Notes under the pieces: model-generated
What the model saw: the letters and a program-made list of their open reading frames with translations, nothing else
What the model was told of the DNA's origin: nothing
Database searches by the model: none
DNA from: Chloroflexi bacterium OHK40
Lineage (GTDB): Bacteria; Chloroflexota; Chloroflexia; Chloroflexales; Chloroflexaceae
Assembly: GCA_004367505.1 (NCBI GenBank)
Contig: SFCB01000062.1
Coordinates: 1 to 57,569, forward strand
Reading direction: 5' to 3'
Length of the DNA: 57,569 nt
In this document: in pieces, positions 1 to 57,569 of the stretch
Layout: the number at the start of each line of letters is the position of its first letter
Numbering within the stretch: position 1 is the stretch's first letter
Translations under genes and position numbers: made by a program

Positions 1-112
1 ACCGAAGCAGGGCCATCCCTGGCGTCGTCCTTGGAGCGTGCGCCGCCAGCGTGAGCTGGCGGGTGCCGCGTAAGTGCAGGACTTTACGTCACACCCGCGT
101 CCGTCCTGCCTC

Positions 113-141
113 TTGACAAACATCCTTTCAGGCTGTATCTT
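113..141 (+). promoter_or_regulatory. Sigma-70-type promoter of the mazEF pair
   Basis: A consensus -35 TTGACA at 113-118 is followed, after a 17-base spacer, by TATCTT at 136-141. Transcription would start near 148 and give a leader of about 40 bases before the antitoxin ATG at 186. Toxin-antitoxin operons are usually autoregulated, but I see no clear operator palindrome here. Confidence 0.6.
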
Positions 142-185
142 TTTTGTCTATACGCCATGTGTACCGTATCACTGGAGCGTCATCT

Positions 186-428
186 ATGAAGACCCGTGTG
201 CAAAAATGGGGTAATTCTTTAGCCCTACGCATCCCCAAAGCCTTCGCCGAGCAGATCGGTATTGAGGATAGCTCTCTCGTTGAACTTTCCCTTACCGATG
301 GTAAGTTGTTCATCCTGCCACTCGTCGAAGCGCACCCGTCACTTGCCGAGATGCTGGCTGCTATTACCGATGCCAACATCCACGCGGAAGTCGTCACTGA
401 CCCACCTCAAGGCGCTGAGGTGTGGTGA
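186..428 (+). CDS. mazE: AbrB/MazE-type antitoxin
   Basis: An 80-residue protein starting MKTRVQKWGNSLALRIPKA, the swapped-hairpin SpoVT/AbrB DNA-binding fold found in MazE/PemI antitoxins. In this family the N-terminal half binds DNA at the operon promoter and the C-terminal tail wraps around the toxin; the tail here is short and acidic, which fits. I chose the ATG at 186 because the preceding in-frame residues do not belong to the fold and it lies about 45 bases after a good -10 element. The stop overlaps the toxin start by one base (TGATG), the usual coupling of antitoxin and toxin. The coding sequence looks less GC-rich than its neighbours, consistent with a mobile module. Function is inferred from the family. 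Confidence 0.85.
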   Translation: MKTRVQKWGNSLALRIPKAFAEQIGIEDSSLVELSLTDGKLFILPLVEAHPSLAEMLAAITDANIHAEVVTDPPQGAEVW

Positions 429-775
429 TGCCAGCCTATGTCCCAGAGCGCGGTCACATTGTCTGGCTCACCTTTACGCCCCAGGCAGGCCACGAGCAGG
501 CCGGACGTCGTCCAGCCGTCGTCTTATCGCCTGCGGCCTACAATGCTCGCGTGAGCTTGGCAATCGTCTGCCCAATTACCAACCAGCAGAAAGGCTATCC
601 GTTCGAGGTCGTTATCCCCGCTGGATTAGCGGTCAGTGGTGTCATTCTAGCCGATCAGGTAAAGAGTTTGGATTGGCGCGCCCGCCAAGCCGACTATAGC
701 TGCGTCCTGCCAGTTGCGACGATTGCGGAAGTGCTTGCGAAATTGAACACCTTGCTGGCAGTGGCAATGCCATAG
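428..775 (+). CDS. mazF: MazF/PemK-type endoribonuclease toxin
   Basis: A 115-residue protein of the MazF/ChpA/PemK family, close to the usual length of about 110. The family signature is visible: an early GHIVWLTF strand, then the GRRPAVVLS segment, then IVCPITNQ, and later the VILADQVKSLDW segment. Members cleave single-stranded mRNA at short sequence motifs; the cut site cannot be read from sequence. GTG codons at 422 and 425 are alternative starts, but the ATG at 428 fits the one-base TGATG overlap with the antitoxin. It appears intact. The product would be a cytoplasmic RNase held inactive by the upstream antitoxin. Confidence 0.88.
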   Translation: MPAYVPERGHIVWLTFTPQAGHEQAGRRPAVVLSPAAYNARVSLAIVCPITNQQKGYPFEVVIPAGLAVSGVILADQVKSLDWRARQADYSCVLPVATIAEVLAKLNTLLAVAMP

Positions 776-815
776 CCCTATCCAGCGGGCCGGCTAACAC
801 TGCGCTCCAGCCGAC

Positions 816-836
816 CGGCTGAATCAGGCCGTTTTT
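816..836 (+). terminator. Probable terminator after mazEF
   Basis: A short imperfect hairpin (GGCTG...CAG-G-CC, loop AAT) ends in five T at 832-836, one of the few T-tracted hairpins in this window. The adjacent 808-821 also forms a near-palindrome (CAGCCG AC CGGCTG). It sits 40 bases after the toxin stop and before a convergent gene. Confidence 0.45.
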
Positions 837-947
837 ACGAACCAGAAGCGTGCTTGCCGCCGTACCGCTTCAGAACGCCGTACTCTCAGCCGGCGGCTGA
901 GCTTGACCGATAGGCAGCCAGTTCCGTTGCGCGGCGCTGGCGCGGGC

Positions 948-1433
948 TCAGGCTCCCTTGCGCGCGGCGATCGCCTGGGCGATCTCGGCGCCGACGGCGT
1001 GCTCGGCGCGGGCTTCATCGTCAACAAGTAGCAGCTCGGGCACGGGGGTGGGCCTGGCGCCATCGCGACCGACCGCCACCATACTGAGGTAGCCGGTGGT
1101 ACAGACCCGGCGCTCGCCGCGCAGCGGGTGCTCGGCATAGAGCCGCACCCGGACGACCATCGACGTACGGCCCACGTAGATCACCCGCGAGTAGGCCTCG
1201 ATGATCTCGCCCTGCCCGATCGGGGTACGGAAATCGATCCGCTCGCTCGAAGCGGTGACGACTGGCTGGCGACAGAAGCGCAGCGCGGCGATCGCGGCTG
1301 CCTTGTCGAGCATGGCCATCACATCGCCGCCGAACATCGTACCGAAGCCGTTGGTCTGGTCCGGCAGCACGATGTCGGCCATCCGTTCCTCTTCGGCCAC
1401 CTTGCGCGGCCTTGGTGGGTTGTCGTGGCTCAT
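948..1433 (-). CDS. Acyl-CoA thioesterase, hotdog fold (YciA/BFIT-like)
   Basis: A 161-residue single hotdog-domain protein. The opening strand-helix motif ADIVLPDQTNGFGTMFGGDV, followed by AMLDKAAAIAA, is the signature of cytosolic acyl-CoA hydrolases, where the Asn and Asp take part in thioester hydrolysis. The later VRVRLYAEHPLRGERRVCTTGY strands complete the fold. The start is the ATG at 1433 (MSHDNPPRPRKV); the upstream in-frame extension is proline- and arginine-rich and lies inside the regulatory region of the divergent lacI gene. A TACAAT -10-like element lies at 1465-1470 on this strand, without a good -35. It is divergent from the sugar locus and probably unrelated to it. Substrate chain length cannot be told. 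Confidence 0.8.
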   Translation of the reverse strand: MSHDNPPRPRKVAEEERMADIVLPDQTNGFGTMFGGDVMAMLDKAAAIAALRFCRQPVVTASSERIDFRTPIGQGEIIEAYSRVIYVGRTSMVVRVRLYAEHPLRGERRVCTTGYLSMVAVGRDGARPTPVPELLLVDDEARAEHAVGAEIAQAIAARKGA

Positions 1434-1619
1434 CCTGGCACCCTGCGTTCCAACTGGCGCCGCTATTGTACCCGATGCCGGGCCGCTGGCGTCGGGGTGG
1501 CAGTGCCACCGGCTGGTGCGGGAACGGGCAGCACGGCCCGCTGGCGCGCCCGCGCCTCCTGGCGAGACGCAGCGTGCCGCGTCGCTACGCGCCCCCGTCC
1601 CTCGCCCCTCACATGCCTC

Positions 1620-1674
1620 TTGACAACGGAAACGTTTCCAGCTATACTGGCCCCATCGCGCCGGAAACGTTTCC
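1620..1674 (+). promoter_or_regulatory. lacI promoter with two identical operators
   Basis: TTGACA (1620-1625), a 17-base spacer and TATACT (1643-1648) make a near-consensus promoter. The perfect palindrome GGAAACGTTTCC occurs twice, at 1628-1639 inside the spacer and at 1663-1674 just past the expected start site. The 15-base context CGGAAACGTTTCCAG is identical in both copies, and the centres are 35 bp apart. LacI-family proteins bind palindromes with a central CG like this one. The arrangement implies repression of the regulator's own promoter by occlusion and possibly looping. Confidence 0.85.
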
Positions 1675-1696
1675 AGAACTACCCCAGGAGCCTGCC

Positions 1697-2704
1697 GTGG
1701 CCAAGGCGACCATCGTCGATATCGCCAGACGCGCCGGTGTTGGTGTGGGCACGGCATCGCGCGCCCTTAACAACGCGCCCGATGTCAGTCCCGCCACGCG
1801 CGAGCGGGTTCTCGCCGCCGCCGCCGAGCTCGACTACCATCCCAGTGCGGTGGCCCGGCGCCTCCAGGGCCAGCGCAGCGGGGTGATCGCCTATGTGCCC
1901 GAGGTTGGCGATCAGCCTGCCGGGGATATGCAGTTCAAGGACTTTATCGCGGTGCTCGCCCGGAGCTGTGCCCGCTACGACCTGGACCTGCTCATCCATC
2001 CGCTGCGCAGCGGCGCCGACTTCCGCCAGGATTTTTCCCAGCTCCTGCGTGGCCGCCGCGCCGATGGTCTGATCCTGGCCGACCTTCGGGTGACCGACGA
2101 GCGCGTGACGTACCTCACTGCCGAGCAGTTGCCCTTTGTCGCCTTTGGTCGCTGCGCATCGCCGGTGCCATATGCCTACGTCGACCTTGATAGCCAGGCC
2201 GGCACCTTCGCCTCCGTCAGCCACCTGATCGAGCGTGGCCACCAGCGCATCGCCTACCTGGGCATGCCGCTCGCCTACTCCTACGCCCACCACCGCTACG
2301 CCGGTTACTGCCAGGCGCTTGCTCATGGCAATCTTGCCCTCGATCCGGCGCTCGTTTTCAACGATCTGCATACCGAGACGGAGACGCGCGCCGCCGTGCG
2401 CCAGCTCTTGCAGATGCCTGCTCCTCCCGGGGCTTTTGCCGCCGCCTCTGATCTGCACGCGATCTACGCGATGCGCGCCATGGAGGATTTTGGCTTTCGC
2501 CCCGGTCGCGACCTTGCGGTTGTTGGGTTTGACGATCTGCCCCTGGCCGCCCATACGCGCCCTTCGCTCACCACGGTGCGCCAGCCCTTCGATGCGATCT
2601 GCGATCAGTTGATCGCCACCCTGCTGGATGTGATCGGCGGCGACTCGAGCCCGCGCCAGTCCCTTGTTGCGCCCGAGCTCGTGATTCGCGAGTCGAGCGG
2701 CTGA
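1697..2704 (+). CDS. LacI-family transcriptional regulator, sugar locus 1
   Basis: A 335-residue repressor with the LacI helix-turn-helix and hinge at residues 1-60 (ATIVDIARRAGVGVGTASRAL, then a second helix ending in the hinge) and a periplasmic-binding-protein-like sensor domain after it, including the conserved VVGFDDLPLAAHTRPSLTTVRQP stretch. I chose the GTG at 1697: it has AGGAG six bases upstream and puts the HTH at the very N-terminus, whereas longer in-frame starts would run through the promoter and operators. It precedes a glycosidase, an alpha-glucoside-type importer and a GH65 phosphorylase, so it most likely senses an imported disaccharide or a phosphorylated product. Two palindromic operators overlap its own promoter, so autoregulation is expected. 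Confidence 0.9.
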   Translation: MAKATIVDIARRAGVGVGTASRALNNAPDVSPATRERVLAAAAELDYHPSAVARRLQGQRSGVIAYVPEVGDQPAGDMQFKDFIAVLARSCARYDLDLLIHPLRSGADFRQDFSQLLRGRRADGLILADLRVTDERVTYLTAEQLPFVAFGRCASPVPYAYVDLDSQAGTFASVSHLIERGHQRIAYLGMPLAYSYAHHRYAGYCQALAHGNLALDPALVFNDLHTETETRAAVRQLLQMPAPPGAFAAASDLHAIYAMRAMEDFGFRPGRDLAVVGFDDLPLAAHTRPSLTTVRQPFDAICDQLIATLLDVIGGDSSPRQSLVAPELVIRESSG

Positions 2705-2921
2705 GTGCTCTTCGATCCGTCGTTGCGGAGTTTCGCGCGAGACGCCGTGCGCCTGGCATGCGCCGATGGCCAGGATTGATCGTGGCGTTCTGCTGCCGGT
2801 AGCCGGGCAGCAGCCTCCACAAAACCACCAGCATCTTTCGGTTGCGTGCGTAGAGCGTGCTGCATCAACGAGGCACCGAAAGAATCACTTGCTTTCGAGA
2901 AGCCCCCATACCTGCAAGCCT

Positions 2922-4970
2922 ATGAAGATCTCCAGCCGCCAGTTTCGATTCGGCGCCCATACATTCTCAACCACAGCCTACGACGCGATCGATGCGCCGT
3001 ATATCCTCGCCGCGCCCCAGATCTATGCGATCGGTCACGGATCCGGCGCCATTCGCCCCATCGGCGTCGAGCACCTCGTCGGCGAGATGGGCGGGATCTG
3101 GGCTCACCCGGTGAAGGTGGCCGATGGCTTCACCGTTGCGCTGCTCGACCAGGATGGCGCCCCGCTGCCCTCTGCCAACGGCACGTTTATCGAGGGTCCC
3201 GCCGAGCTCCGCTGGGAGTGGGACGCTGGCCCCTTGCAGGCCACCCGGCGCGACCGGGTCTTCCCCAACGCTCCCGTCTACGCCACTCTGCTCAGCGTGA
3301 CGAATAGCGGGCCTACCACCATCAGCGGGCTGCTGGAGGTGATCGCGGAGCTCACCTTCCTTGGCTGCTGGTTCGGCGGCCTCGCCTCCGCCCGTGGCAG
3401 CTACCGCATGGCAGATGCCCTCCTGCTCGGCAGTGATGCCGCGCAGCCCGCCTGGGGCGTGGCTTTCGGCGCGGCCGTGCCCCCCGATAGCTTCCAGCTG
3501 ACCCCGCGTGCGGGCGGCGCGACGGCCACCCTGCGCTACGCCTTCCAGCTCGCCCCTGGCGCCTCGCGTAGCTGGCTGCTGCTTCTCGCCGTCTCTCACG
3601 ATGGCGGCGAGGCCCACGCAGCCGCCCGATGGCGCGAGCTGATCGATAGCGCCGGCCAGCGCTTCGCCGATGACGAGAGTACGATCCTGGCTGGCCGACC
3701 ATCCATCGATTGCGCCGACCAGGAGCTCTGCCGCGACCTGGCCCTCGCTCAGGCCAACCTGCACCTGCTCCAGGCTGACTATCCCGACACCGGCCCCTAC
3801 TTTCTCGCGGGGCTGCCCGAGTATCCGCAGCTCTTCGGCTGCGACACGACCTACAGCGTGCCCGGCGCGGTCGCTGCGGGCTTTGCCGCCACCGCCCGTA
3901 GCGCTCTCCTGACCCTCGCCGCCTATGCCGAGCGCGCCTGCGGCCGCATCCCCCACGAGGTGACCACGAACGGCCGTGTCTTCAACCCCGGTAACATTCA
4001 GGAGACGCCCCAGTTCGCGATTGCCGTCTGGGACTACCTGCGCTGGACAGGCGACATGGAGCTGGCCCGGCGGCTCTTCCCGATCTGCCGCGAGGGCCTG
4101 CTCGAGTATGTTCCCGCCATCGGCGGCCCCGATCCGCGCTACCCCGTGGGTGACGGGATGGTCGAGCGCTTGGGCATGGGCTCACGCAAGCTCGACAGCG
4201 CCTGCTACGTAATCGCGGGCCTGCGGGCGCTGGCCCGGCTCGCCGCCGCCCTGGGCGACCCCGAGGCCGCCCGCTATGCCGCCCACGCCGACGCGGTCAA
4301 CGCCGACTTCGAGCGCGACTGGTGGATGGAGGACGAGGGCCTCTACGGCGACTCGATGCACTCAGACGGGCGCCTGCAACTCGACCGCCACTGGACGGCG
4401 GTGCTGCCGGTGCAGCTCGGATTGGCCGCGCCCGAGCGCGCCAGCCGCGTGCTGGCCCGCCTGGAGGCCGAGTTCGTCAACCAGTGGGGCCTCGTCCACA
4501 CCGTCGAGGTCGATGAGCGGGTCTGGACGCTTCCCACCGGCCTGCTTGCGCTGGCGGCCTTCCAGCATGGGCGCCCCGAGCGCGGGCTGGAACTGGCCCG
4601 CATGATTGCCCTCACTGCCCAGCACGGCACCCTCGGCACCTTCAAGGAGCTCATCCCCGAAGGGCTCTGCTTCGTGCAGCTCTGGAGCGCCGGCCTCTAC
4701 GTGCAGCTCATCATCGAGGGCCTGCTCGGGTTGGCACCAGATGCCCCCGCCCACACCCTCACGGTGGCGCCCTCCATGCCTGCCGGCTACCCGCCGGTGA
4801 GCGTGCGCGGCCTGCGGGTTGGCGCCCACACGCTCGATCTGAATATCTCCCCGCGAGCGCTGCAGCTGGACCACCGCGAGGGGCTACAGGCGCTCACTGT
4901 CATCTACGCCGGCACAACGGTTGCTGTGGCGCCGGCAACCCGGCTCCACCTCAACCTGGAAAGGAGTTGA
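2922..4970 (+). CDS. Six-hairpin glycosidase (glycogen-debranching/GDE-like)
   Basis: A 682-residue cytoplasmic protein with no signal peptide. The N-terminal third (about 1-260) is a beta-sandwich like that preceding (alpha/alpha)6 catalytic domains. The remainder is helical, with repeats such as LAGLPEYPQLFGCDTTYS, YLRWTGDMELARRLFP and ALGDPEAARYAAHADAVN that match amylo-alpha-1,6-glucosidase-like six-hairpin glycosidases. The ATG at 2922 begins MKISSRQFRFG; upstream in-frame sequence looks non-coding. It lies between the lacI gene and an ABC sugar importer, so it probably hydrolyses an imported alpha-glucoside or oligosaccharide. An inverted repeat (CTTTCGGT at 2835-2842, ACCGAAAG at 2875-2882) sits upstream with no recognised role. 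The exact GH family and linkage are not certain. Confidence 0.75.
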   Translation: MKISSRQFRFGAHTFSTTAYDAIDAPYILAAPQIYAIGHGSGAIRPIGVEHLVGEMGGIWAHPVKVADGFTVALLDQDGAPLPSANGTFIEGPAELRWEWDAGPLQATRRDRVFPNAPVYATLLSVTNSGPTTISGLLEVIAELTFLGCWFGGLASARGSYRMADALLLGSDAAQPAWGVAFGAAVPPDSFQLTPRAGGATATLRYAFQLAPGASRSWLLLLAVSHDGGEAHAAARWRELIDSAGQRFADDESTILAGRPSIDCADQELCRDLALAQANLHLLQADYPDTGPYFLAGLPEYPQLFGCDTTYSVPGAVAAGFAATARSALLTLAAYAERACGRIPHEVTTNGRVFNPGNIQETPQFAIAVWDYLRWTGDMELARRLFPICREGLLEYVPAIGGPDPRYPVGDGMVERLGMGSRKLDSACYVIAGLRALARLAAALGDPEAARYAAHADAVNADFERDWWMEDEGLYGDSMHSDGRLQLDRHWTAVLPVQLGLAAPERASRVLARLEAEFVNQWGLVHTVEVDERVWTLPTGLLALAAFQHGRPERGLELARMIALTAQHGTLGTFKELIPEGLCFVQLWSAGLYVQLIIEGLLGLAPDAPAHTLTVAPSMPAGYPPVSVRGLRVGAHTLDLNISPRALQLDHREGLQALTVIYAGTTVAVAPATRLHLNLERS

Positions 4971-5086
4971 ATCACGCGCATGTGTTCCGCTCCCGGCAGC
5001 GCTGCATCGCCTCTACGACGCCCTATGCAGCCCCGCCGGCGCATCCGGCGACTCAAGGACGAAACCGACCAAAGGAGACAGCCGCA

Positions 5087-6439
5087 ATGAATCGCACCCG
5101 TGCCTTTGCGCTTGCCCTCGCCACGGCCCTGCTTGTGCCCCTGATCGCTGCCTGTGGCGCTGGCACCACGCAGACTGCCCCCACCACGGCCCCCGCCACC
5201 GGCGGCGAGGCCCCCGCCACTGGTGGCCAGGCCGCCGCCAACTGCTACGGCCTCGAGGTTGAGCCGGGGGCCACCCTGCGCTTCCAGGCCGCCGGCAACC
5301 CCACCGAGCAGCAGCTCTACACCGAGGGCGCCGCCCGCTTTATGGAGGCCTGCCCCGGCGTGACGCTCACCTTCGAGCCGCTCAACGACTACCAGACCCA
5401 GATGAAGGCCGCCTTCGCCGCCGGCACCGCCCCGGATGTCTTCCTGCTCGACGGCGAGCTCATGGGCGCCTTTGCCCCCAACGGCCTGCTGCTGGCCCTC
5501 GATGAGGCCATGGCCGCCAAGGGCGTTAGCCCCTCCAGCTATTTCGAGCCCACCCTGACCCTCTACCAGCAGGATGGGAAGACCTACGGCCTGCCCAAGG
5601 ACTTCAACCCGCTGGTGGTCTTCATCAATACCGACCTGGCTGAGGCCGCCGGGGTTGATCCTGCCAGCATCACCACCTGGGACGACTGGAAGGAGGCCGC
5701 CGCCGCCATGACCCAGGGGGATGGCCCTGGCAAGCAGTATGGTCTCTGCCTCAACTCGGACATCCTCCGCTCGGGCGCCTTCATCTTCCAGACTGGCAAC
5801 GATTTCATTGTTGACAATCAGGCGGTCTTCAACGACGCCAACGGCGTGCGGGCGATCGAGTTCTGGAAGAGCTTCAAGGATGAGGGCTCGGGCGCGCTCT
5901 TCGGCGATCTGGGCAAGGGCTGGTGTGGGGAGGCCTTTGCTGGCCGCAACACCGCCATGGCTGTCGAGGGTGGCTGGATCGTGCCCTTCCTGGCCGACCC
6001 CGCCAACGGCGCGACGGACCTGAACTACACCGCCATCCCGCTCCCCATCCCCGATGGTGGCGAGCAGGCCAGCTGGCTCTTCACCAACGCCTTTGCGGCC
6101 AACGCCGCCACCCAGTACCCGAAGGCTGCTGCCGCAGCGGTGCTCTTCCTCGCCGGCCCCGAGAACCAGCAGGCCCTGATCTCCTCCGGCCTGGCTCAGC
6201 CCACCTGGAAGGAGTTGGCCAACGACCCCTACTACACCGATAACCCCGTTGCCAGAACCCTGGTGGAGGCCGGCAACTACGGACGGCTTGCCGATAGCGT
6301 GCTCGGCGGCCCGGTGAAGAAGGGCGATGTGATCGCCAAGCTCAACGAGGCCCAGGAGCGCATCTTCCTCGACACCCAGTCGGTGCAAGAGGCCCTGGAC
6401 CAGGCGGCCCAGGAAGTGAACGAGATCCTGGCCCGCTAG
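5087..6439 (+). CDS. Sugar ABC transporter substrate-binding lipoprotein
   Basis: A 450-residue extracellular solute-binding protein of family 1 (MalE type). The lipoprotein signal peptide ends in LIAAC, so Cys23 would be lipidated. A Thr/Ala/Pro-rich spacer to about residue 50 then tethers the binding domain. The body shows the family pattern, for example AAFAAGTAPDVFLLDGE near the N-lobe, YGLPKDFNPLVVFINTDL, and GWIVPFLADPAN. The ATG at 5087 is preceded by AAAGGAGAC. It is followed by two permease genes; a 19-bp hairpin separates it from the first. The 116-base gap before it contains a small CGCCGG/CCGGCG hairpin at 5034-5050. The ligand is probably an alpha-linked disaccharide, judged from the enzymes around it. 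Confidence 0.88.
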   Translation: MNRTRAFALALATALLVPLIAACGAGTTQTAPTTAPATGGEAPATGGQAAANCYGLEVEPGATLRFQAAGNPTEQQLYTEGAARFMEACPGVTLTFEPLNDYQTQMKAAFAAGTAPDVFLLDGELMGAFAPNGLLLALDEAMAAKGVSPSSYFEPTLTLYQQDGKTYGLPKDFNPLVVFINTDLAEAAGVDPASITTWDDWKEAAAAMTQGDGPGKQYGLCLNSDILRSGAFIFQTGNDFIVDNQAVFNDANGVRAIEFWKSFKDEGSGALFGDLGKGWCGEAFAGRNTAMAVEGGWIVPFLADPANGATDLNYTAIPLPIPDGGEQASWLFTNAFAANAATQYPKAAAAAVLFLAGPENQQALISSGLAQPTWKELANDPYYTDNPVARTLVEAGNYGRLADSVLGGPVKKGDVIAKLNEAQERIFLDTQSVQEALDQAAQEVNEILAR

Positions 6440-6450
6440 CCGGTGCCAGG

Positions 6451-6519
6451 CGGATACGGGGACAGGGCGCCAGGCGCGACATGCGCCTGCGGTATGGGTT
6501 CGCCCTGTTCCCGTGTCCG
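6451..6519 (+). promoter_or_regulatory. Nested hairpin between binding-protein and permease genes
   Basis: Bases 6451-6469 pair with 6501-6519 over 19 bp including two G-U pairs. Inside the loop, CAGGCGC (6471-6477) pairs with GCGCCTG (6483-6489). No U-tract follows. The position, right after the binding-protein stop and before the permease ribosome site, fits an mRNA-stabilising or attenuating hairpin that keeps the binding protein in excess. Confidence 0.7.
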
Positions 6520-6567
6520 AGCCGAGCACGGGCCCGGAGCCTGTCCGATCAAACTAAGGAGGTGCTC

Positions 6568-7554
6568 GTGGCAACCACTAGCAAGGTCTCGCCGGCCCCG
6601 AGCGGTAGCCGGGCCCGCAGCCTCGCCCGCAGAGAGGCGATTACCGCGTATCTCTTTATCGCTCCCTACCTGATCACCGCCGCGATCTTCACCGTTGGCC
6701 TGCTCGTTTATGCCTTCGGCATTAGCTTCACCGATCTGACGGCCACGTTCGCGGCGGCCAACGCCCGCTTCGTGGGCCTCGACAATTACCTGCGCGCCTT
6801 TCGCGACGCCGACTTCCTCGCCGCCCTCGGCAACGCCTTCTGGTACTTCGTCATCGTCACCTTCTTTCAGACGATCGGCGCCATCCTGCTCGCGGTGCTG
6901 CTCAACGCTAAGCTTCAGGGCATGCGCTTCTTCCGCACCCTGCTCTACTCCCCCAGCGTCGCCTCGTCGATCGTGATGTCCCTGATCTTCCTCTGGCTCT
7001 ACCTGCCTACCGGCTTCATCAACTTCTTTCTGGGCACCGACATTCCCTGGCTCACGACCCCCGATCGGATCTTCGCCGGGTTCTGGAACGCGATCGGCCT
7101 CGGCGAGGTGGTGCCAGCCTTCTTCCAGGGCCCCAGCGTGGCCTGGGTCGCGATCATGATGCTGGCGATCTTCACCACCATCCCGACCTTCATGGTCATG
7201 TTTCTGACCGCCCTACAGGATGTGCCTGGCTACGTCTATGAGGCCGCCGCCATCGATGGCGCCACCGGCCCACGGGCCTTCTGGTACATCACCCTGCCGC
7301 TGCTGCGCCCGGTGATCGCGCTGGTGGTGATCCTCGGCACGATCGGCACCTTCCAGGTCTTCGACCAGGTCGCCATCCTGACGAAGGGCGGCCCGCTCAA
7401 GACCACCCTGACCCCCGCGTATCTGATCTACACCAAGACGCTGGGCACCGGCACCCAGGCCGAGGCCGGCTTCGCCGCCGCGATGGCCTTCATCCTGGCC
7501 TTTGTGATCGTCGGGATCACGCTCATCCAGCGCCGGCTGATCGAGCAGGAGTAG
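6568..7554 (+). CDS. ABC sugar permease, MalF type
   Basis: A 328-residue inner-membrane permease of the binding-protein-dependent (MetI-like) superfamily. Predicted membrane segments include AYLFIAPYLITAAIFTVGLL, FWYFVIVTFFQTIGAILLAV, the stretch around VASSIVMSLIFLWLY and a C-terminal helix. The EAA loop that contacts the ATPase is visible as YEAAAIDGATGPRAFWYITLPL. The start is the GTG at 6568, with TAAGGAGG ending five bases before it. The upstream in-frame extension overlaps the hairpin. It pairs with the next gene as a heterodimeric channel. No ATPase gene accompanies it. Confidence 0.9.
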   Translation: MATTSKVSPAPSGSRARSLARREAITAYLFIAPYLITAAIFTVGLLVYAFGISFTDLTATFAAANARFVGLDNYLRAFRDADFLAALGNAFWYFVIVTFFQTIGAILLAVLLNAKLQGMRFFRTLLYSPSVASSIVMSLIFLWLYLPTGFINFFLGTDIPWLTTPDRIFAGFWNAIGLGEVVPAFFQGPSVAWVAIMMLAIFTTIPTFMVMFLTALQDVPGYVYEAAAIDGATGPRAFWYITLPLLRPVIALVVILGTIGTFQVFDQVAILTKGGPLKTTLTPAYLIYTKTLGTGTQAEAGFAAAMAFILAFVIVGITLIQRRLIEQE

Positions 7555-7563
7555 GAGCAATCT

Positions 7564-8463
7564 ATGGCCACCGCAGCCGAAACCCGCAGTGTGACCCCGG
7601 CGGCGCGCGAGGGGAAGCCCGCTTCCTTTTACATCGTCGCCGTGATCCGCTATGGCTTCCTGATCGTGATCTCGATCATCGCCTTTCTGCCCTTCGTACT
7701 CTCGTTCCTGGGCACCTTCAAAACCAATGTCGAGCTGACGTCCTTCCCCCCGACCTTTCTCCCTGAGCAGTGGCGCGTCGATAACTGGGTGCGCGTCTGG
7801 AACTTCTCGCTGCCCACGGTCCAGAATGTGGTACCGATCTGGATCTGGAACAGCACCTGGCTGGCGATTGTCAATGTGCTCACCCAGCTCTTCTTCTGCT
7901 CACTCGCCGGCTACGCCTTCGCCCGGATGCGCTTCCCGGGGCGGGACTGGATCTATGCCTTCATTATCGCCACTATGGCCATCCCGGCCGTCATCACGAT
8001 GATCCCCGGCTTCGTCTTCTTCGCGCGCCTGGGCTGGATCAATACCTACTGGCCGCTGATTGTGCCGAGCATTGTCACCCCCTTCGGCATCCTCATGCTC
8101 ACCCAGTTCTTCAAGTCCATCCCCCGTGAGCTGGAGGAGGCCGCCCAGATCGATGGCCTGGATCGCTTCGGTACCTATACGCGCATCGCCCTGCCCCTCT
8201 CGCGGCCAGCCCTGATTACGCTTGCCATCCTTGCCTTCCAGGGCTCCTGGAACAACTTCACCGGCCCGCTGCTCTTCCTCCAGCGCCCCGAGATGATGAC
8301 CCTGACCGTCGGTATGAACTTCTTCCGCACCCAGTTCTCCAACGATTTCAGCGCGATTCTCGTCGGCGCGATGTTCAATGCCATCCCGGTGCTCATTTTG
8401 TTCTTCATCTTGAACCGCTACTTCCTTGAGAGCGCCAGCTACTCGGGCCTTGCCGGACAGTAA
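7564..8463 (+). CDS. ABC sugar permease, MalG type
   Basis: A 299-residue permease, the usual partner of a MalF-type subunit. It shows an N-terminal helix (VVISIIAFLPFVLSFLG-like region), a periplasmic loop with FPPTFLPEQWRVDNWVRVW, further helices, and the EAA loop ELEEAAQIDGLDRFGTYTRI followed by the conserved LPLSRPAL. The ATG at 7564 lies nine bases after the previous stop, with AGGAGC upstream, so the two are translated together. A hairpin follows at 8475-8516, suggesting that the transport genes end a transcript segment here. Confidence 0.9.
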   Translation: MATAAETRSVTPAAREGKPASFYIVAVIRYGFLIVISIIAFLPFVLSFLGTFKTNVELTSFPPTFLPEQWRVDNWVRVWNFSLPTVQNVVPIWIWNSTWLAIVNVLTQLFFCSLAGYAFARMRFPGRDWIYAFIIATMAIPAVITMIPGFVFFARLGWINTYWPLIVPSIVTPFGILMLTQFFKSIPRELEEAAQIDGLDRFGTYTRIALPLSRPALITLAILAFQGSWNNFTGPLLFLQRPEMMTLTVGMNFFRTQFSNDFSAILVGAMFNAIPVLILFFILNRYFLESASYSGLAGQ

Positions 8464-8474
8464 TCCACTACGGA

Positions 8475-8516
8475 CCATGCACCATGCGCGAGGATCGGGC
8501 GCTGCGTGGTGCATGG
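8475..8516 (+). terminator. Hairpin after the importer genes
   Basis: CCATGCACCA (8475-8484) pairs exactly with TGGTGCATGG (8507-8516) around a 22-base loop that holds a further small GCGC stem. No T-run follows. The surrounding 8464-8742 stretch has no convincing gene. It may be a terminator or a processing/stability element ahead of the HAD and phosphorylase genes. Confidence 0.5.
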
Positions 8517-8742
8517 GAGCGGCACGCCAATGGGCAGTGGCGCCCTCACCTGCTCGTCCCCGCCGGGCGTTGTGGAGCGCTGGCAGAGTGCGGTTGTGGG
8601 AGTTGGGCCCGTGTGGTGCCGTCGCAGCGCTTCGCGTTCCTCCACCGCTGCCCCATCCGGGCTGTGCAGTGCCGTGCGGCGGCTCGCGGTTCGCGTCTGG
8701 CGGTAGGCGGTTCCGGGTTTTATGCTCTACCGAGGTTACGCT

Positions 8743-9456
8743 ATGCGCCACCACGGTGCGATCTTCGACGTTGACGGGGTGCTGGTCGACTCGCCCCACG
8801 AGCAGGCCTGGCGGGCGGCGCTTGAGCGGCTGATGGAAGGCCCCTGGCGCGAGTTGGCCCCTGCAACGGGCTACTCCCCCGGCAGCTTTACGACTGGGGT
8901 CTACCTGGCTCAGCTCGCCGGCAAACCGCGAATGGCTGGGGCGGCCGCAGCTCTGGCCTACTTCGGGGTGCCCGACCCGGACGGTGCCCGGGCACGGGCC
9001 TATGCCGAGGCCAAGCAGGCCATGATCGTCGAACTGATCGCACGGCGCGCGTTCACCGTCTTCGAGGATGGGCGGCGCCTGCTCCTGCGCCTGAAGCAGG
9101 CCGGGGTGCGCCTTGCCGCCGCTTCGTCGTCGAAGAACGCCAACGACTTCCTGGTGCGCATCCCCGTTGAGCCGTTTGGCACGATGCTCGATCTCTTCGA
9201 CGCCAACGTCTGTGGTCGCGATTTCGCCCATGGGAAGCCGCACCCCGAGATCTTCCTCACCGCCGCCGCCGAGCTCGGCCTCCCCCCCGCCGCCTGTGTC
9301 GTCTTCGAGGACGCCGTCTCCGGGGTGCAGGCGGCCCGTGCCGGCGGGATGGACTGCGTTGGCGTGGCTCGTCTGGACGACGCGGAAGCCCTGCGCGCCG
9401 CTGGCGCCACAACCGTGGTGACGAGTCTTGATGAGCTGGATCTTCAGCTCCTCTAA
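8743..9456 (+). CDS. HAD-family phosphatase/phosphomutase, beta-phosphoglucomutase-like
   Basis: A 237-residue HAD hydrolase. Motif I is FDVDGVLVDS near residues 8-17, with both aspartates of the nucleophile/acid pair. Motif II is AAASSSKNANDF. The KPHPEIFLTAAAELG segment carries the motif III lysine, and VVFEDAVSGVQAARAGGM carries the motif IV acids. This matches the beta-phosphoglucomutase/PgmB subgroup. I prefer the ATG at 8743, which has CGAGG upstream and places motif I near the N-terminus; the ATG at 8722 is possible. The next gene encodes a GH65 phosphorylase. Known GH65 phosphorylases release beta-glucose 1-phosphate, which a PgmB enzyme converts to glucose 6-phosphate, so the pair probably acts in sequence. 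A plain phosphatase remains possible. Confidence 0.82.
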   Translation: MRHHGAIFDVDGVLVDSPHEQAWRAALERLMEGPWRELAPATGYSPGSFTTGVYLAQLAGKPRMAGAAAALAYFGVPDPDGARARAYAEAKQAMIVELIARRAFTVFEDGRRLLLRLKQAGVRLAAASSSKNANDFLVRIPVEPFGTMLDLFDANVCGRDFAHGKPHPEIFLTAAAELGLPPAACVVFEDAVSGVQAARAGGMDCVGVARLDDAEALRAAGATTVVTSLDELDLQLL

Positions 9457-9503
9457 CGGGAGGCGTCTCCCGTTCCCTGGCTACACGCGATGGATGCGGA
9501 ACC

Positions 9504-11837
9504 ATGACAGAACACATCCCCTTCACCCTCACCGACGATCCGCGCTGGCTCCTCACCTTTGATGGGTTTGATCCGACCCGTGAGGCCCAGATCGAGGCTG
9601 TCTGCGCGCTGGTGAACGGTTATCAGGGCACGCGCGCCGCCATGGAAGAGGGCCACCCCGCCTCCCGTCCCGCGACCTTCATCGCCGGGATCTTCAATAC
9701 GCCGGTGGCGCCTCAGGCCGCCGAGCTCGAGGAACCCATCCCTGAGCTCGTTGTCGTCCCCGACTGGTCACGCCTGCGGCTCCTGGTGGCCGGCGCCGAG
9801 CTTCGGCTCGACCGCTGCGAGTTGCTTGATCAGCGCCGCACGCTCGATCTGCGCCAGGGCGCCCTGTTGCGCACCTGGCGCCTGCGCGACGCCGAAGGCC
9901 GCATCACTGCCGTCACCAGCCTGCGCTTCGCCTCGCTGGCCGACCGGCGCGCGCTGGGCCAGTTCCTCACCATCACCCCCGAGAACTACGGCGGCGAGCT
10001 TAGCGTTGAATTGCTGCTGGATGGGCGGGTGACGAACGAGCAGCAGACCCCCCACCTGGCGCCCGTGTACACCGGCTCTGCCGAGGACGCCGCGCTGCTC
10101 GTGGTGCGCACGGCGCGCTCGGGCTACACCATCGCCGCTGCCGCTCGTAGCGAACTACTCGGCGCCGGCCAGATCGCGCTACGCCGCGAGATGGCGTTTG
10201 TGGCCGAGGGCGCCGGCGCCTGTGTCGAGCGCTTCAGCTGGGAAGCGGAGGCCGGCCGTACGTACGCGCTCCACAAGCTCGTGGCCCTCGCCACCTCCCG
10301 CGAGGAGGTCGCCCCGGCCGCTGCCGCCACCGCCCGTGTGCGCGCGCTCTGGGAGCGGGGGCCGGCGGTACTGCTGCGGGAGCACACCAGCGCCTGGGCC
10401 GAGCGCTGGCACGGGATCGACGCCAGCATTCCCGGCGATGCCGAGCTCCAGCGCCAGGTGCGCTTCGCCTGCTACCACCTGGTAGGTGCCGCCTCGCCCG
10501 ACGACGAGCGTAGCTCGATTGGCGCCCGCGCCCTCACCGGCGAGCGCTACCGTGGCCATGTCTTCTGGGATACCGAGATCTTCGTCTGGCCCGCGCTCCT
10601 CTACACCCACCCCGCCACCGCCCGCGCCCTCTTGATGTACCGCTACCACACCCTGGCCGGGGCCCGCGCCAAGGCTGCCGCCAGCGGCTACCGTGGCGCC
10701 ATGTATCCCTGGGAGGCGGCTGACACTGGTGAGGAAGTGACACCGGCCTACATGCTGAGCGGCGGGCAGCGCGTGCCGGTGCTCACCGGAATCGAGGAGC
10801 ACCACATCGCGGCCGACGTGGCGCTCGCCGTGCTCCAGTACGGGCGTGCCACGGGCGACCGGGCGTTTATGCGCGGGCCCGGTGCTGAGATCGTGCTCGA
10901 CGTGGCCCGCTTCTGGGCCAGCCGGGCCGAGGCCGGCGCGGAGGGCGCGTATCATATCCGCCGTGTGATCGGCCCCGACGAGTATCACGAGACGGTAGAC
11001 GACAACGCCTACACCAATGGCCTCGCCGCCCACATCCTGCGCGCCGCCAGGGCGCTCGCCGCTGATCTGGCCCGCCAGCACCCCGAGCGCTGGCGCGAGC
11101 TCGCCGATCGCCTTGCTCTCGACGACGCCGAGTTGGCCCTCTGGGAGGCCGTGGCCGCCGGGCTCGTCACCGGCTACGATCCTGCGACGGGCCTCGTGGA
11201 GCAGTTCGCGGGCTACCACCAACTCGACCCGATCGATCTGACCGGCCACGATCCGAGCGTCGCAACCGTGGACGCGAAGCTCGGCTGGTACCCCATGCAG
11301 CGTACCAAGGTGCTCAAGCAAGCCGATGTGATTATGCTCCTGATCTTGCTCTGGGAGCAGTACCCGCTTGAGGCCCACGCCGCCAACTTCGCCTACTATG
11401 AGCCGAAGACGAGCCACGATAGCTCGCTGAGCTACAGCTTCCACGCGCTCTTCGCCGCCCGCCTCGGCAAGCTCGACCTCGCCGAGAGCTATCTGCGCCG
11501 GGCCGCGCTCATCGATCTCGACCTCACGCGCCAGGGCCATGCGGGCGCCTCGGGGGGCGTCCATATCGCCGCGCTGGGCGGTATCTGGCAGGCCCTCGCT
11601 CTGGGCTTCCTCGGGATGCAGCCAGAGGATGAAGGGCTGCGATTCACGCCACACATTCCCGCCGGCTGGGGTGAGCTCGCTATGCCCATCGCCTGGCGCG
11701 GTGCCCGCCTGCGGGTGCGTGCCAGCGCAGATGGCGGCCTCATCCTTGCAGTAGAGCAGGGTGGCCCGGTGCGTGTCGCCACCGGGGCCGGCCCCTGGCT
11801 TGAGCTCGGCGCCGGCGAGCAGCGCCGCCTCAGCTGA
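9504..11837 (+). CDS. GH65 disaccharide phosphorylase (maltose/trehalose/kojibiose type)
   Basis: A 777-residue cytoplasmic enzyme with the full GH65 layout: an N-terminal beta-sandwich (about 1-275), a linker, an (alpha/alpha)6 barrel, and a C-terminal beta-sheet domain. Diagnostic motifs are HVFWDTEIFVWPALLYTHP, the acid-catalyst segment VIGPDEYHE (Glu493 as general acid) and the phosphate-site region around TKVLKQADVIMLL. Family members phosphorolyse alpha-linked glucose disaccharides with inversion to give beta-glucose 1-phosphate plus glucose or another acceptor. The acceptor loop that separates maltose, trehalose, kojibiose and nigerose enzymes cannot be assigned by eye. The mutase-like gene ends 47 bases upstream, which supports a phosphorolytic route for the imported sugar. 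Confidence 0.88.
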   Translation: MTEHIPFTLTDDPRWLLTFDGFDPTREAQIEAVCALVNGYQGTRAAMEEGHPASRPATFIAGIFNTPVAPQAAELEEPIPELVVVPDWSRLRLLVAGAELRLDRCELLDQRRTLDLRQGALLRTWRLRDAEGRITAVTSLRFASLADRRALGQFLTITPENYGGELSVELLLDGRVTNEQQTPHLAPVYTGSAEDAALLVVRTARSGYTIAAAARSELLGAGQIALRREMAFVAEGAGACVERFSWEAEAGRTYALHKLVALATSREEVAPAAAATARVRALWERGPAVLLREHTSAWAERWHGIDASIPGDAELQRQVRFACYHLVGAASPDDERSSIGARALTGERYRGHVFWDTEIFVWPALLYTHPATARALLMYRYHTLAGARAKAAASGYRGAMYPWEAADTGEEVTPAYMLSGGQRVPVLTGIEEHHIAADVALAVLQYGRATGDRAFMRGPGAEIVLDVARFWASRAEAGAEGAYHIRRVIGPDEYHETVDDNAYTNGLAAHILRAARALAADLARQHPERWRELADRLALDDAELALWEAVAAGLVTGYDPATGLVEQFAGYHQLDPIDLTGHDPSVATVDAKLGWYPMQRTKVLKQADVIMLLILLWEQYPLEAHAANFAYYEPKTSHDSSLSYSFHALFAARLGKLDLAESYLRRAALIDLDLTRQGHAGASGGVHIAALGGIWQALALGFLGMQPEDEGLRFTPHIPAGWGELAMPIAWRGARLRVRASADGGLILAVEQGGPVRVATGAGPWLELGAGEQRRLS

Positions 11838-11918
11838 TCGCCGGCCCTGGTGAGACGATCCCCGCGCCGGTGCCGTCTGATCCTGCACAGCGTGTCTGTC
11901 ACCACGAAGGAGCGCGCC

Positions 11919-12455
11919 ATGGATCGCCCCACACGGTTCCGCACGATCATCGTCGCCCTGGATGGGACGCCCGAGACCGAGCAGATCATCGCTCCAGCCC
12001 GGGAGCTGGCGACGGTCTACGGTGCAAAGCTGGTGCTGGTTCGCGCCTTTGAGCCCCATTCCCTTCCGCCTAAGGATGATCTGATTCCTGGCCCGAACGT
12101 CCCCCTTCCCTCTGGTCCCGCCGCCAATAGCATCAGCGGCCTGCAACTCCCCGTCACCGGTACCGTCCCCGGCGACGATTTCGCCCTGGCCCAGCCGCTG
12201 GCGGACTACGACGCCGCCGGCTACCTCAACATCCTCGGCAACGAGCTGCAGGCCGCTGGCTTCGATGTCGAGCACGTCGATCCCGCCGACGATCCGGCCG
12301 AGGCCATCCTGGGCGAGGCCCGCGCACGTGATGCTGGCCTGGTAGTCATGGGGACCCGCCAGCGCAGGGGCTGGGAGCGCTTCTTCAAGGGGAGTACCGC
12401 CGAGAAGGTGCTCCGTGAGAGCCCCTGTCCGGTCCTCGCCATCCCGATCGACTGA
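11919..12455 (+). CDS. Universal stress protein (UspA family) with internal insert
   Basis: A 178-residue Usp domain. The opening strand FRTIIVALDGTPETEQII and the closing VVMGTRQRRGWERFFKGSTA followed by EKVLRESPCPVLAI are typical. The nucleotide loop usually reads G-x2-G-x9-G-S/T; here the second glycine is Gln (GTRQ), so ATP binding is uncertain. Residues about 45-95 are a Pro/Gly-rich insert not found in minimal Usp proteins of about 140 residues. The ATG at 11919 follows AAGGAGCG. It is 81 bases after the phosphorylase and on the same strand, so it may be the last gene of the sugar transcript. Confidence 0.85.
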   Translation: MDRPTRFRTIIVALDGTPETEQIIAPARELATVYGAKLVLVRAFEPHSLPPKDDLIPGPNVPLPSGPAANSISGLQLPVTGTVPGDDFALAQPLADYDAAGYLNILGNELQAAGFDVEHVDPADDPAEAILGEARARDAGLVVMGTRQRRGWERFFKGSTAEKVLRESPCPVLAIPID

Positions 12456-12500
12456 AGGCTCCGTACTGCCGGACTGGAACTAAGTCGCTCCTCTTTCAGG

Positions 12501-12521
12501 CGCACGCGCAGGGAGCGTGCG
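12501..12521. terminator. Hairpin between convergent usp and response-regulator genes
   Basis: CGCACGC (12501-12507) and GCGTGCG (12515-12521) form a 7-bp stem with a 7-base loop in the 173-base gap between two convergent genes. There is no clear T-run on either side. Bidirectional termination is the likely role. Confidence 0.4.
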
Positions 12522-12628
12522 GCGTCTATGCAGCTCCGAACGAGCAATGTGAGCCCATTCCTGGGACGCTGCGGCCAGCCTGTGCGCGCCATCGGGCGGG
12601 CCATGGGAGCGCAACGGCAACTGTCGCA

Positions 12629-13450
12629 TTAGAGCGCCAGCGTCAGCAGCACAATCGCCAGCGTCAGGATCGCCGCCATGCCAACGGTAACGGAGAGCGG
12701 GCCGGGGCGGCGGGCGCGCCGCTGGTGTGTTCCGGGCGCGTAGGGCGCCAGGTCGACACCGAGCAGGCTACTGTAGGCGCGGAGAGCGGCGCGCAACTCC
12801 GATCGCGGTACGTAGCTGAACTCCTCCTGCTCGATCGCCTGCAGAAACTCCCAGCGTACGCCCGCGCTCTGGGCTGCCTCGTACAGGCTCATCCCCCGCT
12901 GGTGACGCGCCTCGGCAAGGCGTGGGCCGAGCCGTGGCAGCGATGGGGGCGCGGGCGTCGCGCGGGGCGTGGGCGGCTGCGACACAGCCACCGCTGCGAC
13001 CGGGGGCTGAGGAGCCCGGGGTGCCACGACGGGCCGCGTGGACGGTCGCTGCGAGGTGCTGGCGCCACCGGCGCGCCCCCGCTGGGGCTGGGCGCGGCGG
13101 AGCACCGCCTCGATTCGCGCCACCAGCTGCGCCTGGTTGAATGGCTTGGCCACGTAGTCGTCCGCGCCGCTCGTCAGGCCAGTGACCACATCGTCGTCCC
13201 CGTGTTTTGCGGTTAACATAATAACGGGGACATTGGAACTGGCCCGGATCTGGCGGCAGAGATCCCAGCCGCTGATCTCGGGCATCATCACATCGAGCAG
13301 GATGAGGTCGGGCGGCTCGGTGGCCAGGCGGAGCAGCGCCTCGTAGCCGCGCCGGAATGTCGAGACCTGGTAGCCCGCGCCGCCGAGCTGATGTGCGAGC
13401 AGAGTGCAGATCAGCGGCTCGTCGTCGATCACCATGATGCGCGTGCCCAT
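12629..13450 (-). CDS. Response regulator with RodZ-type HTH and C-terminal membrane helix
   Basis: A 273-residue protein with an unusual domain order. Residues 1-118 are a complete receiver: acidic pocket DDE at 9-11, phosphoacceptor Asp53 (LILLDVMMPE), Thr80 and Lys102 (YVAKPF). A Pro/Ala-rich linker runs to about 170. Residues about 172-240 match the RodZ N-terminal HTH (HTH_25), with GPRLAEARHQRGMSLYEAA, then FLQAIEQEEF and LRAYSSLLGVD. After a basic patch, residues about 251-273 form one hydrophobic helix ending at the C-terminus. The start is the ATG at 13450, with GAGGAG upstream. It begins 37 bases after the NTPase/HEAT gene on the same strand. Output is probably membrane-localised protein or DNA binding rather than free transcription control; this is inference. 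Confidence 0.85.
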   Translation of the reverse strand: MGTRIMVIDDEPLICTLLAHQLGGAGYQVSTFRRGYEALLRLATEPPDLILLDVMMPEISGWDLCRQIRASSNVPVIMLTAKHGDDDVVTGLTSGADDYVAKPFNQAQLVARIEAVLRRAQPQRGRAGGASTSQRPSTRPVVAPRAPQPPVAAVAVSQPPTPRATPAPPSLPRLGPRLAEARHQRGMSLYEAAQSAGVRWEFLQAIEQEEFSYVPRSELRAALRAYSSLLGVDLAPYAPGTHQRRARRPGPLSVTVGMAAILTLAIVLLTLAL

Positions 13451-13487
13451 CACGGACTCCTCGGGGTTGGTGGAAGCGACTCGGGTG

Positions 13488-16400
13488 TCAGCAGCTCAGC
13501 AGGGCCACGGCGGCCCAGTGGCGATGCTCGGCGGGCTGGGCCGAGTCGGTGGCGATGCGCGTGAGGTGTGCCCGGGCCTGCGTGGCCGTCTGGTCCTGCC
13601 GGCTGGCAATCGCGCGGAGGCTGTCGATGCAGCGCCGGCGCAGCAGGGGCGGCGCGAGGGGTGCCTCTGGTCCGTCGGGGGCGAGAACGACCGCCAGGGC
13701 CTCAACCCCATCGCCAGAGCCATTGGTTGCCAGAGCGGCTGCGACCTCCAGGCGTAGCTGTGCTTGCTCGCCCGGGTTCGTGAGCACGGCACCGAGCAGC
13801 TGCTCGTCGGCGCGCCGGCCGATCTGTGCGCTCAGGGCCTGAAGGCGCAGCGGAAGCGGGGCGTCCGGGTCGGCCAGCGGCTCGATCAGGCGCTCATCGT
13901 CTGGCAGGGCCGCCGCAAGGGCCGCGTAGGCCTGCAGGCGCAGCGGCGGCGCGGGCGAGGCGAGGTACTCTTGCAGGAGGGTCAGGTACTCGGCGCCGCA
14001 GAGCCGCAACAGGGCGGCAACGGCCGCGAGCCGTACACCCGGGGCGGCTATCGGGCTCTGGCTGATCCGAACCAGCAGTGGCGCCACGCTGGCGTCACCG
14101 AGTTGGGCGATCGCGGCAATGCTCTCCACGGCGGTGGCACCCGGCCCGCTCTGAGCGGCGCGCAGCAGTGCAGGCAGCGCCTCACGGTCGCCGGCGCGGG
14201 CGAGCGCCCGGGCAAGCGCGGCTGCCAGCTCAGGCGGGGTGGCGCTGGCACGCAGGAGCTGCCGGAGTGCCAGCTGCTGTTCGTCGTCCATGCGGGGTTG
14301 CAGAGCGTCGGCCGCTGCGACGCGCAGATCGGTGGGCGCGCCGTGGTCGGCGATGAGCCGCCCCAGTGTGGCGGCTGCGCCGGGATCGTCGCTGCGACCC
14401 AGGGCGGCAACGACGGCTATGCGGAGCGGGAGCACTTCATCGACCGCGAGCGCCAGCCGACGTAGCACGGCGATGCCGGCGGCCTCGCCGTGGGCCACAA
14501 CGAGCTCGGCCATGGTGATGCGCAGGAAGGTGTCGTCCTGGCCACTGGCCAGGCGCTGGGCGAGTGCTGGCCCGGCGCCTGGCGCCGCTCCAAGCCGCTC
14601 GATCGCGAGCCAGCGTAATGTGAGCGGGGTCCCCTGATCGTCGAGGAGCCGCCATAGCTCCGTTGCCGGGTCGCTCACGCGGGCCAGTGCGGCGAGTGTC
14701 GCGCGGGCTACCTCGGCGCGGTGCTCGCCCGCGATGGAGCCCCGCAGCGTCCGGATGACCGGCTCGCGCAGCTCCGGCCGTGAACTGGCCAGATCGGCGA
14801 GGGCTGTGGCCGCCGTTGCCGCGATCCGCGCCGCCTGACGCGCCACCAGTTCGCCGAGGCTCGTTGGCGGGTCGGCTGTGGTGTCGCCGTCCGCCATCGT
14901 TTCGATCAGGGCAAGCCGGTTCTCCTCGGGCAGTTCCAGCGCGAGCCATGCGGGGGCCGAGCGCTCCGCGAGCTCTGGCACCCGTCGTAGCCATGCCGCC
15001 CGTAAGGACTCCTCCAGGCGTGGGGCGAGCAGGGCGGCGAGGGTTGGGAGGGCAGCATCGGCGCTGGTGTGAGCAAGCGCGCGGACGATCTGCTCAGCCA
15101 GGGCTGTATCAACGCCCACACGGCGCAGGCCCGTGATGAGGGCGGCAACGGCCTGGTTGCGCAGCTCCGGCCGGCGACCGAGCGCGCCCAGGGCGCGGGC
15201 CGCCGCCTGCCGAAGTAGCAGCGGTCCCTGGCTCTCCAGGAGATTGCGCAGCGTTGGGAGCGCGCCGGCTGTGCCCAGGCGACCAAGGTGCCCGGCAGCG
15301 GCAGCCCGTACCGTCACCGGGAGGCCCCGCGCCGGAAGCAGGCGCTCCAGCACGCGCATGCCATGTGGCCCACGGCCTGCCAGCAGATCGACGGCGTGGA
15401 GTCGATCTTCAAGGGGCTGGCTCTCGTCCAGCGCGGCCCGCGTGAGCAGTCCGGTGGCTGCGGGGTGTTCCTGGCGAGCAATCGTGTCGAGCAGATCGGA
15501 GGATGTCGCGCCGCTCCGGGCGTCGAGGAGGCGGGCCAGGATGTCAAGCGCTGTACTGGCCTCGCTCGCGGCGATCACCGCAAGCGCGGCGCGGCGCAGG
15601 GCCGGTGAGCCTGTGGCAGCGTGCTGCTCGGCGGCTTGCAGGTCGCCGGTGGCTGCGAGCGCCGCTGCCCGCAGCTCCTCGGGCAGGGTTGTGTCGGCCA
15701 CAACCGCCAGCCCTGGCGCCTGCGCCCGCGCGGAAGCCTCGGGATCGCGTAGCAGGGCCTCCAGCCCCGCCCGCAGCGGCGAGGCGGCGAGCAAGGCCCG
15801 GCCTTCGGGCCCGCTCAGGCCGGCGATCATGCTGCGGGCCGCCAGGGCTGTGACGTCTGCCCCGGCTGGCACGGCGGCCAGCAGTGCCGGCGCCGGTGGG
15901 CGTGCGGCCAGGATGTCGGCCGCCTGCCAGCGTAATGTTGCTGGCGCTGCCGGGTTGTCTACAAGCTGGAGGAGCGGCCCCGTATCGACGAGCGCACCCC
16001 CGGCTGCGGCCAGCGCCGCGGATGCGCGCCGGGCATCCACCGTCGCCGCCGTCGCCAGTAACTCCGCAAGCGCCGGAGCAAGGTCGGCCAGCAGCGCCTG
16101 CTCGGTCGGCGCGGCCTCCGGAGCGGACAGGCGCTCCACCAGGCGCAGCTCCCACTGCGGAGCGCGGCCGGCGCTGTCGCGGGCGCAGGCCGTGAGGGCG
16201 CGCAGATCCGCGTGGTCGGGCTCGCCCTTGCCCCAGAGCGCACTGAGAACCGGGGTCGGGTCGTTGAGCAGGCCGGCAACGAGGGGGGCCGTGGCGATGC
16301 GCTCGGTGGGTGGGAGGGCGGCCAGGGCATCGAGATCGGCGCCACCGGCCAGGCCCCGCGCGAGCCGGTAGTGCCGCAGCACCGCGCGTCCGATCCGTAC

Positions 16401-17219
16401 CGGTGGCTGGCCCGCTGGCTCGGCAGGCGCTGGGGCCTGCTGCTCGCCCTCCAGCACTGGCCGGACCAGGGCGTAGGCCTGCTCGTAGAGCTCGGCCCGT
16501 GTGCCCGGTATCCCAGCGAGTGGATAGATCAGCGCGAGCAGCGCCAGGTCGGCCGGGCTCTCGCGCAGCCCGCTCAGGGGCGCCTGGCCGAGGGCCGCGA
16601 GAATCGGGGCGGGGTCGTGATCGGGGAGCAGATGAGCGAGCCACAGCGCAACACGCCCGTCGTCGGGCGGCGGGAGTACCAGGGTGCGTAGCTCGGGCCA
16701 GGGCTGGCCCGAGGGGAGCGCGACCACCGCGCGCAGGGCCGGCCAGCGGGGCGCGCCACTGAGAAAGCCCTGCCAGAGCGCGCGACGGTCGGCGGGGAGC
16801 AGCTCCCAGTCGTCCAGGAGCAGAATGCCGGGGCGGGCGCCATCGGCGAGGCTTGAAGGAAAGCCGGCCTCCTGGGCGGCCTTCGCCACCACGGCTCGCG
16901 GCGGAAGCGTGGGCGCATCACATTCGAGGAGCGGCAGGTATAACACCGGGCTGTCGCCGCCGTGGGCCGACCAGCGCTCGGCAACCTGAAGCAGGGCAAG
17001 CGTTCGCCCGCTGCCCGGAGGGCCAAGCAGGGCGACGGATGTGGGTAGCGCGAGGATGGCTGCGGGGTCCGGCAGCGGGTCGGCGCCGAGCGGGAGCGTG
17101 AGCAGCGTGGGGAGCAACTGCGCGGCAGGCTCGGCGGCGAGGGCCGCGCCGACAGTTGTGCGGTGGCGGCGAAGGGCGCGCCCGAGCGGGAGGAACGGCA
17201 GGCTGGTCGTCGTGATCAT
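13488..17219 (-). CDS. STAND-like NTPase fused to a long HEAT-repeat array
   Basis: A 1,243-residue protein, very rich in Ala and Leu. Residues about 60-300 look like a NACHT/STAND-type P-loop domain: the Walker A region is GPPGSGRT (66-73), with Arg where Lys is normal, and the Walker B region is GILLLDDWE (131-139). A winged-helix-like helical stretch follows. From about 400 to the end the sequence is a continuous series of short paired helices of HEAT/armadillo type (for example RAAAAGHLGRLGTAGALPTL and LRVAAADALQPRMDDEQQLA). The start at 17219 (MITTTSLPFLP) has GGGGAC before it; the longer in-frame form is less likely. It heads an operon with the REC-HTH-TM regulator. HEAT arrays usually bind proteins, so I infer a signal-responsive scaffold. 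Partner and trigger are unknown. Confidence 0.8.
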   Translation of the reverse strand: MITTTSLPFLPLGRALRRHRTTVGAALAAEPAAQLLPTLLTLPLGADPLPDPAAILALPTSVALLGPPGSGRTLALLQVAERWSAHGGDSPVLYLPLLECDAPTLPPRAVVAKAAQEAGFPSSLADGARPGILLLDDWELLPADRRALWQGFLSGAPRWPALRAVVALPSGQPWPELRTLVLPPPDDGRVALWLAHLLPDHDPAPILAALGQAPLSGLRESPADLALLALIYPLAGIPGTRAELYEQAYALVRPVLEGEQQAPAPAEPAGQPPVRIGRAVLRHYRLARGLAGGADLDALAALPPTERIATAPLVAGLLNDPTPVLSALWGKGEPDHADLRALTACARDSAGRAPQWELRLVERLSAPEAAPTEQALLADLAPALAELLATAATVDARRASAALAAAGGALVDTGPLLQLVDNPAAPATLRWQAADILAARPPAPALLAAVPAGADVTALAARSMIAGLSGPEGRALLAASPLRAGLEALLRDPEASARAQAPGLAVVADTTLPEELRAAALAATGDLQAAEQHAATGSPALRRAALAVIAASEASTALDILARLLDARSGATSSDLLDTIARQEHPAATGLLTRAALDESQPLEDRLHAVDLLAGRGPHGMRVLERLLPARGLPVTVRAAAAGHLGRLGTAGALPTLRNLLESQGPLLLRQAAARALGALGRRPELRNQAVAALITGLRRVGVDTALAEQIVRALAHTSADAALPTLAALLAPRLEESLRAAWLRRVPELAERSAPAWLALELPEENRLALIETMADGDTTADPPTSLGELVARQAARIAATAATALADLASSRPELREPVIRTLRGSIAGEHRAEVARATLAALARVSDPATELWRLLDDQGTPLTLRWLAIERLGAAPGAGPALAQRLASGQDDTFLRITMAELVVAHGEAAGIAVLRRLALAVDEVLPLRIAVVAALGRSDDPGAAATLGRLIADHGAPTDLRVAAADALQPRMDDEQQLALRQLLRASATPPELAAALARALARAGDREALPALLRAAQSGPGATAVESIAAIAQLGDASVAPLLVRISQSPIAAPGVRLAAVAALLRLCGAEYLTLLQEYLASPAPPLRLQAYAALAAALPDDERLIEPLADPDAPLPLRLQALSAQIGRRADEQLLGAVLTNPGEQAQLRLEVAAALATNGSGDGVEALAVVLAPDGPEAPLAPPLLRRRCIDSLRAIASRQDQTATQARAHLTRIATDSAQPAEHRHWAAVALLSC

Positions 17220-17472
17220 GGCGTCCCCGGCATCGCGAGCGGCGAGTATCTCCACTATGGATGCTAACGGCCCGGGGCCACCAGGGGCAAGCACGCGACA
17301 TTACAGTGTCGTGACAAAAGTAAATAAAAAGTTAAAGAAAAAACCGCCAGCTCTAACGATTCTCTAAGAATCAGCTAACTCTGGTTTTATCTCTACCCCC
17401 TATATCGAGGATCGCACAGATTGTCGTGGCCGTTTGTCGTTGCCGTTCAGATACTCACCAAGGAGGACGAGA
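17220..17472. promoter_or_regulatory. AT-rich divergent intergenic region
   Basis: This gap separates the divergent NTPase/HEAT gene and the NEW3-domain gene. It contains the only strongly AT-rich tract in the neighbourhood (17313-17345), a TGTC-GT-GACA palindrome (17307-17316), and an inverted repeat GATTCT/AGAATC (17358-17372). I could not find a convincing -35/-10 pair on either strand, but the composition marks it as the promoter region for both genes. Confidence 0.45.
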
Positions 17473-18654
17473 ATGCGACGCATGCCCCTGCTCGCGCTGC
17501 TCCTGGCAGTGTGCCTGGTGCCCCTTGCCCTCGTGGCGGCCCCGGCCGCAGCCCAGGAGTCCGAGCCGCAGAGTACTACCCCAACGACCCTCACGCTCTT
17601 CACCAAATTCCCCGCACAGGAAGTTGCCGTCAATGAAAGCTTGAACTTCCCGCTCATCCTGCGCGCCCCGACGGCCCAGGTTGTACGCCTGAGCGTGCGT
17701 GATCTGCCCGAGGGCTGGACGGCCACGTTGCGCGGTGACGGCCGGGTGGTCCAGTCGGCCTTCGTCAACCCCGGCGAGGATACCCGGGTGGATCTCCGGG
17801 TCGAGCCAGCTGAGGGCGCACAGGCCGGCGAGTACACCTTCAGCGTTCTGGCCGAAGGTCAGGGCCAGCGCGCGGAGCTTGATCTCACGCTGGTGGTGCA
17901 GCAGCAGCTTCCGCCCCGACTGCTTTTTGATGTCGACCTTCCGGCTGTTCGTGGCGCACCCGACAGCACCTTCCGCTTCAGCACCACCCTGCGCAACGAG
18001 GGTAACGCCGATGTGAGCGTCAATCTGGTCGCCGAGGCGCCGGCGGGCTGGCTCGTGGAGTTTAGGTCCGGCGGCCAGGAAGTGACGAGCCTGCCGGTGA
18101 AGGCCGACGGTTCCGAGAGTATCAGTGTTGAGGTGCAGGCCCCCGAGGGCGTTGAGCTCGGCTCCTTCCCGATCTATGTGCGGGCCGAGGGCGGTGATCT
18201 GACTGCCGAGACTACCCTGACGGCCGAGGTTGTTGGCCAGCCTCAGGTTGCGCTCACCACGCCCGACGGCCGGCTTTCGGGCCAGGCAACGATCGGCGAC
18301 ACCGAGCCGTTCACCCTGATCGTGCGCAACAATGGTAGCGCGCCTGCCCGCAACATCAGCCTGAGCAGCACCCCCCCGAGCGGCTGGACGGTCGAGTTTG
18401 AGCCTGCCTCGATCGGCGAGTTGGCCCCCGGCGCCCAGATGGAGGTGACGGCGAACGTGCGCCCGGCAGACCAGGCGGTGGCCGGTGACTATGTGGTGAG
18501 CTTCAGTGCCCGCCCGGAAGAGGGCCGCAGCGCGTCGGTTGACTTCCGCATCACCGTACTCACCTCCACGCTGTGGGGCATCATCGGGATTGCCCTGATC
18601 GCCGTGGCGGTTGGTGTGGTGGGCCTGGCGGTCTCGCGCTTCGGCCGGCGCTAG
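17473..18654 (+). CDS. Secreted, membrane-anchored NEW3-domain protein
   Basis: A 393-residue exported protein. A signal peptide (basic MRRM, hydrophobic core, probable cleavage after AAPAAA near residue 27) is followed by three beta-sandwich repeats, each with the NEW3 pattern of a conserved Gly-Trp pair: LPEGWTATL, APAGWLVEF and PPSGWTVEF, with spacing of about 110 residues. A membrane helix at about 369-390 ends in a short basic tail SRFGRR, so the repeats would face outside. The ATG at 17473 follows AAGGAGGAC. An ABC ATPase and an ABC-2 permease follow on the same strand after a 578-base gap. NEW3-like domains resemble adhesion or carbohydrate-associated Ig folds. A role as a surface or accessory component is inference. 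Confidence 0.82.
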   Translation: MRRMPLLALLLAVCLVPLALVAAPAAAQESEPQSTTPTTLTLFTKFPAQEVAVNESLNFPLILRAPTAQVVRLSVRDLPEGWTATLRGDGRVVQSAFVNPGEDTRVDLRVEPAEGAQAGEYTFSVLAEGQGQRAELDLTLVVQQQLPPRLLFDVDLPAVRGAPDSTFRFSTTLRNEGNADVSVNLVAEAPAGWLVEFRSGGQEVTSLPVKADGSESISVEVQAPEGVELGSFPIYVRAEGGDLTAETTLTAEVVGQPQVALTTPDGRLSGQATIGDTEPFTLIVRNNGSAPARNISLSSTPPSGWTVEFEPASIGELAPGAQMEVTANVRPADQAVAGDYVVSFSARPEEGRSASVDFRITVLTSTLWGIIGIALIAVAVGVVGLAVSRFGRR

Positions 18655-18794
18655 CGCACGAACCCAGCACCAGGAACCGCAGAAGCGTAGCTGGACGGCG
18701 TTCTGACGCGTCCCAGCCCTCCGTAGCCGGCTCAACCTGTGAGCGGTGCGCTAAGGCGAAGCAGTGCTAGGGCGGCGTGGCTGTGGCGGTAGGT

Positions 18795-18831
18795 AGGGAC
18801 ATCGGGGCTGCTAGCGGGTTCCGATGTCCCT
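18795..18831 (+). terminator. Hairpin after the NEW3 gene
   Basis: AGGGACATCGG (18795-18805) pairs perfectly with CCGATGTCCCT (18821-18831) over 11 bp with a 15-base loop. No T-run follows. It lies about 140 bases past the stop and may end the NEW3 transcript. Confidence 0.5.
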
Positions 18832-18977
18832 GGCCCACGCGGTAGCGGCTTCCGATGGCGTGGGGATCGATACCAGAACCGGACGCCTCCCGGTGGCACC
18901 CTGGCCCTGTGCAGGCGGCGCAGTCGCACGCGGGCACCGAGGGGCCGAAGCCATTCGCCAGGACGACGATGGATCAG

Positions 18978-19080
18978 GCTTCCCCGGATGAGGGCAGGCG
19001 CTTCCAGTGGCCGGGTTGCCAGCCGCAGGCTGCCAGGCGCGTTGCTGCGGAAGCCTCACCCGGACGCGCTACCGCAAAGG
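18978..19080 (-). ncRNA. Possible degenerate cobalamin-riboswitch-like element
   Basis: Read on the minus strand, the order GGGTGAGGC, GCAGCAACGCG, GGCCACTGG and then CCGGGGAAGCC resembles the 3' half of a B12 riboswitch (GGTG, GCAAC, GCCACTG and GGGAAGGC boxes). The upstream half is not clear, and no minus-strand gene follows that would be controlled. It could be a relic or chance similarity; this is a weak call by eye. Confidence 0.2.
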
Positions 19081-19232
19081 CAAGGTTTCAGGTCGCTTGA
19101 CAGTTTGGGCGCATCCAGGGCTTGCTGCTGCCGTGGCTCTGTACCCGGTTCCCTGGACCCTTGCCAAAACGCGATAGCGTTCCCGGCACTTCTAACTCAC
19201 AGTGATCCTACACGCATGCACAGAGGAAAGCG

Positions 19233-20183
19233 ATGGATGATATCGTGATCCAGGCCGAGGGGCTCACCCGGAAGTACGGCGACTTCACCGCCGTGCATGC
19301 CCTGGATCTGTCGATCCGTCGTGGCGAGGTGTTCGGCCTGCTCGGGCCGAACGGCGCCGGCAAGACGACGACGATCCTCATGTTGCTCGGCCTCACCGAG
19401 CCCACAGCGGGCAGCGTGCGCGTGCTGGGCCTGGACCCGGCGCGCCGCCCGCTGAGTGTCAAGGCCCGCGTGGGCTATCTGCCTGACCAGGTTGGTTTCT
19501 ATGACTATCTGACGGCGCGCGAGAACCTGGCCTACACAGCCCGGCTCAACGGCATCCCCCGTGCCGAAGCGGCCACTCGGATCGAGGAGTCGCTCCGGCG
19601 CATGGGACTCGGCGAGGTGATGGACAAGCGTGTCGGCGCCTTCTCACGCGGCATGCGCCAGCGCCTCGGTCTCGCCGAGATCCTCGTCAAGCGTCCGGAG
19701 ATTGTGATCATGGACGAGCCGACCCTCGGCCTGGACCCGGAGGCGGCCCGCGAGTTCCTGGAGCTCATCCGTGGCCTGCGGGCCGAAGGCATCACCGTGT
19801 TGCTCTCCTCGCACTTGCTTCACCAGGTGCAGGCCGTATGCGACCGGGTGGGCCTCTTCTCGCACGGCCGGCTCGCGCTGGTAGGCCCGGTGGACGAACT
19901 GGCCCGCCAGGTGCTCGGTGGCGGCTACCGCATCATCATCGAGGCCGAGGGCGAGGCCAACCTGGAGCAAGCCCTCGGGCGCGTCGAGGGTGTGCAGCGC
20001 GTCAGCCGCACCGGCCCGGCCCGCTTTGTCCTCGATGCGGCGGGCGACCTGCGGGCCGCGGCCGCGCGGGCCGTTGTCGACGCGGGGGGGCGGCTGCTGG
20101 CCCTGGCCAGCGAGGCACCCAGCCTGGAGGAGATCTACGCGCGCTACTTCCAGAAGGAGGCGAGCCATGCTGGCACAGCGTAA
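19233..20183 (+). CDS. ABC transporter ATP-binding protein (CcmA/NatA-like exporter type)
   Basis: A 316-residue ATPase. Walker A is GPNGAGKTT (38-46), the signature is FSRGMRQRL (137-145), Walker B is IVIMDEP with catalytic Glu162, and the switch His lies in LLSSHLLHQ. The C-terminal extension after about 215 is the small beta-rich domain usual in ATPases of the ABC-2 export class. GAGGAAA precedes the ATG at 19233. Its stop lies inside the next gene (17-base overlap), so it is translated with that permease. The upstream NEW3-domain protein is a common neighbour of this class and may form part of the same system. The exported substrate is unknown. Confidence 0.92.
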
Positions 20184-21162
20184 GGCTTCCGGCCCCATGG
20201 TGAGCGCCGAGCGCCGCGAGGGTTCACCATGGACAGGCTTGTGGGCCGTGGTGAGCAAAGAGGTAACCGACTACCTCACCAGTACGCGCATGTTCATCCT
20301 GGAGCTGATCACGGTGCTAACGGCGGCTGGCACCGTGTTCGTGGCGTCTGGGCGGCTCCGGGAGACGGTGGGCCAGGACCCGTACCTCTTCTTGCGGCTC
20401 TTCACCACCGGGCGCGAGCCGCTGCCGGCCTTCGTCGGCTTTCTGGTCTTCCTTGTGCCGATCATCGCCATCGCCCTCTCCTTCGACGCGATCAATGGCG
20501 AGTTCGGGCAGCGCACCATGTCGCGGCTGCTGGCCCAGCCGATCTACCGCGACGCCGTGCTGCTGGGCAAGTTCCTGGCCGGGCTCTTTACGCTCGCCCT
20601 GGTGCTCACCACGATCTGGCTGCTCATCGCCGGTCTGGGTATTTTGCGCCTCGGTGTGCCGCCGGGGGGCGAGGAGACGGCCCGGGTGCTCTGGTTCCTG
20701 GTGCTCACGATCGCCTACGGCGGCTTCTGGCTGGCGCTGGGCATGCTCTGCTCGGTCGTCTTCCGCCAGAGCGCGACAGCGGCGATGGCGGCCCTCGCCA
20801 CCTGGCTCTTCTTCATGATCTTCTGGGGGATCGTGGCGGGCATGCTGGCCCAGGCGCTGCGGCCGGTGCGCTTCGGTCTGCCCACGGAGTTGCTTGCCCA
20901 GGCCCAGTTAGAGCAGGCGCTCTCGCGGCTTTCGCCAAACACGCTCTATGTCGAGGCCACCGTGGCGCTGCTGAACCCGGAGGTCCGTTCCCTCGGGATC
21001 GTGCTGCCAACGCAGCTGGAAGGGGCCATTCTCGGCGCTCCTTTGCCGCTGGGTGAGAGCGTGATGCTCGGCTGGCCGCACCTGGTGGGCCTCGTAGCCG
21101 GCACATTGCTGCTCTTCGCCCTTGCCTACGTGCGCTTCCAGCGTAGCGAGGTGCGCGCATAA
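20167..21162 (+). CDS. ABC-2 type permease
   Basis: A 331-residue membrane protein with about six hydrophobic segments: one near residues 36-55 ([19 protein letters not shown]), others around [55 protein letters not shown] and [15 protein letters not shown], and a last helix at [17 protein letters not shown]. It is the ABC2_membrane_2 type that partners the preceding ATPase. The motif [13 protein letters not shown] followed by LLAQPI is typical of that family. I chose the ATG at 20167, with AAGGAGG upstream, overlapping the ATPase stop by 17 bases. The cytosolic N-terminus carries a short charged segment. A hairpin lies just after it. Confidence 0.9.
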
Positions 21163-21194
21163 CTGCTGCTAGCCCGACGCTCCGTAGCCGCCTT

Positions 21195-21240
21195 CACCCC
21201 CTGCTCGCTTGCCCCGCGCGGGTAAAGAGGGCAGGGGGTG
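21195..21240 (+). terminator. Terminator-like hairpin after the ABC exporter
   Basis: CACCCCCTGC (21195-21204) pairs exactly with GCAGGGGGTG (21231-21240). The 26-base loop contains the self-complementary CCCGCGCGGG (21213-21222). A short GCGTTTCTT follows. It separates the exporter from the next LacI gene. Confidence 0.55.
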
Positions 21241-21357
21241 GCGTTTCTTGCCTAGCCGGGCTTCAGGGGCCCGGGCATGGGCAGTCGGGCACGAGGCAGG
21301 CGTGAGCGAACGCTGCAGGTGTGCGGAATGGCCCCTCGCACTCCCGCCGCAGCGCCC

Positions 21358-21398
21358 TTGACAGCGTGGGATTATCTGGTACGATGGAACCAGTTCCA
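21358..21398 (+). promoter_or_regulatory. Promoter and operator of the second lacI gene
   Basis: TTGACA (21358-21363) and TACGAT (21380-21385) are separated by 16 bases. The palindrome TGGAAC-CA-GTTCCA (21385-21398) starts at the -10 end and covers the expected start site. It differs from the locus 1 operator (GGAAACGTTTCC), so the two regulators should not cross-bind strongly. Autorepression is likely. Confidence 0.7.
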
Positions 21399-21446
21399 AC
21401 AGACGACAGCAACGAGCGTCAGGGTTGACAGCGAGCGGGAGCTGCC

Positions 21447-22454
21447 ATGGGGGCAACCATTCGCGATGTAGCGCGTGCGGCAAACGTTGGTCTCGGGACC
21501 GTCTCGCGGGTGCTGAACAACAGCCCCCTGGTGAGCCCGGCCACCCGCCAGCGCGTGCTGAACGTGATTGCCGAGCTCAACTACACCCCTAGCCAGATTG
21601 CCCGCAACTTCGCCTCCGGCAAAACCCTCACTGTTGCCACTATTGCGCCGTTCTTTACCCGCCCATCCGTTGTGGAGCGGCTTCGCGGCATCGAGTTGAT
21701 GCTCTCGGCGAGCAACTACAATCTGGTGGTCTTCAACGTGGAGACAGTCGAGCGCCGCGATGTCTGCCTGCGCGATGTACCCCGCCGGGACCGCACCGAT
21801 GGGCTACTGGTCATTTCGCTGTCGCCCCGCCCCCAGGAGGTGGCCATGCTCCGGCAAACGGGCGTGCCGGTCGTCCTGATCGACACGGTCGCCGACGGCA
21901 TGGCCGGGGTGTATGTCGACGATGTCGCTGGCGGCGATCTGGCGACCTGCCACCTGATCGAGCTCGGCCACCGCCGGATCGGCTTCGTGGGCGACTCGCT
22001 GGAAGAGGTACAGGCCTTTAACTTCACCAGTAGCCGTAACCGGCTGCGTGGCTACCTCCAGGCTCTCGAGCGCTATGGCATTGTGCCCAACCCCGCCTAT
22101 CAACGCCACGGCATCCACGGGCGCTACGAGGCCCGGGTGCTCGCACGCGAGTTGCTCCAACTCGCAGAGCCACCCACGGCCATCGTCGCGGCGAGCGACA
22201 CTCAGGCCATGGGTGTGTTAGAGGCCGCCCGCGACCTCGGGGTCGAGATACCGGCCTCACTCTCGGTCGTCGGCTACGACGACATCGATATTGCCGAGTA
22301 TCTCGGCCTTACAACCGTGCACCAGCCGCTCTTCGACAGTGGCGCCCGCGGCGTCGAGATCCTGTTTGCCGCGCTGTCTGGCGAACCGGTTGCCCCTGCC
22401 CACGAACTCCTTCCCATTAAGCTCATCCCACGGGCGACGACGGCCGCCTGCTGA
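21447..22454 (+). CDS. LacI-family transcriptional regulator, sugar locus 2
   Basis: A 335-residue LacI-type repressor. The HTH and hinge are at residues 1-58 (ATIRDVARAANVGLGTVSRV, then NYTPSQIARNFASG). The sensor domain has the family patterns LLVISLSPRP, HLIELGHRRIGFVGD, AIVAASDTQAMGVLEAARDL and VVGYDDIDIAEYLGLTTVHQP. The ATG at 21447 follows GGGAG, and it sits about 50 bases past an operator palindrome that overlaps its promoter. It is followed directly by a binding protein and two permeases of AglEFG type, so it probably controls them. The inducer is unknown; alpha-glucoside or alpha-galactoside is suggested by the neighbouring enzymes. Confidence 0.9.
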   Translation: MGATIRDVARAANVGLGTVSRVLNNSPLVSPATRQRVLNVIAELNYTPSQIARNFASGKTLTVATIAPFFTRPSVVERLRGIELMLSASNYNLVVFNVETVERRDVCLRDVPRRDRTDGLLVISLSPRPQEVAMLRQTGVPVVLIDTVADGMAGVYVDDVAGGDLATCHLIELGHRRIGFVGDSLEEVQAFNFTSSRNRLRGYLQALERYGIVPNPAYQRHGIHGRYEARVLARELLQLAEPPTAIVAASDTQAMGVLEAARDLGVEIPASLSVVGYDDIDIAEYLGLTTVHQPLFDSGARGVEILFAALSGEPVAPAHELLPIKLIPRATTAAC

Positions 22455-22548
22455 TCGCCCTGGCAGCCTGCGCGCGTGCCACGTCGGACCTGGACTTCTT
22501 ACTCGTGTCACTGCTCCTGGTAGCGACACGCTTCGTTCTCGCATCCGA

Positions 22549-22569
22549 AGCCCCGCTCGGGGCGGGGCT
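22549..22569 (+). terminator. Hairpin between lacI and importer genes
   Basis: AGCCCCGC (22549-22556) pairs with GCGGGGCT (22562-22569) around a 5-base loop, 95 bases after the regulator stop. There is no T-run. It may partly end lacI transcription or protect the following mRNA. Confidence 0.45.
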
Positions 22570-22667
22570 GTCCAGTTGAGCAAGAGGAGGTACGCTTGAC
22601 CCTCTGATGGCCCATGGCGACCACGTGAATGAGCCTTCGCAACAGCGATTGTTAGGAGGAGTGCACA

Positions 22668-24152
22668 ATGCGCATCAAGGGCTATGCAGTCTTTGCCCTG
22701 CTTCTGATCGGTATGATCCTCGCTGCCTGTGGTGGCGGTGGGGCAGCACAGAATCCCACGGCCGCTCCAGCGGCCACCGAGGCTCCGGCGGCCACTGAGG
22801 CTCCGGCGGCCACTGAGGCCCCCGCCGCGACGGCGGCTCCCAGCGCCACCGAGGCTCCCTCCGGTACGACCGGAACCACCGACTACAGCCGTATCAGCGC
22901 GGAGCTGGCGGCGGCCTTCAACCGCGAGTACGAGGGCACCACGGTGAGCCTGCTCCACGGCCTCTCCGGCGAGGAGGAGTTGCGCTTCCAGGCCACGTTT
23001 GAGCCCTTTGAGGAGGCCACTGGCATCACCGTGAACCTGGTGCCCGGCTCCAGCACCGAGACGATCGCGGTGAAGGTGGAGGGCGGCACGATCGAGGATA
23101 TCGTCAACTTCCCGCAGCCCGGCGCCATGGCCAGCTACGCGCGCCAGGGGAAGATCATCGACCTGAACCAGTTCCTCAACCCTGAGTGGCTCCAGGAGAA
23201 CTACAACCAGGGCTTCATCGATACCAACACTGTTCCCGATGCCAATGGTAACCCCATCCTGGGCGGTGTGTTCCAGCGCATCAACTTCAAGAGTGCCGTC
23301 TGGTACCCCAAGGCCGCCTTCGAAGAGGCTGGCTACACCATCCCCGAGACCTGGGATGAGATGGTCGAGCTTATGGACCAGATCGTCGCCGATGGTGATA
23401 CCCCCTGGTGCATCGGGATCGAGAGCGGCGGAGCTACTGGCTGGCCGGCCACCGACTGGGTCGAGGACATTATGCTCCGCACGACCTCGCTCGAGAACTA
23501 TGATGCCTGGACCCGTGGCGAGCTCTCCTTCGACTCGCCCGAGGTGCGCAACGCCATGCAGGTGCTGACCGACATCTGGTTCAACGACCAGTACGTCTAT
23601 GGCGGGCGCGCGGCGATCGCCTCCACGAACTTCGGCGATGCGCCCACCCCCATGCTCCAGGACCCGCCCCAGTGCTGGCTGCACCGCCAGGGCAACTTCA
23701 TCACCACCTTCTTTGAGACGAACGTGCCGGGTGTGGAGGCGGGCGTCGACTACGACTTCTTCTACCTGCCCCCGATCGATGAGCAGTACGGCAAGCCGGT
23801 GCTCTTCGCCGGCGACCTCTTCAGCATGTTCAACGACCGGCCCGAGGTGCGCGCGGTGATCTCCTACTTCACCACCTACGAGGCCATTCAGCCCTGGATC
23901 AAGCTGGGCGGTGGCGCGCTGTCGCCCCACCAGAACTCGGTGCTGGAGGACTACCGGAGCGACCTGGAGCGGCGCATGGCCGAGACGATCCTCAACGCCG
24001 ATAGTGCCCGTTTCGATGGCTCCGACCTGATGCCCGGTGAAGTTGGCGCCGGGAGCTTCTGGAAGGGGATGACCGACTACGTGAGCGGGAGCGCCAATCT
24101 CGACCAGGCGCTGGAGACGATCCAGAACGGCTGGGCGAACGTTCAGCGGTGA
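22668..24152 (+). CDS. Alpha-glucoside-type ABC substrate-binding lipoprotein (AglE-like)
   Basis: A 494-residue solute-binding lipoprotein. The signal peptide ends in the lipobox LAAC with Cys21. It is followed by a low-complexity linker built from AATEAP repeats to about residue 70, which would space the domain from the membrane. The binding domain is of the longer AglE/ThuE-like group: LRFQATFEPFEEATGITVNL, FINTD-equivalent FKSAVWYPKAAFEEAGYTIP, then PWCIGIESGGATGWPATDWV and FFYLPPID. AGGAGGAG precedes the ATG at 22668. Two AglF/AglG-like permease genes follow, separated by a perfect 16-bp hairpin. The transported sugar is probably an alpha-glucoside or related oligosaccharide. Confidence 0.88.
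   Translation: MRIKGYAVFALLLIGMILAACGGGGAAQNPTAAPAATEAPAATEAPAATEAPAATAAPSATEAPSGTTGTTDYSRISAELAAAFNREYEGTTVSLLHGLSGEEELRFQATFEPFEEATGITVNLVPGSSTETIAVKVEGGTIEDIVNFPQPGAMASYARQGKIIDLNQFLNPEWLQENYNQGFIDTNTVPDANGNPILGGVFQRINFKSAVWYPKAAFEEAGYTIPETWDEMVELMDQIVADGDTPWCIGIESGGATGWPATDWVEDIMLRTTSLENYDAWTRGELSFDSPEVRNAMQVLTDIWFNDQYVYGGRAAIASTNFGDAPTPMLQDPPQCWLHRQGNFITTFFETNVPGVEAGVDYDFFYLPPIDEQYGKPVLFAGDLFSMFNDRPEVRAVISYFTTYEAIQPWIKLGGGALSPHQNSVLEDYRSDLERRMAETILNADSARFDGSDLMPGEVGAGSFWKGMTDYVSGSANLDQALETIQNGWANVQR
22770..22823 (+). repeat. Three 18-bp tandem repeats in the lipoprotein linker
   Basis: Three nearly identical in-frame 18-bp units at 22770-22787, 22788-22805 and 22806-22823 each encode AATEAP; they differ at single bases. 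Flanking codons are decayed copies. Such repeats can vary in number between strains without breaking the reading frame. Confidence 0.85.
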
Positions 24153-24200
24153 CGGAGCGCTCACATGGGCTAAGGCGCAGCCCGATCCCGTGTGAGCGAG

Positions 24201-24236
24201 CCGGTCCACGGCGGTGAAGGCACCGCCGTGGACCGG
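24201..24236 (+). promoter_or_regulatory. Perfect 16-bp hairpin between binding-protein and permease genes
   Basis: Bases 24201-24216 pair without mismatch with 24221-24236 around the tetraloop AAGG. A smaller CGCTCACA/TGTGAGCG inverted repeat (24158-24165, 24191-24198) precedes it, and a GGGAGC/GCTCCC stem followed by CTCTTCTT lies at 24271-24304. No T-run follows the main stem. It is the counterpart of the hairpin at 6451-6519 in locus 1. Confidence 0.75.
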
Positions 24237-24358
24237 GCCAGGGGGGCGTGGGGAAGTACCGGCGTGCGGCGGGAGCAGGGGCTCAATGAAGCTCCCCTCT
24301 TCTTACTACCGTCCACCCTACGTGAGGCCAATGGCGGCCTGAAGACAGGAGAGCCGAC

Positions 24359-25477
24359 ATGATTCAGCAAACGAGCGAGGCCGACAAGCGGCCTGTCCCG
24401 TCGCCCGCAGCCGGCGCGTTGCTCACCGGGCAGTTCCTGGTCGGGCTTCTGGGCCTGGCCGTGACCCTTGGGCTGCTCTGGCTGGGCTTCATCTACCTGC
24501 GCGGCGCGCGCGAGACGAGCGTCCTCAACGCGGTGATCGCGATTGTCTGGGGCGTTGGCGGTGTCGGTGCGCTCTTCGTGACGGGTAATACCGTCATCGA
24601 GTCGTTGCCGCCCTACTGGCGCGACCGGGTGCGGCCCTTCCTCTTCTTCCTTCCTGGCGTCGGGATTCTCTTTCTCTTCTTGATGATCCCGACTCTGATT
24701 ACGCTCTATCAGAGTTTCTTCAATAATGATACGACCGAGTTCGTCGGCCTGAATAACTACATCGCCACCTTCACCGATCGCTCGATGCTCGAGTCGTTCC
24801 GCAATAACTTGATCTGGCTCTTCCTTGGCACCGCCGGTTGTGTGGTGCTCGGTCTGCTGATCGCTGTGCTCGCCGACCGCAGCCGCTTCGAGGTGGTCGC
24901 CAAAGCGATCATCTTCCTGCCGATGGCGATCTCGCTGGTTGGCGCGAGCGTGATCTGGCGCTTCATGTATGCCTATGCCCCTCCTGGCCAGCCCCAGATC
25001 GGCCTGCAGAACGCGATCATCACCGCCTTCGGTATCCCGCCCCAGTCTTGGCTCACCCTCCAGCCCTGGAACAACCTCTTCCTTATTCTGGTGATGATCT
25101 GGGGCTCGACTGGCTTCGCCATGGTGCTCTTCTCCGCTGCGCTCAAGGGCGTGCCTGCCGATATTACCGAGGCCGCTCAGGTGGATGGGGCCACCGAGGT
25201 GCAGACCTTCTTCCAGATCATTATTCCGTACATCCAGGGGACGATCCTGACCGTCACCACAACGATCGCTATTGGAACACTGAAGATCTTCGACGTCGTC
25301 TATGTGATGACTGGCGGCCAGTATGGCACTTCGGTGGTGGGTACCGAGTTCTATCGCCAATTCTTCACGAATCGCAACTTTGGCTATGGCTCGGCGATCG
25401 CGATCGTGCTCTTCATCGCCATTTCGCCGGTGATCGTGTACAACCTGCGCCAGCTTCAGAAGCAGGAGGGCTTTTAA
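24359..25477 (+). CDS. ABC sugar permease, AglF-like
   Basis: A 372-residue permease, longer than the MalF-like protein of locus 1 because two extra N-terminal helices (about 20-45 and 55-80) precede the core. The core shows FLFFLPGVGILFLFLMIP, a periplasmic stretch FVGLNNYIATF, FLPMAISLVGASVIWRFMY, and the EAA loop ITEAAQVDGATEVQTFFQII. This layout matches AglF-type permeases of alpha-glucoside importers. ACAGGAGAG precedes the ATG at 24359. The next permease starts at the base after its TAA, so translation is coupled. Confidence 0.9.
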   Translation: MIQQTSEADKRPVPSPAAGALLTGQFLVGLLGLAVTLGLLWLGFIYLRGARETSVLNAVIAIVWGVGGVGALFVTGNTVIESLPPYWRDRVRPFLFFLPGVGILFLFLMIPTLITLYQSFFNNDTTEFVGLNNYIATFTDRSMLESFRNNLIWLFLGTAGCVVLGLLIAVLADRSRFEVVAKAIIFLPMAISLVGASVIWRFMYAYAPPGQPQIGLQNAIITAFGIPPQSWLTLQPWNNLFLILVMIWGSTGFAMVLFSAALKGVPADITEAAQVDGATEVQTFFQIIIPYIQGTILTVTTTIAIGTLKIFDVVYVMTGGQYGTSVVGTEFYRQFFTNRNFGYGSAIAIVLFIAISPVIVYNLRQLQKQEGF

Positions 25478-26605
25478 ATGGCAACCATGGCAACGACTCG
25501 CCCGGGCAGGAGATCCGGGAGCCGCCTGCTGCGCGATGTGCTGATCAATGGGAGCCTGGCAATCCTCTGCATTCTGTGGCTGATCCCGCTGCTCGGCCTG
25601 TTGATCTCGTCTTTTCGCGAGCGCGCCGATATCGCCACCAGCGGCTGGTGGACGATCTTCCCCCATCGCGAGTATGTGACGGAAAGCCAGATCGATCTCG
25701 GTCGTGGCTTCCCCGTCGATCAGCCAATCACCCTCGACCAGCTGGGGGTGACGGTCACCGATGACCAGCTGCGGGCCGGGTATACGCTGCCCGATGGGCG
25801 CCGGGTGATCTGGGCCAATCGCCGCGCCCGCCTGATCGATGTGCAGAGCCAGCAGTGGGCCGCCAATACCAACTTTACCCTCGGCAACTACCAGGCCGTG
25901 CTGCTCGGCCAGCAGTATACCTACACCCTCGAGGATGGCTCCACGCGCACCGAGCAGGGCGAGAACATGGGTAAGGCCTTCCTCAACTCGCTCACGGTGA
26001 CGATCCCGGCCACGGTGATCCCCATCCTGCTGGCCGCCTTCGCCGCCTACGCCTTCGCCTGGATGCGCTTCCCCGGTCGGCGCCTGATGTTCGCCATGGT
26101 TGTCGGCCTGCTCGTCATCCCGAGCCAGGTGGCGATGATCCCGCTCCTGAGAACCTTCAGCGGCATGCAGGTCACGGGCACCTTCCTGGCCCTCTGGCTC
26201 GTCCACACCGGCTTCGGGCTCTCCCTGGCGATCTACCTGCTCTATAACTACATCAGCGGTCTGCCCCGCGAGATCCTCGAGTCGGCTTTTATCGATGGGG
26301 CCTCGCCCTTCACCATGTTCATGCGCCTGATCCTGCCTCTCTCGGTTCCGGCTCTGGCCTCCTTCGCGATCTTCCAGTTTATGTGGGTCTGGAACGACTA
26401 CCTTAACGCCCTGATCTTCCTCGGCTCAGCACCGGATCAGCAGGTGGTTACGATCAAGCTGGCCCAGATGATCGGGTCGCGCGGCCAGGACTGGCACCTG
26501 CTCACGGCAGGCGGTTTCGTCTCGATGGTGCTGCCGCTGATCGTCTTCTTCTCGCTGCAGCGCTACTTCGTGCGTGGCCTCCTGGCAGGCTCGGTGAAGG
26601 GGTAA
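25478..26605 (+). CDS. ABC sugar permease, AglG-like
   Basis: A 375-residue permease. After the first helix (about 25-45) there is a large non-membrane segment of roughly 100 residues (from about FRERADIATSGWWTIFPH through NYQAVLLGQQYTYTLEDGST), then the channel helices and the EAA loop EILESAFIDGASPFTMFMRL. A long periplasmic insert at this place is a known feature of AglG-type permeases. The ATG at 25478 directly abuts the previous stop; an ATG at 25487 is an alternative. It ends the importer. No nucleotide-binding subunit is encoded nearby. Confidence 0.9.
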   Translation: MATMATTRPGRRSGSRLLRDVLINGSLAILCILWLIPLLGLLISSFRERADIATSGWWTIFPHREYVTESQIDLGRGFPVDQPITLDQLGVTVTDDQLRAGYTLPDGRRVIWANRRARLIDVQSQQWAANTNFTLGNYQAVLLGQQYTYTLEDGSTRTEQGENMGKAFLNSLTVTIPATVIPILLAAFAAYAFAWMRFPGRRLMFAMVVGLLVIPSQVAMIPLLRTFSGMQVTGTFLALWLVHTGFGLSLAIYLLYNYISGLPREILESAFIDGASPFTMFMRLILPLSVPALASFAIFQFMWVWNDYLNALIFLGSAPDQQVVTIKLAQMIGSRGQDWHLLTAGGFVSMVLPLIVFFSLQRYFVRGLLAGSVKG

Positions 26606-26906
26606 CAGCCTTCACCTCTGCACAGGGCGGGCGGCGTGATGCCTCGCATCATGTCGCCCGCCCTGTGTGTGCCCGTCTGTACGCCGTAGGATCAGGGGGG
26701 CGGTCACGCGTGCGGAAACAGCCGAGCTGTTCGGGCATGGGATGGCCGGGAAGGGCTCCATCCTCCCCGAAACTCCATCCTCGATGCCCAACCACTGAGG
26801 TTGGAACGGTACTGGCACGTTCGGCTTGTTCCCGTGCAGCGGCGGGGAGGGCTGGCGCGCGTTCGAACGCCATCTGCATGCGGTGATCTGGTTCCTGGTG
26901 CTCGAC
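26606..26906. other. 301-base convergent intergenic region
   Basis: This gap lies between the AglG-like gene and the convergent GH36 gene. Apart from the long terminator hairpin at 26621-26667 I see no gene; open frames here overlap on several frames and lack ribosome sites or recognisable sequence. Confidence 0.5.
26621..26667. terminator. 22-bp bidirectional terminator-like hairpin
   Basis: Bases 26621-26642 pair with 26646-26667 along 22 bp, including two G-U wobbles on the plus-strand RNA, with a 3-base loop CTC. It is 15 bases after the permease stop and between convergent genes. There is no T-tract. Confidence 0.75.
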
Positions 26907-28991
26907 TCAGACCCGCCGGATGTGCCGTACGGTACTCTCGAAGTCGCCGAGCTCCAGCATGAGCCCGGATCGCATCCACGCCAGCCCTGAGCGGGCGCCC
27001 TCAAAGCCCTCAACGGTGTAGCGGGCCGTGGGGTCGAGGCCGCGCAGGGAGATCGGTGGGAGCAGTGTGTTCAGCGGCAGATGGGTGCGGAAGGCGAAGA
27101 GGACACCCTCGGACTTGTCTTTGGCCATGTACTGGAGGGCCGAGAGCGGATGGGCCTGGGGCGAACGGAGGCGGTAGAGGTCGCCCAGCTGCACGAGGTG
27201 CCGCAGCTCCTTGTAGCGGGCGATCCAGCGCGCCGCCTCGGCCCGCTTCGCAGCGTCCCACTTCAGCAGGTGCCCGCCCACGCCGAGCACACCGCACATG
27301 CTCACGTGGAAGCGGAAGGCCAGCGGCAGGTGAGCCGGCCCCATGTCGGTGACCCAGGACTCCATGGTGCTTGCCGGGAAGATCTGCGAGAAGCCCTCCT
27401 GGATGGCCAGCCGCGCCGTGGGCTCAGTGTTGTCGCTCACCCAGATCTGGTCGGCCAGCCGTAGGATGCCCAGGTCGGCCCGACCGCCGCCGCCCGAGCA
27501 GCTCTGCCAGACAACGTGGGGGTGTCGCTTGCGCAGTGTGCCCCACACGCGGTACAGACCGTGAACGTAGCGCACCCAGAGCTCCCGTGGGTCGCCAGGG
27601 GCGTTGGGCCACCCCGGCTGGCTCACGTTCCGGTTCATGTCCCATTTGATGAAGGTGATCTTGTGATCTGCGAGCAAGCGGTCGAGCATCCCGAGAACGT
27701 GATCCTGCACATCCTCTCGGGCAAAGTTGAGGATGAGCTGGTTCCGGCCCATGGTGGGGGTGCGGGTGGGGAAGTGGATCGTCCAGTCGGGGTGTGCCCG
27801 GTAGAGCTCGCTGTCAGGATTGACCATCTCTGGCTCGATCCAGAGGCCAAATTCCATGCCCAGGGCGTTCACCCGCTCGATCAGTGGCCCGAGCCCACGG
27901 GGGAACTTGCGCGCGTCGGGCCACCAGTCGCCCAGGGCGGCGCGATCATTGTCGCGGCGGTGGAACCAGCCGTCGTCAACGACGAAGAGCTCCACGCCCA
28001 TCTCGGCGGCGAGCTCCGCCAGCGCGATCTGCGAGGGCTCATCGACATCGAACTCGGTTGCCTCCCACGAGTTGTAGAGCACTTTGTGGATCGCTGTGCC
28101 GTGGGGCAGGAGCGTCTCGCGCACCAGGTCGTGGAGGCGCCGGCTCGCCCCGCCGAAGCCCTCGCTGCTGTAACCGGCAAAGCAGCCCGGCGTGGTCAGG
28201 GTCTCGCCGGGGTTCAGCCGCCAGGCAAAGTCCCAGTCGTTGAGGCCCAGGCTTACACGGGTGGATCCGAAGTCGGTAGTCTCGGCGACCAGCTTCCAGT
28301 TGCCGCTCCAGGCCAGGGCGCCGTACCACAGCTCGCCGTTCTCCTCTGTGGCGTCGCCGCGGTCTACCGCGAACCAGGGGTTGGCGTGGTGGCTGGTGGT
28401 GATGCGGCGGCTCTCCAGCACCTTCAGGCCGGGAAGGAGCGGCTCGCGGCGCAGGTGGAACTCGTCCACGTGGCGGCCGGTCAGGTAGCTCAGGCGGTAG
28501 TGCTCGCCGGGTGGCAGGTGCCACTGGGCCGACCAGATCCGTTCGATGGTGACGGGGGCGTTGTCGTGGTTGGTGACACTGGCCCAGCGCTCGATCAGGT
28601 CATAGCGCTCGTGGGCGCGGTAGTGTAACTGGACGTGCAGGGGGTAGGCTGTATCGCGGAGGTGAATGCGCAGCTCAGGGGTGGGTTCCGCAATGATCTC
28701 GGCGGAATCAAAGCGTAGCACTACATCGCGGACGCCATCGGCAAAGGTGAGCTTCAGGCAGGGATCGATAAATTTGACATCCTCGTAGCCGGGGAACTCC
28801 TCGGGGGTGAGGTGACCCACGTTGTTAAAGCTCCAGAAAGCCGGATCGGGCGCTGGGGGGTAGTCGCTGAGGTCCGGGAGGCGTGGCCCCCAGTACCGGT
28901 GGGCCAGCAGCCCGGACCGGTTCAGGCCGAGGGCGTAGGCGGTTGTGGTTGTCTCCAGCACCCAGCCGTGATCAGTTGCGTGGATGGGCAT
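26907..28991 (-). CDS. Alpha-galactosidase, GH36
   Basis: A 694-residue cytoplasmic enzyme with no signal peptide. An N-terminal beta-sandwich (about 1-290) precedes the (beta/alpha)8 barrel, and a C-terminal beta domain closes it. GH36 signatures are clear: LYNSWEATEFD, LFVVDDGWFHRRDNDRAALG, GLWIEPEMV, KWDMNR with the nucleophile Asp451, QSCSGGGGRAD, and WVSDNTEP with the acid/base Asp520. It retains alpha-configured product in this family and acts on melibiose or raffinose-type sugars. The ATG at 28991 gives MPIHATDHGW; the longer in-frame form runs into the shared promoter region. It is divergent from malQ and convergent with the AglEFG-like importer, which may supply its substrate. Confidence 0.92.
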   Translation of the reverse strand: MPIHATDHGWVLETTTTAYALGLNRSGLLAHRYWGPRLPDLSDYPPAPDPAFWSFNNVGHLTPEEFPGYEDVKFIDPCLKLTFADGVRDVVLRFDSAEIIAEPTPELRIHLRDTAYPLHVQLHYRAHERYDLIERWASVTNHDNAPVTIERIWSAQWHLPPGEHYRLSYLTGRHVDEFHLRREPLLPGLKVLESRRITTSHHANPWFAVDRGDATEENGELWYGALAWSGNWKLVAETTDFGSTRVSLGLNDWDFAWRLNPGETLTTPGCFAGYSSEGFGGASRRLHDLVRETLLPHGTAIHKVLYNSWEATEFDVDEPSQIALAELAAEMGVELFVVDDGWFHRRDNDRAALGDWWPDARKFPRGLGPLIERVNALGMEFGLWIEPEMVNPDSELYRAHPDWTIHFPTRTPTMGRNQLILNFAREDVQDHVLGMLDRLLADHKITFIKWDMNRNVSQPGWPNAPGDPRELWVRYVHGLYRVWGTLRKRHPHVVWQSCSGGGGRADLGILRLADQIWVSDNTEPTARLAIQEGFSQIFPASTMESWVTDMGPAHLPLAFRFHVSMCGVLGVGGHLLKWDAAKRAEAARWIARYKELRHLVQLGDLYRLRSPQAHPLSALQYMAKDKSEGVLFAFRTHLPLNTLLPPISLRGLDPTARYTVEGFEGARSGLAWMRSGLMLELGDFESTVRHIRRV

Positions 28992-29161
28992 CGCTACACT
29001 CCGCAAAGCTGCGAGGGTTCGCTGTGGTGGTTGGCGCGATTGTACCACCTGTCCGCCAGGCCCCCGATAGACAACGCTCCCGCCAACTCGTGCTACAATG
29101 GCGCCCGCGATCTGGCGCACCGGGAGCGGCCCCGACGCCGTATGTTGTTGGAGAGAAGGCC
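28992..29161. promoter_or_regulatory. Shared promoter region of the GH36 and malQ genes
   Basis: Both strands carry a TACAAT -10-like element, at 29094-29099 for malQ and at 29039-29044 (reverse) for the GH36 gene. The matching -35 elements are poor (TAGACA at 29068-29073 for malQ, with a long 20-base spacer). No LacI-type palindrome like those of the two regulators was found. Confidence 0.45.
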
Positions 29162-30718
29162 ATGCGCTTCCCTCGTTCGAGTGGCGTCCTGCTCCACCCT
29201 ACCTCCCTGCCCGGCCCATGGGGCATCGGCGACCTCGGTCCGGCGGCGTATGCCTTTGTAGACTTTCTCGTGGCCGCTGGCCAGGGCCTCTGGCAGATCT
29301 TGCCCCTCGGTCCCACCGGCTACGGCGACTCGCCCTACCAGTGTTTCTCGGCGGTGGCGGGTAACCCACTGCTGGTGAGCCTCGACGCGCTGGTCGGCCA
29401 CGGCCTGCTCAGCGCCGAAGAGGTGGCCGCTGCGGCGGATGGGCAGCCCCTGTCCCTCGATCAGGTCGACTATGGCGCGGTGATTGGCTTTAAGCTTCCG
29501 CTGCTCCGCCGCAGCTACGAGCGGCTGTGGGCCGGCGCAGCACCGGAGGTGGCCGCGGCCTTTGAGGCCTTCAAGGCGGCCAATGCCGCCTGGCTCGACG
29601 ACTACGCCCTCTTCATGGCCCTGAAGGATGCCCACGGCGGCGCTGCCTGGAGCGGATGGCCCCCGGAGTTGCGGGCTCGCCAGCCTGAGGCCCTGGCGCG
29701 GGCTCGCGCCGAACACGCCCCGGCCATCGAGGTGCAGCGCTACCTCCAGTTCCTCTTCTTCAGCCAGTGGGCCCCACTGAAGGCCTACGCCAATGCGCGG
29801 GGCATCAGCATTATCGGCGATGCGCCGATCTTTGTTGCCTACGATAGCGCCGACGTCTGGGCCAACCCCGAACTCTTCTTCCTCGACGCGCAGGGCCTGC
29901 CCACCGTGGTGGCGGGGGTACCGCCCGACTACTTCAGCGCCACTGGCCAGCGCTGGGGCAATCCCCTCTACCGCTGGGAGCGCATGGCCGCCGACGGCTA
30001 TGCCTGGTGGGTGGCGCGGCTGCGGGCCGCTTTCGCCCAGGTAGATATTCTGCGCCTGGATCACTTCCGTGGCTTTGCGGCCTACTGGGAGGTGCCCGCC
30101 ACCCAGGAGACGGCGATCCACGGCCGCTGGGTGCGTGGCCCGGGCGCCGCGCTGTTCCGCCGGCTTGAGCAGGAGCTCGGCAGCTTGCCAATCATCGCCG
30201 AGGATCTCGGGCTGATCACCCCCGACGTGCACGCCTTGCGCGAGCAGTTCGATCTTCCCGGAATGAAAATCCTGCAGTTCGCCTTCGACGGCGACGCCGC
30301 CAACCCCTACCTGCCCCACCATCACGTGCGCAACTGTGTCGTCTACACCGGTACCCACGACAACGACACAACCATTGGCTGGTTCACCGGGCTGAGCGAG
30401 GATCAGCGCAACATTGTGCGCGCCTACCTCGGCCGCGATGGCTCCGATATCGCCTGGGAGCTGATCCGCGCCGCCTTCATGTCGGTCGCCGATCTGGCCG
30501 TCGTACCATTCCAGGATATCCTCCGGCTCGGCAGCGACGCGCGCATGAATACGCCCGGGTTGCTGGGTGCCAACTGGGGCTGGCGCTTCCGCGCCGAGGC
30601 CCTCAACGGCGACGTCGCCGGCGCGCTGCGCTTCTTCACCGCGCTCTACGACCGGCTGCCTACTCACCTCAGGCCGGCCCGCGGTGAGCCACCAGCCTAC
30701 AATCCAGTAGAATCCTGA
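29162..30718 (+). CDS. malQ: 4-alpha-glucanotransferase (amylomaltase), GH77
   Basis: A 518-residue enzyme of normal bacterial MalQ length. The N-terminal signature RSSGVLLHPTSLPGPWGIGD and then GDSPYQCFSAVAGNP are diagnostic. The catalytic residues appear as DILRLDHFRG (nucleophile Asp), IIAEDLGLI (acid/base Glu) and GTHDNDTT (stabilising Asp). MalQ moves alpha-1,4-glucan segments between malto-oligosaccharides and releases glucose in the cytoplasm. The ATG at 29162 has GAGAAGG upstream. It is transcribed away from the GH36 gene and ends before a repeat-rich convergent terminator region shared with recF. Confidence 0.95.
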   Translation: MRFPRSSGVLLHPTSLPGPWGIGDLGPAAYAFVDFLVAAGQGLWQILPLGPTGYGDSPYQCFSAVAGNPLLVSLDALVGHGLLSAEEVAAAADGQPLSLDQVDYGAVIGFKLPLLRRSYERLWAGAAPEVAAAFEAFKAANAAWLDDYALFMALKDAHGGAAWSGWPPELRARQPEALARARAEHAPAIEVQRYLQFLFFSQWAPLKAYANARGISIIGDAPIFVAYDSADVWANPELFFLDAQGLPTVVAGVPPDYFSATGQRWGNPLYRWERMAADGYAWWVARLRAAFAQVDILRLDHFRGFAAYWEVPATQETAIHGRWVRGPGAALFRRLEQELGSLPIIAEDLGLITPDVHALREQFDLPGMKILQFAFDGDAANPYLPHHHVRNCVVYTGTHDNDTTIGWFTGLSEDQRNIVRAYLGRDGSDIAWELIRAAFMSVADLAVVPFQDILRLGSDARMNTPGLLGANWGWRFRAEALNGDVAGALRFFTALYDRLPTHLRPARGEPPAYNPVES

Positions 30719-30760
30719 TGGCCTGATGGATCGTCCACGACACAGGGGAGCCCCCCGTAC

Positions 30761-30828
30761 AGCCGCCCCAATGGGGCGGCTCTATGCCCCAATGGGGCGG
30801 CTCTATGCCCCAATGGGGCGGCTCCAGG
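30761..30828. repeat. Three 21-bp tandem repeats forming stem-loops between malQ and recF
   Basis: The 21-bp unit beginning CCCCAATGGGGCGGCTCTATG occurs at 30766-30786 and 30787-30807, with a third copy at 30808-30828 that differs in its last bases. The first copy extends into a perfect palindrome AGCCGCCCCA-A-TGGGGCGGCT (30761-30781), and each unit holds CCCC-AAT-GGGG. It lies between convergent genes, so it can act as a bidirectional terminator; the tandem duplication is unusual. Confidence 0.8.
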
Positions 30829-30831
30829 CAT

Positions 30832-32010
30832 TCACGACGGGTACACGCGCCCCCCCTCCACGCGCAACCGCGTGCTCGCCGCGAGGAACTCGGGGCTGAA
30901 GTCGGCGAGGTCGGTCGCCGTGAGCAGGGTCTGCTGGCCCGGTCGCTGAATCACCTCAAGCATGTGGGCCCGGCGCTCGGCGTCCAGCTCGCTGAGCAGG
31001 TCGTCCAGTAGCAGCACGGGCGTGTCGCCGCTGCGCTGGCGCATGAGCGCGGCTTCGCCCAGCTTCAGCGCGAGCGTGACGCTGCGCTGCTGGCCGCGGG
31101 AGCCGTAGCGCCCGAGGTTCACCGTGCCCACGGTGAAGGCCAGGTCGTCGCGGTGCGGGCCGATCAGTGTCTGGCCTCGTGCCAGCTCCTCGCGGCGGGT
31201 GGCGCGCAGGGCCTGGCCGATGCGGGCCGCGAGCCCCCCACTGTCGGCTAGGCCGCCGAGCTCCAGGCTGGGCTGGTAGGTGACCGTGAGGGGCGTCTCG
31301 CCGCCGCTGATCGCGCAGAAAAGCGGACCGGCGATCTGGTTCAACTCAGCCACGGCACGCAGCCGCTCGGCCAGCACGTAGCCCCCCGCGGCGGAAAGCT
31401 CCTGGTCCCAGTAGGCCAGTTCATCATCGACGGCGCGTGGCGGGCGGCGGCGTTCGCGCCAGGAGCGCAGGAGGCTGTTGCGCTGCTGCACGAGCTTCTG
31501 GTAGTGGGCGAGGGTGCGCACGTAGTGCGGGTCGATCTGGGAGAGGGTGATGTCGAGGTAGCGGCGGCGCTCGGCGGGGGGGCCATCCACCAGGGTCAGG
31601 TCGGCGGGGGTGAAGAGCACCACCCGCAGCTGGCCCACCAGATCGAGGGCGCGGGCGGGTCGTTTCTCGATCCGCACGATCCTGGTCGAGGTATTGGTGA
31701 GCTGGCCGTCCTCGTCGGCGCGGCGCTGCACAATCACTTCGAGGCGCACCCGGCCGGCCAGCCGCTGCACCTCGGCGGCCACCCTGGCGAAGGGCGTGAC
31801 GCCAGCCTCGCCCTCGGCCTCCCAGCGTACCAGCTCGCGATCAGCGGTAATGCGGGGCGATCGGGTCGTCGCCAGGTAGTAGAGCGCCTCAAGCACGCTC
31901 GTCTTGCCGGCGGCGTTGGGACCGTAGAGCAGCGTGATCCCCGGCGACAGCTGTAGATCCAGGCGCTGGTAGTTTCGGAAGTCGCGCAGGCTGAGCGTGG
32001 TGACGTGCAT
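30832..32010 (-). CDS. recF: DNA replication and repair protein RecF
   Basis: A 392-residue SMC-like ATPase, normal in length. It opens with [20 protein letters not shown], and Walker A is GPNAAGKTS (30-38). Later come the family motifs [33 protein letters not shown], the signature [14 protein letters not shown] and Walker [14 protein letters not shown]. RecF binds gapped DNA and helps RecOR load RecA. It is not next to dnaA, dnaN or gyrB here, so the common replication cluster is not conserved. The idi gene lies 86 bases upstream on the same strand and may share its transcript. Confidence 0.95.
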
Positions 32011-32096
32011 AGCGGTGCCCAGGGGGCAGGGAGAGACCCATCGGTGGGCGGTGGCGCCAGCCTGTCACACCACCCGGCAAACAGCCGCTCAGCCGC

Positions 32097-33131
32097 TTAC
32101 CGGATCAGCTCAAGCTGTTTGAGGTCGGCCAGCTTCGCGCAGCCACTGCAGAACATCGCCACGCGCAGCTCACGAATGAAGCTCTGGAGCCCCTCAACCA
32201 CGGCGGCGGCGCCACGCTCGTCGATCGCGCTGGCAAGGGCGGGCTTGGCGGTTCCGGCAAGATCCGCGCCGAGGGCGATCGCCTTGGCCACGTCCACCCC
32301 GCTCCGCACCCCACCCGAGCCGATCAGCGTCACATCGGGGAGAGCGGCGCGCACCTGGCGGATGCACTCCGTTGTAGGCAGACCCCAGTCGGCGAAGGCG
32401 CCGGCCACCCGGCGGCCGGCATCGTCGGGCTGGCGGAAGCGCTCCACCTCACTCCAACTGGTGCCGCCGGCGCCGGCCACGTCGATCACCCGCACGCCAC
32501 AGTCGTAGAGGCGCCGCGCGTCGTGGGCGGAGATGCCATTGCCCACCTCCTTCACCACCACCGGCACCTCGAGGGCGCGGCATACCTGCTCGATCCGGGC
32601 CAGCAGGCCCCGAAAGTTCGTATTCCCCTCGGGCTGCACCGCCTCCTGCAGCGGGTTGAGGTGCAGGATCAGCGCGTCGGCCTCGATCATCTCCACCGCG
32701 CGCCGGCACTGCTCCACGCCGAAGCCGTAGTTCAGTTGTACGGCGCCAAGATTGGCTAGCAGCGGAATGCGCGGCGCCACCCGCCGTACCTGGTAGGTCG
32801 GGGCGAGCCGCCCGTCCACCACGGCGGCCCGTTGCGAGCCGACGCCCATGGGGAGCCCGATCGTCTCGGCGGCCTCGGCCAGGGCGAGGTTGATCTTCTC
32901 GGCCACGCTGGCCCCGCCGGTCATCGAGCTGATCAGCAGCGGCGCCGCGATCGGCTTGCCCAGAAAACTGCTGCGAGTATCAATCTCCGCCAGATCCAGC
33001 TCGGGGAGGGACGTGTGCGGCAGCCTGTAGGCGGCAAAACCGGTGGCCACACCCTTTGCGGCCACATCCTCGCCCAGGACGATCCGGATATGCTCCGCCT
33101 TGCGCCCCTCCGTCTGCCCCTCGTCGGGCAT
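32097..33131 (-). CDS. fni: Isopentenyl-diphosphate delta-isomerase, type 2 (FMN-dependent)
   Basis: A 344-residue TIM-barrel flavoprotein. The N-terminal [20 protein letters not shown], the SSMTGGA segment, [26 protein letters not shown], the [11 protein letters not shown] strand, [10 protein letters not shown] and [11 protein letters not shown] are all hallmarks of type 2 isomerase, including FMN and phosphate sites. It interconverts isopentenyl and dimethylallyl diphosphate for isoprenoid synthesis, using reduced FMN and NADPH. The ATG at 33131 has a strong promoter about 50 bases upstream. It is not related to type 1 Idi. It may be cotranscribed with recF downstream. Confidence 0.95.
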
Positions 33132-33178
33132 CGCATCCTCCTCTGCTGTGCTGCGGCATTCGGACGCCCTGTCTGCCG

Positions 33179-33207
33179 ATCATACCAGCAAAGAAGGGGG
33201 GCGTCAA
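33179..33207 (-). promoter_or_regulatory. Promoter of the type 2 idi gene
   Basis: On the minus strand, TTGACG (33202-33207) is followed after 17 bases by TATGAT (33179-33184). It lies about 45 bases upstream of the idi ATG in the 177-base gap shared with the divergent GH13 gene. I did not find a comparably good plus-strand promoter. Confidence 0.65.
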
Positions 33208-33308
33208 ACCATCACCGTGGCACACATCTTGCTGGACACTACCCCGGCTCCGCGCCGTCAGTGTTTTCGCGGAGCCTCTATCACGAGTCATCAGGGTAAG
33301 GAGCGGAG

Positions 33309-35183
33309 ATGACCACCCAGGAGGCCCGGAAGAAGCAGGGAGCGCCGGCCGCGCAGCGCGCCCCCACCCGCAAGTCCACGCCGCGCGCCCGCGACGCCCA
33401 AGCCTCGCCCCATCCCGGTATGGGCGCGGTGCCCATCGAAGGCGGCACAACCTTTCGTGTCTGGGCGCCCAACGCCGATGCCGTCTTCGTGGCCGGCAGC
33501 TTCAACGACTGGTCGCCCGACGCGGCGCCACTCGGCTCCGACGGTGATGGCTACTGGTCAACCCACTGTGAGGGCGTTGGCCCCGGTGAGCGCTACAAGT
33601 TCTGCATCCTCAACGGTGACCTCGAGCTCTGGCGCAACGACCCCTACGCCCGTGAGCTAACCAACTCGGTGGGCGAGGCAGTTATTCACGACCCGCGCTT
33701 CGACTGGGGCAACGACGACTACCGTACACCGCCCTGGAACGAATTGGTGATCTACGAGCTGCATGTCGGCACCTTTGCCGTACCCGAGGGCGCGGAGCGA
33801 GGCACCTTCGACAGCGCGATCGAGCGGCTCGGCTACCTGCGCGAGCTCGGGGTGAACGCCGTTCTCGTGATGCCGCCGATGGAGTTCGCCGGCGACGTGA
33901 GCTGGGGCTACAACCCGGCTCACCCGTTTGCCGTCGAGAGCGCCTATGGCGGCCCCCAGGCCTTTAAGCGCTTTGTCAAGGCCGCTCACGACCATGGCAT
34001 CGCCGTCATCCTCGATGTGGTCTATAACCACTTCGGCCCGTCCGACATCGACCTCTGGCAGTTCGACGGCTGGAGCGAGAACGGCATGGGCGGGATCTAC
34101 TTCTACAATGACTGGCGGGCCAACACGCCCTGGGGCGACACCCGGCCCGACTATGGCCGGCACGAGGTGCGCCAGTATATCGTCGACAACGCCATGATGT
34201 GGCTGGAGGACTACCACGTCGATGGGCTGCGCTTCGATGCGACGGCCTACATCCGGAACGTCAAGGGCACCGAGCACGAGGGCGACAACCTGCCCGAGGG
34301 CTGGGACCTGCTGCGCTGGATCAACGACGAGGTCAAGCGGCGTCAGCCCTGGAAGATCACCATCGCCGAGGACCTGCGCAACAGCGAGGCCATCACCGCG
34401 CCCACCGCTGCGGGCGGCGCCGGATTTGATGCCCAGTGGGATGCGGCCTTCGTCCACCCGGTGCGTGAGGCGATCATCACCCAGGACGACGTACATCGCA
34501 ACGTGATGGCGGTAGCCAATGCCATCGGCCACAGCTACAACGGCGATGCCTTCCGCCGCGTGATCTACACCGAGTCCCACGACGAGGTGGCCAACGGCAA
34601 GGCCCGCGTGCCCGAAGAAATCTGGCCCGAGAACGCCGCGAGCATCTGGGCTAAAAAGCGCTCCACCCTCGGCGCCGCCCTGGTCTTCACTGCCCCGGGC
34701 ATTCCCATGATCTTTCAGGGCCAGGAGTTCCTGGAAGATGGCTGGTTCCAGGACCAGAAGCCCCTGGACTGGGCCAAACTAGAGCGCTTCCCGGGTATCG
34801 CCGCCCTCTACCGCGATCTCTTTCGCCTGCGCCGCAACTGGGAGAATGGCACCCGTGGCCTGATCGGCCGGGGCTGCGCGATCTATCACGTCAACCTCGA
34901 CGCGAAAGTACTGGCCTTCCACCGCTGGGACGAGGGCGGCCCGGGCGACAGCGTCGTGGTGGTGGCGAACCTCACCGCCACGCCCTGGCAGGACTACTGG
35001 GTAGGCATGCCGGCCGAGGGGCTGTGGAAGGTGCGCTTCAACAGCGACTGGGAGGGCTACGACCCCGAGTTCGACAACTTCTACACGCCGGATGTCACCG
35101 CCATTCCCGATGGCCAGGACGGCCAGCCCTGTAAGGGAGCGGTGAACCTGGGCCCCTACAGCGTGGTGATCCTGTCGCAGTAG
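33309..35183 (+). CDS. GH13 enzyme with N-terminal CBM48, branching-enzyme-like
   Basis: A 624-residue protein. A basic, disordered N-terminus (1-40) precedes a CBM48/isoamylase-type domain (TTFRVWAPNADAVFVAGSFN onwards, about 45-130). The GH13 barrel has WNELVIYELHVGTF, the DVVYNHFGPSD region I, HVDGLRFDAT with nucleophile Asp310, TIAEDLRN with acid Glu354, and YTESHDEVANG with Asp425. The family layout fits a 1,4-alpha-glucan branching enzyme or a close GH13 relative; a trehalose-releasing or debranching role cannot be excluded. It has no signal peptide, so it acts on intracellular glucan. GGTAAGGAG lies upstream of the ATG at 33309. The convergent hydrolase gene ends six bases after its stop. 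Confidence 0.85.
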   Translation: MTTQEARKKQGAPAAQRAPTRKSTPRARDAQASPHPGMGAVPIEGGTTFRVWAPNADAVFVAGSFNDWSPDAAPLGSDGDGYWSTHCEGVGPGERYKFCILNGDLELWRNDPYARELTNSVGEAVIHDPRFDWGNDDYRTPPWNELVIYELHVGTFAVPEGAERGTFDSAIERLGYLRELGVNAVLVMPPMEFAGDVSWGYNPAHPFAVESAYGGPQAFKRFVKAAHDHGIAVILDVVYNHFGPSDIDLWQFDGWSENGMGGIYFYNDWRANTPWGDTRPDYGRHEVRQYIVDNAMMWLEDYHVDGLRFDATAYIRNVKGTEHEGDNLPEGWDLLRWINDEVKRRQPWKITIAEDLRNSEAITAPTAAGGAGFDAQWDAAFVHPVREAIITQDDVHRNVMAVANAIGHSYNGDAFRRVIYTESHDEVANGKARVPEEIWPENAASIWAKKRSTLGAALVFTAPGIPMIFQGQEFLEDGWFQDQKPLDWAKLERFPGIAALYRDLFRLRRNWENGTRGLIGRGCAIYHVNLDAKVLAFHRWDEGGPGDSVVVVANLTATPWQDYWVGMPAEGLWKVRFNSDWEGYDPEFDNFYTPDVTAIPDGQDGQPCKGAVNLGPYSVVILSQ

Positions 35184-35189
35184 CGGAGG

Positions 35190-36023
35190 CTACAGGTACT
35201 CCCGCTGATTCACCCGCCGGCGCCACTCCTCGCGGATCTCCACCGGGGTGCCCTGGGAGACGAGGAAATCGAGCAGAAGCCGGGAGAAGGTATTCGACTG
35301 TTCGAGGAAGGGGAAGTGGTTGGCCTTCGGCAGCACCAGCAGCTGGGCCGACCGCTCCCCGGGATCGTTGAGGAAGCCGGCGTGGTCGGCGTTGACGATC
35401 TTGTCCTGTCCGCCGTACACGGCCAGCAGCGGCACTTTTAGCTCCTGCACAGCCGGCCGCAGGTCGGCCTCGAGGATGGAGTCCTGCACGCTGTTGAGCA
35501 CCTGCTCCGAGAGGCCATCGGTGTCCTCGTAGAGCTCCTGCTGCACCTCCGGATCAGCGATCGGAATGCTGCGCAGCAGCCGGGCCCATGCATTGGTATG
35601 GTTCCCGCCAAACAGCTTGGAGAAGGTGCCGGGCTTGATATGGCCAGCCAGCACCTGACCGTACATCGGCGTAGCCACCGTCATCACCTTGAGCACGCGC
35701 TCGGGCCGCTCATGGGCGGTGCGGATGGCGACCATCCCGCCCATGCCGTGGCCGACGAGGTTGGCTACCGGCATGCCCATCTGGTCCATAAAGCGGCAGA
35801 GCATTTCCACGTAGCCGCTGATCGAGAAGCCCGTACCACGGCGGTCGCTCTCACCGTAGCCCCAGAAATCCAGGGCGTAGGCGCGGTAGCGCTCCGAGGC
35901 AAGGTCCATCGTTGGCACCCAGTACCGCCACGAGCCGAGCCAGCTATGGAGGAAGATGATCGGCTGGCCGCGGCCGAAGACCTCGTAGTGCACCAGCCGG
36001 TTGTCCAGGTGGGTTGCGCTCAC
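35190..36023 (-). CDS. Alpha/beta hydrolase-fold protein lacking the nucleophile serine
   Basis: A 277-residue alpha/beta hydrolase. The fold is intact: oxyanion-region FLHSWLGSWRYW (24-35), AYALDFWGYGESD (49-60), acid Asp207 in VYGGQDKIV and His236 in LPKANHFPF. The nucleophile elbow, normally G-x-S-x-G, reads GHGMGG, with Gly93 at the serine position (codon GGC). That should abolish ordinary ester hydrolysis. The GTG start at 36023 overlaps the histidine kinase stop by four bases (GTGA), with GAGGAG just upstream, so it is translated with the kinase. Alpha/beta hydrolases act as sensors in RsbQ-RsbP and in plant hormone receptors; a ligand-binding partner of the kinase is my inference. A non-hydrolytic enzyme remains possible. 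Confidence 0.9.
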   Translation of the reverse strand: MSATHLDNRLVHYEVFGRGQPIIFLHSWLGSWRYWVPTMDLASERYRAYALDFWGYGESDRRGTGFSISGYVEMLCRFMDQMGMPVANLVGHGMGGMVAIRTAHERPERVLKVMTVATPMYGQVLAGHIKPGTFSKLFGGNHTNAWARLLRSIPIADPEVQQELYEDTDGLSEQVLNSVQDSILEADLRPAVQELKVPLLAVYGGQDKIVNADHAGFLNDPGERSAQLLVLPKANHFPFLEQSNTFSRLLLDFLVSQGTPVEIREEWRRRVNQREYL

Positions 36024-39000
36024 TCAGTCTCCTCGTCCACGTCGTTCGTCTCGTGCTGCTCCAGCGGCAGGATGAAGCTGAAGGTACTGCCTCTGCCTTG
36101 CTCGCTCTGCACCCACATCTCGCCGCCGTGCATCTCTACGAACTGCTTGGCGATCGCCAGGCCGAGCCCGGTGCCACCCGCTACATCGCGCAGGGGGTTG
36201 TCGGCGCGGTAGAAGGGCCGGAAGAGCTTCTTCTGCTGCTCCCGCGTCATCCCCACGCCGTTGTCCTCCACGTCTACCTGGAGCATGCTGGCGCGGTTGA
36301 GGTAGGCCCGCACGTGGATGCGCCCGCCCTCATAGGTGTATTTTACGGCGTTTGTGAACAAATTCTGAAACACCTGGGTAATGCGCTTCTGGTCGGCCAT
36401 CACGGCCGGCAGGTCCGGTGCGGTCTCTACCACTACCTGCATGGCCTTCGCCTCATACTCGAAGCGGAGCGACTGCACCACTTCATTGATCACGGCAGGC
36501 ATCTCGACAGGTGAGAAGGTAAGCTTCTTCTTGCTGTCGGGCCGCGCGAAGTCCAGAATATCCTCGATCAGGGAGCGCAGGCGGTTGGTATTGCTCTTGA
36601 TGATCTGCAGATAGCTCACCTGGTCGCTGGTCATGTGCTGGGTGCCGCTGAGGAGGAGCACATCCACATAGCCTTTGACCGCCGTCAGGGGCGTGCGGAG
36701 TTCGTGGCTCACGTCGGAGATGAACTGGCGCTTGGCGTGATCGGCCTCGATCTCGCGGGTGATATCGCGCAGCACGGCCACCTCGCCGTAGCGCTGGCCG
36801 TCGGGGCCAACCACCTGGGCCAGGTTCACGTTGATCACCTGGGTCGGCTCTGTCAGATCCAGAGTGGTAGAGTACTGCTGGCCCAGGCGCACCTGGCGCA
36901 GGCCGTTCACCAGGCCGTTATAGACCACCTGGGCCCGCCGGCGCGCTGAGTCGTCGGCGCCGAACTGCTCCAGCACACTGAGGGGCTTGCCGGTCATCGC
37001 CTCGGCGGGGATCTCGAGCACGTGTTCGGCGGCGGGGTTAAAGAGCAGGATGGTCCGGTCGGTGTCGAGCACGATCACGCCCTCGGTCACCGACTGGAGC
37101 ACAGCAGCGCTCTTGGACGTCTCCTCGCGCTGCTGTTCGAGCAGCACGGCGTTGGTACCGGCGAGGTCGTTGATGTAACTGTAGAGCTGGGCATTGGAGA
37201 CCGCCGCCGCCACCACGCTGGCGATCGTGCCGAGCAGGTTCATCTGCGAGTCGGTAAAGTAGGCCACCTCTGGGCTGGAGAGCACCAGCACGCCGAGGGC
37301 CGCATCGCTCGTCTTCAGGGGCACGGCGGCCACCGAGCGTACGTCGTCGGCGCGGCCGGGCTCTTTGATCCAGCGCTCATCGTCGAGCACGTCGGGGATG
37401 TTCACTGGCTCCTGGTGCTGCATCACCCAGCTGGCCAGGCTCTCGCCACCGTCGAAGTGGAGAGGAATACTGGCCGCCCGCACGTCGCCACGGTCGTAGA
37501 GCACGGCCCGACACACCAGATCGCCGTTCGCCGGGTCGCGCAGCATGATCGAGCCACGGGCGACACCGAGGTTGAGCGAGATCAGCTCCAGTGCCCGCCT
37601 GATGATCCCGGTGAGGTCGAGCTGGGTCGTGAGCTCCAGGGTAATGTTATGCACCGCTTCGAGGCGATCCTTCTCCTCGGAGAGCTGGCGGCCGGCCTGC
37701 TCGAGCTCGGCGGTGCGCTCACTCACACGGCGCTCCAGGTCGGCGGCCAGGTTGGAGATCTGGTCGAAGAGCCGGGCGTTCTGAATGGCCTGGCTCGCCT
37801 GGTTGGCGAGGGCGAAGGTCACCTCGACGGCGTCGGCGTCGTAGGCACCCGGCACCTCGGCACCGATGGCGAGGATGCCCACCAGTTCATTATCTACGAG
37901 CAAGGGCGCGCCGATCCAGGCCCGGGCCCGCCAGCCGAGCTCCAGAATCGGCGCGAAGCGCTCATCGTGCAGGGCGTCCTCCAGCAACACGGGCTGGCGC
38001 TCCAGCGCCAGGGTCTGCAGGAGCGGGTTCGCCTCAACATCGAAGTCGGCCCGCAGGAGACGCTGGTCGCTCAGGCCGCGCGCCTCGGTGATCTGCAGAT
38101 GGCCGTAGCCGGCGTCGCGGAGCAGCACAGCGGCGCTATCATAGCTCACCACCCGTTCGAGCTGGTCGAGGATGAGCGTCTGGATCTCGCGCAGCGCCAG
38201 GGTGGAGGTAAACGACTGGGCAACATCGCGGAGGGTGTCGGCCAGCAGGCGGCGTTGCTGCTCCAGATGGTAGAGCTGGGCGCTCTTGAAGGCCTGGCTC
38301 GCCTGGTTGGCCAGAATGGAGATCAGCGAGATCTGATGGGCGCTCCACTCGTGGGGGTGGCGGAAGCCTACCCAGAGGGCGCCGAGGCGCTCATCGTTGG
38401 AGCCGATGGCAATGCCGAGCGCGCTGCGCACGCCGAAGGCGATGGCGTCGGGGTTGGCGCCGGGGATCTGGTGCAGATCGGTGATGGCCAGCGGCTGGCC
38501 GCTCTCGAGCAGGCGGCTGGTCATCCCGTCGAGGCGGAAGCTGATCGCCAGATCCTCACGGGGCTCGCCGGCCTCCATCAGCACCTGCTGCTCGATGCGG
38601 CCCAGACGGTCCAGCCGGAGCACCGCGCAGAGCTCGGCGCCAAGCAGGCGCAGGGCGGCGTCGGCCACGAGTTGCTGGGTCTTGTCGGGCTCGAGGGTGC
38701 CGGCGAGATCCTGAGTCACGCCGAAGAGCGTCGTCATCTCGGCCGCGTTCTGGCGGGTCTCGCTGAAGAGCCGCGCGTTATTCAGCGCCACGGCCGCCTG
38801 ATTGGCCACCGTCGTGAGGAACCGCAGGTCGTTCTGGTCGAAGGCGTTGCGCTCATAGCTCTGGATGTTGATCACCCCGAGCACCGTCTGGCGGAAGAGC
38901 AAGGGGGCGACCAGGAACGACTCCTCGGTCTGGTCGCTCGCTCCAACCCGGCCGCTGTCGATATCGAGGCCCATCGCCCGGGCCTCATCGGCGCTGCGCA

Positions 39001-42000
39001 GGAGCAAAGGCTGGTGGGTACGGATCACCCAGCCATTCGTACCCTCGGGGAGGGGTCGGGCGGCGAGGTTGATGCGCCGGCCCCGGTCGTAGGCCAGGGG
39101 GTAGCTGAGCGTATTGCTTGCCTCATCGTAGAGGGCGAGCAGCGACGTGCTGACATCGATCACCTCGCCGATGCCCTGGTGGAGCGCCTCGACCAGTGCT
39201 TGCAGATCGAAGGTGGCGCTGACGGCCGCGCTGATCTTGTTGATCGTCGAGAGCTCGTTGATCCGCTGCTCGCGCTCCTCGAAGAGCCGGGCATTCTCCA
39301 GCGCCGTGGCCGCCTGGTCGGCGAGCCCGGCGAGCAGGGCCCGGTCGTCCTCGGTGAAGTGGCGCAGGTAGTTGGTCATCACGCTGAGCACGCCGATGAT
39401 CTGCTCGCGGTAGATCACAGGCACGCCCATGAAGGAGACCAGGTTGTTGTCGCGCTGGTAGGAGGGGTAGAGTGAGCCGCCGTCGGCGTTCACATCGTTG
39501 ATGATCGAGGCCTGGCCCGTGGCAGCAACCCGGCCAGTGAGGCCCTGGCCCACGGGCACGCGCATGGTCCGGCCACGCTCGGCGGGGATGCCATCGAGGG
39601 CGGCGGGCACCAGGATGTTGTCTTCGGTGATCGTCCAGAGGGCCACGGTGGTCACATCGAGCTGGCGGCTCACCAGCTCCATGAGCTTGTCGAGCACCTC
39701 CTGGGGGCGAAGCAGCGAGGAGAGGATGCGGGCGGCATCGAGCAGCGTCGTCTGCTCGCGCACCTTCTGCCGCAGACGGTTCTCGCTGGTCTGGGCGGCA
39801 GCGAAGGCCTGGGCGCGGGCGATCGCGGTGCTCGTCTGGCTGGCGATCGTCTGGCAGAGGGCGAGGGCCTGGGGCTGGAAGGTGCCCCGGCGGCCCACAA
39901 AGTCCAGGCCAACGGCGCCGATCACCTCGGCGTCGATCAGCAGGGGGATGAGCGCGATCGAGCGAATATCGAGCTCGCGGAAGGTCTGGTGGGAGAGTAC
40001 GAAGAGCGGATGCGTCTGGGCGTCCTCGGCCACCAGGGGCTGCTTGTGCTCGTCGAGCCAATCAACCGAGGGGCTGTTGGCGATCGGCACCTGGATCTGG
40101 TCGAGGATCCCGCTGGGCACGTGTTCGGCCACGGCAGGAGCCACGCCACGCGCCCGGTCATAGATCACCAGGCGGGCCTGGTCCACGCCTGTCGCGTCGG
40201 CCATGGCGTCGACGATGATCTGGTAGATGCGCTGCACGTCAGTCTCGGCACTGGCCTGCACCGAGACGCGGTTGAGCAGGGCGAGTTGCTCGACCTGCTC
40301 GCGGGCGGTGGCGAGCAGGCGGGCGTTCTGCACACCCAGGGCGAGCTGGTTGGCTACGGTGGTCATGAAGGCCAGCTCGCGCTCGCCGTACAGGTCGGGC
40401 GTATAGCTCATCACGGCCATCACGCCTACCACGCTGCCATCGCCGACGAGCAGCGGCACGCCGAGCCACGAGGCCGACTCGCGGTCACTCCCGAACCTGA
40501 CGGGCTGGAATCCGGCGGTGCGGTACTCCTTGCTCAGATCGCTGAAGCGCAGGTGGCGCCGTGTGCGAATGATCTGGGCGGTGAGGCTACTGGGGGCGGG
40601 GTGGCGGATGGAATGGTCGATCTCCTGGAAATCGCCGTCTACCTCAAAGGAGAGCACGATCTCATTCTCGGCCTCCTGGTAGACGAAGATGTAGAAGGAG
40701 TCCAGGGGGAGAAAGGTACAGAGCTGCTCATAGGTGCGCCGCAGCATGAGCTCGAGGTCGAGGGTGGAGCTGGTGATCTGGCCCACCCGGTTGATAATAT
40801 TGAGCTCGTTGATGCGCCGCTCGCGCTCCCGGAACAGGGTTGCCCGTTCCATGGCAATGGCGAGCTGGTTGGCGAGGGCGGCGAGGAACTGCCGGTCGCG
40901 CTCAGTGAAGACGTTGGGCGCGAAGTCCTGCACGCTGAGCACCCCGATCACGCGCCCCTGGCTGATCAGCGGTACCCCGATCCACGAGCGTACCTGGTCG
41001 GCGTTGTCGGCGTAGGTAATGGCCAGATCGTGGAGCTTCGGGTCGGCGGCAAGATCCGGCATGAGCAGTGACTGGCCGCTGTCGATAATCAGGCCGGTAA
41101 GGCCGCCCTTGGGGGCAACCAGCTTGTGAGCGCTGGGGAGCAGTTCGCCCTGGCGCATAAAGAGCTCGAAGCGCACCTGCTCGGTATCGGGGCGGTAGCT
41201 GGCAATGTAGAAGAAGCTGGGCGTCCCGAGGTAGGCGACGATCTCCTGGTAGACCCGCTCAAGCAGGGTGTCAAGGTCGTTGGTGGAGGTCGAGGCAGTG
41301 CCAACCTGGTAAAGGGCGGCCATCTGTTCGGCGCGGGCGCGGGCATCGCGGAGCAGGGCGTAGTTTTCAATGGCGATCGCGGCCTGGTCGGCGAAGATCT
41401 CGAGCGGCTCAACAGTGCGGGCGCTGGGCCGCTGGCGGTCCTGGGGGTCGCCGACGAACATCATGCCGAGGAGGGCGCCCTCGGTGGCGTAGAGCGGCAC
41501 GCAGAGGCGGTCGCCGGGCTGCCACTCGCCGGGGGCTCGCGCATCGGTCGAGGGGCTATAGCTAAAGACGGCCGTGTCGAAGCCCTGCTCGAACTGCTGG
41601 GCCTCCTCGGCGGGCACGAAGTAGCAGCGCCCGATCCGGAAGCGCGGGTCGAGGTAGCTGGTGGCGAGGGCGGCGGGCAGGGGCGCGTGGGCCATGCGGT
41701 CCATCTCGCTGAGCGGGATGCCGGCAGCCGAGACGGGCCGCAGCAGATCGGGGCGATCCTGGTCGGTGAGGCAGAAGAGCACCGTCCGGAAGTTCGCGCT
41801 CTCCATCGCGCTATAGCCAACCTGTTCGAGCAAGTTCTCGAGGTTCCGGTCGGCGCGGAGGGCCTGGCCGATCTCCAGCACGTTATTGAGGATCTGGGCG
41901 CGGCTCTTGTGGATGCGGTAGAGGTGTTCGAGCTCGGCGTAGCGCTGGGCGTTGCCAATACCAACGGCGGCCTGATGGGTGAGGGCGCGCAGGAACTCGA

Positions 42001-44467
42001 TTGCGTCGTAGTCGAAGGCGTGCGGGCGTAGTGCGAGCAGGAGCAGCACCCCGTAGACCCCAGCCTGGTAGAAGATCGGCACCGCGAGGGCGGAGCGCGC
42101 CTCGGTGCTGTGCAGGGCGGCCTGCTCAGCGGGTGGCAACTCGTCGCTCAGTTCGGGCTCACGCCGTTCGAGGGCCAGGAAGGCCGTTGTGGCAGACGGG
42201 GCCAGCGTGGCGCCGAGCATTGCCGAGCGGTGCGGCTCGGGGAAGCCAACCGCCTCAACCACCACGTAGGTGGGGTGGTTCGCCTCGGCTTCACCGAGGA
42301 TGCGGCGGGAGAGGTCGGGAACAGGCTGACCCCCGAGGGCGCCGAGGGCCTCCTGGCCGGCGGAGGGGTCATCGGCGGAGCGGAGGGCGATCATCCCCTG
42401 GCTGGCGCCGGTGGCGCGCAGCGCCTGCTCGAGCACATACTCCAGGATCTCTTTCTGGTCGAGCGTGATGGCGAGTTGGCTGGAGACGCGCTGGAGGGCG
42501 CGCAGCTGCTCGATGCGGGCGCGAAGGCTGGCGTCGGTCTGCCCGTAGCGGGTGGCATTGGCGATCGCCTGGGCCGACTGGCCGGCGACGATGCTGAGCA
42601 GGCGGGCGTCATCGTCGCTGAAGGCGTTGGGCCGGGCCGCGCAGAGTTCGAGCGTACCGAGCAGCTCATCACCACGGTGGAGGGGCACGCCGAGGTAGGC
42701 GCGCGCGGGGATGCCATCATGGAGGAGCAGGCCGCTGAGATCGCCGAGCTCGCTGAGCTGGGGGGGCGGCTGCTGAAGGTCGGCGATGCGCAGGGGGCGC
42801 TGGTGACGTACGATCCAATCGGTCAGGGCGGGCGCAGCCTGGGCGGGGGGCCGTAGGCCCTGCTGGGCGCCGAGGCGCACGGTGCGGGTACGGGCATCGT
42901 AGAGCGCAACGCGGGCACCGCTGAAGCGCAGCGCGCGGGCGCCGGCGAGGATGGCGTCGAGCGTCTCATCGAGGCCGAGATCGGCATTGAGGCGCTGGCT
43001 GATGCGGTGGAGGAGCTCGAGCTCGGCGGCGCGTTGCTGCTCAGCCTGGTAGAGCCGACGGTTCAGGATAGCGGTGGCCACCTGTGCCGCGAGAACCTGG
43101 GCAAGGTTGCGCTCGGAGGGGCTAACGGGCCGGCGGGGGCGGGCGTAGCCGATTGCCAGCAGGCCGAGAGTCTGGTCCTTGCCGCGGAGGGGCAGGACGA
43201 GCGCACTGCGGCAGCCATCGTCGGCCAGGGCGGCGGCGAGGGCGTTCTGGGTGGCCACCGCCGACGTATCCTCGATCAGCAGGGGGTCGCCGCGCCCGAG
43301 TTGGGCGATCAGGGCGCTGGCTCCGGGGAGCGCGGGCTCGGGCGAGCCGCCGGGGCGGGCACCGAAGCGGGCGCTATGTGCCGGCTCGACATAGGTGGCG
43401 ACGCTTCGGAGCACCTCGGGGCCATGCTCATCGAGCAGGAAGACGGCGCAGTATTCAGCCGCGAGGGCCAGGGCGATATTCTCAGTGGCCCGGTTGAGCA
43501 TATTCTCAACCAGGGTCGTCGTGGTGATCTCCTGGCTATTCTCATAGAGCACGAACAGCTCGCGGGCCCGCTGCTGCTGCTGGCTGAAGAGTTGAGCATT
43601 GCGGGTGAGGAGTGCCACCTGCTCGGCGAACACTGCGATCAGGCGCTGCTGGCGTCCAGAGGGGCCGGTCCACCCATCAGTGGGGGCCGGGCCCGTGGGC
43701 AGCACGAGCACGAGTACGCCGATCAGGAGCTCCTGGGCGATCAGCGGCAGCGCGAGCGCCGGGTGCTCGCCGGTGGGTGTGGAGGTGCCCCGTCGGCGAC
43801 TCTGGCTGGGGGCCAGGTTGCCAACCTGCGAGGTCCGTGTCGCGACCGCCTGCGCGGGCAAGCTGGATCCGGCCAGCGGTAGCCCGGCCGGGAAGAGGAA
43901 GCCGACATCGCTTGCGGCAAGGAGGGTGAGCTGGCCTTCGGACTCCTCGGGCGTATAGATCGCTGCCGCGACCACGCCAACCAGGGGTGCGGCCCGGGTA
44001 AGCATCGCGGCGAGGAGCGTGCGGGTTTCGAGCACCCCCACCAGCTCCAGGTTGGTGGCTACGAGCGAGCGGATCTGCTCAGCGATCGTGGCCTCTTCCG
44101 CACGGCGGCGGGTAAGCAGGAGCAGCGCCAGCTGGGCGGCGAGGGCGGCGGCGAACGGTGGATCGAGACTGCTGGCGCCGCCAGGGCTTCCCAGGGCGAG
44201 GCGGCCGATCAGCTCACCCTCGGCCCGGAGCGAGAGTGGCGCCGGGTCATCGACGGCATCGCCCCAGGCGGCCACGGCCACCGGCTCACCCTCCTCCAGG
44301 AGTTCAAGGCGCCCGGCCGGAGCGGGCAGGTAGCGCGCCACCAGGCCAGCCAGTTTCTCGGCGCAGTGGGCGGCGTCATAGCTCTCGGCGCCATCCTGGG
44401 CACACTGCGCGAGCTGGGCCAGAAGTTCCCAGCCAGAGGTAGAGGTCGGGGCGATCGTCGTATCCAT
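36020..44467 (-). CDS. Giant sensor histidine kinase with 13 GAF domains and a PAS domain
   Basis: A 2,815-residue cytoplasmic protein. After an N-terminal region of about 130 residues I count 13 successive GAF-type units, each opening with a helix like LLNRVS or INKISA and closing with a helix like LANQASQAIQNARLF. The units are separated by short helical linkers of 15-25 residues. A longer coiled coil (DLERRVSERTAELEQAGRQL) lies before the 13th GAF. Then come a PAS domain (VLQSVTEGVIVLDTDRTILL), HisKA (DVSHELRTP, phosphoacceptor about His2588), and HATPase_c with N (NLFTNAVKY), G1 (DNGVGM) and G2 (GGTGLGLAI) boxes. No transmembrane segment is seen. No GAF shows an obvious bilin-binding cysteine set. 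The ATG at 44467 is preferred; an in-frame TTG at 44491 is possible. A serine-less hydrolase is coupled downstream, and a REC-GGDEF-like regulator lies upstream. Confidence 0.92.
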   Translation of the reverse strand: MDTTIAPTSTSGWELLAQLAQCAQDGAESYDAAHCAEKLAGLVARYLPAPAGRLELLEEGEPVAVAAWGDAVDDPAPLSLRAEGELIGRLALGSPGGASSLDPPFAAALAAQLALLLLTRRRAEEATIAEQIRSLVATNLELVGVLETRTLLAAMLTRAAPLVGVVAAAIYTPEESEGQLTLLAASDVGFLFPAGLPLAGSSLPAQAVATRTSQVGNLAPSQSRRRGTSTPTGEHPALALPLIAQELLIGVLVLVLPTGPAPTDGWTGPSGRQQRLIAVFAEQVALLTRNAQLFSQQQQRARELFVLYENSQEITTTTLVENMLNRATENIALALAAEYCAVFLLDEHGPEVLRSVATYVEPAHSARFGARPGGSPEPALPGASALIAQLGRGDPLLIEDTSAVATQNALAAALADDGCRSALVLPLRGKDQTLGLLAIGYARPRRPVSPSERNLAQVLAAQVATAILNRRLYQAEQQRAAELELLHRISQRLNADLGLDETLDAILAGARALRFSGARVALYDARTRTVRLGAQQGLRPPAQAAPALTDWIVRHQRPLRIADLQQPPPQLSELGDLSGLLLHDGIPARAYLGVPLHRGDELLGTLELCAARPNAFSDDDARLLSIVAGQSAQAIANATRYGQTDASLRARIEQLRALQRVSSQLAITLDQKEILEYVLEQALRATGASQGMIALRSADDPSAGQEALGALGGQPVPDLSRRILGEAEANHPTYVVVEAVGFPEPHRSAMLGATLAPSATTAFLALERREPELSDELPPAEQAALHSTEARSALAVPIFYQAGVYGVLLLLALRPHAFDYDAIEFLRALTHQAAVGIGNAQRYAELEHLYRIHKSRAQILNNVLEIGQALRADRNLENLLEQVGYSAMESANFRTVLFCLTDQDRPDLLRPVSAAGIPLSEMDRMAHAPLPAALATSYLDPRFRIGRCYFVPAEEAQQFEQGFDTAVFSYSPSTDARAPGEWQPGDRLCVPLYATEGALLGMMFVGDPQDRQRPSARTVEPLEIFADQAAIAIENYALLRDARARAEQMAALYQVGTASTSTNDLDTLLERVYQEIVAYLGTPSFFYIASYRPDTEQVRFELFMRQGELLPSAHKLVAPKGGLTGLIIDSGQSLLMPDLAADPKLHDLAITYADNADQVRSWIGVPLISQGRVIGVLSVQDFAPNVFTERDRQFLAALANQLAIAMERATLFRERERRINELNIINRVGQITSSTLDLELMLRRTYEQLCTFLPLDSFYIFVYQEAENEIVLSFEVDGDFQEIDHSIRHPAPSSLTAQIIRTRRHLRFSDLSKEYRTAGFQPVRFGSDRESASWLGVPLLVGDGSVVGVMAVMSYTPDLYGERELAFMTTVANQLALGVQNARLLATAREQVEQLALLNRVSVQASAETDVQRIYQIIVDAMADATGVDQARLVIYDRARGVAPAVAEHVPSGILDQIQVPIANSPSVDWLDEHKQPLVAEDAQTHPLFVLSHQTFRELDIRSIALIPLLIDAEVIGAVGLDFVGRRGTFQPQALALCQTIASQTSTAIARAQAFAAAQTSENRLRQKVREQTTLLDAARILSSLLRPQEVLDKLMELVSRQLDVTTVALWTITEDNILVPAALDGIPAERGRTMRVPVGQGLTGRVAATGQASIINDVNADGGSLYPSYQRDNNLVSFMGVPVIYREQIIGVLSVMTNYLRHFTEDDRALLAGLADQAATALENARLFEEREQRINELSTINKISAAVSATFDLQALVEALHQGIGEVIDVSTSLLALYDEASNTLSYPLAYDRGRRINLAARPLPEGTNGWVIRTHQPLLLRSADEARAMGLDIDSGRVGASDQTEESFLVAPLLFRQTVLGVINIQSYERNAFDQNDLRFLTTVANQAAVALNNARLFSETRQNAAEMTTLFGVTQDLAGTLEPDKTQQLVADAALRLLGAELCAVLRLDRLGRIEQQVLMEAGEPREDLAISFRLDGMTSRLLESGQPLAITDLHQIPGANPDAIAFGVRSALGIAIGSNDERLGALWVGFRHPHEWSAHQISLISILANQASQAFKSAQLYHLEQQRRLLADTLRDVAQSFTSTLALREIQTLILDQLERVVSYDSAAVLLRDAGYGHLQITEARGLSDQRLLRADFDVEANPLLQTLALERQPVLLEDALHDERFAPILELGWRARAWIGAPLLVDNELVGILAIGAEVPGAYDADAVEVTFALANQASQAIQNARLFDQISNLAADLERRVSERTAELEQAGRQLSEEKDRLEAVHNITLELTTQLDLTGIIRRALELISLNLGVARGSIMLRDPANGDLVCRAVLYDRGDVRAASIPLHFDGGESLASWVMQHQEPVNIPDVLDDERWIKEPGRADDVRSVAAVPLKTSDAALGVLVLSSPEVAYFTDSQMNLLGTIASVVAAAVSNAQLYSYINDLAGTNAVLLEQQREETSKSAAVLQSVTEGVIVLDTDRTILLFNPAAEHVLEIPAEAMTGKPLSVLEQFGADDSARRRAQVVYNGLVNGLRQVRLGQQYSTTLDLTEPTQVINVNLAQVVGPDGQRYGEVAVLRDITREIEADHAKRQFISDVSHELRTPLTAVKGYVDVLLLSGTQHMTSDQVSYLQIIKSNTNRLRSLIEDILDFARPDSKKKLTFSPVEMPAVINEVVQSLRFEYEAKAMQVVVETAPDLPAVMADQKRITQVFQNLFTNAVKYTYEGGRIHVRAYLNRASMLQVDVEDNGVGMTREQQKKLFRPFYRADNPLRDVAGGTGLGLAIAKQFVEMHGGEMWVQSEQGRGSTFSFILPLEQHETNDVDEETE

Positions 44468-44615
44468 AGGGCCTACGGGCCGCTCCTGCAAGGGCGTATG
44501 CTGGCAGTATCGGGGCGGAGCGTGTCATCGAACGACACGGCGGGGCATCGCACGCTGAGCCCGCTAGTATAAACGGGGTTACGGCCTGTTTCGGGTGGGG
44601 GAGGTGCCACAGACA

Positions 44616-44659
44616 GCAAGGGGGAGCGCGGTGCCAGGCGTGCCCGCTGCTCCCCCTGC
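44616..44659 (-). terminator. Hairpin after the REC/GGDEF-like gene
   Basis: AGGGGGAGC (44619-44627) pairs with GCTCCCCCT (44649-44657), and the stem extends by two pairs past a bulged base. It lies just after the stop of the regulator on the minus strand. The 212-base gap to the kinase also holds a CGTGTC/GACACG hairpin (44521-44539) and a reverse TATACT (44566-44571) that could be the kinase -10. Confidence 0.5.
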
Positions 44660-44679
44660 GCACCCAACCGGGCCGCCAG

Positions 44680-45630
44680 CTATTTCCGGTTGCGGCCGTA
44701 GGCCACGGCGCTCTTACGGCCCTGCTCTCGGGCCTGGTGGACGGCGCGCTGGCGGGCTTCTTCGGCCGTCTCACTCAGTTCCCGAATGTCGTAAAAGGGA
44801 CCATCGTTGCTGGTCAGCACGCCGATAGAGATCGACATCAAGGGTACGGGGCGCAGCTCACCCTTCTCGTCCGGCACCTCGATGAATCCCTGGCGGCGAT
44901 GTTTGAAGTTGTAATGGAGGCCGATCTCATCATCGAAACGGGCGAGCAGGCGCTCGCAGATCGGCCGGATGCGCTCAGGCGCCGAGGTGATCACAAAATC
45001 AGGGCCAACCACCATATGGCCGATGAACTCCTCGGTACCACCCTGCTCATTGATCGCCTCGTTGAGCAGGAGGGCGGTGAATTTGAGCACATCTTCGCCG
45101 ACTACCGAGCCATAGCTCTGGGTGAAGGTCTCGAAGCCATTGATGTGGATGAGGGCCATCGCCCAGCCCTGGGTCGAGAGCAGGGAGCGCAACTGATCGT
45201 TAATCAGCTCGGCGGTAGGGAGGTTCGTCACCGGGTGGAGTTGGTTCTTGCGGCGGGCCTCTTCCAGCTGATTGCGAACGATCGTATGCACCTCTTCGAT
45301 ATCGAAGGGCTTCACGATATAGTACTGCGCCTGCACCTCGCCGAGGCCGCGCAGGCGGTCGGTGCGCTCGCCGCGGGCAGTGAGGAAGATGATCGGGATA
45401 TGGCGGGTGCGGGGGCTGGCCCGCAGCGCCTTGCCGATCTCGTAACCCTCCATATCGGGGAGGTTCACGTCGAGCAGGGCGAGGTTCGGGGGCGTCTTGC
45501 TGCAGATCTCCAGGGCCGTAGCGCCGCGCATCGCGGTAAAAACCTCGTAGCCCTGGGAGGTGAAGTAGATCTTCAGCAGACTGGAGATATCGGCCTGGTC
45601 CTCCACGACCAGAATGCGCTCTTTACTCAC
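44680..45630 (-). CDS. Response regulator with degenerate GGDEF domain
   Basis: A 316-residue protein. The receiver (1-120) is complete: Glu/Asp pocket at VVEDQ, phosphoacceptor Asp54 (LALLDVNLPD), Thr84 and Lys107 (YIVKPFD). The second half resembles a GGDEF domain (HPVTNLPTAELINDQLRSLL opening, later SISIGVLTSND). The catalytic motif GG(D/E)EF is replaced by VGPDF (in HMVVGPDFVI), so diguanylate cyclase activity is unlikely; it may bind nucleotide or a partner. The GTG start at 45630 overlaps the upstream beta-helix gene by four bases (GTGA). It precedes the 13-GAF kinase on the same strand and is a candidate receiver for it. Confidence 0.88.
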   Translation of the reverse strand: MSKERILVVEDQADISSLLKIYFTSQGYEVFTAMRGATALEICSKTPPNLALLDVNLPDMEGYEIGKALRASPRTRHIPIIFLTARGERTDRLRGLGEVQAQYYIVKPFDIEEVHTIVRNQLEEARRKNQLHPVTNLPTAELINDQLRSLLSTQGWAMALIHINGFETFTQSYGSVVGEDVLKFTALLLNEAINEQGGTEEFIGHMVVGPDFVITSAPERIRPICERLLARFDDEIGLHYNFKHRRQGFIEVPDEKGELRPVPLMSISIGVLTSNDGPFYDIRELSETAEEARQRAVHQAREQGRKSAVAYGRNRK

Positions 45631-47186
45631 CGGTCAATCCTCCTCGCGCTGGCGGACGCGCCGACGGCTGGGCGATCGTAGTTGAGCGAGATGGCGTCTT
45701 CGCCGGGGCCCTCCACGCCGGTCGTGGTGGCGGGGCGGGCGCCGTTGGCAGGAGCGGGCGGATCCTCGGGCGGCGTGATTCGCCGCTCGGCGGGGTCGTC
45801 GTAGACGGTGGGCCAGTGGTACACGATCCGGCGCGGCTCCCCGCTCGCATCGTCGAGATCTTCGAGGTCGTGGCCGGCTACCGTCTTGCGGATCAGGCTC
45901 TTCTCATCATCGAAGATTATAACAGCATTCGACTCAATCATGCGACCAGGGTAGACGACGAAGCCGCTGCCGAGCTTGACATTGTGGCCCACGGCGGAGC
46001 CGAGCACCGGCATATTGACCTCGACTGGTCGTCCGTGGTGCATGACCTTGATCGGCTCGTTCTGAAGGTTAAAGTCGGTGAAGCAGTTGTTGGCGCCGAT
46101 GAAGGTATTGCGGCCAACGACACAGAGTTGCAGGGTGGAGTTCTGGGCCACCATGCTATTCTCCATGAGCGTCGTCATAAACAGGCCGGCGTTAAACGGC
46201 AGGAAGCAGCGATCGCTCACCACGCTGAGCATGATCTGGCTGCCCTGCATCACATTTACGTTGTTGCCGATGATGCTGTTAGCGATGACAACGCCAGGGC
46301 CGATATAGACATCATCCCCGATCACTGTAGGGCCGTGAATGATGGCGGTCGGATCGATCGATGCGCGCTTGCCGACCTTCACGAGGGCGCGGGAGGCGAG
46401 GAAGTGATTGCGCCAGGGATCCTCGAAGGGGTTGAGGCGCTGCCAGATCGCGGCGGCGGAGAAGGCCACCTTGCCCAGGAAGGTGCGCCAATCCTCGGGT
46501 CGCCAGCGGAGGATGTCCTTCAGGCGGGCCTGGCCCATCTTCACGTCCTGGACGGCGGCTTGCGAGAAGACCCCCATGAGCACATTGGCCATGAAGACGT
46601 GGACCCAGTTCTCGACGGAGAGGAAGGCCCGCAGAGGGATCTGGTAGGTCAGGTCGCCCTTGCTCGCCATATAGCTCGGGATATGGTAGTAGCCCATCTC
46701 GTGGCTCTGGGTATCGATCACGAGCGGGGTGGGTTCATCGCGGCGACCGGCGGGGAAGTAGTAGAGCTCGGCCACGAAGAGATCGCCGCGCAGCTCCTCG
46801 CCGTCGCGGATGTAGGCGCTGTCCTCGCGGCGAACAATGCCGGCGCTGAGCTGGGTGGCGTGGCGGGCGATGCTCTGATCGGTCAGGGCGAAGCCGATCT
46901 GTACCGGGCGAGCGGCGCGGCGCGCCTCGCTGATAAAAGCGTCGATCAGCGCGGCGTTGAAGAAGAGATTGTCCCGGTAGACGAGCAGTTCCCGATCGGC
47001 AAGGGGGACGCGCTCCTCCAGTTCATCGATCGAGTCGATCTCACTGCTCCCCTTGCAGTAGCTCTTCAGCAGATCGCGCTGGAGCAGCCAGAGGGGCTTA
47101 TTGAGGATCCGAAGCTCGCGGGCAGGCTCGGCGAAAGGGGGGATTGGGGTGTAGTCTCGGATGATGACTCGCTCGATCCGCTCCAT
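45627..47186 (-). CDS. Left-handed beta-helix protein with nucleotidyltransferase-like N-terminus
   Basis: A 519-residue protein. Residues about 280-440 form a left-handed beta-helix of hexapeptide repeats (ASIDPTAIIHGPTVIGDDVY, then IGPGVVIANSIIGNNVNVM and later GSAVGHNVKLGSGFVV), the fold of acyltransferases and GlmU-type C-termini. The N-terminal 240 residues loosely resemble sugar-1-phosphate nucleotidyltransferase relatives (LNKPLWLLQRDLLKSYC, VYRDNLFFNAALIDAF), but I see no clear nucleotide-binding glycine loop. The last 70 residues are Pro/Ala-rich and look disordered. Two good promoters lie upstream. It is coupled by GTGA to the REC/GGDEF-like gene. The enzymatic activity is unknown; a scaffold or modified-sugar role is possible. 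Confidence 0.75.
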   Translation of the reverse strand: MERIERVIIRDYTPIPPFAEPARELRILNKPLWLLQRDLLKSYCKGSSEIDSIDELEERVPLADRELLVYRDNLFFNAALIDAFISEARRAARPVQIGFALTDQSIARHATQLSAGIVRREDSAYIRDGEELRGDLFVAELYYFPAGRRDEPTPLVIDTQSHEMGYYHIPSYMASKGDLTYQIPLRAFLSVENWVHVFMANVLMGVFSQAAVQDVKMGQARLKDILRWRPEDWRTFLGKVAFSAAAIWQRLNPFEDPWRNHFLASRALVKVGKRASIDPTAIIHGPTVIGDDVYIGPGVVIANSIIGNNVNVMQGSQIMLSVVSDRCFLPFNAGLFMTTLMENSMVAQNSTLQLCVVGRNTFIGANNCFTDFNLQNEPIKVMHHGRPVEVNMPVLGSAVGHNVKLGSGFVVYPGRMIESNAVIIFDDEKSLIRKTVAGHDLEDLDDASGEPRRIVYHWPTVYDDPAERRITPPEDPPAPANGARPATTTGVEGPGEDAISLNYDRPAVGASASARRIDR

Positions 47187-47248
47187 CGGCGGCCCCTTTC
47201 TGCGACCAGAACAGCGGTGGGTGTAATCCTCCCAGAATCACAAACTGT

Positions 47249-47278
47249 ACTATATGCTGTAGCGCCACGCTCCCACAA
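47249..47278 (-). promoter_or_regulatory. Promoter upstream of the beta-helix gene (proximal)
   Basis: On the minus strand TTGTGG (47273-47278) and TATAGT (47249-47254) are separated by 18 bases, about 60 bases before the ATG at 47186. Confidence 0.5.
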
Positions 47279-47342
47279 GCGCGGCAGATTACAGTCGGAT
47301 GACATGCGGAACGGGCGGGGTTTCGCGGAGGTAATCCTGGCC

Positions 47343-47372
47343 ATTGTACAACATCCCAAAGTGGCGCGTCAA
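47343..47372 (-). promoter_or_regulatory. Promoter upstream of the beta-helix gene (distal)
   Basis: On the minus strand TTGACG (47367-47372) and TACAAT (47343-47348) are separated by 18 bases. It lies about 155 bases before the beta-helix ATG and just after the uvrA 3' end, so the signalling operon has its own start independent of uvrA. Confidence 0.6.
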
Positions 47373-47450
47373 TTATACACAAGGGCGCGTTGGGGCGGCT
47401 CAGCGGGGCGTCGCGGCGGGATCGCGATCCAGCGCCCTCACCGCCGTGAT

Positions 47451-50426
<2,976 letters not shown>

Positions 50427-50575
50427 CGCCTGCCTATGCCCACTCCAGATGCCCGATGGCCCCGTGCGGGCCGACAGTGGATGGTAGCACACATCTTCTG
50501 CAAGGGCAAACGGACGCGCCCCTGTCGTACGACCCGTACCGCTCATGGTCACCCCATGGCGGGACCATCGTCATA

Positions 50576-50604
50576 TTGCCAGGGCTATTAACGTATTTTA
50601 TACT
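50576..50604 (+). promoter_or_regulatory. Promoter of the DUF1800/DUF1501 operon
   Basis: TTGCCA (50576-50581) and TATACT (50599-50604) are 17 bases apart in a locally AT-rich stretch, about 40-45 bases upstream of the ATG at 50651. A weaker minus-strand TACCAT element for uvrA lies near 50482-50487. Confidence 0.65.
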
Positions 50605-50650
50605 TTTGTTGCCACGCAGCCGACATCGACACCTGGAGGAGCAAGGACGT

Positions 50651-52435
50651 ATGACGCTGACTCGACGGCGCCTGCTCGGGAGCGGCGCGGCCCTGGCCGC
50701 TGCGGCGACGGTAGCGCAGACTATCGTTGGTGAAGCTGAGCCGGCGATGGCCGCCTGCGCGATCGTCCCACAGGCGTCACCGCTGATCGTGGCCATGCAC
50801 CGGCTCTCGAACGGCCCGAGCCCGAGCGACGTCGCCGCCTTCAACGCTCTTGGCAGCACCGACGACGAGCGCTACGAGCGCTGGGTCGAGCAGCAGTTGA
50901 ACCCGAGCACGATCGACGATAGCGCCTGTGAGAGCCGGATCGCCAGCACGCAACTGAAGATCCGCTACGACAGCGTCAACGAAGTCCGGCCGCTGCAACT
51001 CCTCTACGCCAGCGACGAGCAACTCTGGGCCCGCGCCAACAGCGGGATGGACATGGCCTACGCCGAGCGTATGCGCCCCTACGACGAGGTGCGTGTTGCC
51101 ACCTGGATCCGGGCTGTCTACAGTCGCCGGCAACTCTTTGAGGTGCTGGTTGACTTCTGGCACAACCACTTCAACGTCAAGGCGAGCTCGGACCAGAACA
51201 TCGCCGCTACCTGGCCATTTTACGATCAGATCATCCGGGCCCATGCTCTGGGCAACTTCCGCACCTTCACGCGGGCGGTGGGCCGCAGCGTGGCGATGAT
51301 GTACTACCTGGACAACGTCTCCAACCGGGCGGCGGGTGGCGAAGGCGGCAACGAGAACTACGCCCGCGAGCTTTTCGAGCTGCACACCCTCGGCTCCGAC
51401 CACTACCTGAAGTTCTACAACGACCGGGGCCAGATCGAGACGATAACCGTTGGGGGGCAGGTCTACCCGGTAGGCTACATCGACGACGACATCTACGAGG
51501 CCTCGCGCTGCCTGACAGGCTGGACGATTGCCAATGGCCGCGACGGGCGACCCAACACGGGCGCCTTCTACTACAAGGCCGACTGGCACGACACCTACCC
51601 GAAGACCGTGCTGGCGCCCCGGGTGATGGCCGGCGTGGCCCCGGCGCCGAACATCCCGGCCCGCCAGCCCGACATGAAGGACGGCGAGGATGTCTTCTCG
51701 CTGGTCTGCTATCACCCGGGCACGGCCCGCCATGTCTGCACCAAGCTGGTGCGCCGGCTGATCGCCGACGATCCGCCCCAGCGGGTGGTGGACGCGGCGG
51801 TGGAGGTGTGGCTGGCCAACCGCGAGGCGCCCGACCAGCTCAAGCAGGTGATCCGCACGATCCTGCTGGCCCCCGAATGCCGGGCCACCTTTGGCGCGAA
51901 GATGCGGCGGCCGCTGGATGTGCTCTGGGCCTATCTGCGGGCCACGGGCGCGGAGCTTCCGAGCGACGTGGAGCAGGTGGGCGGCGATACGAGCCGGGGC
52001 GGCTACTGGGCCAGCCTCTTCTACACCGCCGACCAGACGGGCCACCGCCTATTCGGCTGGGATACCCCCACCGGCCATCCGGACGTTGCCAGCTACTGGG
52101 CCAATACCAACGGCATGCTCACGCGCTGGAACTGCATCTACAACCTCACCCAGAGCTGGGGCGGCAACGTACAGATCGATCTGATCGGGCAGACCAACCT
52201 CGGCGCCTCGTGCGCCGCGATCGTCGATGCGTGGACCGCCAGGCTCTGCGGCTATGCCCTCCAGCCCTCGGTGCGCAGCGCGCTTATCGCCTTCCTGGCC
52301 CAGGGCGGTGATACGAACGCCCCACCGCAGCCGCTGCGTGGTGCTCCCGACTGGGGCGCCGCAGAGGCGCTCCACGACCGGGTGCGGGCGATGGTGCACC
52401 TGCTCGCGATGACCCCCGAATATAGCCTGCGCTGA
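50651..52435 (+). CDS. DUF1800 family protein with Tat signal
   Basis: A 594-residue exported protein. The N-terminus has a twin-arginine-type motif (TRRRLLGSGAALAAAAT) and a signal region ending near AMAAC. DUF1800 hallmarks follow: LIVAMHRLSNGPSPSDV, the DFWHNHFNVKAS motif, a central segment NENYARELFELHTLG, a C-terminal VCTKLVRRLIADDPP and the region around RPLDVLWAYLRA. GGAGG lies 11 bases before the ATG at 50651. DUF1800 genes are commonly paired with a DUF1501 gene, as here 169 bases downstream. Biochemical function is not established; Tat export suggests a folded, perhaps metal-binding, extracytoplasmic protein. Confidence 0.88.
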   Translation: MTLTRRRLLGSGAALAAAATVAQTIVGEAEPAMAACAIVPQASPLIVAMHRLSNGPSPSDVAAFNALGSTDDERYERWVEQQLNPSTIDDSACESRIASTQLKIRYDSVNEVRPLQLLYASDEQLWARANSGMDMAYAERMRPYDEVRVATWIRAVYSRRQLFEVLVDFWHNHFNVKASSDQNIAATWPFYDQIIRAHALGNFRTFTRAVGRSVAMMYYLDNVSNRAAGGEGGNENYARELFELHTLGSDHYLKFYNDRGQIETITVGGQVYPVGYIDDDIYEASRCLTGWTIANGRDGRPNTGAFYYKADWHDTYPKTVLAPRVMAGVAPAPNIPARQPDMKDGEDVFSLVCYHPGTARHVCTKLVRRLIADDPPQRVVDAAVEVWLANREAPDQLKQVIRTILLAPECRATFGAKMRRPLDVLWAYLRATGAELPSDVEQVGGDTSRGGYWASLFYTADQTGHRLFGWDTPTGHPDVASYWANTNGMLTRWNCIYNLTQSWGGNVQIDLIGQTNLGASCAAIVDAWTARLCGYALQPSVRSALIAFLAQGGDTNAPPQPLRGAPDWGAAEALHDRVRAMVHLLAMTPEYSLR

Positions 52436-52507
52436 GGCCAGACGGCCCGGCGCGTTCCGCGGAGGGGCGACCGCACGCCTTCCCCCCCGGGCGGGCGCCC
52501 CTCATCC

Positions 52508-52542
52508 GGCCAGGCGCGGCTCTCCCCCCTCCGCGCCTGGCC
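52508..52542 (+). promoter_or_regulatory. 12-bp hairpin between DUF1800 and DUF1501 genes
   Basis: GGCCAGGCGCGG (52508-52519) pairs exactly with CCGCGCCTGGCC (52531-52542) around an 11-base C-rich loop. It is followed by a pyrimidine run (CCCTCTCCCTT) but no pure T-tract. The genes are on the same strand, so it may attenuate or stabilise rather than fully terminate. Confidence 0.6.
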
Positions 52543-52604
52543 CCCTCTCCCTTCGAGCAGCACATAGCAGCAGAGCGCCGCCATACGGCGCGTGGAGGAG
52601 CACC

Positions 52605-53996
52605 GTGTCGATCACGCGACGAGGTTTTCTGATGGGGTGCAGCGCCGCCATCGCGGCGATGGCCGCTGGCAAGGTGGGCCAGCTGATCTTTGCCGACGAG
52701 GCCGGCGCGGCGGGCAGCGACGAGATCCTGGTAGTTGTCTTTCTGCGGGGTGGCTGTGACGGCCTGAGCCTGTTAAGCCCCTTTGATGACACGGTCTACC
52801 GGCAGGCCCGTGGCAGCATCGCGTTGCCGCTCAGCGGCGCCAACGCTCCTCTGCTGATCGATCCGCGCAACGCTTCGTACAGCACCAGCAGCTTCGGCCT
52901 GAACGGCAAGATGCCTCACCTCAAGGAGCTCTACGACGGTGGCCGGCTAGCGCTGGTGCATGCCTGCGGCCTCGACGACGATACCCGCAGCCACTTCGAC
53001 GCGATGGACTATATCGAGCGTGGCACGCCCGGCAACAAGGCCACCGGCAGCGGCTGGATCACCCGCCACCTGCAAACGGCGACGCTCGGCGCGGGCCTGC
53101 TCCCCGTTGTGGCGGCGGGCACCGAGGCTCCGGCCTCGCTGCTCAACTACAACGGCGCCGTGGCCATGAGCAACCCGCGCAACTTTGGCCTGAGCACCCA
53201 CTGGCGCTACAACCGCAAGGAAGAGGACTACAAGATGATGCAGGTGCTGGAGGGCTTCTACCCCGGCACCGGGCGCAACCTCGTCGATGTCGCCGGGCGG
53301 CGCACGATCGACACGATCAAGGCCATCCGCGCCGCCAACCCGGGCACCTACACCCCACGGGCCGGGGTCACCTATCCGGGCGGCTCCTTCGGCGACGCCC
53401 TGAAGACCGTAGCCCAGGTGGTGAAGATGGAGCAAGGCCTGCACATCGCCACGGTGGACCTGGGCGGCTGGGATACCCACGAGAGCCAGGCCAACAGTGA
53501 CGGCAGCGGCTACCTGCCCGACCGGCTCGGTGTCCTCTCGCAGGGGCTGCATGCCCTGGTGAACGACCTGGTCGATTACCTTGGGCGGCTGACGATTGTG
53601 GTGATGAGCGAGTTCGGGCGGCGCCTGGGGCGCAACGCCAGCAACGGCACCGACCACGGCCACGGAAACGTGATGATGGTGCTCGGCGGCAACGTGAACG
53701 GTGGCCGGGTGTACGGCAACTGGCCTGGTCTCCAGGATCTTGACCAGGGCCAGGATCTGCGCATCACCACCGACTTCCGCGTGGTGCTGGGCGAGATCAT
53801 CTACCGGCGCCTGGCCAACGCGAACCTGGGGGCGATCTTCCCCGGCCTGACCGCCGCCGGTTTCACGCCGCTCGGTCTGGTGAACGGCGCCGACCCCGGC
53901 CCGATCAACTGGAGCGCCGCGCTGCGGGATGTGGCGCCCGGCCAGGCGGGCGACCTGCCGAACAAACTGTACCTGCCGCTGATGACGCAGTGCTGA
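52605..53996 (+). CDS. DUF1501 family protein with Tat signal
   Basis: A 463-residue exported protein. The N-terminus SITRRGFLMGCSAAIAAMAA carries a Tat-type twin-arginine motif. The core has the alkaline-phosphatase-like DUF1501 pattern: ILVVVFLRGGCDGLSLLSP at the first strand, HACGLDDDTRSHFDAMDYIE, VDLGGWDTHESQ, VVMSEFGRRLGRNASNGTDH and GHGNVMMVLGGNV, which gather the Asp/His residues of a likely metal centre. The GTG at 52605 follows GGAGGAG. It is the partner of the preceding DUF1800 protein; the pair is widespread but uncharacterised. A phosphatase- or sulfatase-like activity is suggested only by the fold. Confidence 0.88.
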   Translation: MSITRRGFLMGCSAAIAAMAAGKVGQLIFADEAGAAGSDEILVVVFLRGGCDGLSLLSPFDDTVYRQARGSIALPLSGANAPLLIDPRNASYSTSSFGLNGKMPHLKELYDGGRLALVHACGLDDDTRSHFDAMDYIERGTPGNKATGSGWITRHLQTATLGAGLLPVVAAGTEAPASLLNYNGAVAMSNPRNFGLSTHWRYNRKEEDYKMMQVLEGFYPGTGRNLVDVAGRRTIDTIKAIRAANPGTYTPRAGVTYPGGSFGDALKTVAQVVKMEQGLHIATVDLGGWDTHESQANSDGSGYLPDRLGVLSQGLHALVNDLVDYLGRLTIVVMSEFGRRLGRNASNGTDHGHGNVMMVLGGNVNGGRVYGNWPGLQDLDQGQDLRITTDFRVVLGEIIYRRLANANLGAIFPGLTAAGFTPLGLVNGADPGPINWSAALRDVAPGQAGDLPNKLYLPLMTQC

Positions 53997-54013
53997 GCGC
54001 GGGAGATCCCGTG

Positions 54014-54031
54014 GGGGCGCGCCCGCGCCCC
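54014..54031. terminator. Bidirectional terminator between DUF1501 and hypE genes
   Basis: GGGGCGC (54014-54020) pairs with GCGCCCC (54025-54031) with a GCCC loop, filling nearly the whole 35-base gap between the two convergent genes. There is no T-tract. Confidence 0.6.
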
Positions 54032-55090
54032 TTAGCAGATCCGGGGCAACTGCTCGCCGACCTGCATATCGACCACGCGGGCGCCGCCGATACCGGTGCG
54101 GGCCACAACCACCCCGGGGTGGTCGGCGGTGACCTCGCCGATGATCGTGGCCATGGCCCCGCGCGGATGCGCGCGCATGAGCGCCAGGAGCTCCTCGGCC
54201 GCCTCGCGCGCGACGATCGCCACCAGCTTGCCCTCGTTCGCCACGTAGAGCGGGTCCATCCCCAGCAGCTCGCAGGCCGCGCGCACCGGCCCGGGCACGG
54301 GGAGGGCCCGCTCGTTGATGCTGATGCCCACACGCGAGGCGGCGGCGATCTCGTTGAGGGTGGAGGCGACCCCGCCCCGGGTGGGATCGCGCAGGGCGTG
54401 AATGGCCTCGGCGCGGGCAAGCATGGCCGCCACCAGGCCGTTGAGGGGCGCCGTGTCGGACTCGACGGCGGAGCCAAACTCCAGCCCCTCACGCACGCTG
54501 AGGATGGCGATCCCATGGAGGCCGATCGGCCCGCTGACGATCACCACATCGCCCGGGCGGGCCAGGTGTGGCCCGATCGTCAGACCGGGCGGCAGCAGCC
54601 CCACGCCACTGGTATTGATAAAGACCCCGTCGCCGTGGCCCCGGTCGACCACCTTGGTATCGCCGGTCACGAGGGCCACACCGGCCTGGCGGGCAGCGGC
54701 GCCCATGCTGGCGGCGATCGCGCCGAGCTGGTCGAGAGGCATCCCCTCCTCCAGGATGAAGCCGGCGCTGAGGAAGAGCGGCGTCGCGCCGCTCATCGCC
54801 AGATCGTTCACGGTCCCGTTGACGGCCAGGTCGCCGATGGTGCCGCCGGGGAAGAAGAGCGGCCGCACGACAAAGGAGTCGGTGGAGAAGGCCAGGCGGG
54901 CGGAGCCGGCCTGCACCACGGCGGCATCGCCGAGTTGCTCCAGGGCGGCGTTGTGGAAGGCGGGCAGGAAGAGGTGCTGCACCAGCTCGGCTGAAAGCTT
55001 CCCGCCGCCGCCGTGCCCCATCACGATCGTGGGGTAGTCGCGCAGGGGGGCAGGGCAGACCCAGCCCTCAAACGAGAGGGTGTTACTCAT
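54032..55090 (-). CDS. hypE: Hydrogenase maturation protein HypE
   Basis: A 352-residue member of the PurM-like family. It shows [16 protein letters not shown] near the N-terminus, the [17 protein letters not shown] strand, [22 protein letters not shown]-like segment [13 protein letters not shown], and [16 protein letters not shown]. It ends in the expected PRIC, so the C-terminal Cys352 that carries the carbamoyl, then thiocyanate, group is present. With HypF it makes the cyanide ligand of the [NiFe]-hydrogenase iron site. Its ATG overlaps the hypD stop by four bases (ATGA). hypF, hypA and hypB are not in the window. Confidence 0.96.
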
Positions 55091-56202
55091 CGGGAGGCCT
55101 CCACAGCGCCCACGGGGATGAAACGGCCATATTGGAAGTAGGCGGCGCAGGCGCCCTCGCTAGAGACCATGGTGGCGCCGAGGGGCGTGCGGGGCGTACA
55201 CTCCTTGCCGAAGGCGGGGCACTGGTTGGGCTTGAGCAAGCCCTGGAGCACCTCGCCGCTGTGGCACAGGGGCGACTCATCGGTGCGGATATGGCCGACG
55301 GCGAAGCGCTCCTCGGCGTCGAAGGCGCGGTAGCGCTCGCGCAGGCGCCAGCCGCTGCCCGGGATGGGACCGATCCCGCGCCAGTTACGGTCAGTCACTT
55401 CGAAGACCTGTTCGAGCACCTGCTGGGCGGGCCGATTGCCCTCGGGCCGCACGGCGCGGGGGTAGGCGTTCTCCAGCTCGGCGCGCCCTTCCTCAAGCTG
55501 CGCGATAGCCCGGCGCACGCCTTCCAGCACGTCCAGGGGCTCAAAGCCGGTGACGACGATTGGCACGCGGTACCGGGACACGAGGGGCTCGTACTGCCAG
55601 GTGCCCATCACACTGCAGACGTGGCCTGCGGCGAGGAAGGCCTGGACTCGATTCTGGGGCGACTCCATGATCGCGCTGATCGCGGGGGGGACGAGCACGT
55701 GGGAGACGAGCATGGAGAAATTGTGCAGGCCCAGGCGCTCGGCCTGCACCACGGCCATGGCATTGGCTGGCGCGGTCGTCTCGAAGCCGATGCCGAAGAA
55801 GACCACCTGGCGCTCGGGGAGTTGCTGGGCGAGCTTGACGGCGTCGAGCGGCGAATAGACCACCCGGACATCGCCGCCGGCGCTCTTGACGCGGAAGAGA
55901 TCCTGGCTACTGCCGGGAACCCGTAGCATGTCGCCGAAGGAGCAGAAGGTTACCTCGGGTCGGGCGGCGATCGCGAGGGCCCGGTCGATCACCTCCAGCG
56001 GCGTGACGCAGACCGGGCAGCCGGGGCCGTGGATCAGCTCGATCGCCGGGGGAAGCAACTGGTCGATCCCGTTGCGAATGATCGAATGGGTCTGCCCGCC
56101 GCAGACCTCCATCAGCGCCCAGGGGCGGGTCGTAAGGCGGCGGATCTCCTCGAAGAGCCGCCCGGCCAGTTCCGGGTCGCGGAACTCGTCGAGGTACTTC
56201 AC
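55087..56202 (-). CDS. hypD: Hydrogenase maturation protein HypD
   Basis: A 371-residue iron-sulfur protein. The conserved elements are [62 protein letters not shown], and the C-terminal cluster region with [16 protein letters not shown] and [10 protein letters not shown]. HypD with HypC assembles the Fe(CN)2CO unit. The start is a GTG at 56202 that overlaps the hypC stop by four bases (GTGA), and its own stop overlaps hypE by ATGA. All key cysteines appear present. Confidence 0.96.
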
Positions 56203-56462
56203 GGCGACACCTCCTCTCCGGCGTTGAGCTCCTCTTCGAGGATGCCCATACGGTGAAACATCGTAAGGGTCTCTCTGGCCGAGGTCTCATCGAGCCGGGT
56301 GATCGCGAAGCCCACGTGGACGATCGTGTAGTCGCCCACCTGGATCTCGGGCAGGTAAGCCAGGCAGACCTCCTTCACGATCCCATCGAAGTCCACCTTG
56401 CCCATCCGGGCGCCGGCGGCTTCGTAGATCTCGACTACCTTGCCGGGGATACCGAGGCACAT
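56199..56462 (-). CDS. hypC: Hydrogenase maturation chaperone HypC
   Basis: An 87-residue OB-fold chaperone. It begins [14 protein letters not shown], with the essential Cys2, and has [20 protein letters not shown] and [10 protein letters not shown] with the conserved histidine. HypC binds the iron ligand unit with HypD and delivers it to the large subunit of hydrogenase. I chose the ATG at 56462; a TTG just before it would displace Cys2. The start overlaps the stop of the preceding NHL gene by one base (TGATG), so the two are translationally linked. Confidence 0.95.
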
Positions 56463-57569
56463 CAAGGGGCTCCTTCCGTGAGGGTGAGCGACCAGAGCAT
56501 CACGCGGTTGTTGCCGGAGTCGGCGATGGCGAGGCGCCCGTGGTGGAAGCAGAGGCCGTAGGGCCAGCAGAGGGTGTCGGAGGCGACGGCGCGCCAGCGG
56601 TTCTCGCCGGTGGCAGCAAAATGCTCCTGGCCGATCACGAGCGTTGCGGGGGCGCCGGCGCCGGATCGGGGGGCGGGTTCCCAGCCGAGCACGCGGTTGT
56701 TGGCGGTATCGGCCACAGCCAGCAGGCCGTGCTCATAGGCGAGGGCGTAGGGAAAGCGCAGCCGGGCAGGCCCCTGGGGCAGATAGGGCACCTCCTGGGC
56801 GCTCGTGAAGTCGGGCTGGCCGAGGACGAGGTCGGCCGGGCGGTCGGCGACGGGCGGGGGCGACCAGCCGAGCACACGGTGGTTGCCGGCGTCGGCCACG
56901 TAGAGTGTTGTATCGTCGCCGGCGATGGCGTGGGGCCAGCGGAAGCTAGCGGATGAGGGAGGACCGCCACGGTTCTCAGCGGTGGCGTCGGGAGTTGGCT
57001 GACCGAGGACGAGGTCGGGGGGCTGGCCGGGCTCGGGCAGGCCGTTCCAGCCGAGCACGCGGCGGTTGCCGGTATCGGCCACGTAGAACCAGCCGGCCAC
57101 AACGGCGATTCCATAGGGCCAGTAGAGGCCGAGGGCGGAGGGCGCTGCGCCACGGTTGGGCTCGACCGTGGTGAGGCTGGCCTGGCCGAGGGCGTAGTCG
57201 GGCGGGGTGGCGGCGTGCTCGGGCACGCGCTCCCAGACGAGCACGCGGTGATGCCAGGCATCGGCCACGTAGAGCCGCCCGGCGGCCACGAGCACCCCGG
57301 TGGGCAGAAAGAGCCCATTGGCCGGGCCGCGACCGCCGGCGGCCGGGCCTTCGCTCAGGAAATCGGGCTGGCCCAGGACGAGGTCGGCGCCGGCGCCATC
57401 GCTGGCGGGGAGGCCGTGCCAGATCAGCACCCGGTGATTGCCAGAGTCGGCCACGATCAGCCGCTCGTCGTCGAGGAAGACCCCGCGCGGCGCGTAGAGC
57501 TGGGCGGGCGTGGGGCGCGCTGCGGGGAGGGCCAGCCCGCCGGGCGACTCGGCGCCGAGGCGGCGGATG
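56462..57569 (-). CDS. NHL-repeat protein, 5' end beyond the window
   Basis: The C-terminal 368 residues of a larger protein; the frame stays open to the right edge. At least six NHL beta-propeller blades are visible, each with a core like VADSGNHRVLIW, VADAWHHRVLVW, VADTGNRRVLGW, VADAGNHRVLGW, VADTANNRVLGW or IADSGNNRVMLW, spaced about 55-60 residues apart. Between blades lies a recurring DLVLGQPDF-type segment. The blade edges suggest protein or ligand binding; no catalytic residues are obvious. The stop overlaps hypC by one base, so it is part of the hyp operon. Whether it has a signal peptide cannot be seen. Link to hydrogenase maturation is inference from coupling. Confidence 0.85.
   Translation of the reverse strand, partial: IRRLGAESPGGLALPAARPTPAQLYAPRGVFLDDERLIVADSGNHRVLIWHGLPASDGAGADLVLGQPDFLSEGPAAGGRGPANGLFLPTGVLVAAGRLYVADAWHHRVLVWERVPEHAATPPDYALGQASLTTVEPNRGAAPSALGLYWPYGIAVVAGWFYVADTGNRRVLGWNGLPEPGQPPDLVLGQPTPDATAENRGGPPSSASFRWPHAIAGDDTTLYVADAGNHRVLGWSPPPVADRPADLVLGQPDFTSAQEVPYLPQGPARLRFPYALAYEHGLLAVADTANNRVLGWEPAPRSGAGAPATLVIGQEHFAATGENRWRAVASDTLCWPYGLCFHHGRLAIADSGNNRVMLWSLTLTEGAP

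Follow-up and report, generated by a model that had tools for sequence, protein, structure and literature searches.

The window, the whole 57,569-nucleotide stretch of DNA that was analyzed, carries on its minus strand a gene for an alpha/beta hydrolase-fold protein that overlaps the end of a very long sensor kinase gene. We call this protein H2, the kinase-linked type, and its serine-bearing paralogue H1, the serine type. The features of the locus are as follows.

35190..36023, minus strand: H2, serine-less alpha/beta hydrolase-fold protein of 277 aa (PF00561, 9e-24; AlphaFold pLDDT 80, pTM 0.84)
35745..35747, minus strand: GGC codon of Gly93, elbow G-H-G-M-G-G (sequence, relatives)
35943..35945, minus strand: AGC codon of Ser27, oxyanion loop LHSW; Gly in the serine-type paralogue (sequence, relatives)
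35403..35405, minus strand: Asp207, acid of the former triad, retained (alignment)
35316..35318, minus strand: His236, retained; 73 of 73 H2 relatives (alignment)
35193..35252, minus strand: C-terminal tail, residues 258-277, ...VEIREEWRRRVNQREYL; W267, R269, and R270 invariant (kept in H2, absent in H1)
36020..36023, minus strand: GTGA overlap, kinase stop and H2 start (sequence)
36020..44491, minus strand: histidine kinase, 2823 aa, with 12-13 GAF, PAS, HisKA, and HATPase_c domains (Pfam, relatives)
44680..45630, minus strand: response regulator with a degenerate GGDEF-like domain (VVGPDF), conserved upstream of the kinase (Pfam, relatives)
45627..47186, minus strand: HEX, hexapeptide-repeat (left-handed beta-helix) protein of the same cluster, sharing 4 bases with the response regulator

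The H2 ORF opens with GTG and its product contains NLVGHGMGGMVAI; the alpha/beta hydrolase fold is indicated both by the Pfam match to Abhydrolase_1 and by the structural model. An earlier note, made from the letters of the window, had described a nucleophile elbow reading GHGMGG instead of GHSMGG, with Asp207 and His236 kept, and a GTGA overlap with the stop of a 13-GAF kinase. Translation of the ORF and an alignment of 33 rows (A1) bore this out: D207 (GGQDKIV) and H236 (ANHFPFLE) are invariant in A1, the elbow codon on the minus strand is GGC, the last 4 kinase bases are the start of H2, and Pfam places 12-13 GAF matches in the kinase. The elbow offers no Ser, Cys, or Asp nucleophile, since Gly93 is found in the window and in all orthologues of the class (Chloroflexia) examined except one, L142, to which we return below. 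The oxyanion loop also differs between the two types, being LHSW (Ser27) in H2 of the class versus LHGW in H1.

The sole PAS match of the kinase (residues 2463-2577) lies beside HisKA, after the GAF array, and the phospho-acceptor box VSHELRTPL is intact (FISDVSHELRTPL). The TTG start of the kinase ORF may be too early, as relatives suggest an ATG at residue 9 (44467), and the long ORFs that face the kinase on the plus strand (e.g., 37022-39475) were regarded as antisense frames of GC-rich DNA. In the response regulator, the GGDEF motif is gone (VVGPDF); outside the class, the same motif is mostly GGDNF or GGDDF. It is a second degenerate enzyme within the H2 cluster.

A genome search found matches in 59 of the 61 genomes of the family and order, and carriers include Oscillochloris, Chloroflexus, Chloroploca, Viridilinea, Roseiflexus, Kouleothrix, and Herpetosiphon. 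All 40 class loci that were fetched with flanks had the GH-G-[ML]GG elbow, the LHSW loop, the Asp, and the His, and all 40 had, upstream and in the same orientation, the ORF of a multi-GAF kinase, which in a few of them is truncated where the contig ends or broken by frameshifts; the 4-base overlap of kinase and H2 recurs in 27 of these 40 relatives. Across 41 sequences, the window included, the elbow Gly is encoded by GGC (19), GGG (10), GGT (6), and GGA (6). Because all 40 relatives have Gly, by all four codons, the Gly elbow is real and not a base-calling error, and the sequencing error at the GGC codon that had to be considered was ruled out. Judged from these relatives, the Gly elbow is a fixed feature of H2 in the class. 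Pairwise dN/dS values of H2 range from 0.02 to 0.19.

Almost every genome of the class that has H2 also encodes a second relative, H1, at ~40% identity; in the genome from which the window derives, it lies at G000:C284:12414-13193. All 20 H1 loci of the class have a GHSMGG elbow, an LHGW oxyanion loop, and no such kinase adjoining. In a tree, H1 and H2 form a group apart from the remaining hydrolases of these genomes (support, 100/100). The sequences thus resolve into two related forms of one ancient alpha/beta hydrolase in the Chloroflexota, the serine-intact H1 and H2. Over all sequences, the elbow residue of H2 is G in 63, D in 6, T in 2, A in 1, and S in 1, while it is S in all 43 H1 sequences; His236 is kept in 73 of 73 H2 sequences and Asp207 in 67. 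The co-occurrence of a Gly elbow with a multi-GAF kinase, for which the earlier note had proposed an alignment check, was upheld in that 72 of 73 tailed H2 sequences lack the Ser and 43 of 43 H1 sequences have it; assignment to H2 used the tail for loci L188 onward, so that counts of the tail hold partly by construction and those of the elbow do not. In many genomes (L071-L090), H1 of the class adjoins PrmC-like, small membrane protein, and ABC/cytochrome c biogenesis-like genes, as named by eye.

To look beyond the class, 350 genomes of the phylum were searched for the hydrolases and the matched places were fetched. H2 lies behind the same kinase in about 24 genomes of other families, most of which have H1 in the same cluster. 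The order in most of them is a DUF4388 protein, a small Ras-like GTPase, H1, a V4R-domain protein, a hexapeptide protein, a response regulator, the kinase (about 1650-2600 aa), CheY, and H2. Here H2 keeps the tail, ending in EEWKRRVR or similar; the elbow position holds Gly, Asp, Ala, or Thr, and some of these proteins have another residue in place of the acid. The idea that Asp took over as a nucleophile of the dehalogenase type was considered and rejected, since elbow Asp occurs in one sub-clade outside the class only, where most of the sequences that have it have replaced the acid too. The DUF4388 protein, Ras/MglA-like GTPase, and V4R protein of these clusters (L188-L203 and L213; e.g., L201:1436-5548) recall the actinobacterial conservons. 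At one locus (L208; G341:C1 660881 and 661768), two tail motifs lie ~890 bases apart on one strand, possibly representing tandem H2 copies. Of the 350 phylum genomes, 61 have HEX, and these are the 61 that have the H1/H2 hydrolases; within 158 class genomes HEX was found in 67 and the hydrolases in 69, counts that are inflated by shared descent. One genus of the order (g21 in family f4; G039, G058, and G073-G081) lacks H1, H2, and HEX together, which suggests loss of the system as a unit.

H2 ends in a C-terminal extension, ...VEIKEEWRRRVNQREYL, in which W267, R269, R270, and Q273 are invariant in A1; the invariant tail of H2 includes EIKEEWRRRV. The tail is absent from H1, the C-terminus of which is an unrelated and variable sequence. 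The possibility that the tail is common to other proteins of the genome was ruled out, because a DNA pattern matching the tail is present at a single place in the organism's own genome, inside H2; in a 400-genome sample of the phylum, most matches to the tail pattern fall within H2 genes. The window H2 thus combines the two features of the Chloroflexota H2 group, a tail of the [EK]W[KR]RR type and an adjoining multi-GAF kinase.

To compare constraint in the two types, column entropies were determined for H1 and H2 sequences paired by genome (18 pairs from the class, 17 from outside it). Entropy was higher in H2 than in H1 in the cap (+0.53 bits in the class and +0.81 outside), in the strand after the elbow (+0.86 and +0.91 bits), and in the acid loop (+0.88 bits in the class; +0.77 outside, P = 0.08), and it rose to a lesser extent in the remaining protein (+0.21 and +0.52 bits). 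The oxyanion and His loops displayed no significant change between H2 and H1 in either set of pairs. The tail, in contrast, had far lower entropy in H2 (-1.78 bits in the class); outside the class, 12 tail columns exist only in H2, with a mean entropy of 0.31 bits. Positions fixed in H2 and not in H1 lie mainly in the last helix and tail (R248, L249, D252, K/R264, W267, R269, and R270), while those fixed in H1 and free in H2 include 93, 94, 96, 100, 117, 122, 124, 125, 129, 130, 210, 212, and 214. With its catalytic machinery relaxed and its last helix and tail fixed, H2 has therefore had its conservation moved to one edge. The earlier view that only the nucleophile was lost needs correction: in the class, Gly27 of the oxyanion loop became Ser; the cap and acid loop relaxed, 6 of 73 H2 sequences have another residue in place of the acid, and a tail was gained.

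A homologue that keeps the serine beside the same kinase, which the earlier note had named as evidence against its proposal, does occur, once or perhaps twice. L142:10001-10846 (the same place as L216:11410-12258), from the Chloroflexia bin Zod_Metabat.323, retains the Ser (GHSLGG) together with the tail and the kinase, and in L218 a serine-intact, tail-less hydrolase adjoins a related kinase. Either could reflect an early state, and L142 is possibly an evolutionary intermediate. A single H2 clade including L142 was not rejected (p-AU, 0.34; 0.50 without L142), in a tree that fixes neither its base nor the position of L142. Since L142 has the tail, the kinase, and the Ser, linkage to the kinase may precede serine loss. 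In the simplest story that these sequences suggest, kinase association and the tail would have come first, and the serine would have been lost later, once or more than once.

The AlphaFold model of H2 matched hydrolases in a structural search at Z scores of about 30. The plant receptors D14/KAI2 followed at Z of 27 to 28, and RsbQ (1wom) ranked 44th (Z, 27.6; rmsd, 2.8; 246 residues aligned; 16% identity). An AlphaFold model was also made of the kinase C-terminus fused to H2, the input being a natural in-frame kinase-H2 read-through of L141 with its TAA read as Gly; built from unpaired rows, it reached a pTM of 0.39 with a disordered tail (pLDDT, about 43).

The kinase adjacency kept across much of the phylum and the new tail together argue that H2 is probably the kinase's non-catalytic input or adaptor subunit. 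We consider it reasonably probable that H2 is a pseudoenzyme serving as an accessory subunit of the adjacent multi-GAF histidine kinase. Read from the alignments, H2 is a protein that lost its nucleophile, relaxed its cap and acid loop, fixed a tail, and stayed in a conserved signaling cluster. Translational coupling, as suggested by the observed overlap, would make H2 together with the kinase, and the tail and last helix would dock it there. The former pocket, with its oxyanion loop and invariant His, could bind a small molecule unhydrolyzed, or H2 could act as a mere rigid surface; in either case, occupancy or binding would alter kinase autophosphorylation and hence the response regulator. 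The serine-intact H1 may have this ligand, or one related to it, as its target. Several observations sit uneasily with a non-catalytic subunit. Retention of His236 in 73 of 73 and of Asp207 in 67 of 73 relatives goes beyond the needs of a purely structural role, L142 keeps its Ser with the tail beside the kinase, the fused model has a low pTM and a tail under pLDDT 50, and adjacency and co-occurrence partly reflect shared inheritance.

The earlier note had proposed a "ligand-binding sensor or adaptor." A non-catalytic, kinase-tied role fits the evidence, but ligand sensing is no better favored than docking, and its "small-molecule input module" overstates the case, since the strongest H2-specific conservation lies in the tail and last helix and points at least equally to docking. 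The special case of the accessory-subunit reading in which H2 is mainly a small-molecule receptor, its serine-less pocket reporting a ligand to GAF or PAS domains, deserves separate consideration, and we regard it as rather doubtful. The oxyanion and His loops are as conserved in the class as they are in H1, D207 and H236 are invariant in A1, and the fold matches the ligand receptors D14/KAI2 and RsbQ, among many enzymes; binding without catalysis has been proposed as possibly sufficient in RsbQ (Model 2, PMC3183031). The conserved pocket floor in the class would thus favor some binding role, while the broad relaxation of the cap, the usual lid of the pocket, argues against one that is tightly specific. 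Outside the class, moreover, the elbow varies (G, D, A, or T) and some sequences have lost the acid, and signaling requires the triad in both RsbQ (PMC3183031) and DAD2 (PMC3531792).

It is unlikely, on present evidence, that H2 acts mainly on the response regulator, CheY, or the hexapeptide protein and not on the kinase. The genes for these proteins are equally conserved in the cluster, CheY lies between the kinase and H2 in many lineages, and the fused kinase model lent no support to an interface; against this, most of the window's family has H2 coupled straight to the kinase gene, with no CheY between them. That H2 is still an enzyme, working through a displaced residue (Ser27 next to the oxyanion position or chemistry of His236/Asp207), appears quite improbable. 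His236 is universal in H2, and Ser replaces Gly at position 27 in 44 of 73 H2 sequences, including every class orthologue with Gly93, by AGC or AGT codons only in those counted. However, most H2 sequences outside the class lack Ser27 (Gly in 26 and Asp in 3), conservation of the cap and acid loop fell, and the dehalogenase-like elbow Asp is mostly accompanied by replacement of the acid; Ser27 as a migrated nucleophile was rejected, as it is not universal in H2. Finally, we give very little credence to H2 as a decaying paralogue riding along in the operon, because the degenerate catalytic residues of some lineages are outweighed by the low dN/dS, the fixed tail, the presence of an orthologue in almost all genomes of the order, and adjacency conserved over the phylum.

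Whether hydrolysis or mere binding carries the signal is disputed for both RsbQ and the plant receptors D14/KAI2. For the RsbQ-RsbP PAS module, 45 pairs of hydrolase and PAS have been described, with phosphatases, kinases, and cyclases as their outputs (Nadezhdin et al. 2011, PMC3183031). The triad is conserved there and needed, and that paper did not decide between a model of catalysis and one of mere binding. RsbQ resembles H2 in being a cytosolic alpha/beta hydrolase of the same fold encoded beside a sensor, which in some bacteria is a histidine kinase. It differs in keeping and needing Ser96-Asp219-His247, where H2 has Gly at the Ser96 equivalent; in gene order, as RsbQ lies immediately upstream of a sensor with an N-terminal RsbP-type PAS and H2 lies downstream; in its contact, which is with the most N-terminal PAS, while the kinase of H2 is GAF-rich with one PAS beside HisKA; and in having no counterpart of the H2 tail. 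The parallel with RsbQ/RsbP drawn by the earlier note thus holds for a functional analogue and not for membership in one family, given the structural rank and 16% identity, and the best reading by analogy may be that H2 works like an RsbQ-PAS system in a "binding without catalysis" mode, outside the RsbQ family.

Other systems share single aspects. D14, DAD2, and KAI2 have the alpha/beta hydrolase structure of H2 and are signal receptors that bind a partner protein; unlike H2, they have an intact triad, needed for DAD2 signaling (PMC3531792), and F-box partners. NDRG, neuroligin, and thyroglobulin use dead hydrolase folds for protein interactions (PMC7022630) and, like H2, have catalytic residues replaced, but they are eukaryotic and have no link to two-component kinases, whereas H2 mostly keeps Asp and His and has a serine-intact twin. 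No Ndr model was among the Pfam matches of H2, in which Asp and His are retained versus all three residues replaced in NDRG. CvnF8, an operon-encoded accessory protein as proposed for H2, attaches to CvnA8, a histidine kinase of Streptomyces, and raises the autophosphorylation of this kinase; a Ras-like GTPase belongs to the same system (PMC13343842). The account consulted mentions no hydrolase fold, and the kinases that such accessory proteins accompany there are without sensory domains, versus 12-13 GAF domains in the kinase of H2. The literature searched, with most subscription papers outside its scope, describes neither a Chloroflexi hydrolase-GAF kinase pair nor this signaling cluster. 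By its sequence, H2 with its kinase would be a hydrolase-fold partner of a sensor protein, a kind known previously, in a serine-less version that appears new.

The loss of the nucleophile from a protein kept beside its kinase over the depth of a phylum, with H1 as a built-in control, makes the question of binding versus hydrolysis directly testable. A tentative extension of the accessory-subunit reading is a phylum-wide pair in which H1 makes or destroys a ligand and H2, tethered to the kinase by its tail, senses the same ligand unhydrolyzed; this is possible, if speculative, and nature would then offer an example of a hydrolase fold that perceives a signal independently of catalysis, the option not settled for RsbQ. 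As a possible input subunit of multi-GAF kinases, H2 comes with a defined motif that may serve in docking, and it points to a conserved signaling cluster in the Chloroflexota.

Follow-up and report, generated by a model that had tools for sequence, protein, structure and literature searches.

Tandem-GAF multi-sensor kinases, cyanobacteriochrome kinases among them, are soluble trains of GAF domains in which helical linkers precede a HisKA/HATPase core. Sections of one article (PMC6798134) describe PAS and GAF domains in tandem as regularly spaced and their linkers as heptad-periodic; in coiled-coil terms, a four-residue shift is given there as a stutter. The same sections present two engineered receptors: YF1, in which linkers of 7n and of 7n+1 residues invert the response, and YHF, which places two sensors in one receptor. 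In the relevant parts of another article (PMC1592074), the tripeptide ERT is the signature of the signaling helix (S-helix), and the coils between prokaryotic GAF domains are described as antiparallel. In the RsbQ–RsbP pair, as portrayed in portions of a third article (PMC3183031), an α/β hydrolase gene adjoins that of a PAS-containing signalling protein.

The locus that we describe here lies in a 57,569-nucleotide stretch of Chloroflexi bacterium OHK40 (contig SFCB01000062.1 of assembly GCA_004367505.1), the whole of which we call the window. It encodes a soluble histidine kinase with a train of 13 GAF domains (Table 1). Taken alone, this kinase belongs to a known kind, of which it is a long example. 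Among the matches listed in searches of the CC-licensed PMC literature, no paper dealt with either the kinase or the four-gene cassette to which it belongs.

Results

A single kinase frame with thirteen GAF domains

The open reading frame of the kinase runs over 36020..44491 on the minus strand, and would encode 2,823 aa if the start is TTG, or 2,815 aa from the ATG at 44467. Pfam places 13 significant stretches in this frame for each of the models GAF_2, GAF and GAF_3, together with a single PAS, a single HisKA and a single HATPase_c domain; a genome-wide GAF search finds 13 matches in the frame at the same positions. Hence 13 GAF domains stand in series above cut-off in a protein class for which at least two are needed. 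The domain search thereby bears out the original prediction, made from the letters alone, of 13 GAF units, one PAS and one HisKA/HATPase core, the count being no lower than was proposed. Elsewhere in the genome there are 96 other GAF hits (109 in total), and no frame that holds them exceeds 1,771 aa. The boxes that define a histidine kinase are intact: SHELRTPL (with His2596), NAVKYT, DNGVGM and GTGLGLAI.

Also as predicted, the kinase has no credible membrane segment: its most hydrophobic 19-residue interval (residues 246–264, mean 2.45) was considered as a membrane helix and rejected, because the predicted model puts the final two strands of GAF1 there, and no helix. A further candidate, that the frame is an assembly fusion of two kinases, was likewise rejected: relatives of about 2,800 aa, 60% identical from end to end, occur in single-contig genomes (G006, G007 and G009) and in many others, and it is because full-length relatives sit in such genomes that we take the frame to be one intact gene. 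All 41 genomes of the family match the kinase at E ≤ 1e-100, many of them over the full length at 60–73% identity, and records of Chloroflexaceae, Oscillochloris and Herpetosiphonaceae are among the named relatives, from which the order is probably Chloroflexales. It had been suggested that few soluble kinases carry so many sensor domains; this does not hold within the kinase's own family and order, where such trains are the rule.

Ahead of GAF1, a fold prediction for residues 9–490 made with 30 relatives (mean pLDDT 89.1) yields a compact α-α-β-β-β-β-α unit without the segment that covers the ligand pocket. This order of elements, which is that of a GAF domain, and a weak HMM match (0.041) hint that the unit may be a GAF-like cap, which we name GAF0; the VIA-align rows for the N-terminal model concentrate on residues 175–478, and barely cover the cap (18–148).

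Table 1. Features of the kinase and its cassette, in coordinates of the window.
Feature	Coordinates	Strand	Basis or remark
Nucleotidyltransferase-fold + left-handed β-helix protein (predicted)	45627..47186	-	Shares 4 nt with the start of the regulator
Response regulator, intact receiver + degenerate GGDEF (VVGPDF)	44680..45630	-	Domain and motif reading
Multi-GAF soluble histidine kinase	36020..44467	-	2,815 aa from ATG 44467; TTG 44491 alternative start
Possible GAF0, compact GAF-like N-terminal cap (residues ~18-148)	44048..44440	-	Predicted fold; weak own-HMM match 0.041
GAF1	43610..44023	-	Pfam + genome-wide GAF search
GAF2	43067..43507	-	Pfam + genome-wide GAF search
GAF3	42563..42973	-	Pfam + genome-wide GAF search
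GAF4	41957..42454	-	Pfam + genome-wide GAF search
GAF5	41369..41842	-	Pfam; genome-wide search aligns C-terminal part only
GAF6	40850..41278	-	Pfam + genome-wide GAF search
GAF7	40337..40759	-	Pfam + genome-wide GAF search
GAF8	39821..40240	-	Pfam + genome-wide GAF search
GAF9	39299..39706	-	Pfam + genome-wide GAF search; most conserved, mean 73% to orthologues
GAF10	38783..39208	-	Pfam + genome-wide GAF search
GAF11	38291..38689	-	Pfam + genome-wide GAF search
GAF12	37784..38194	-	Pfam + genome-wide GAF search
Long linker 12, S-helix ERT signature	37619..37783	-	Length 56 residues with uniform HMM boundaries; 55 in these coordinates
GAF13	37199..37618	-	Pfam + genome-wide GAF search
PAS	36761..37105	-	PF00989, 3.5e-09
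HisKA, H-box SHELRTPL, His2596	36533..36736	-	Pfam + motif reading
HATPase_c, N, G1 and G2 boxes	36059..36394	-	Pfam + motif reading
α/β hydrolase-fold protein	35190..36023	-	Begins at a GTG, with a 4-nt overlap on the kinase stop; Gly93 at nucleophile, HS for HG

Linkers in two phases

The linkers that join the GAF domains obey a strict rule of length. Measured across 56 loci, with one GAF model for all units and with the exclusion of pairs whose HMM ends were missed by more than 4 positions, 531 GAF–GAF linkers (not 531 events, because the loci of one family are related) comprise 31 residues (335 linkers), 38 (101), 35 (43), 56 (43), 49 (8) and 32 (1). That is, 530 of the 531 have one of five lengths that differ by heptad or stutter steps and that fall into two phases, 31+7n and 35+7n, four residues apart. 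Among orthologues of the family, linker length is near-constant at each position and changes almost only by a heptad; the lengths of the domains GAF1–4 themselves are variable. Furthermore, the linkers are better conserved among orthologues (means of 63–84%) than are the GAF cores (39–73%). These two properties lend support to the lever-like rod that had been offered as one reading of the train.

Proline makes up 0.08% of linker residues, against 6.0% of those in the window GAFs. The hydrophobic repeat peaks at 110 degrees in linkers of 31 residues and at 106 degrees in those of 38; in linkers of 35, 49 and 56 residues the peaks are at 128, 165 and 164 degrees, not near 100, and the argument for a helix therefore rests on the 31- and 38-residue linkers and on the predicted helices. 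Another distinguishing feature of the long linkers is the ERT signature, present in 40 of the 51 that have 49 or 56 residues and in none of 479 others. In the window it is linker 12, between GAF12 and GAF13, that bears this mark of an S-helix (SERTAELEQ). Downstream, the distance from GAF13 to the kinase histidine is 166 residues in 35 of 52 frames, and otherwise 163–168, and once 144; it is not locked.

We considered whether the heptad rule is special to this kinase, and rejected that idea: control GAF tandems obey it too. The two phases accommodate 30 of 32 GAF pairs in other proteins of the same genome and, among the matches listed, 36 of 40 pairs in two genomes from other families of the order and all 10 pairs from three genomes that belong to other groups; these totals stood at 33, 45 and 12 before poorly reached ends were set aside. 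The own-genome control takes in all 96 non-window GAF rows; those from other genomes are limited to GAF rows that have another one close by on their contig (26 of 138, and 76 among the matches listed), with cassette kinases left out. For all control pairs, Pfam ends were corrected on the assumption of no gaps, and the binomial p-values assume independence and are a rough guide only. The phases themselves were set by eye from the GAF hits of the window and its own genome; the other-genome sets came afterwards. Given that the controls fit these two phases, the linker rule is a general grammar of GAF tandems, here followed at great length. The inversion of YF1 output by linker length supplies a reason for guarding such lengths.

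An accordion of orthologous GAF units

The 13 GAF cores of the kinase differ from one another, as had been noted at the outset: their pairwise identities are 11–33%, with a mean of 21%. The GAF-by-GAF phylogeny that the original prediction recommended was built from 238 domains (the 13 of the window, those from 16 relatives and a selection of paralogues from the same genome), and, with mixed branch supports, it clusters the window GAFs mostly with their counterparts at the same position in chains from other genera, and frequently from other families. Recent tandem duplication inside this gene is rejected, as was anticipated, because the window GAFs group with those counterparts and not with their same-chain neighbours, and their cores are divergent. 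Two relatives (L142 and L144) do have lineage duplications of the GAF7 and GAF10 types, a point that the prediction had missed.

Across 52 loci, scored with class models, the number of GAF units is 13 in 22 loci, 12 in five, 11 in three, nine in nine, seven in one and six in five, with one locus each at five, four and one; at the long end are 14 in one, 16 in one and 17 in two. Contig ends or breaks in the frame account for some of the low counts (for example in L138, L141, L140 and L085), and counts from the class models and from a general model differ by one here and there. Three loci (L021, L023, L024) duplicate the contigs of L079, L072 and L140, which are of equal length, and were dropped from the residue, linker, ERT, GAF-order and kinase-motif counts; they are still present in gene-order listings. 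In L085, L097 and L140 the kinase frame is in two or more pieces, either by assembly error or by a true split.

Most of the long trains contain duplications of the GAF7 and GAF10 types, and most of the short trains have lost GAF8, GAF11 or GAF12, and N-terminal units. In the minimal relative (L098, 735 aa, from a genome that is 81% complete) there is only the N-terminal region, GAF13, the PAS domain and the kinase. The GAF train is, by analogy, an accordion: one that extends from 1 to 17 units while orthology is preserved position by position.

Such extension invites the alternative that the train is a scaffold or ruler, in which most GAFs no longer bind ligands; the rod would dimerise and space the kinase from a partner, or gather the cassette proteins, and signalling would be left to GAF13–PAS and the cap. 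The survival of relatives with anything from 1 to 17 GAFs is in keeping with a ruler, as are the lesser conservation and variable length of GAF1–4 and the two fixed ends (the N-terminal region and GAF13–PAS–kinase). We nevertheless find this alternative doubtful, if worth keeping in mind: the positional identity of the GAFs is maintained across families, and GAF5, 8, 9 and 13 are conserved at 66–73%, beyond what a spacer needs.

The partner proteins

The model of the first protein of the cassette has a mean pLDDT of 71.6 and is weak at about residues 161–340; from Foldseek and VIA-align matches over residues 4–459 we assign it a predicted two-domain fold, nucleotidyltransferase plus β-helix. 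It aligns with ST0452 chains at Z 19.6–19.9 (5z09_F, rmsd 5.3 over 302), with 7d72_A (GMPPA/GMPPB) at Z 15.9 (rmsd 3.8 over 269) and with 5b04_I (eIF2B) at Z 15.5 (rmsd 4.3 over 287), all of these rows having only 11–16% identity. The usual G-rich nucleotide-binding signature was not seen by eye in this protein.

In the regulator, the receiver residues E10, D11, D54, T84 and K107 are those of a response regulator, and are invariant in all 56 copies (residue counts for regulator and hydrolase include the window copy). Its output domain has VVGPDF in place of GGDEF or GGEEF: the first Gly is missing in 55 of 56 copies and the Asp in every one. Also of note are two longer paralogues of the regulator (65–70% identical) that are fused to HATPase_c: L154:1867-4890 (1,008 aa) and L155:1192-3774 (861 aa).

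The cassette hydrolase has lost its nucleophile: Gly replaces Ser at this position in 53 of 54 copies, and in 53 of 54 the oxyanion motif HG has become HS (Ser27 replaces Gly). Asp207 and His236 are invariant (54/54), such that the Ser-Asp-His triad of an active RsbQ-like hydrolase is reduced to Asp and His. The sole exception is a more distant Chloroflexia record (L022), in which both of the usual residues are present. A second hydrolase gene, which genomes of the order carry outside the cassette and which is 37–46% identical, has an intact GHSMGG elbow and HGW motif in the five of five that were read (L149–L153).

Could the cassette hydrolase still be an enzyme, acting through Ser27 of its HSW motif, or by His and Asp only, and making a ligand for the GAF or PAS domains as has been proposed for RsbQ–RsbP? 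The invariance of Asp207 and His236 and the prevalence of Ser27 would agree with that, and RsbQ, in the portions of PMC3183031 that treat it, does need its triad; yet the elbow serine is the very residue that the cassette copies have exchanged for Gly and that the paralogues outside the cassette retain. We judge continued catalysis to be improbable.

A conserved four-gene cassette

Another key result, missed by the original prediction, is that the kinase belongs to an ancient and conserved cassette, with the order nucleotidyltransferase-like/β-helix protein, receiver plus degenerate-GGDEF regulator, kinase, α/β hydrolase. This order is kept in nearly all fetched loci that have enough flank, from all four families of the order, and the outer neighbours (uvrA, for example) change between loci. 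In the window the two 4-nt overlaps, β-helix protein with regulator and kinase with hydrolase, both read GTGA; the regulator and kinase are separated by 212 nt, and because of this gap co-transcription of the whole cassette is only inferred. Promoter and terminator counts are near the shuffled mean (3 versus 1.5 and 3 versus 4.4) and were unused. In L142 and L144 there is an extra lone receiver-like frame (134–143 aa) between kinase and hydrolase. Elsewhere in the window, at 30765–30824, a perfect 21-bp tandem repeat of 2.9 copies lies between two genes.

Searches of 82 genomes belonging to the order detect the regulator in 69 of them, the hydrolase in 67 (matches that include a less similar paralogue, the sole one in G053, G062 and G066) and the β-helix protein in 65. 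All three partners are absent from the same 13 genomes (G057, G058, G071–G081), which represent two genera of one family; the remaining misses (G010, G030, G054, G061) are in genomes that are 80–88% complete. In class genomes outside the order, the regulator is found in 2 of 76 at E ≤ 1e-60. That this is an ordinary Chloroflexota multi-sensor kinase, whose neighbours reflect stable gene order with no functional link, is the least credible alternative: multi-GAF proteins are indeed common in this genome, with its 109 GAF hits, but the order is kept in all four families, two of the junctions overlap and the three partners are jointly absent.

Discussion

We propose that the kinase is a dimeric coiled-coil rod that may integrate many inputs and phosphorylate the neighbouring regulator, with the hydrolase in a non-enzymatic role; we rate this reading at a little better than even (about 55%). 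The domains, the state of the motifs, the linker lengths and the gene order are direct observations; that the kinase dimerises, that its helices are continuous, that its inputs add up, that phosphate passes to the neighbour and that the hydrolase has a docking or receptor role we infer. A cytoplasmic and probably homodimeric kinase would carry its cap, 13 GAFs and PAS domain along a spine of nearly unbroken helix; each GAF, according to its state, would shift the register or twist of a parallel coiled coil, and these shifts would sum along the rod, with the S-helix ahead of GAF13 serving as a gate. The summed state would then govern both the autophosphorylation at His2596 and the passage of phosphate to Asp54 in the receiver of the adjacent regulator. 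The regulator's degenerate GGDEF domain may work through binding and not through c-di-GMP synthesis, and the co-translated hydrolase, devoid of its nucleophile, could be a docking or ligand-receptor subunit. Since the linker phases agree, the rod could take on or shed GAF units and stay intact. Counting against this picture are the hydrophobic peaks of the 35-, 49- and 56-residue linkers, the variable spacing between GAF13 and the histidine, the antiparallel coils described between prokaryotic GAF domains, the generality of the heptad rule, the 212-nt gap and the broken kinase frames of some relatives.

A more speculative extension, drawn by analogy and in our opinion unlikely, is that the cassette is a lineage-defining integrator whose components are degenerate enzymes: partners changed at their active sites, such as the hydrolase that lacks its nucleophile and the GGDEF domain that lacks its motif, would feed or read the GAF rod, and the two linker phases would set the sign of each input. 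The nucleotidyltransferase-like protein is perhaps a third partner of this type. If this were so, the heptad/stutter grammar would let evolution add and remove inputs like beads while the signal phase was kept, and a choice between 31+7n and 35+7n would set sign in the manner of 7n versus 7n+1 in engineered YF1.

The cassette provides a natural setting in which to study how a single protein brings together the many signals that a cell receives. Its orthologues form a series of 1 to 17 GAFs in which the ends, the regulator and the partners stay the same, and in which one can test directly whether inputs are additive and what linker phase means; it also draws attention to a hydrolase that lacks its nucleophile as a two-component partner.

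Compared with the tandem-GAF multi-sensor kinases, whose soluble architecture it shares, this kinase has 13 GAFs (up to 17 in relatives) and lies in a four-gene cassette that is found across an order. The ERT-bearing linker between sensor domains is common to linker 12 and to the S-helix, as the latter is set out in those parts of PMC1592074; here, however, it is a single linker out of 12, and one that itself varies by one heptad (49 or 56). RsbQ–RsbP is the nearest precedent for a hydrolase gene next to that of a PAS-containing signalling protein; it differs in that RsbQ, according to the same portions of PMC3183031, requires its catalytic triad, whereas the cassette hydrolase has Gly and the output is a kinase with a GAF train. 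What is new is the combination: a four-gene cassette with a nucleophile-less hydrolase, and a GAF accordion of 1 to 17 units built on a fixed linker grammar.
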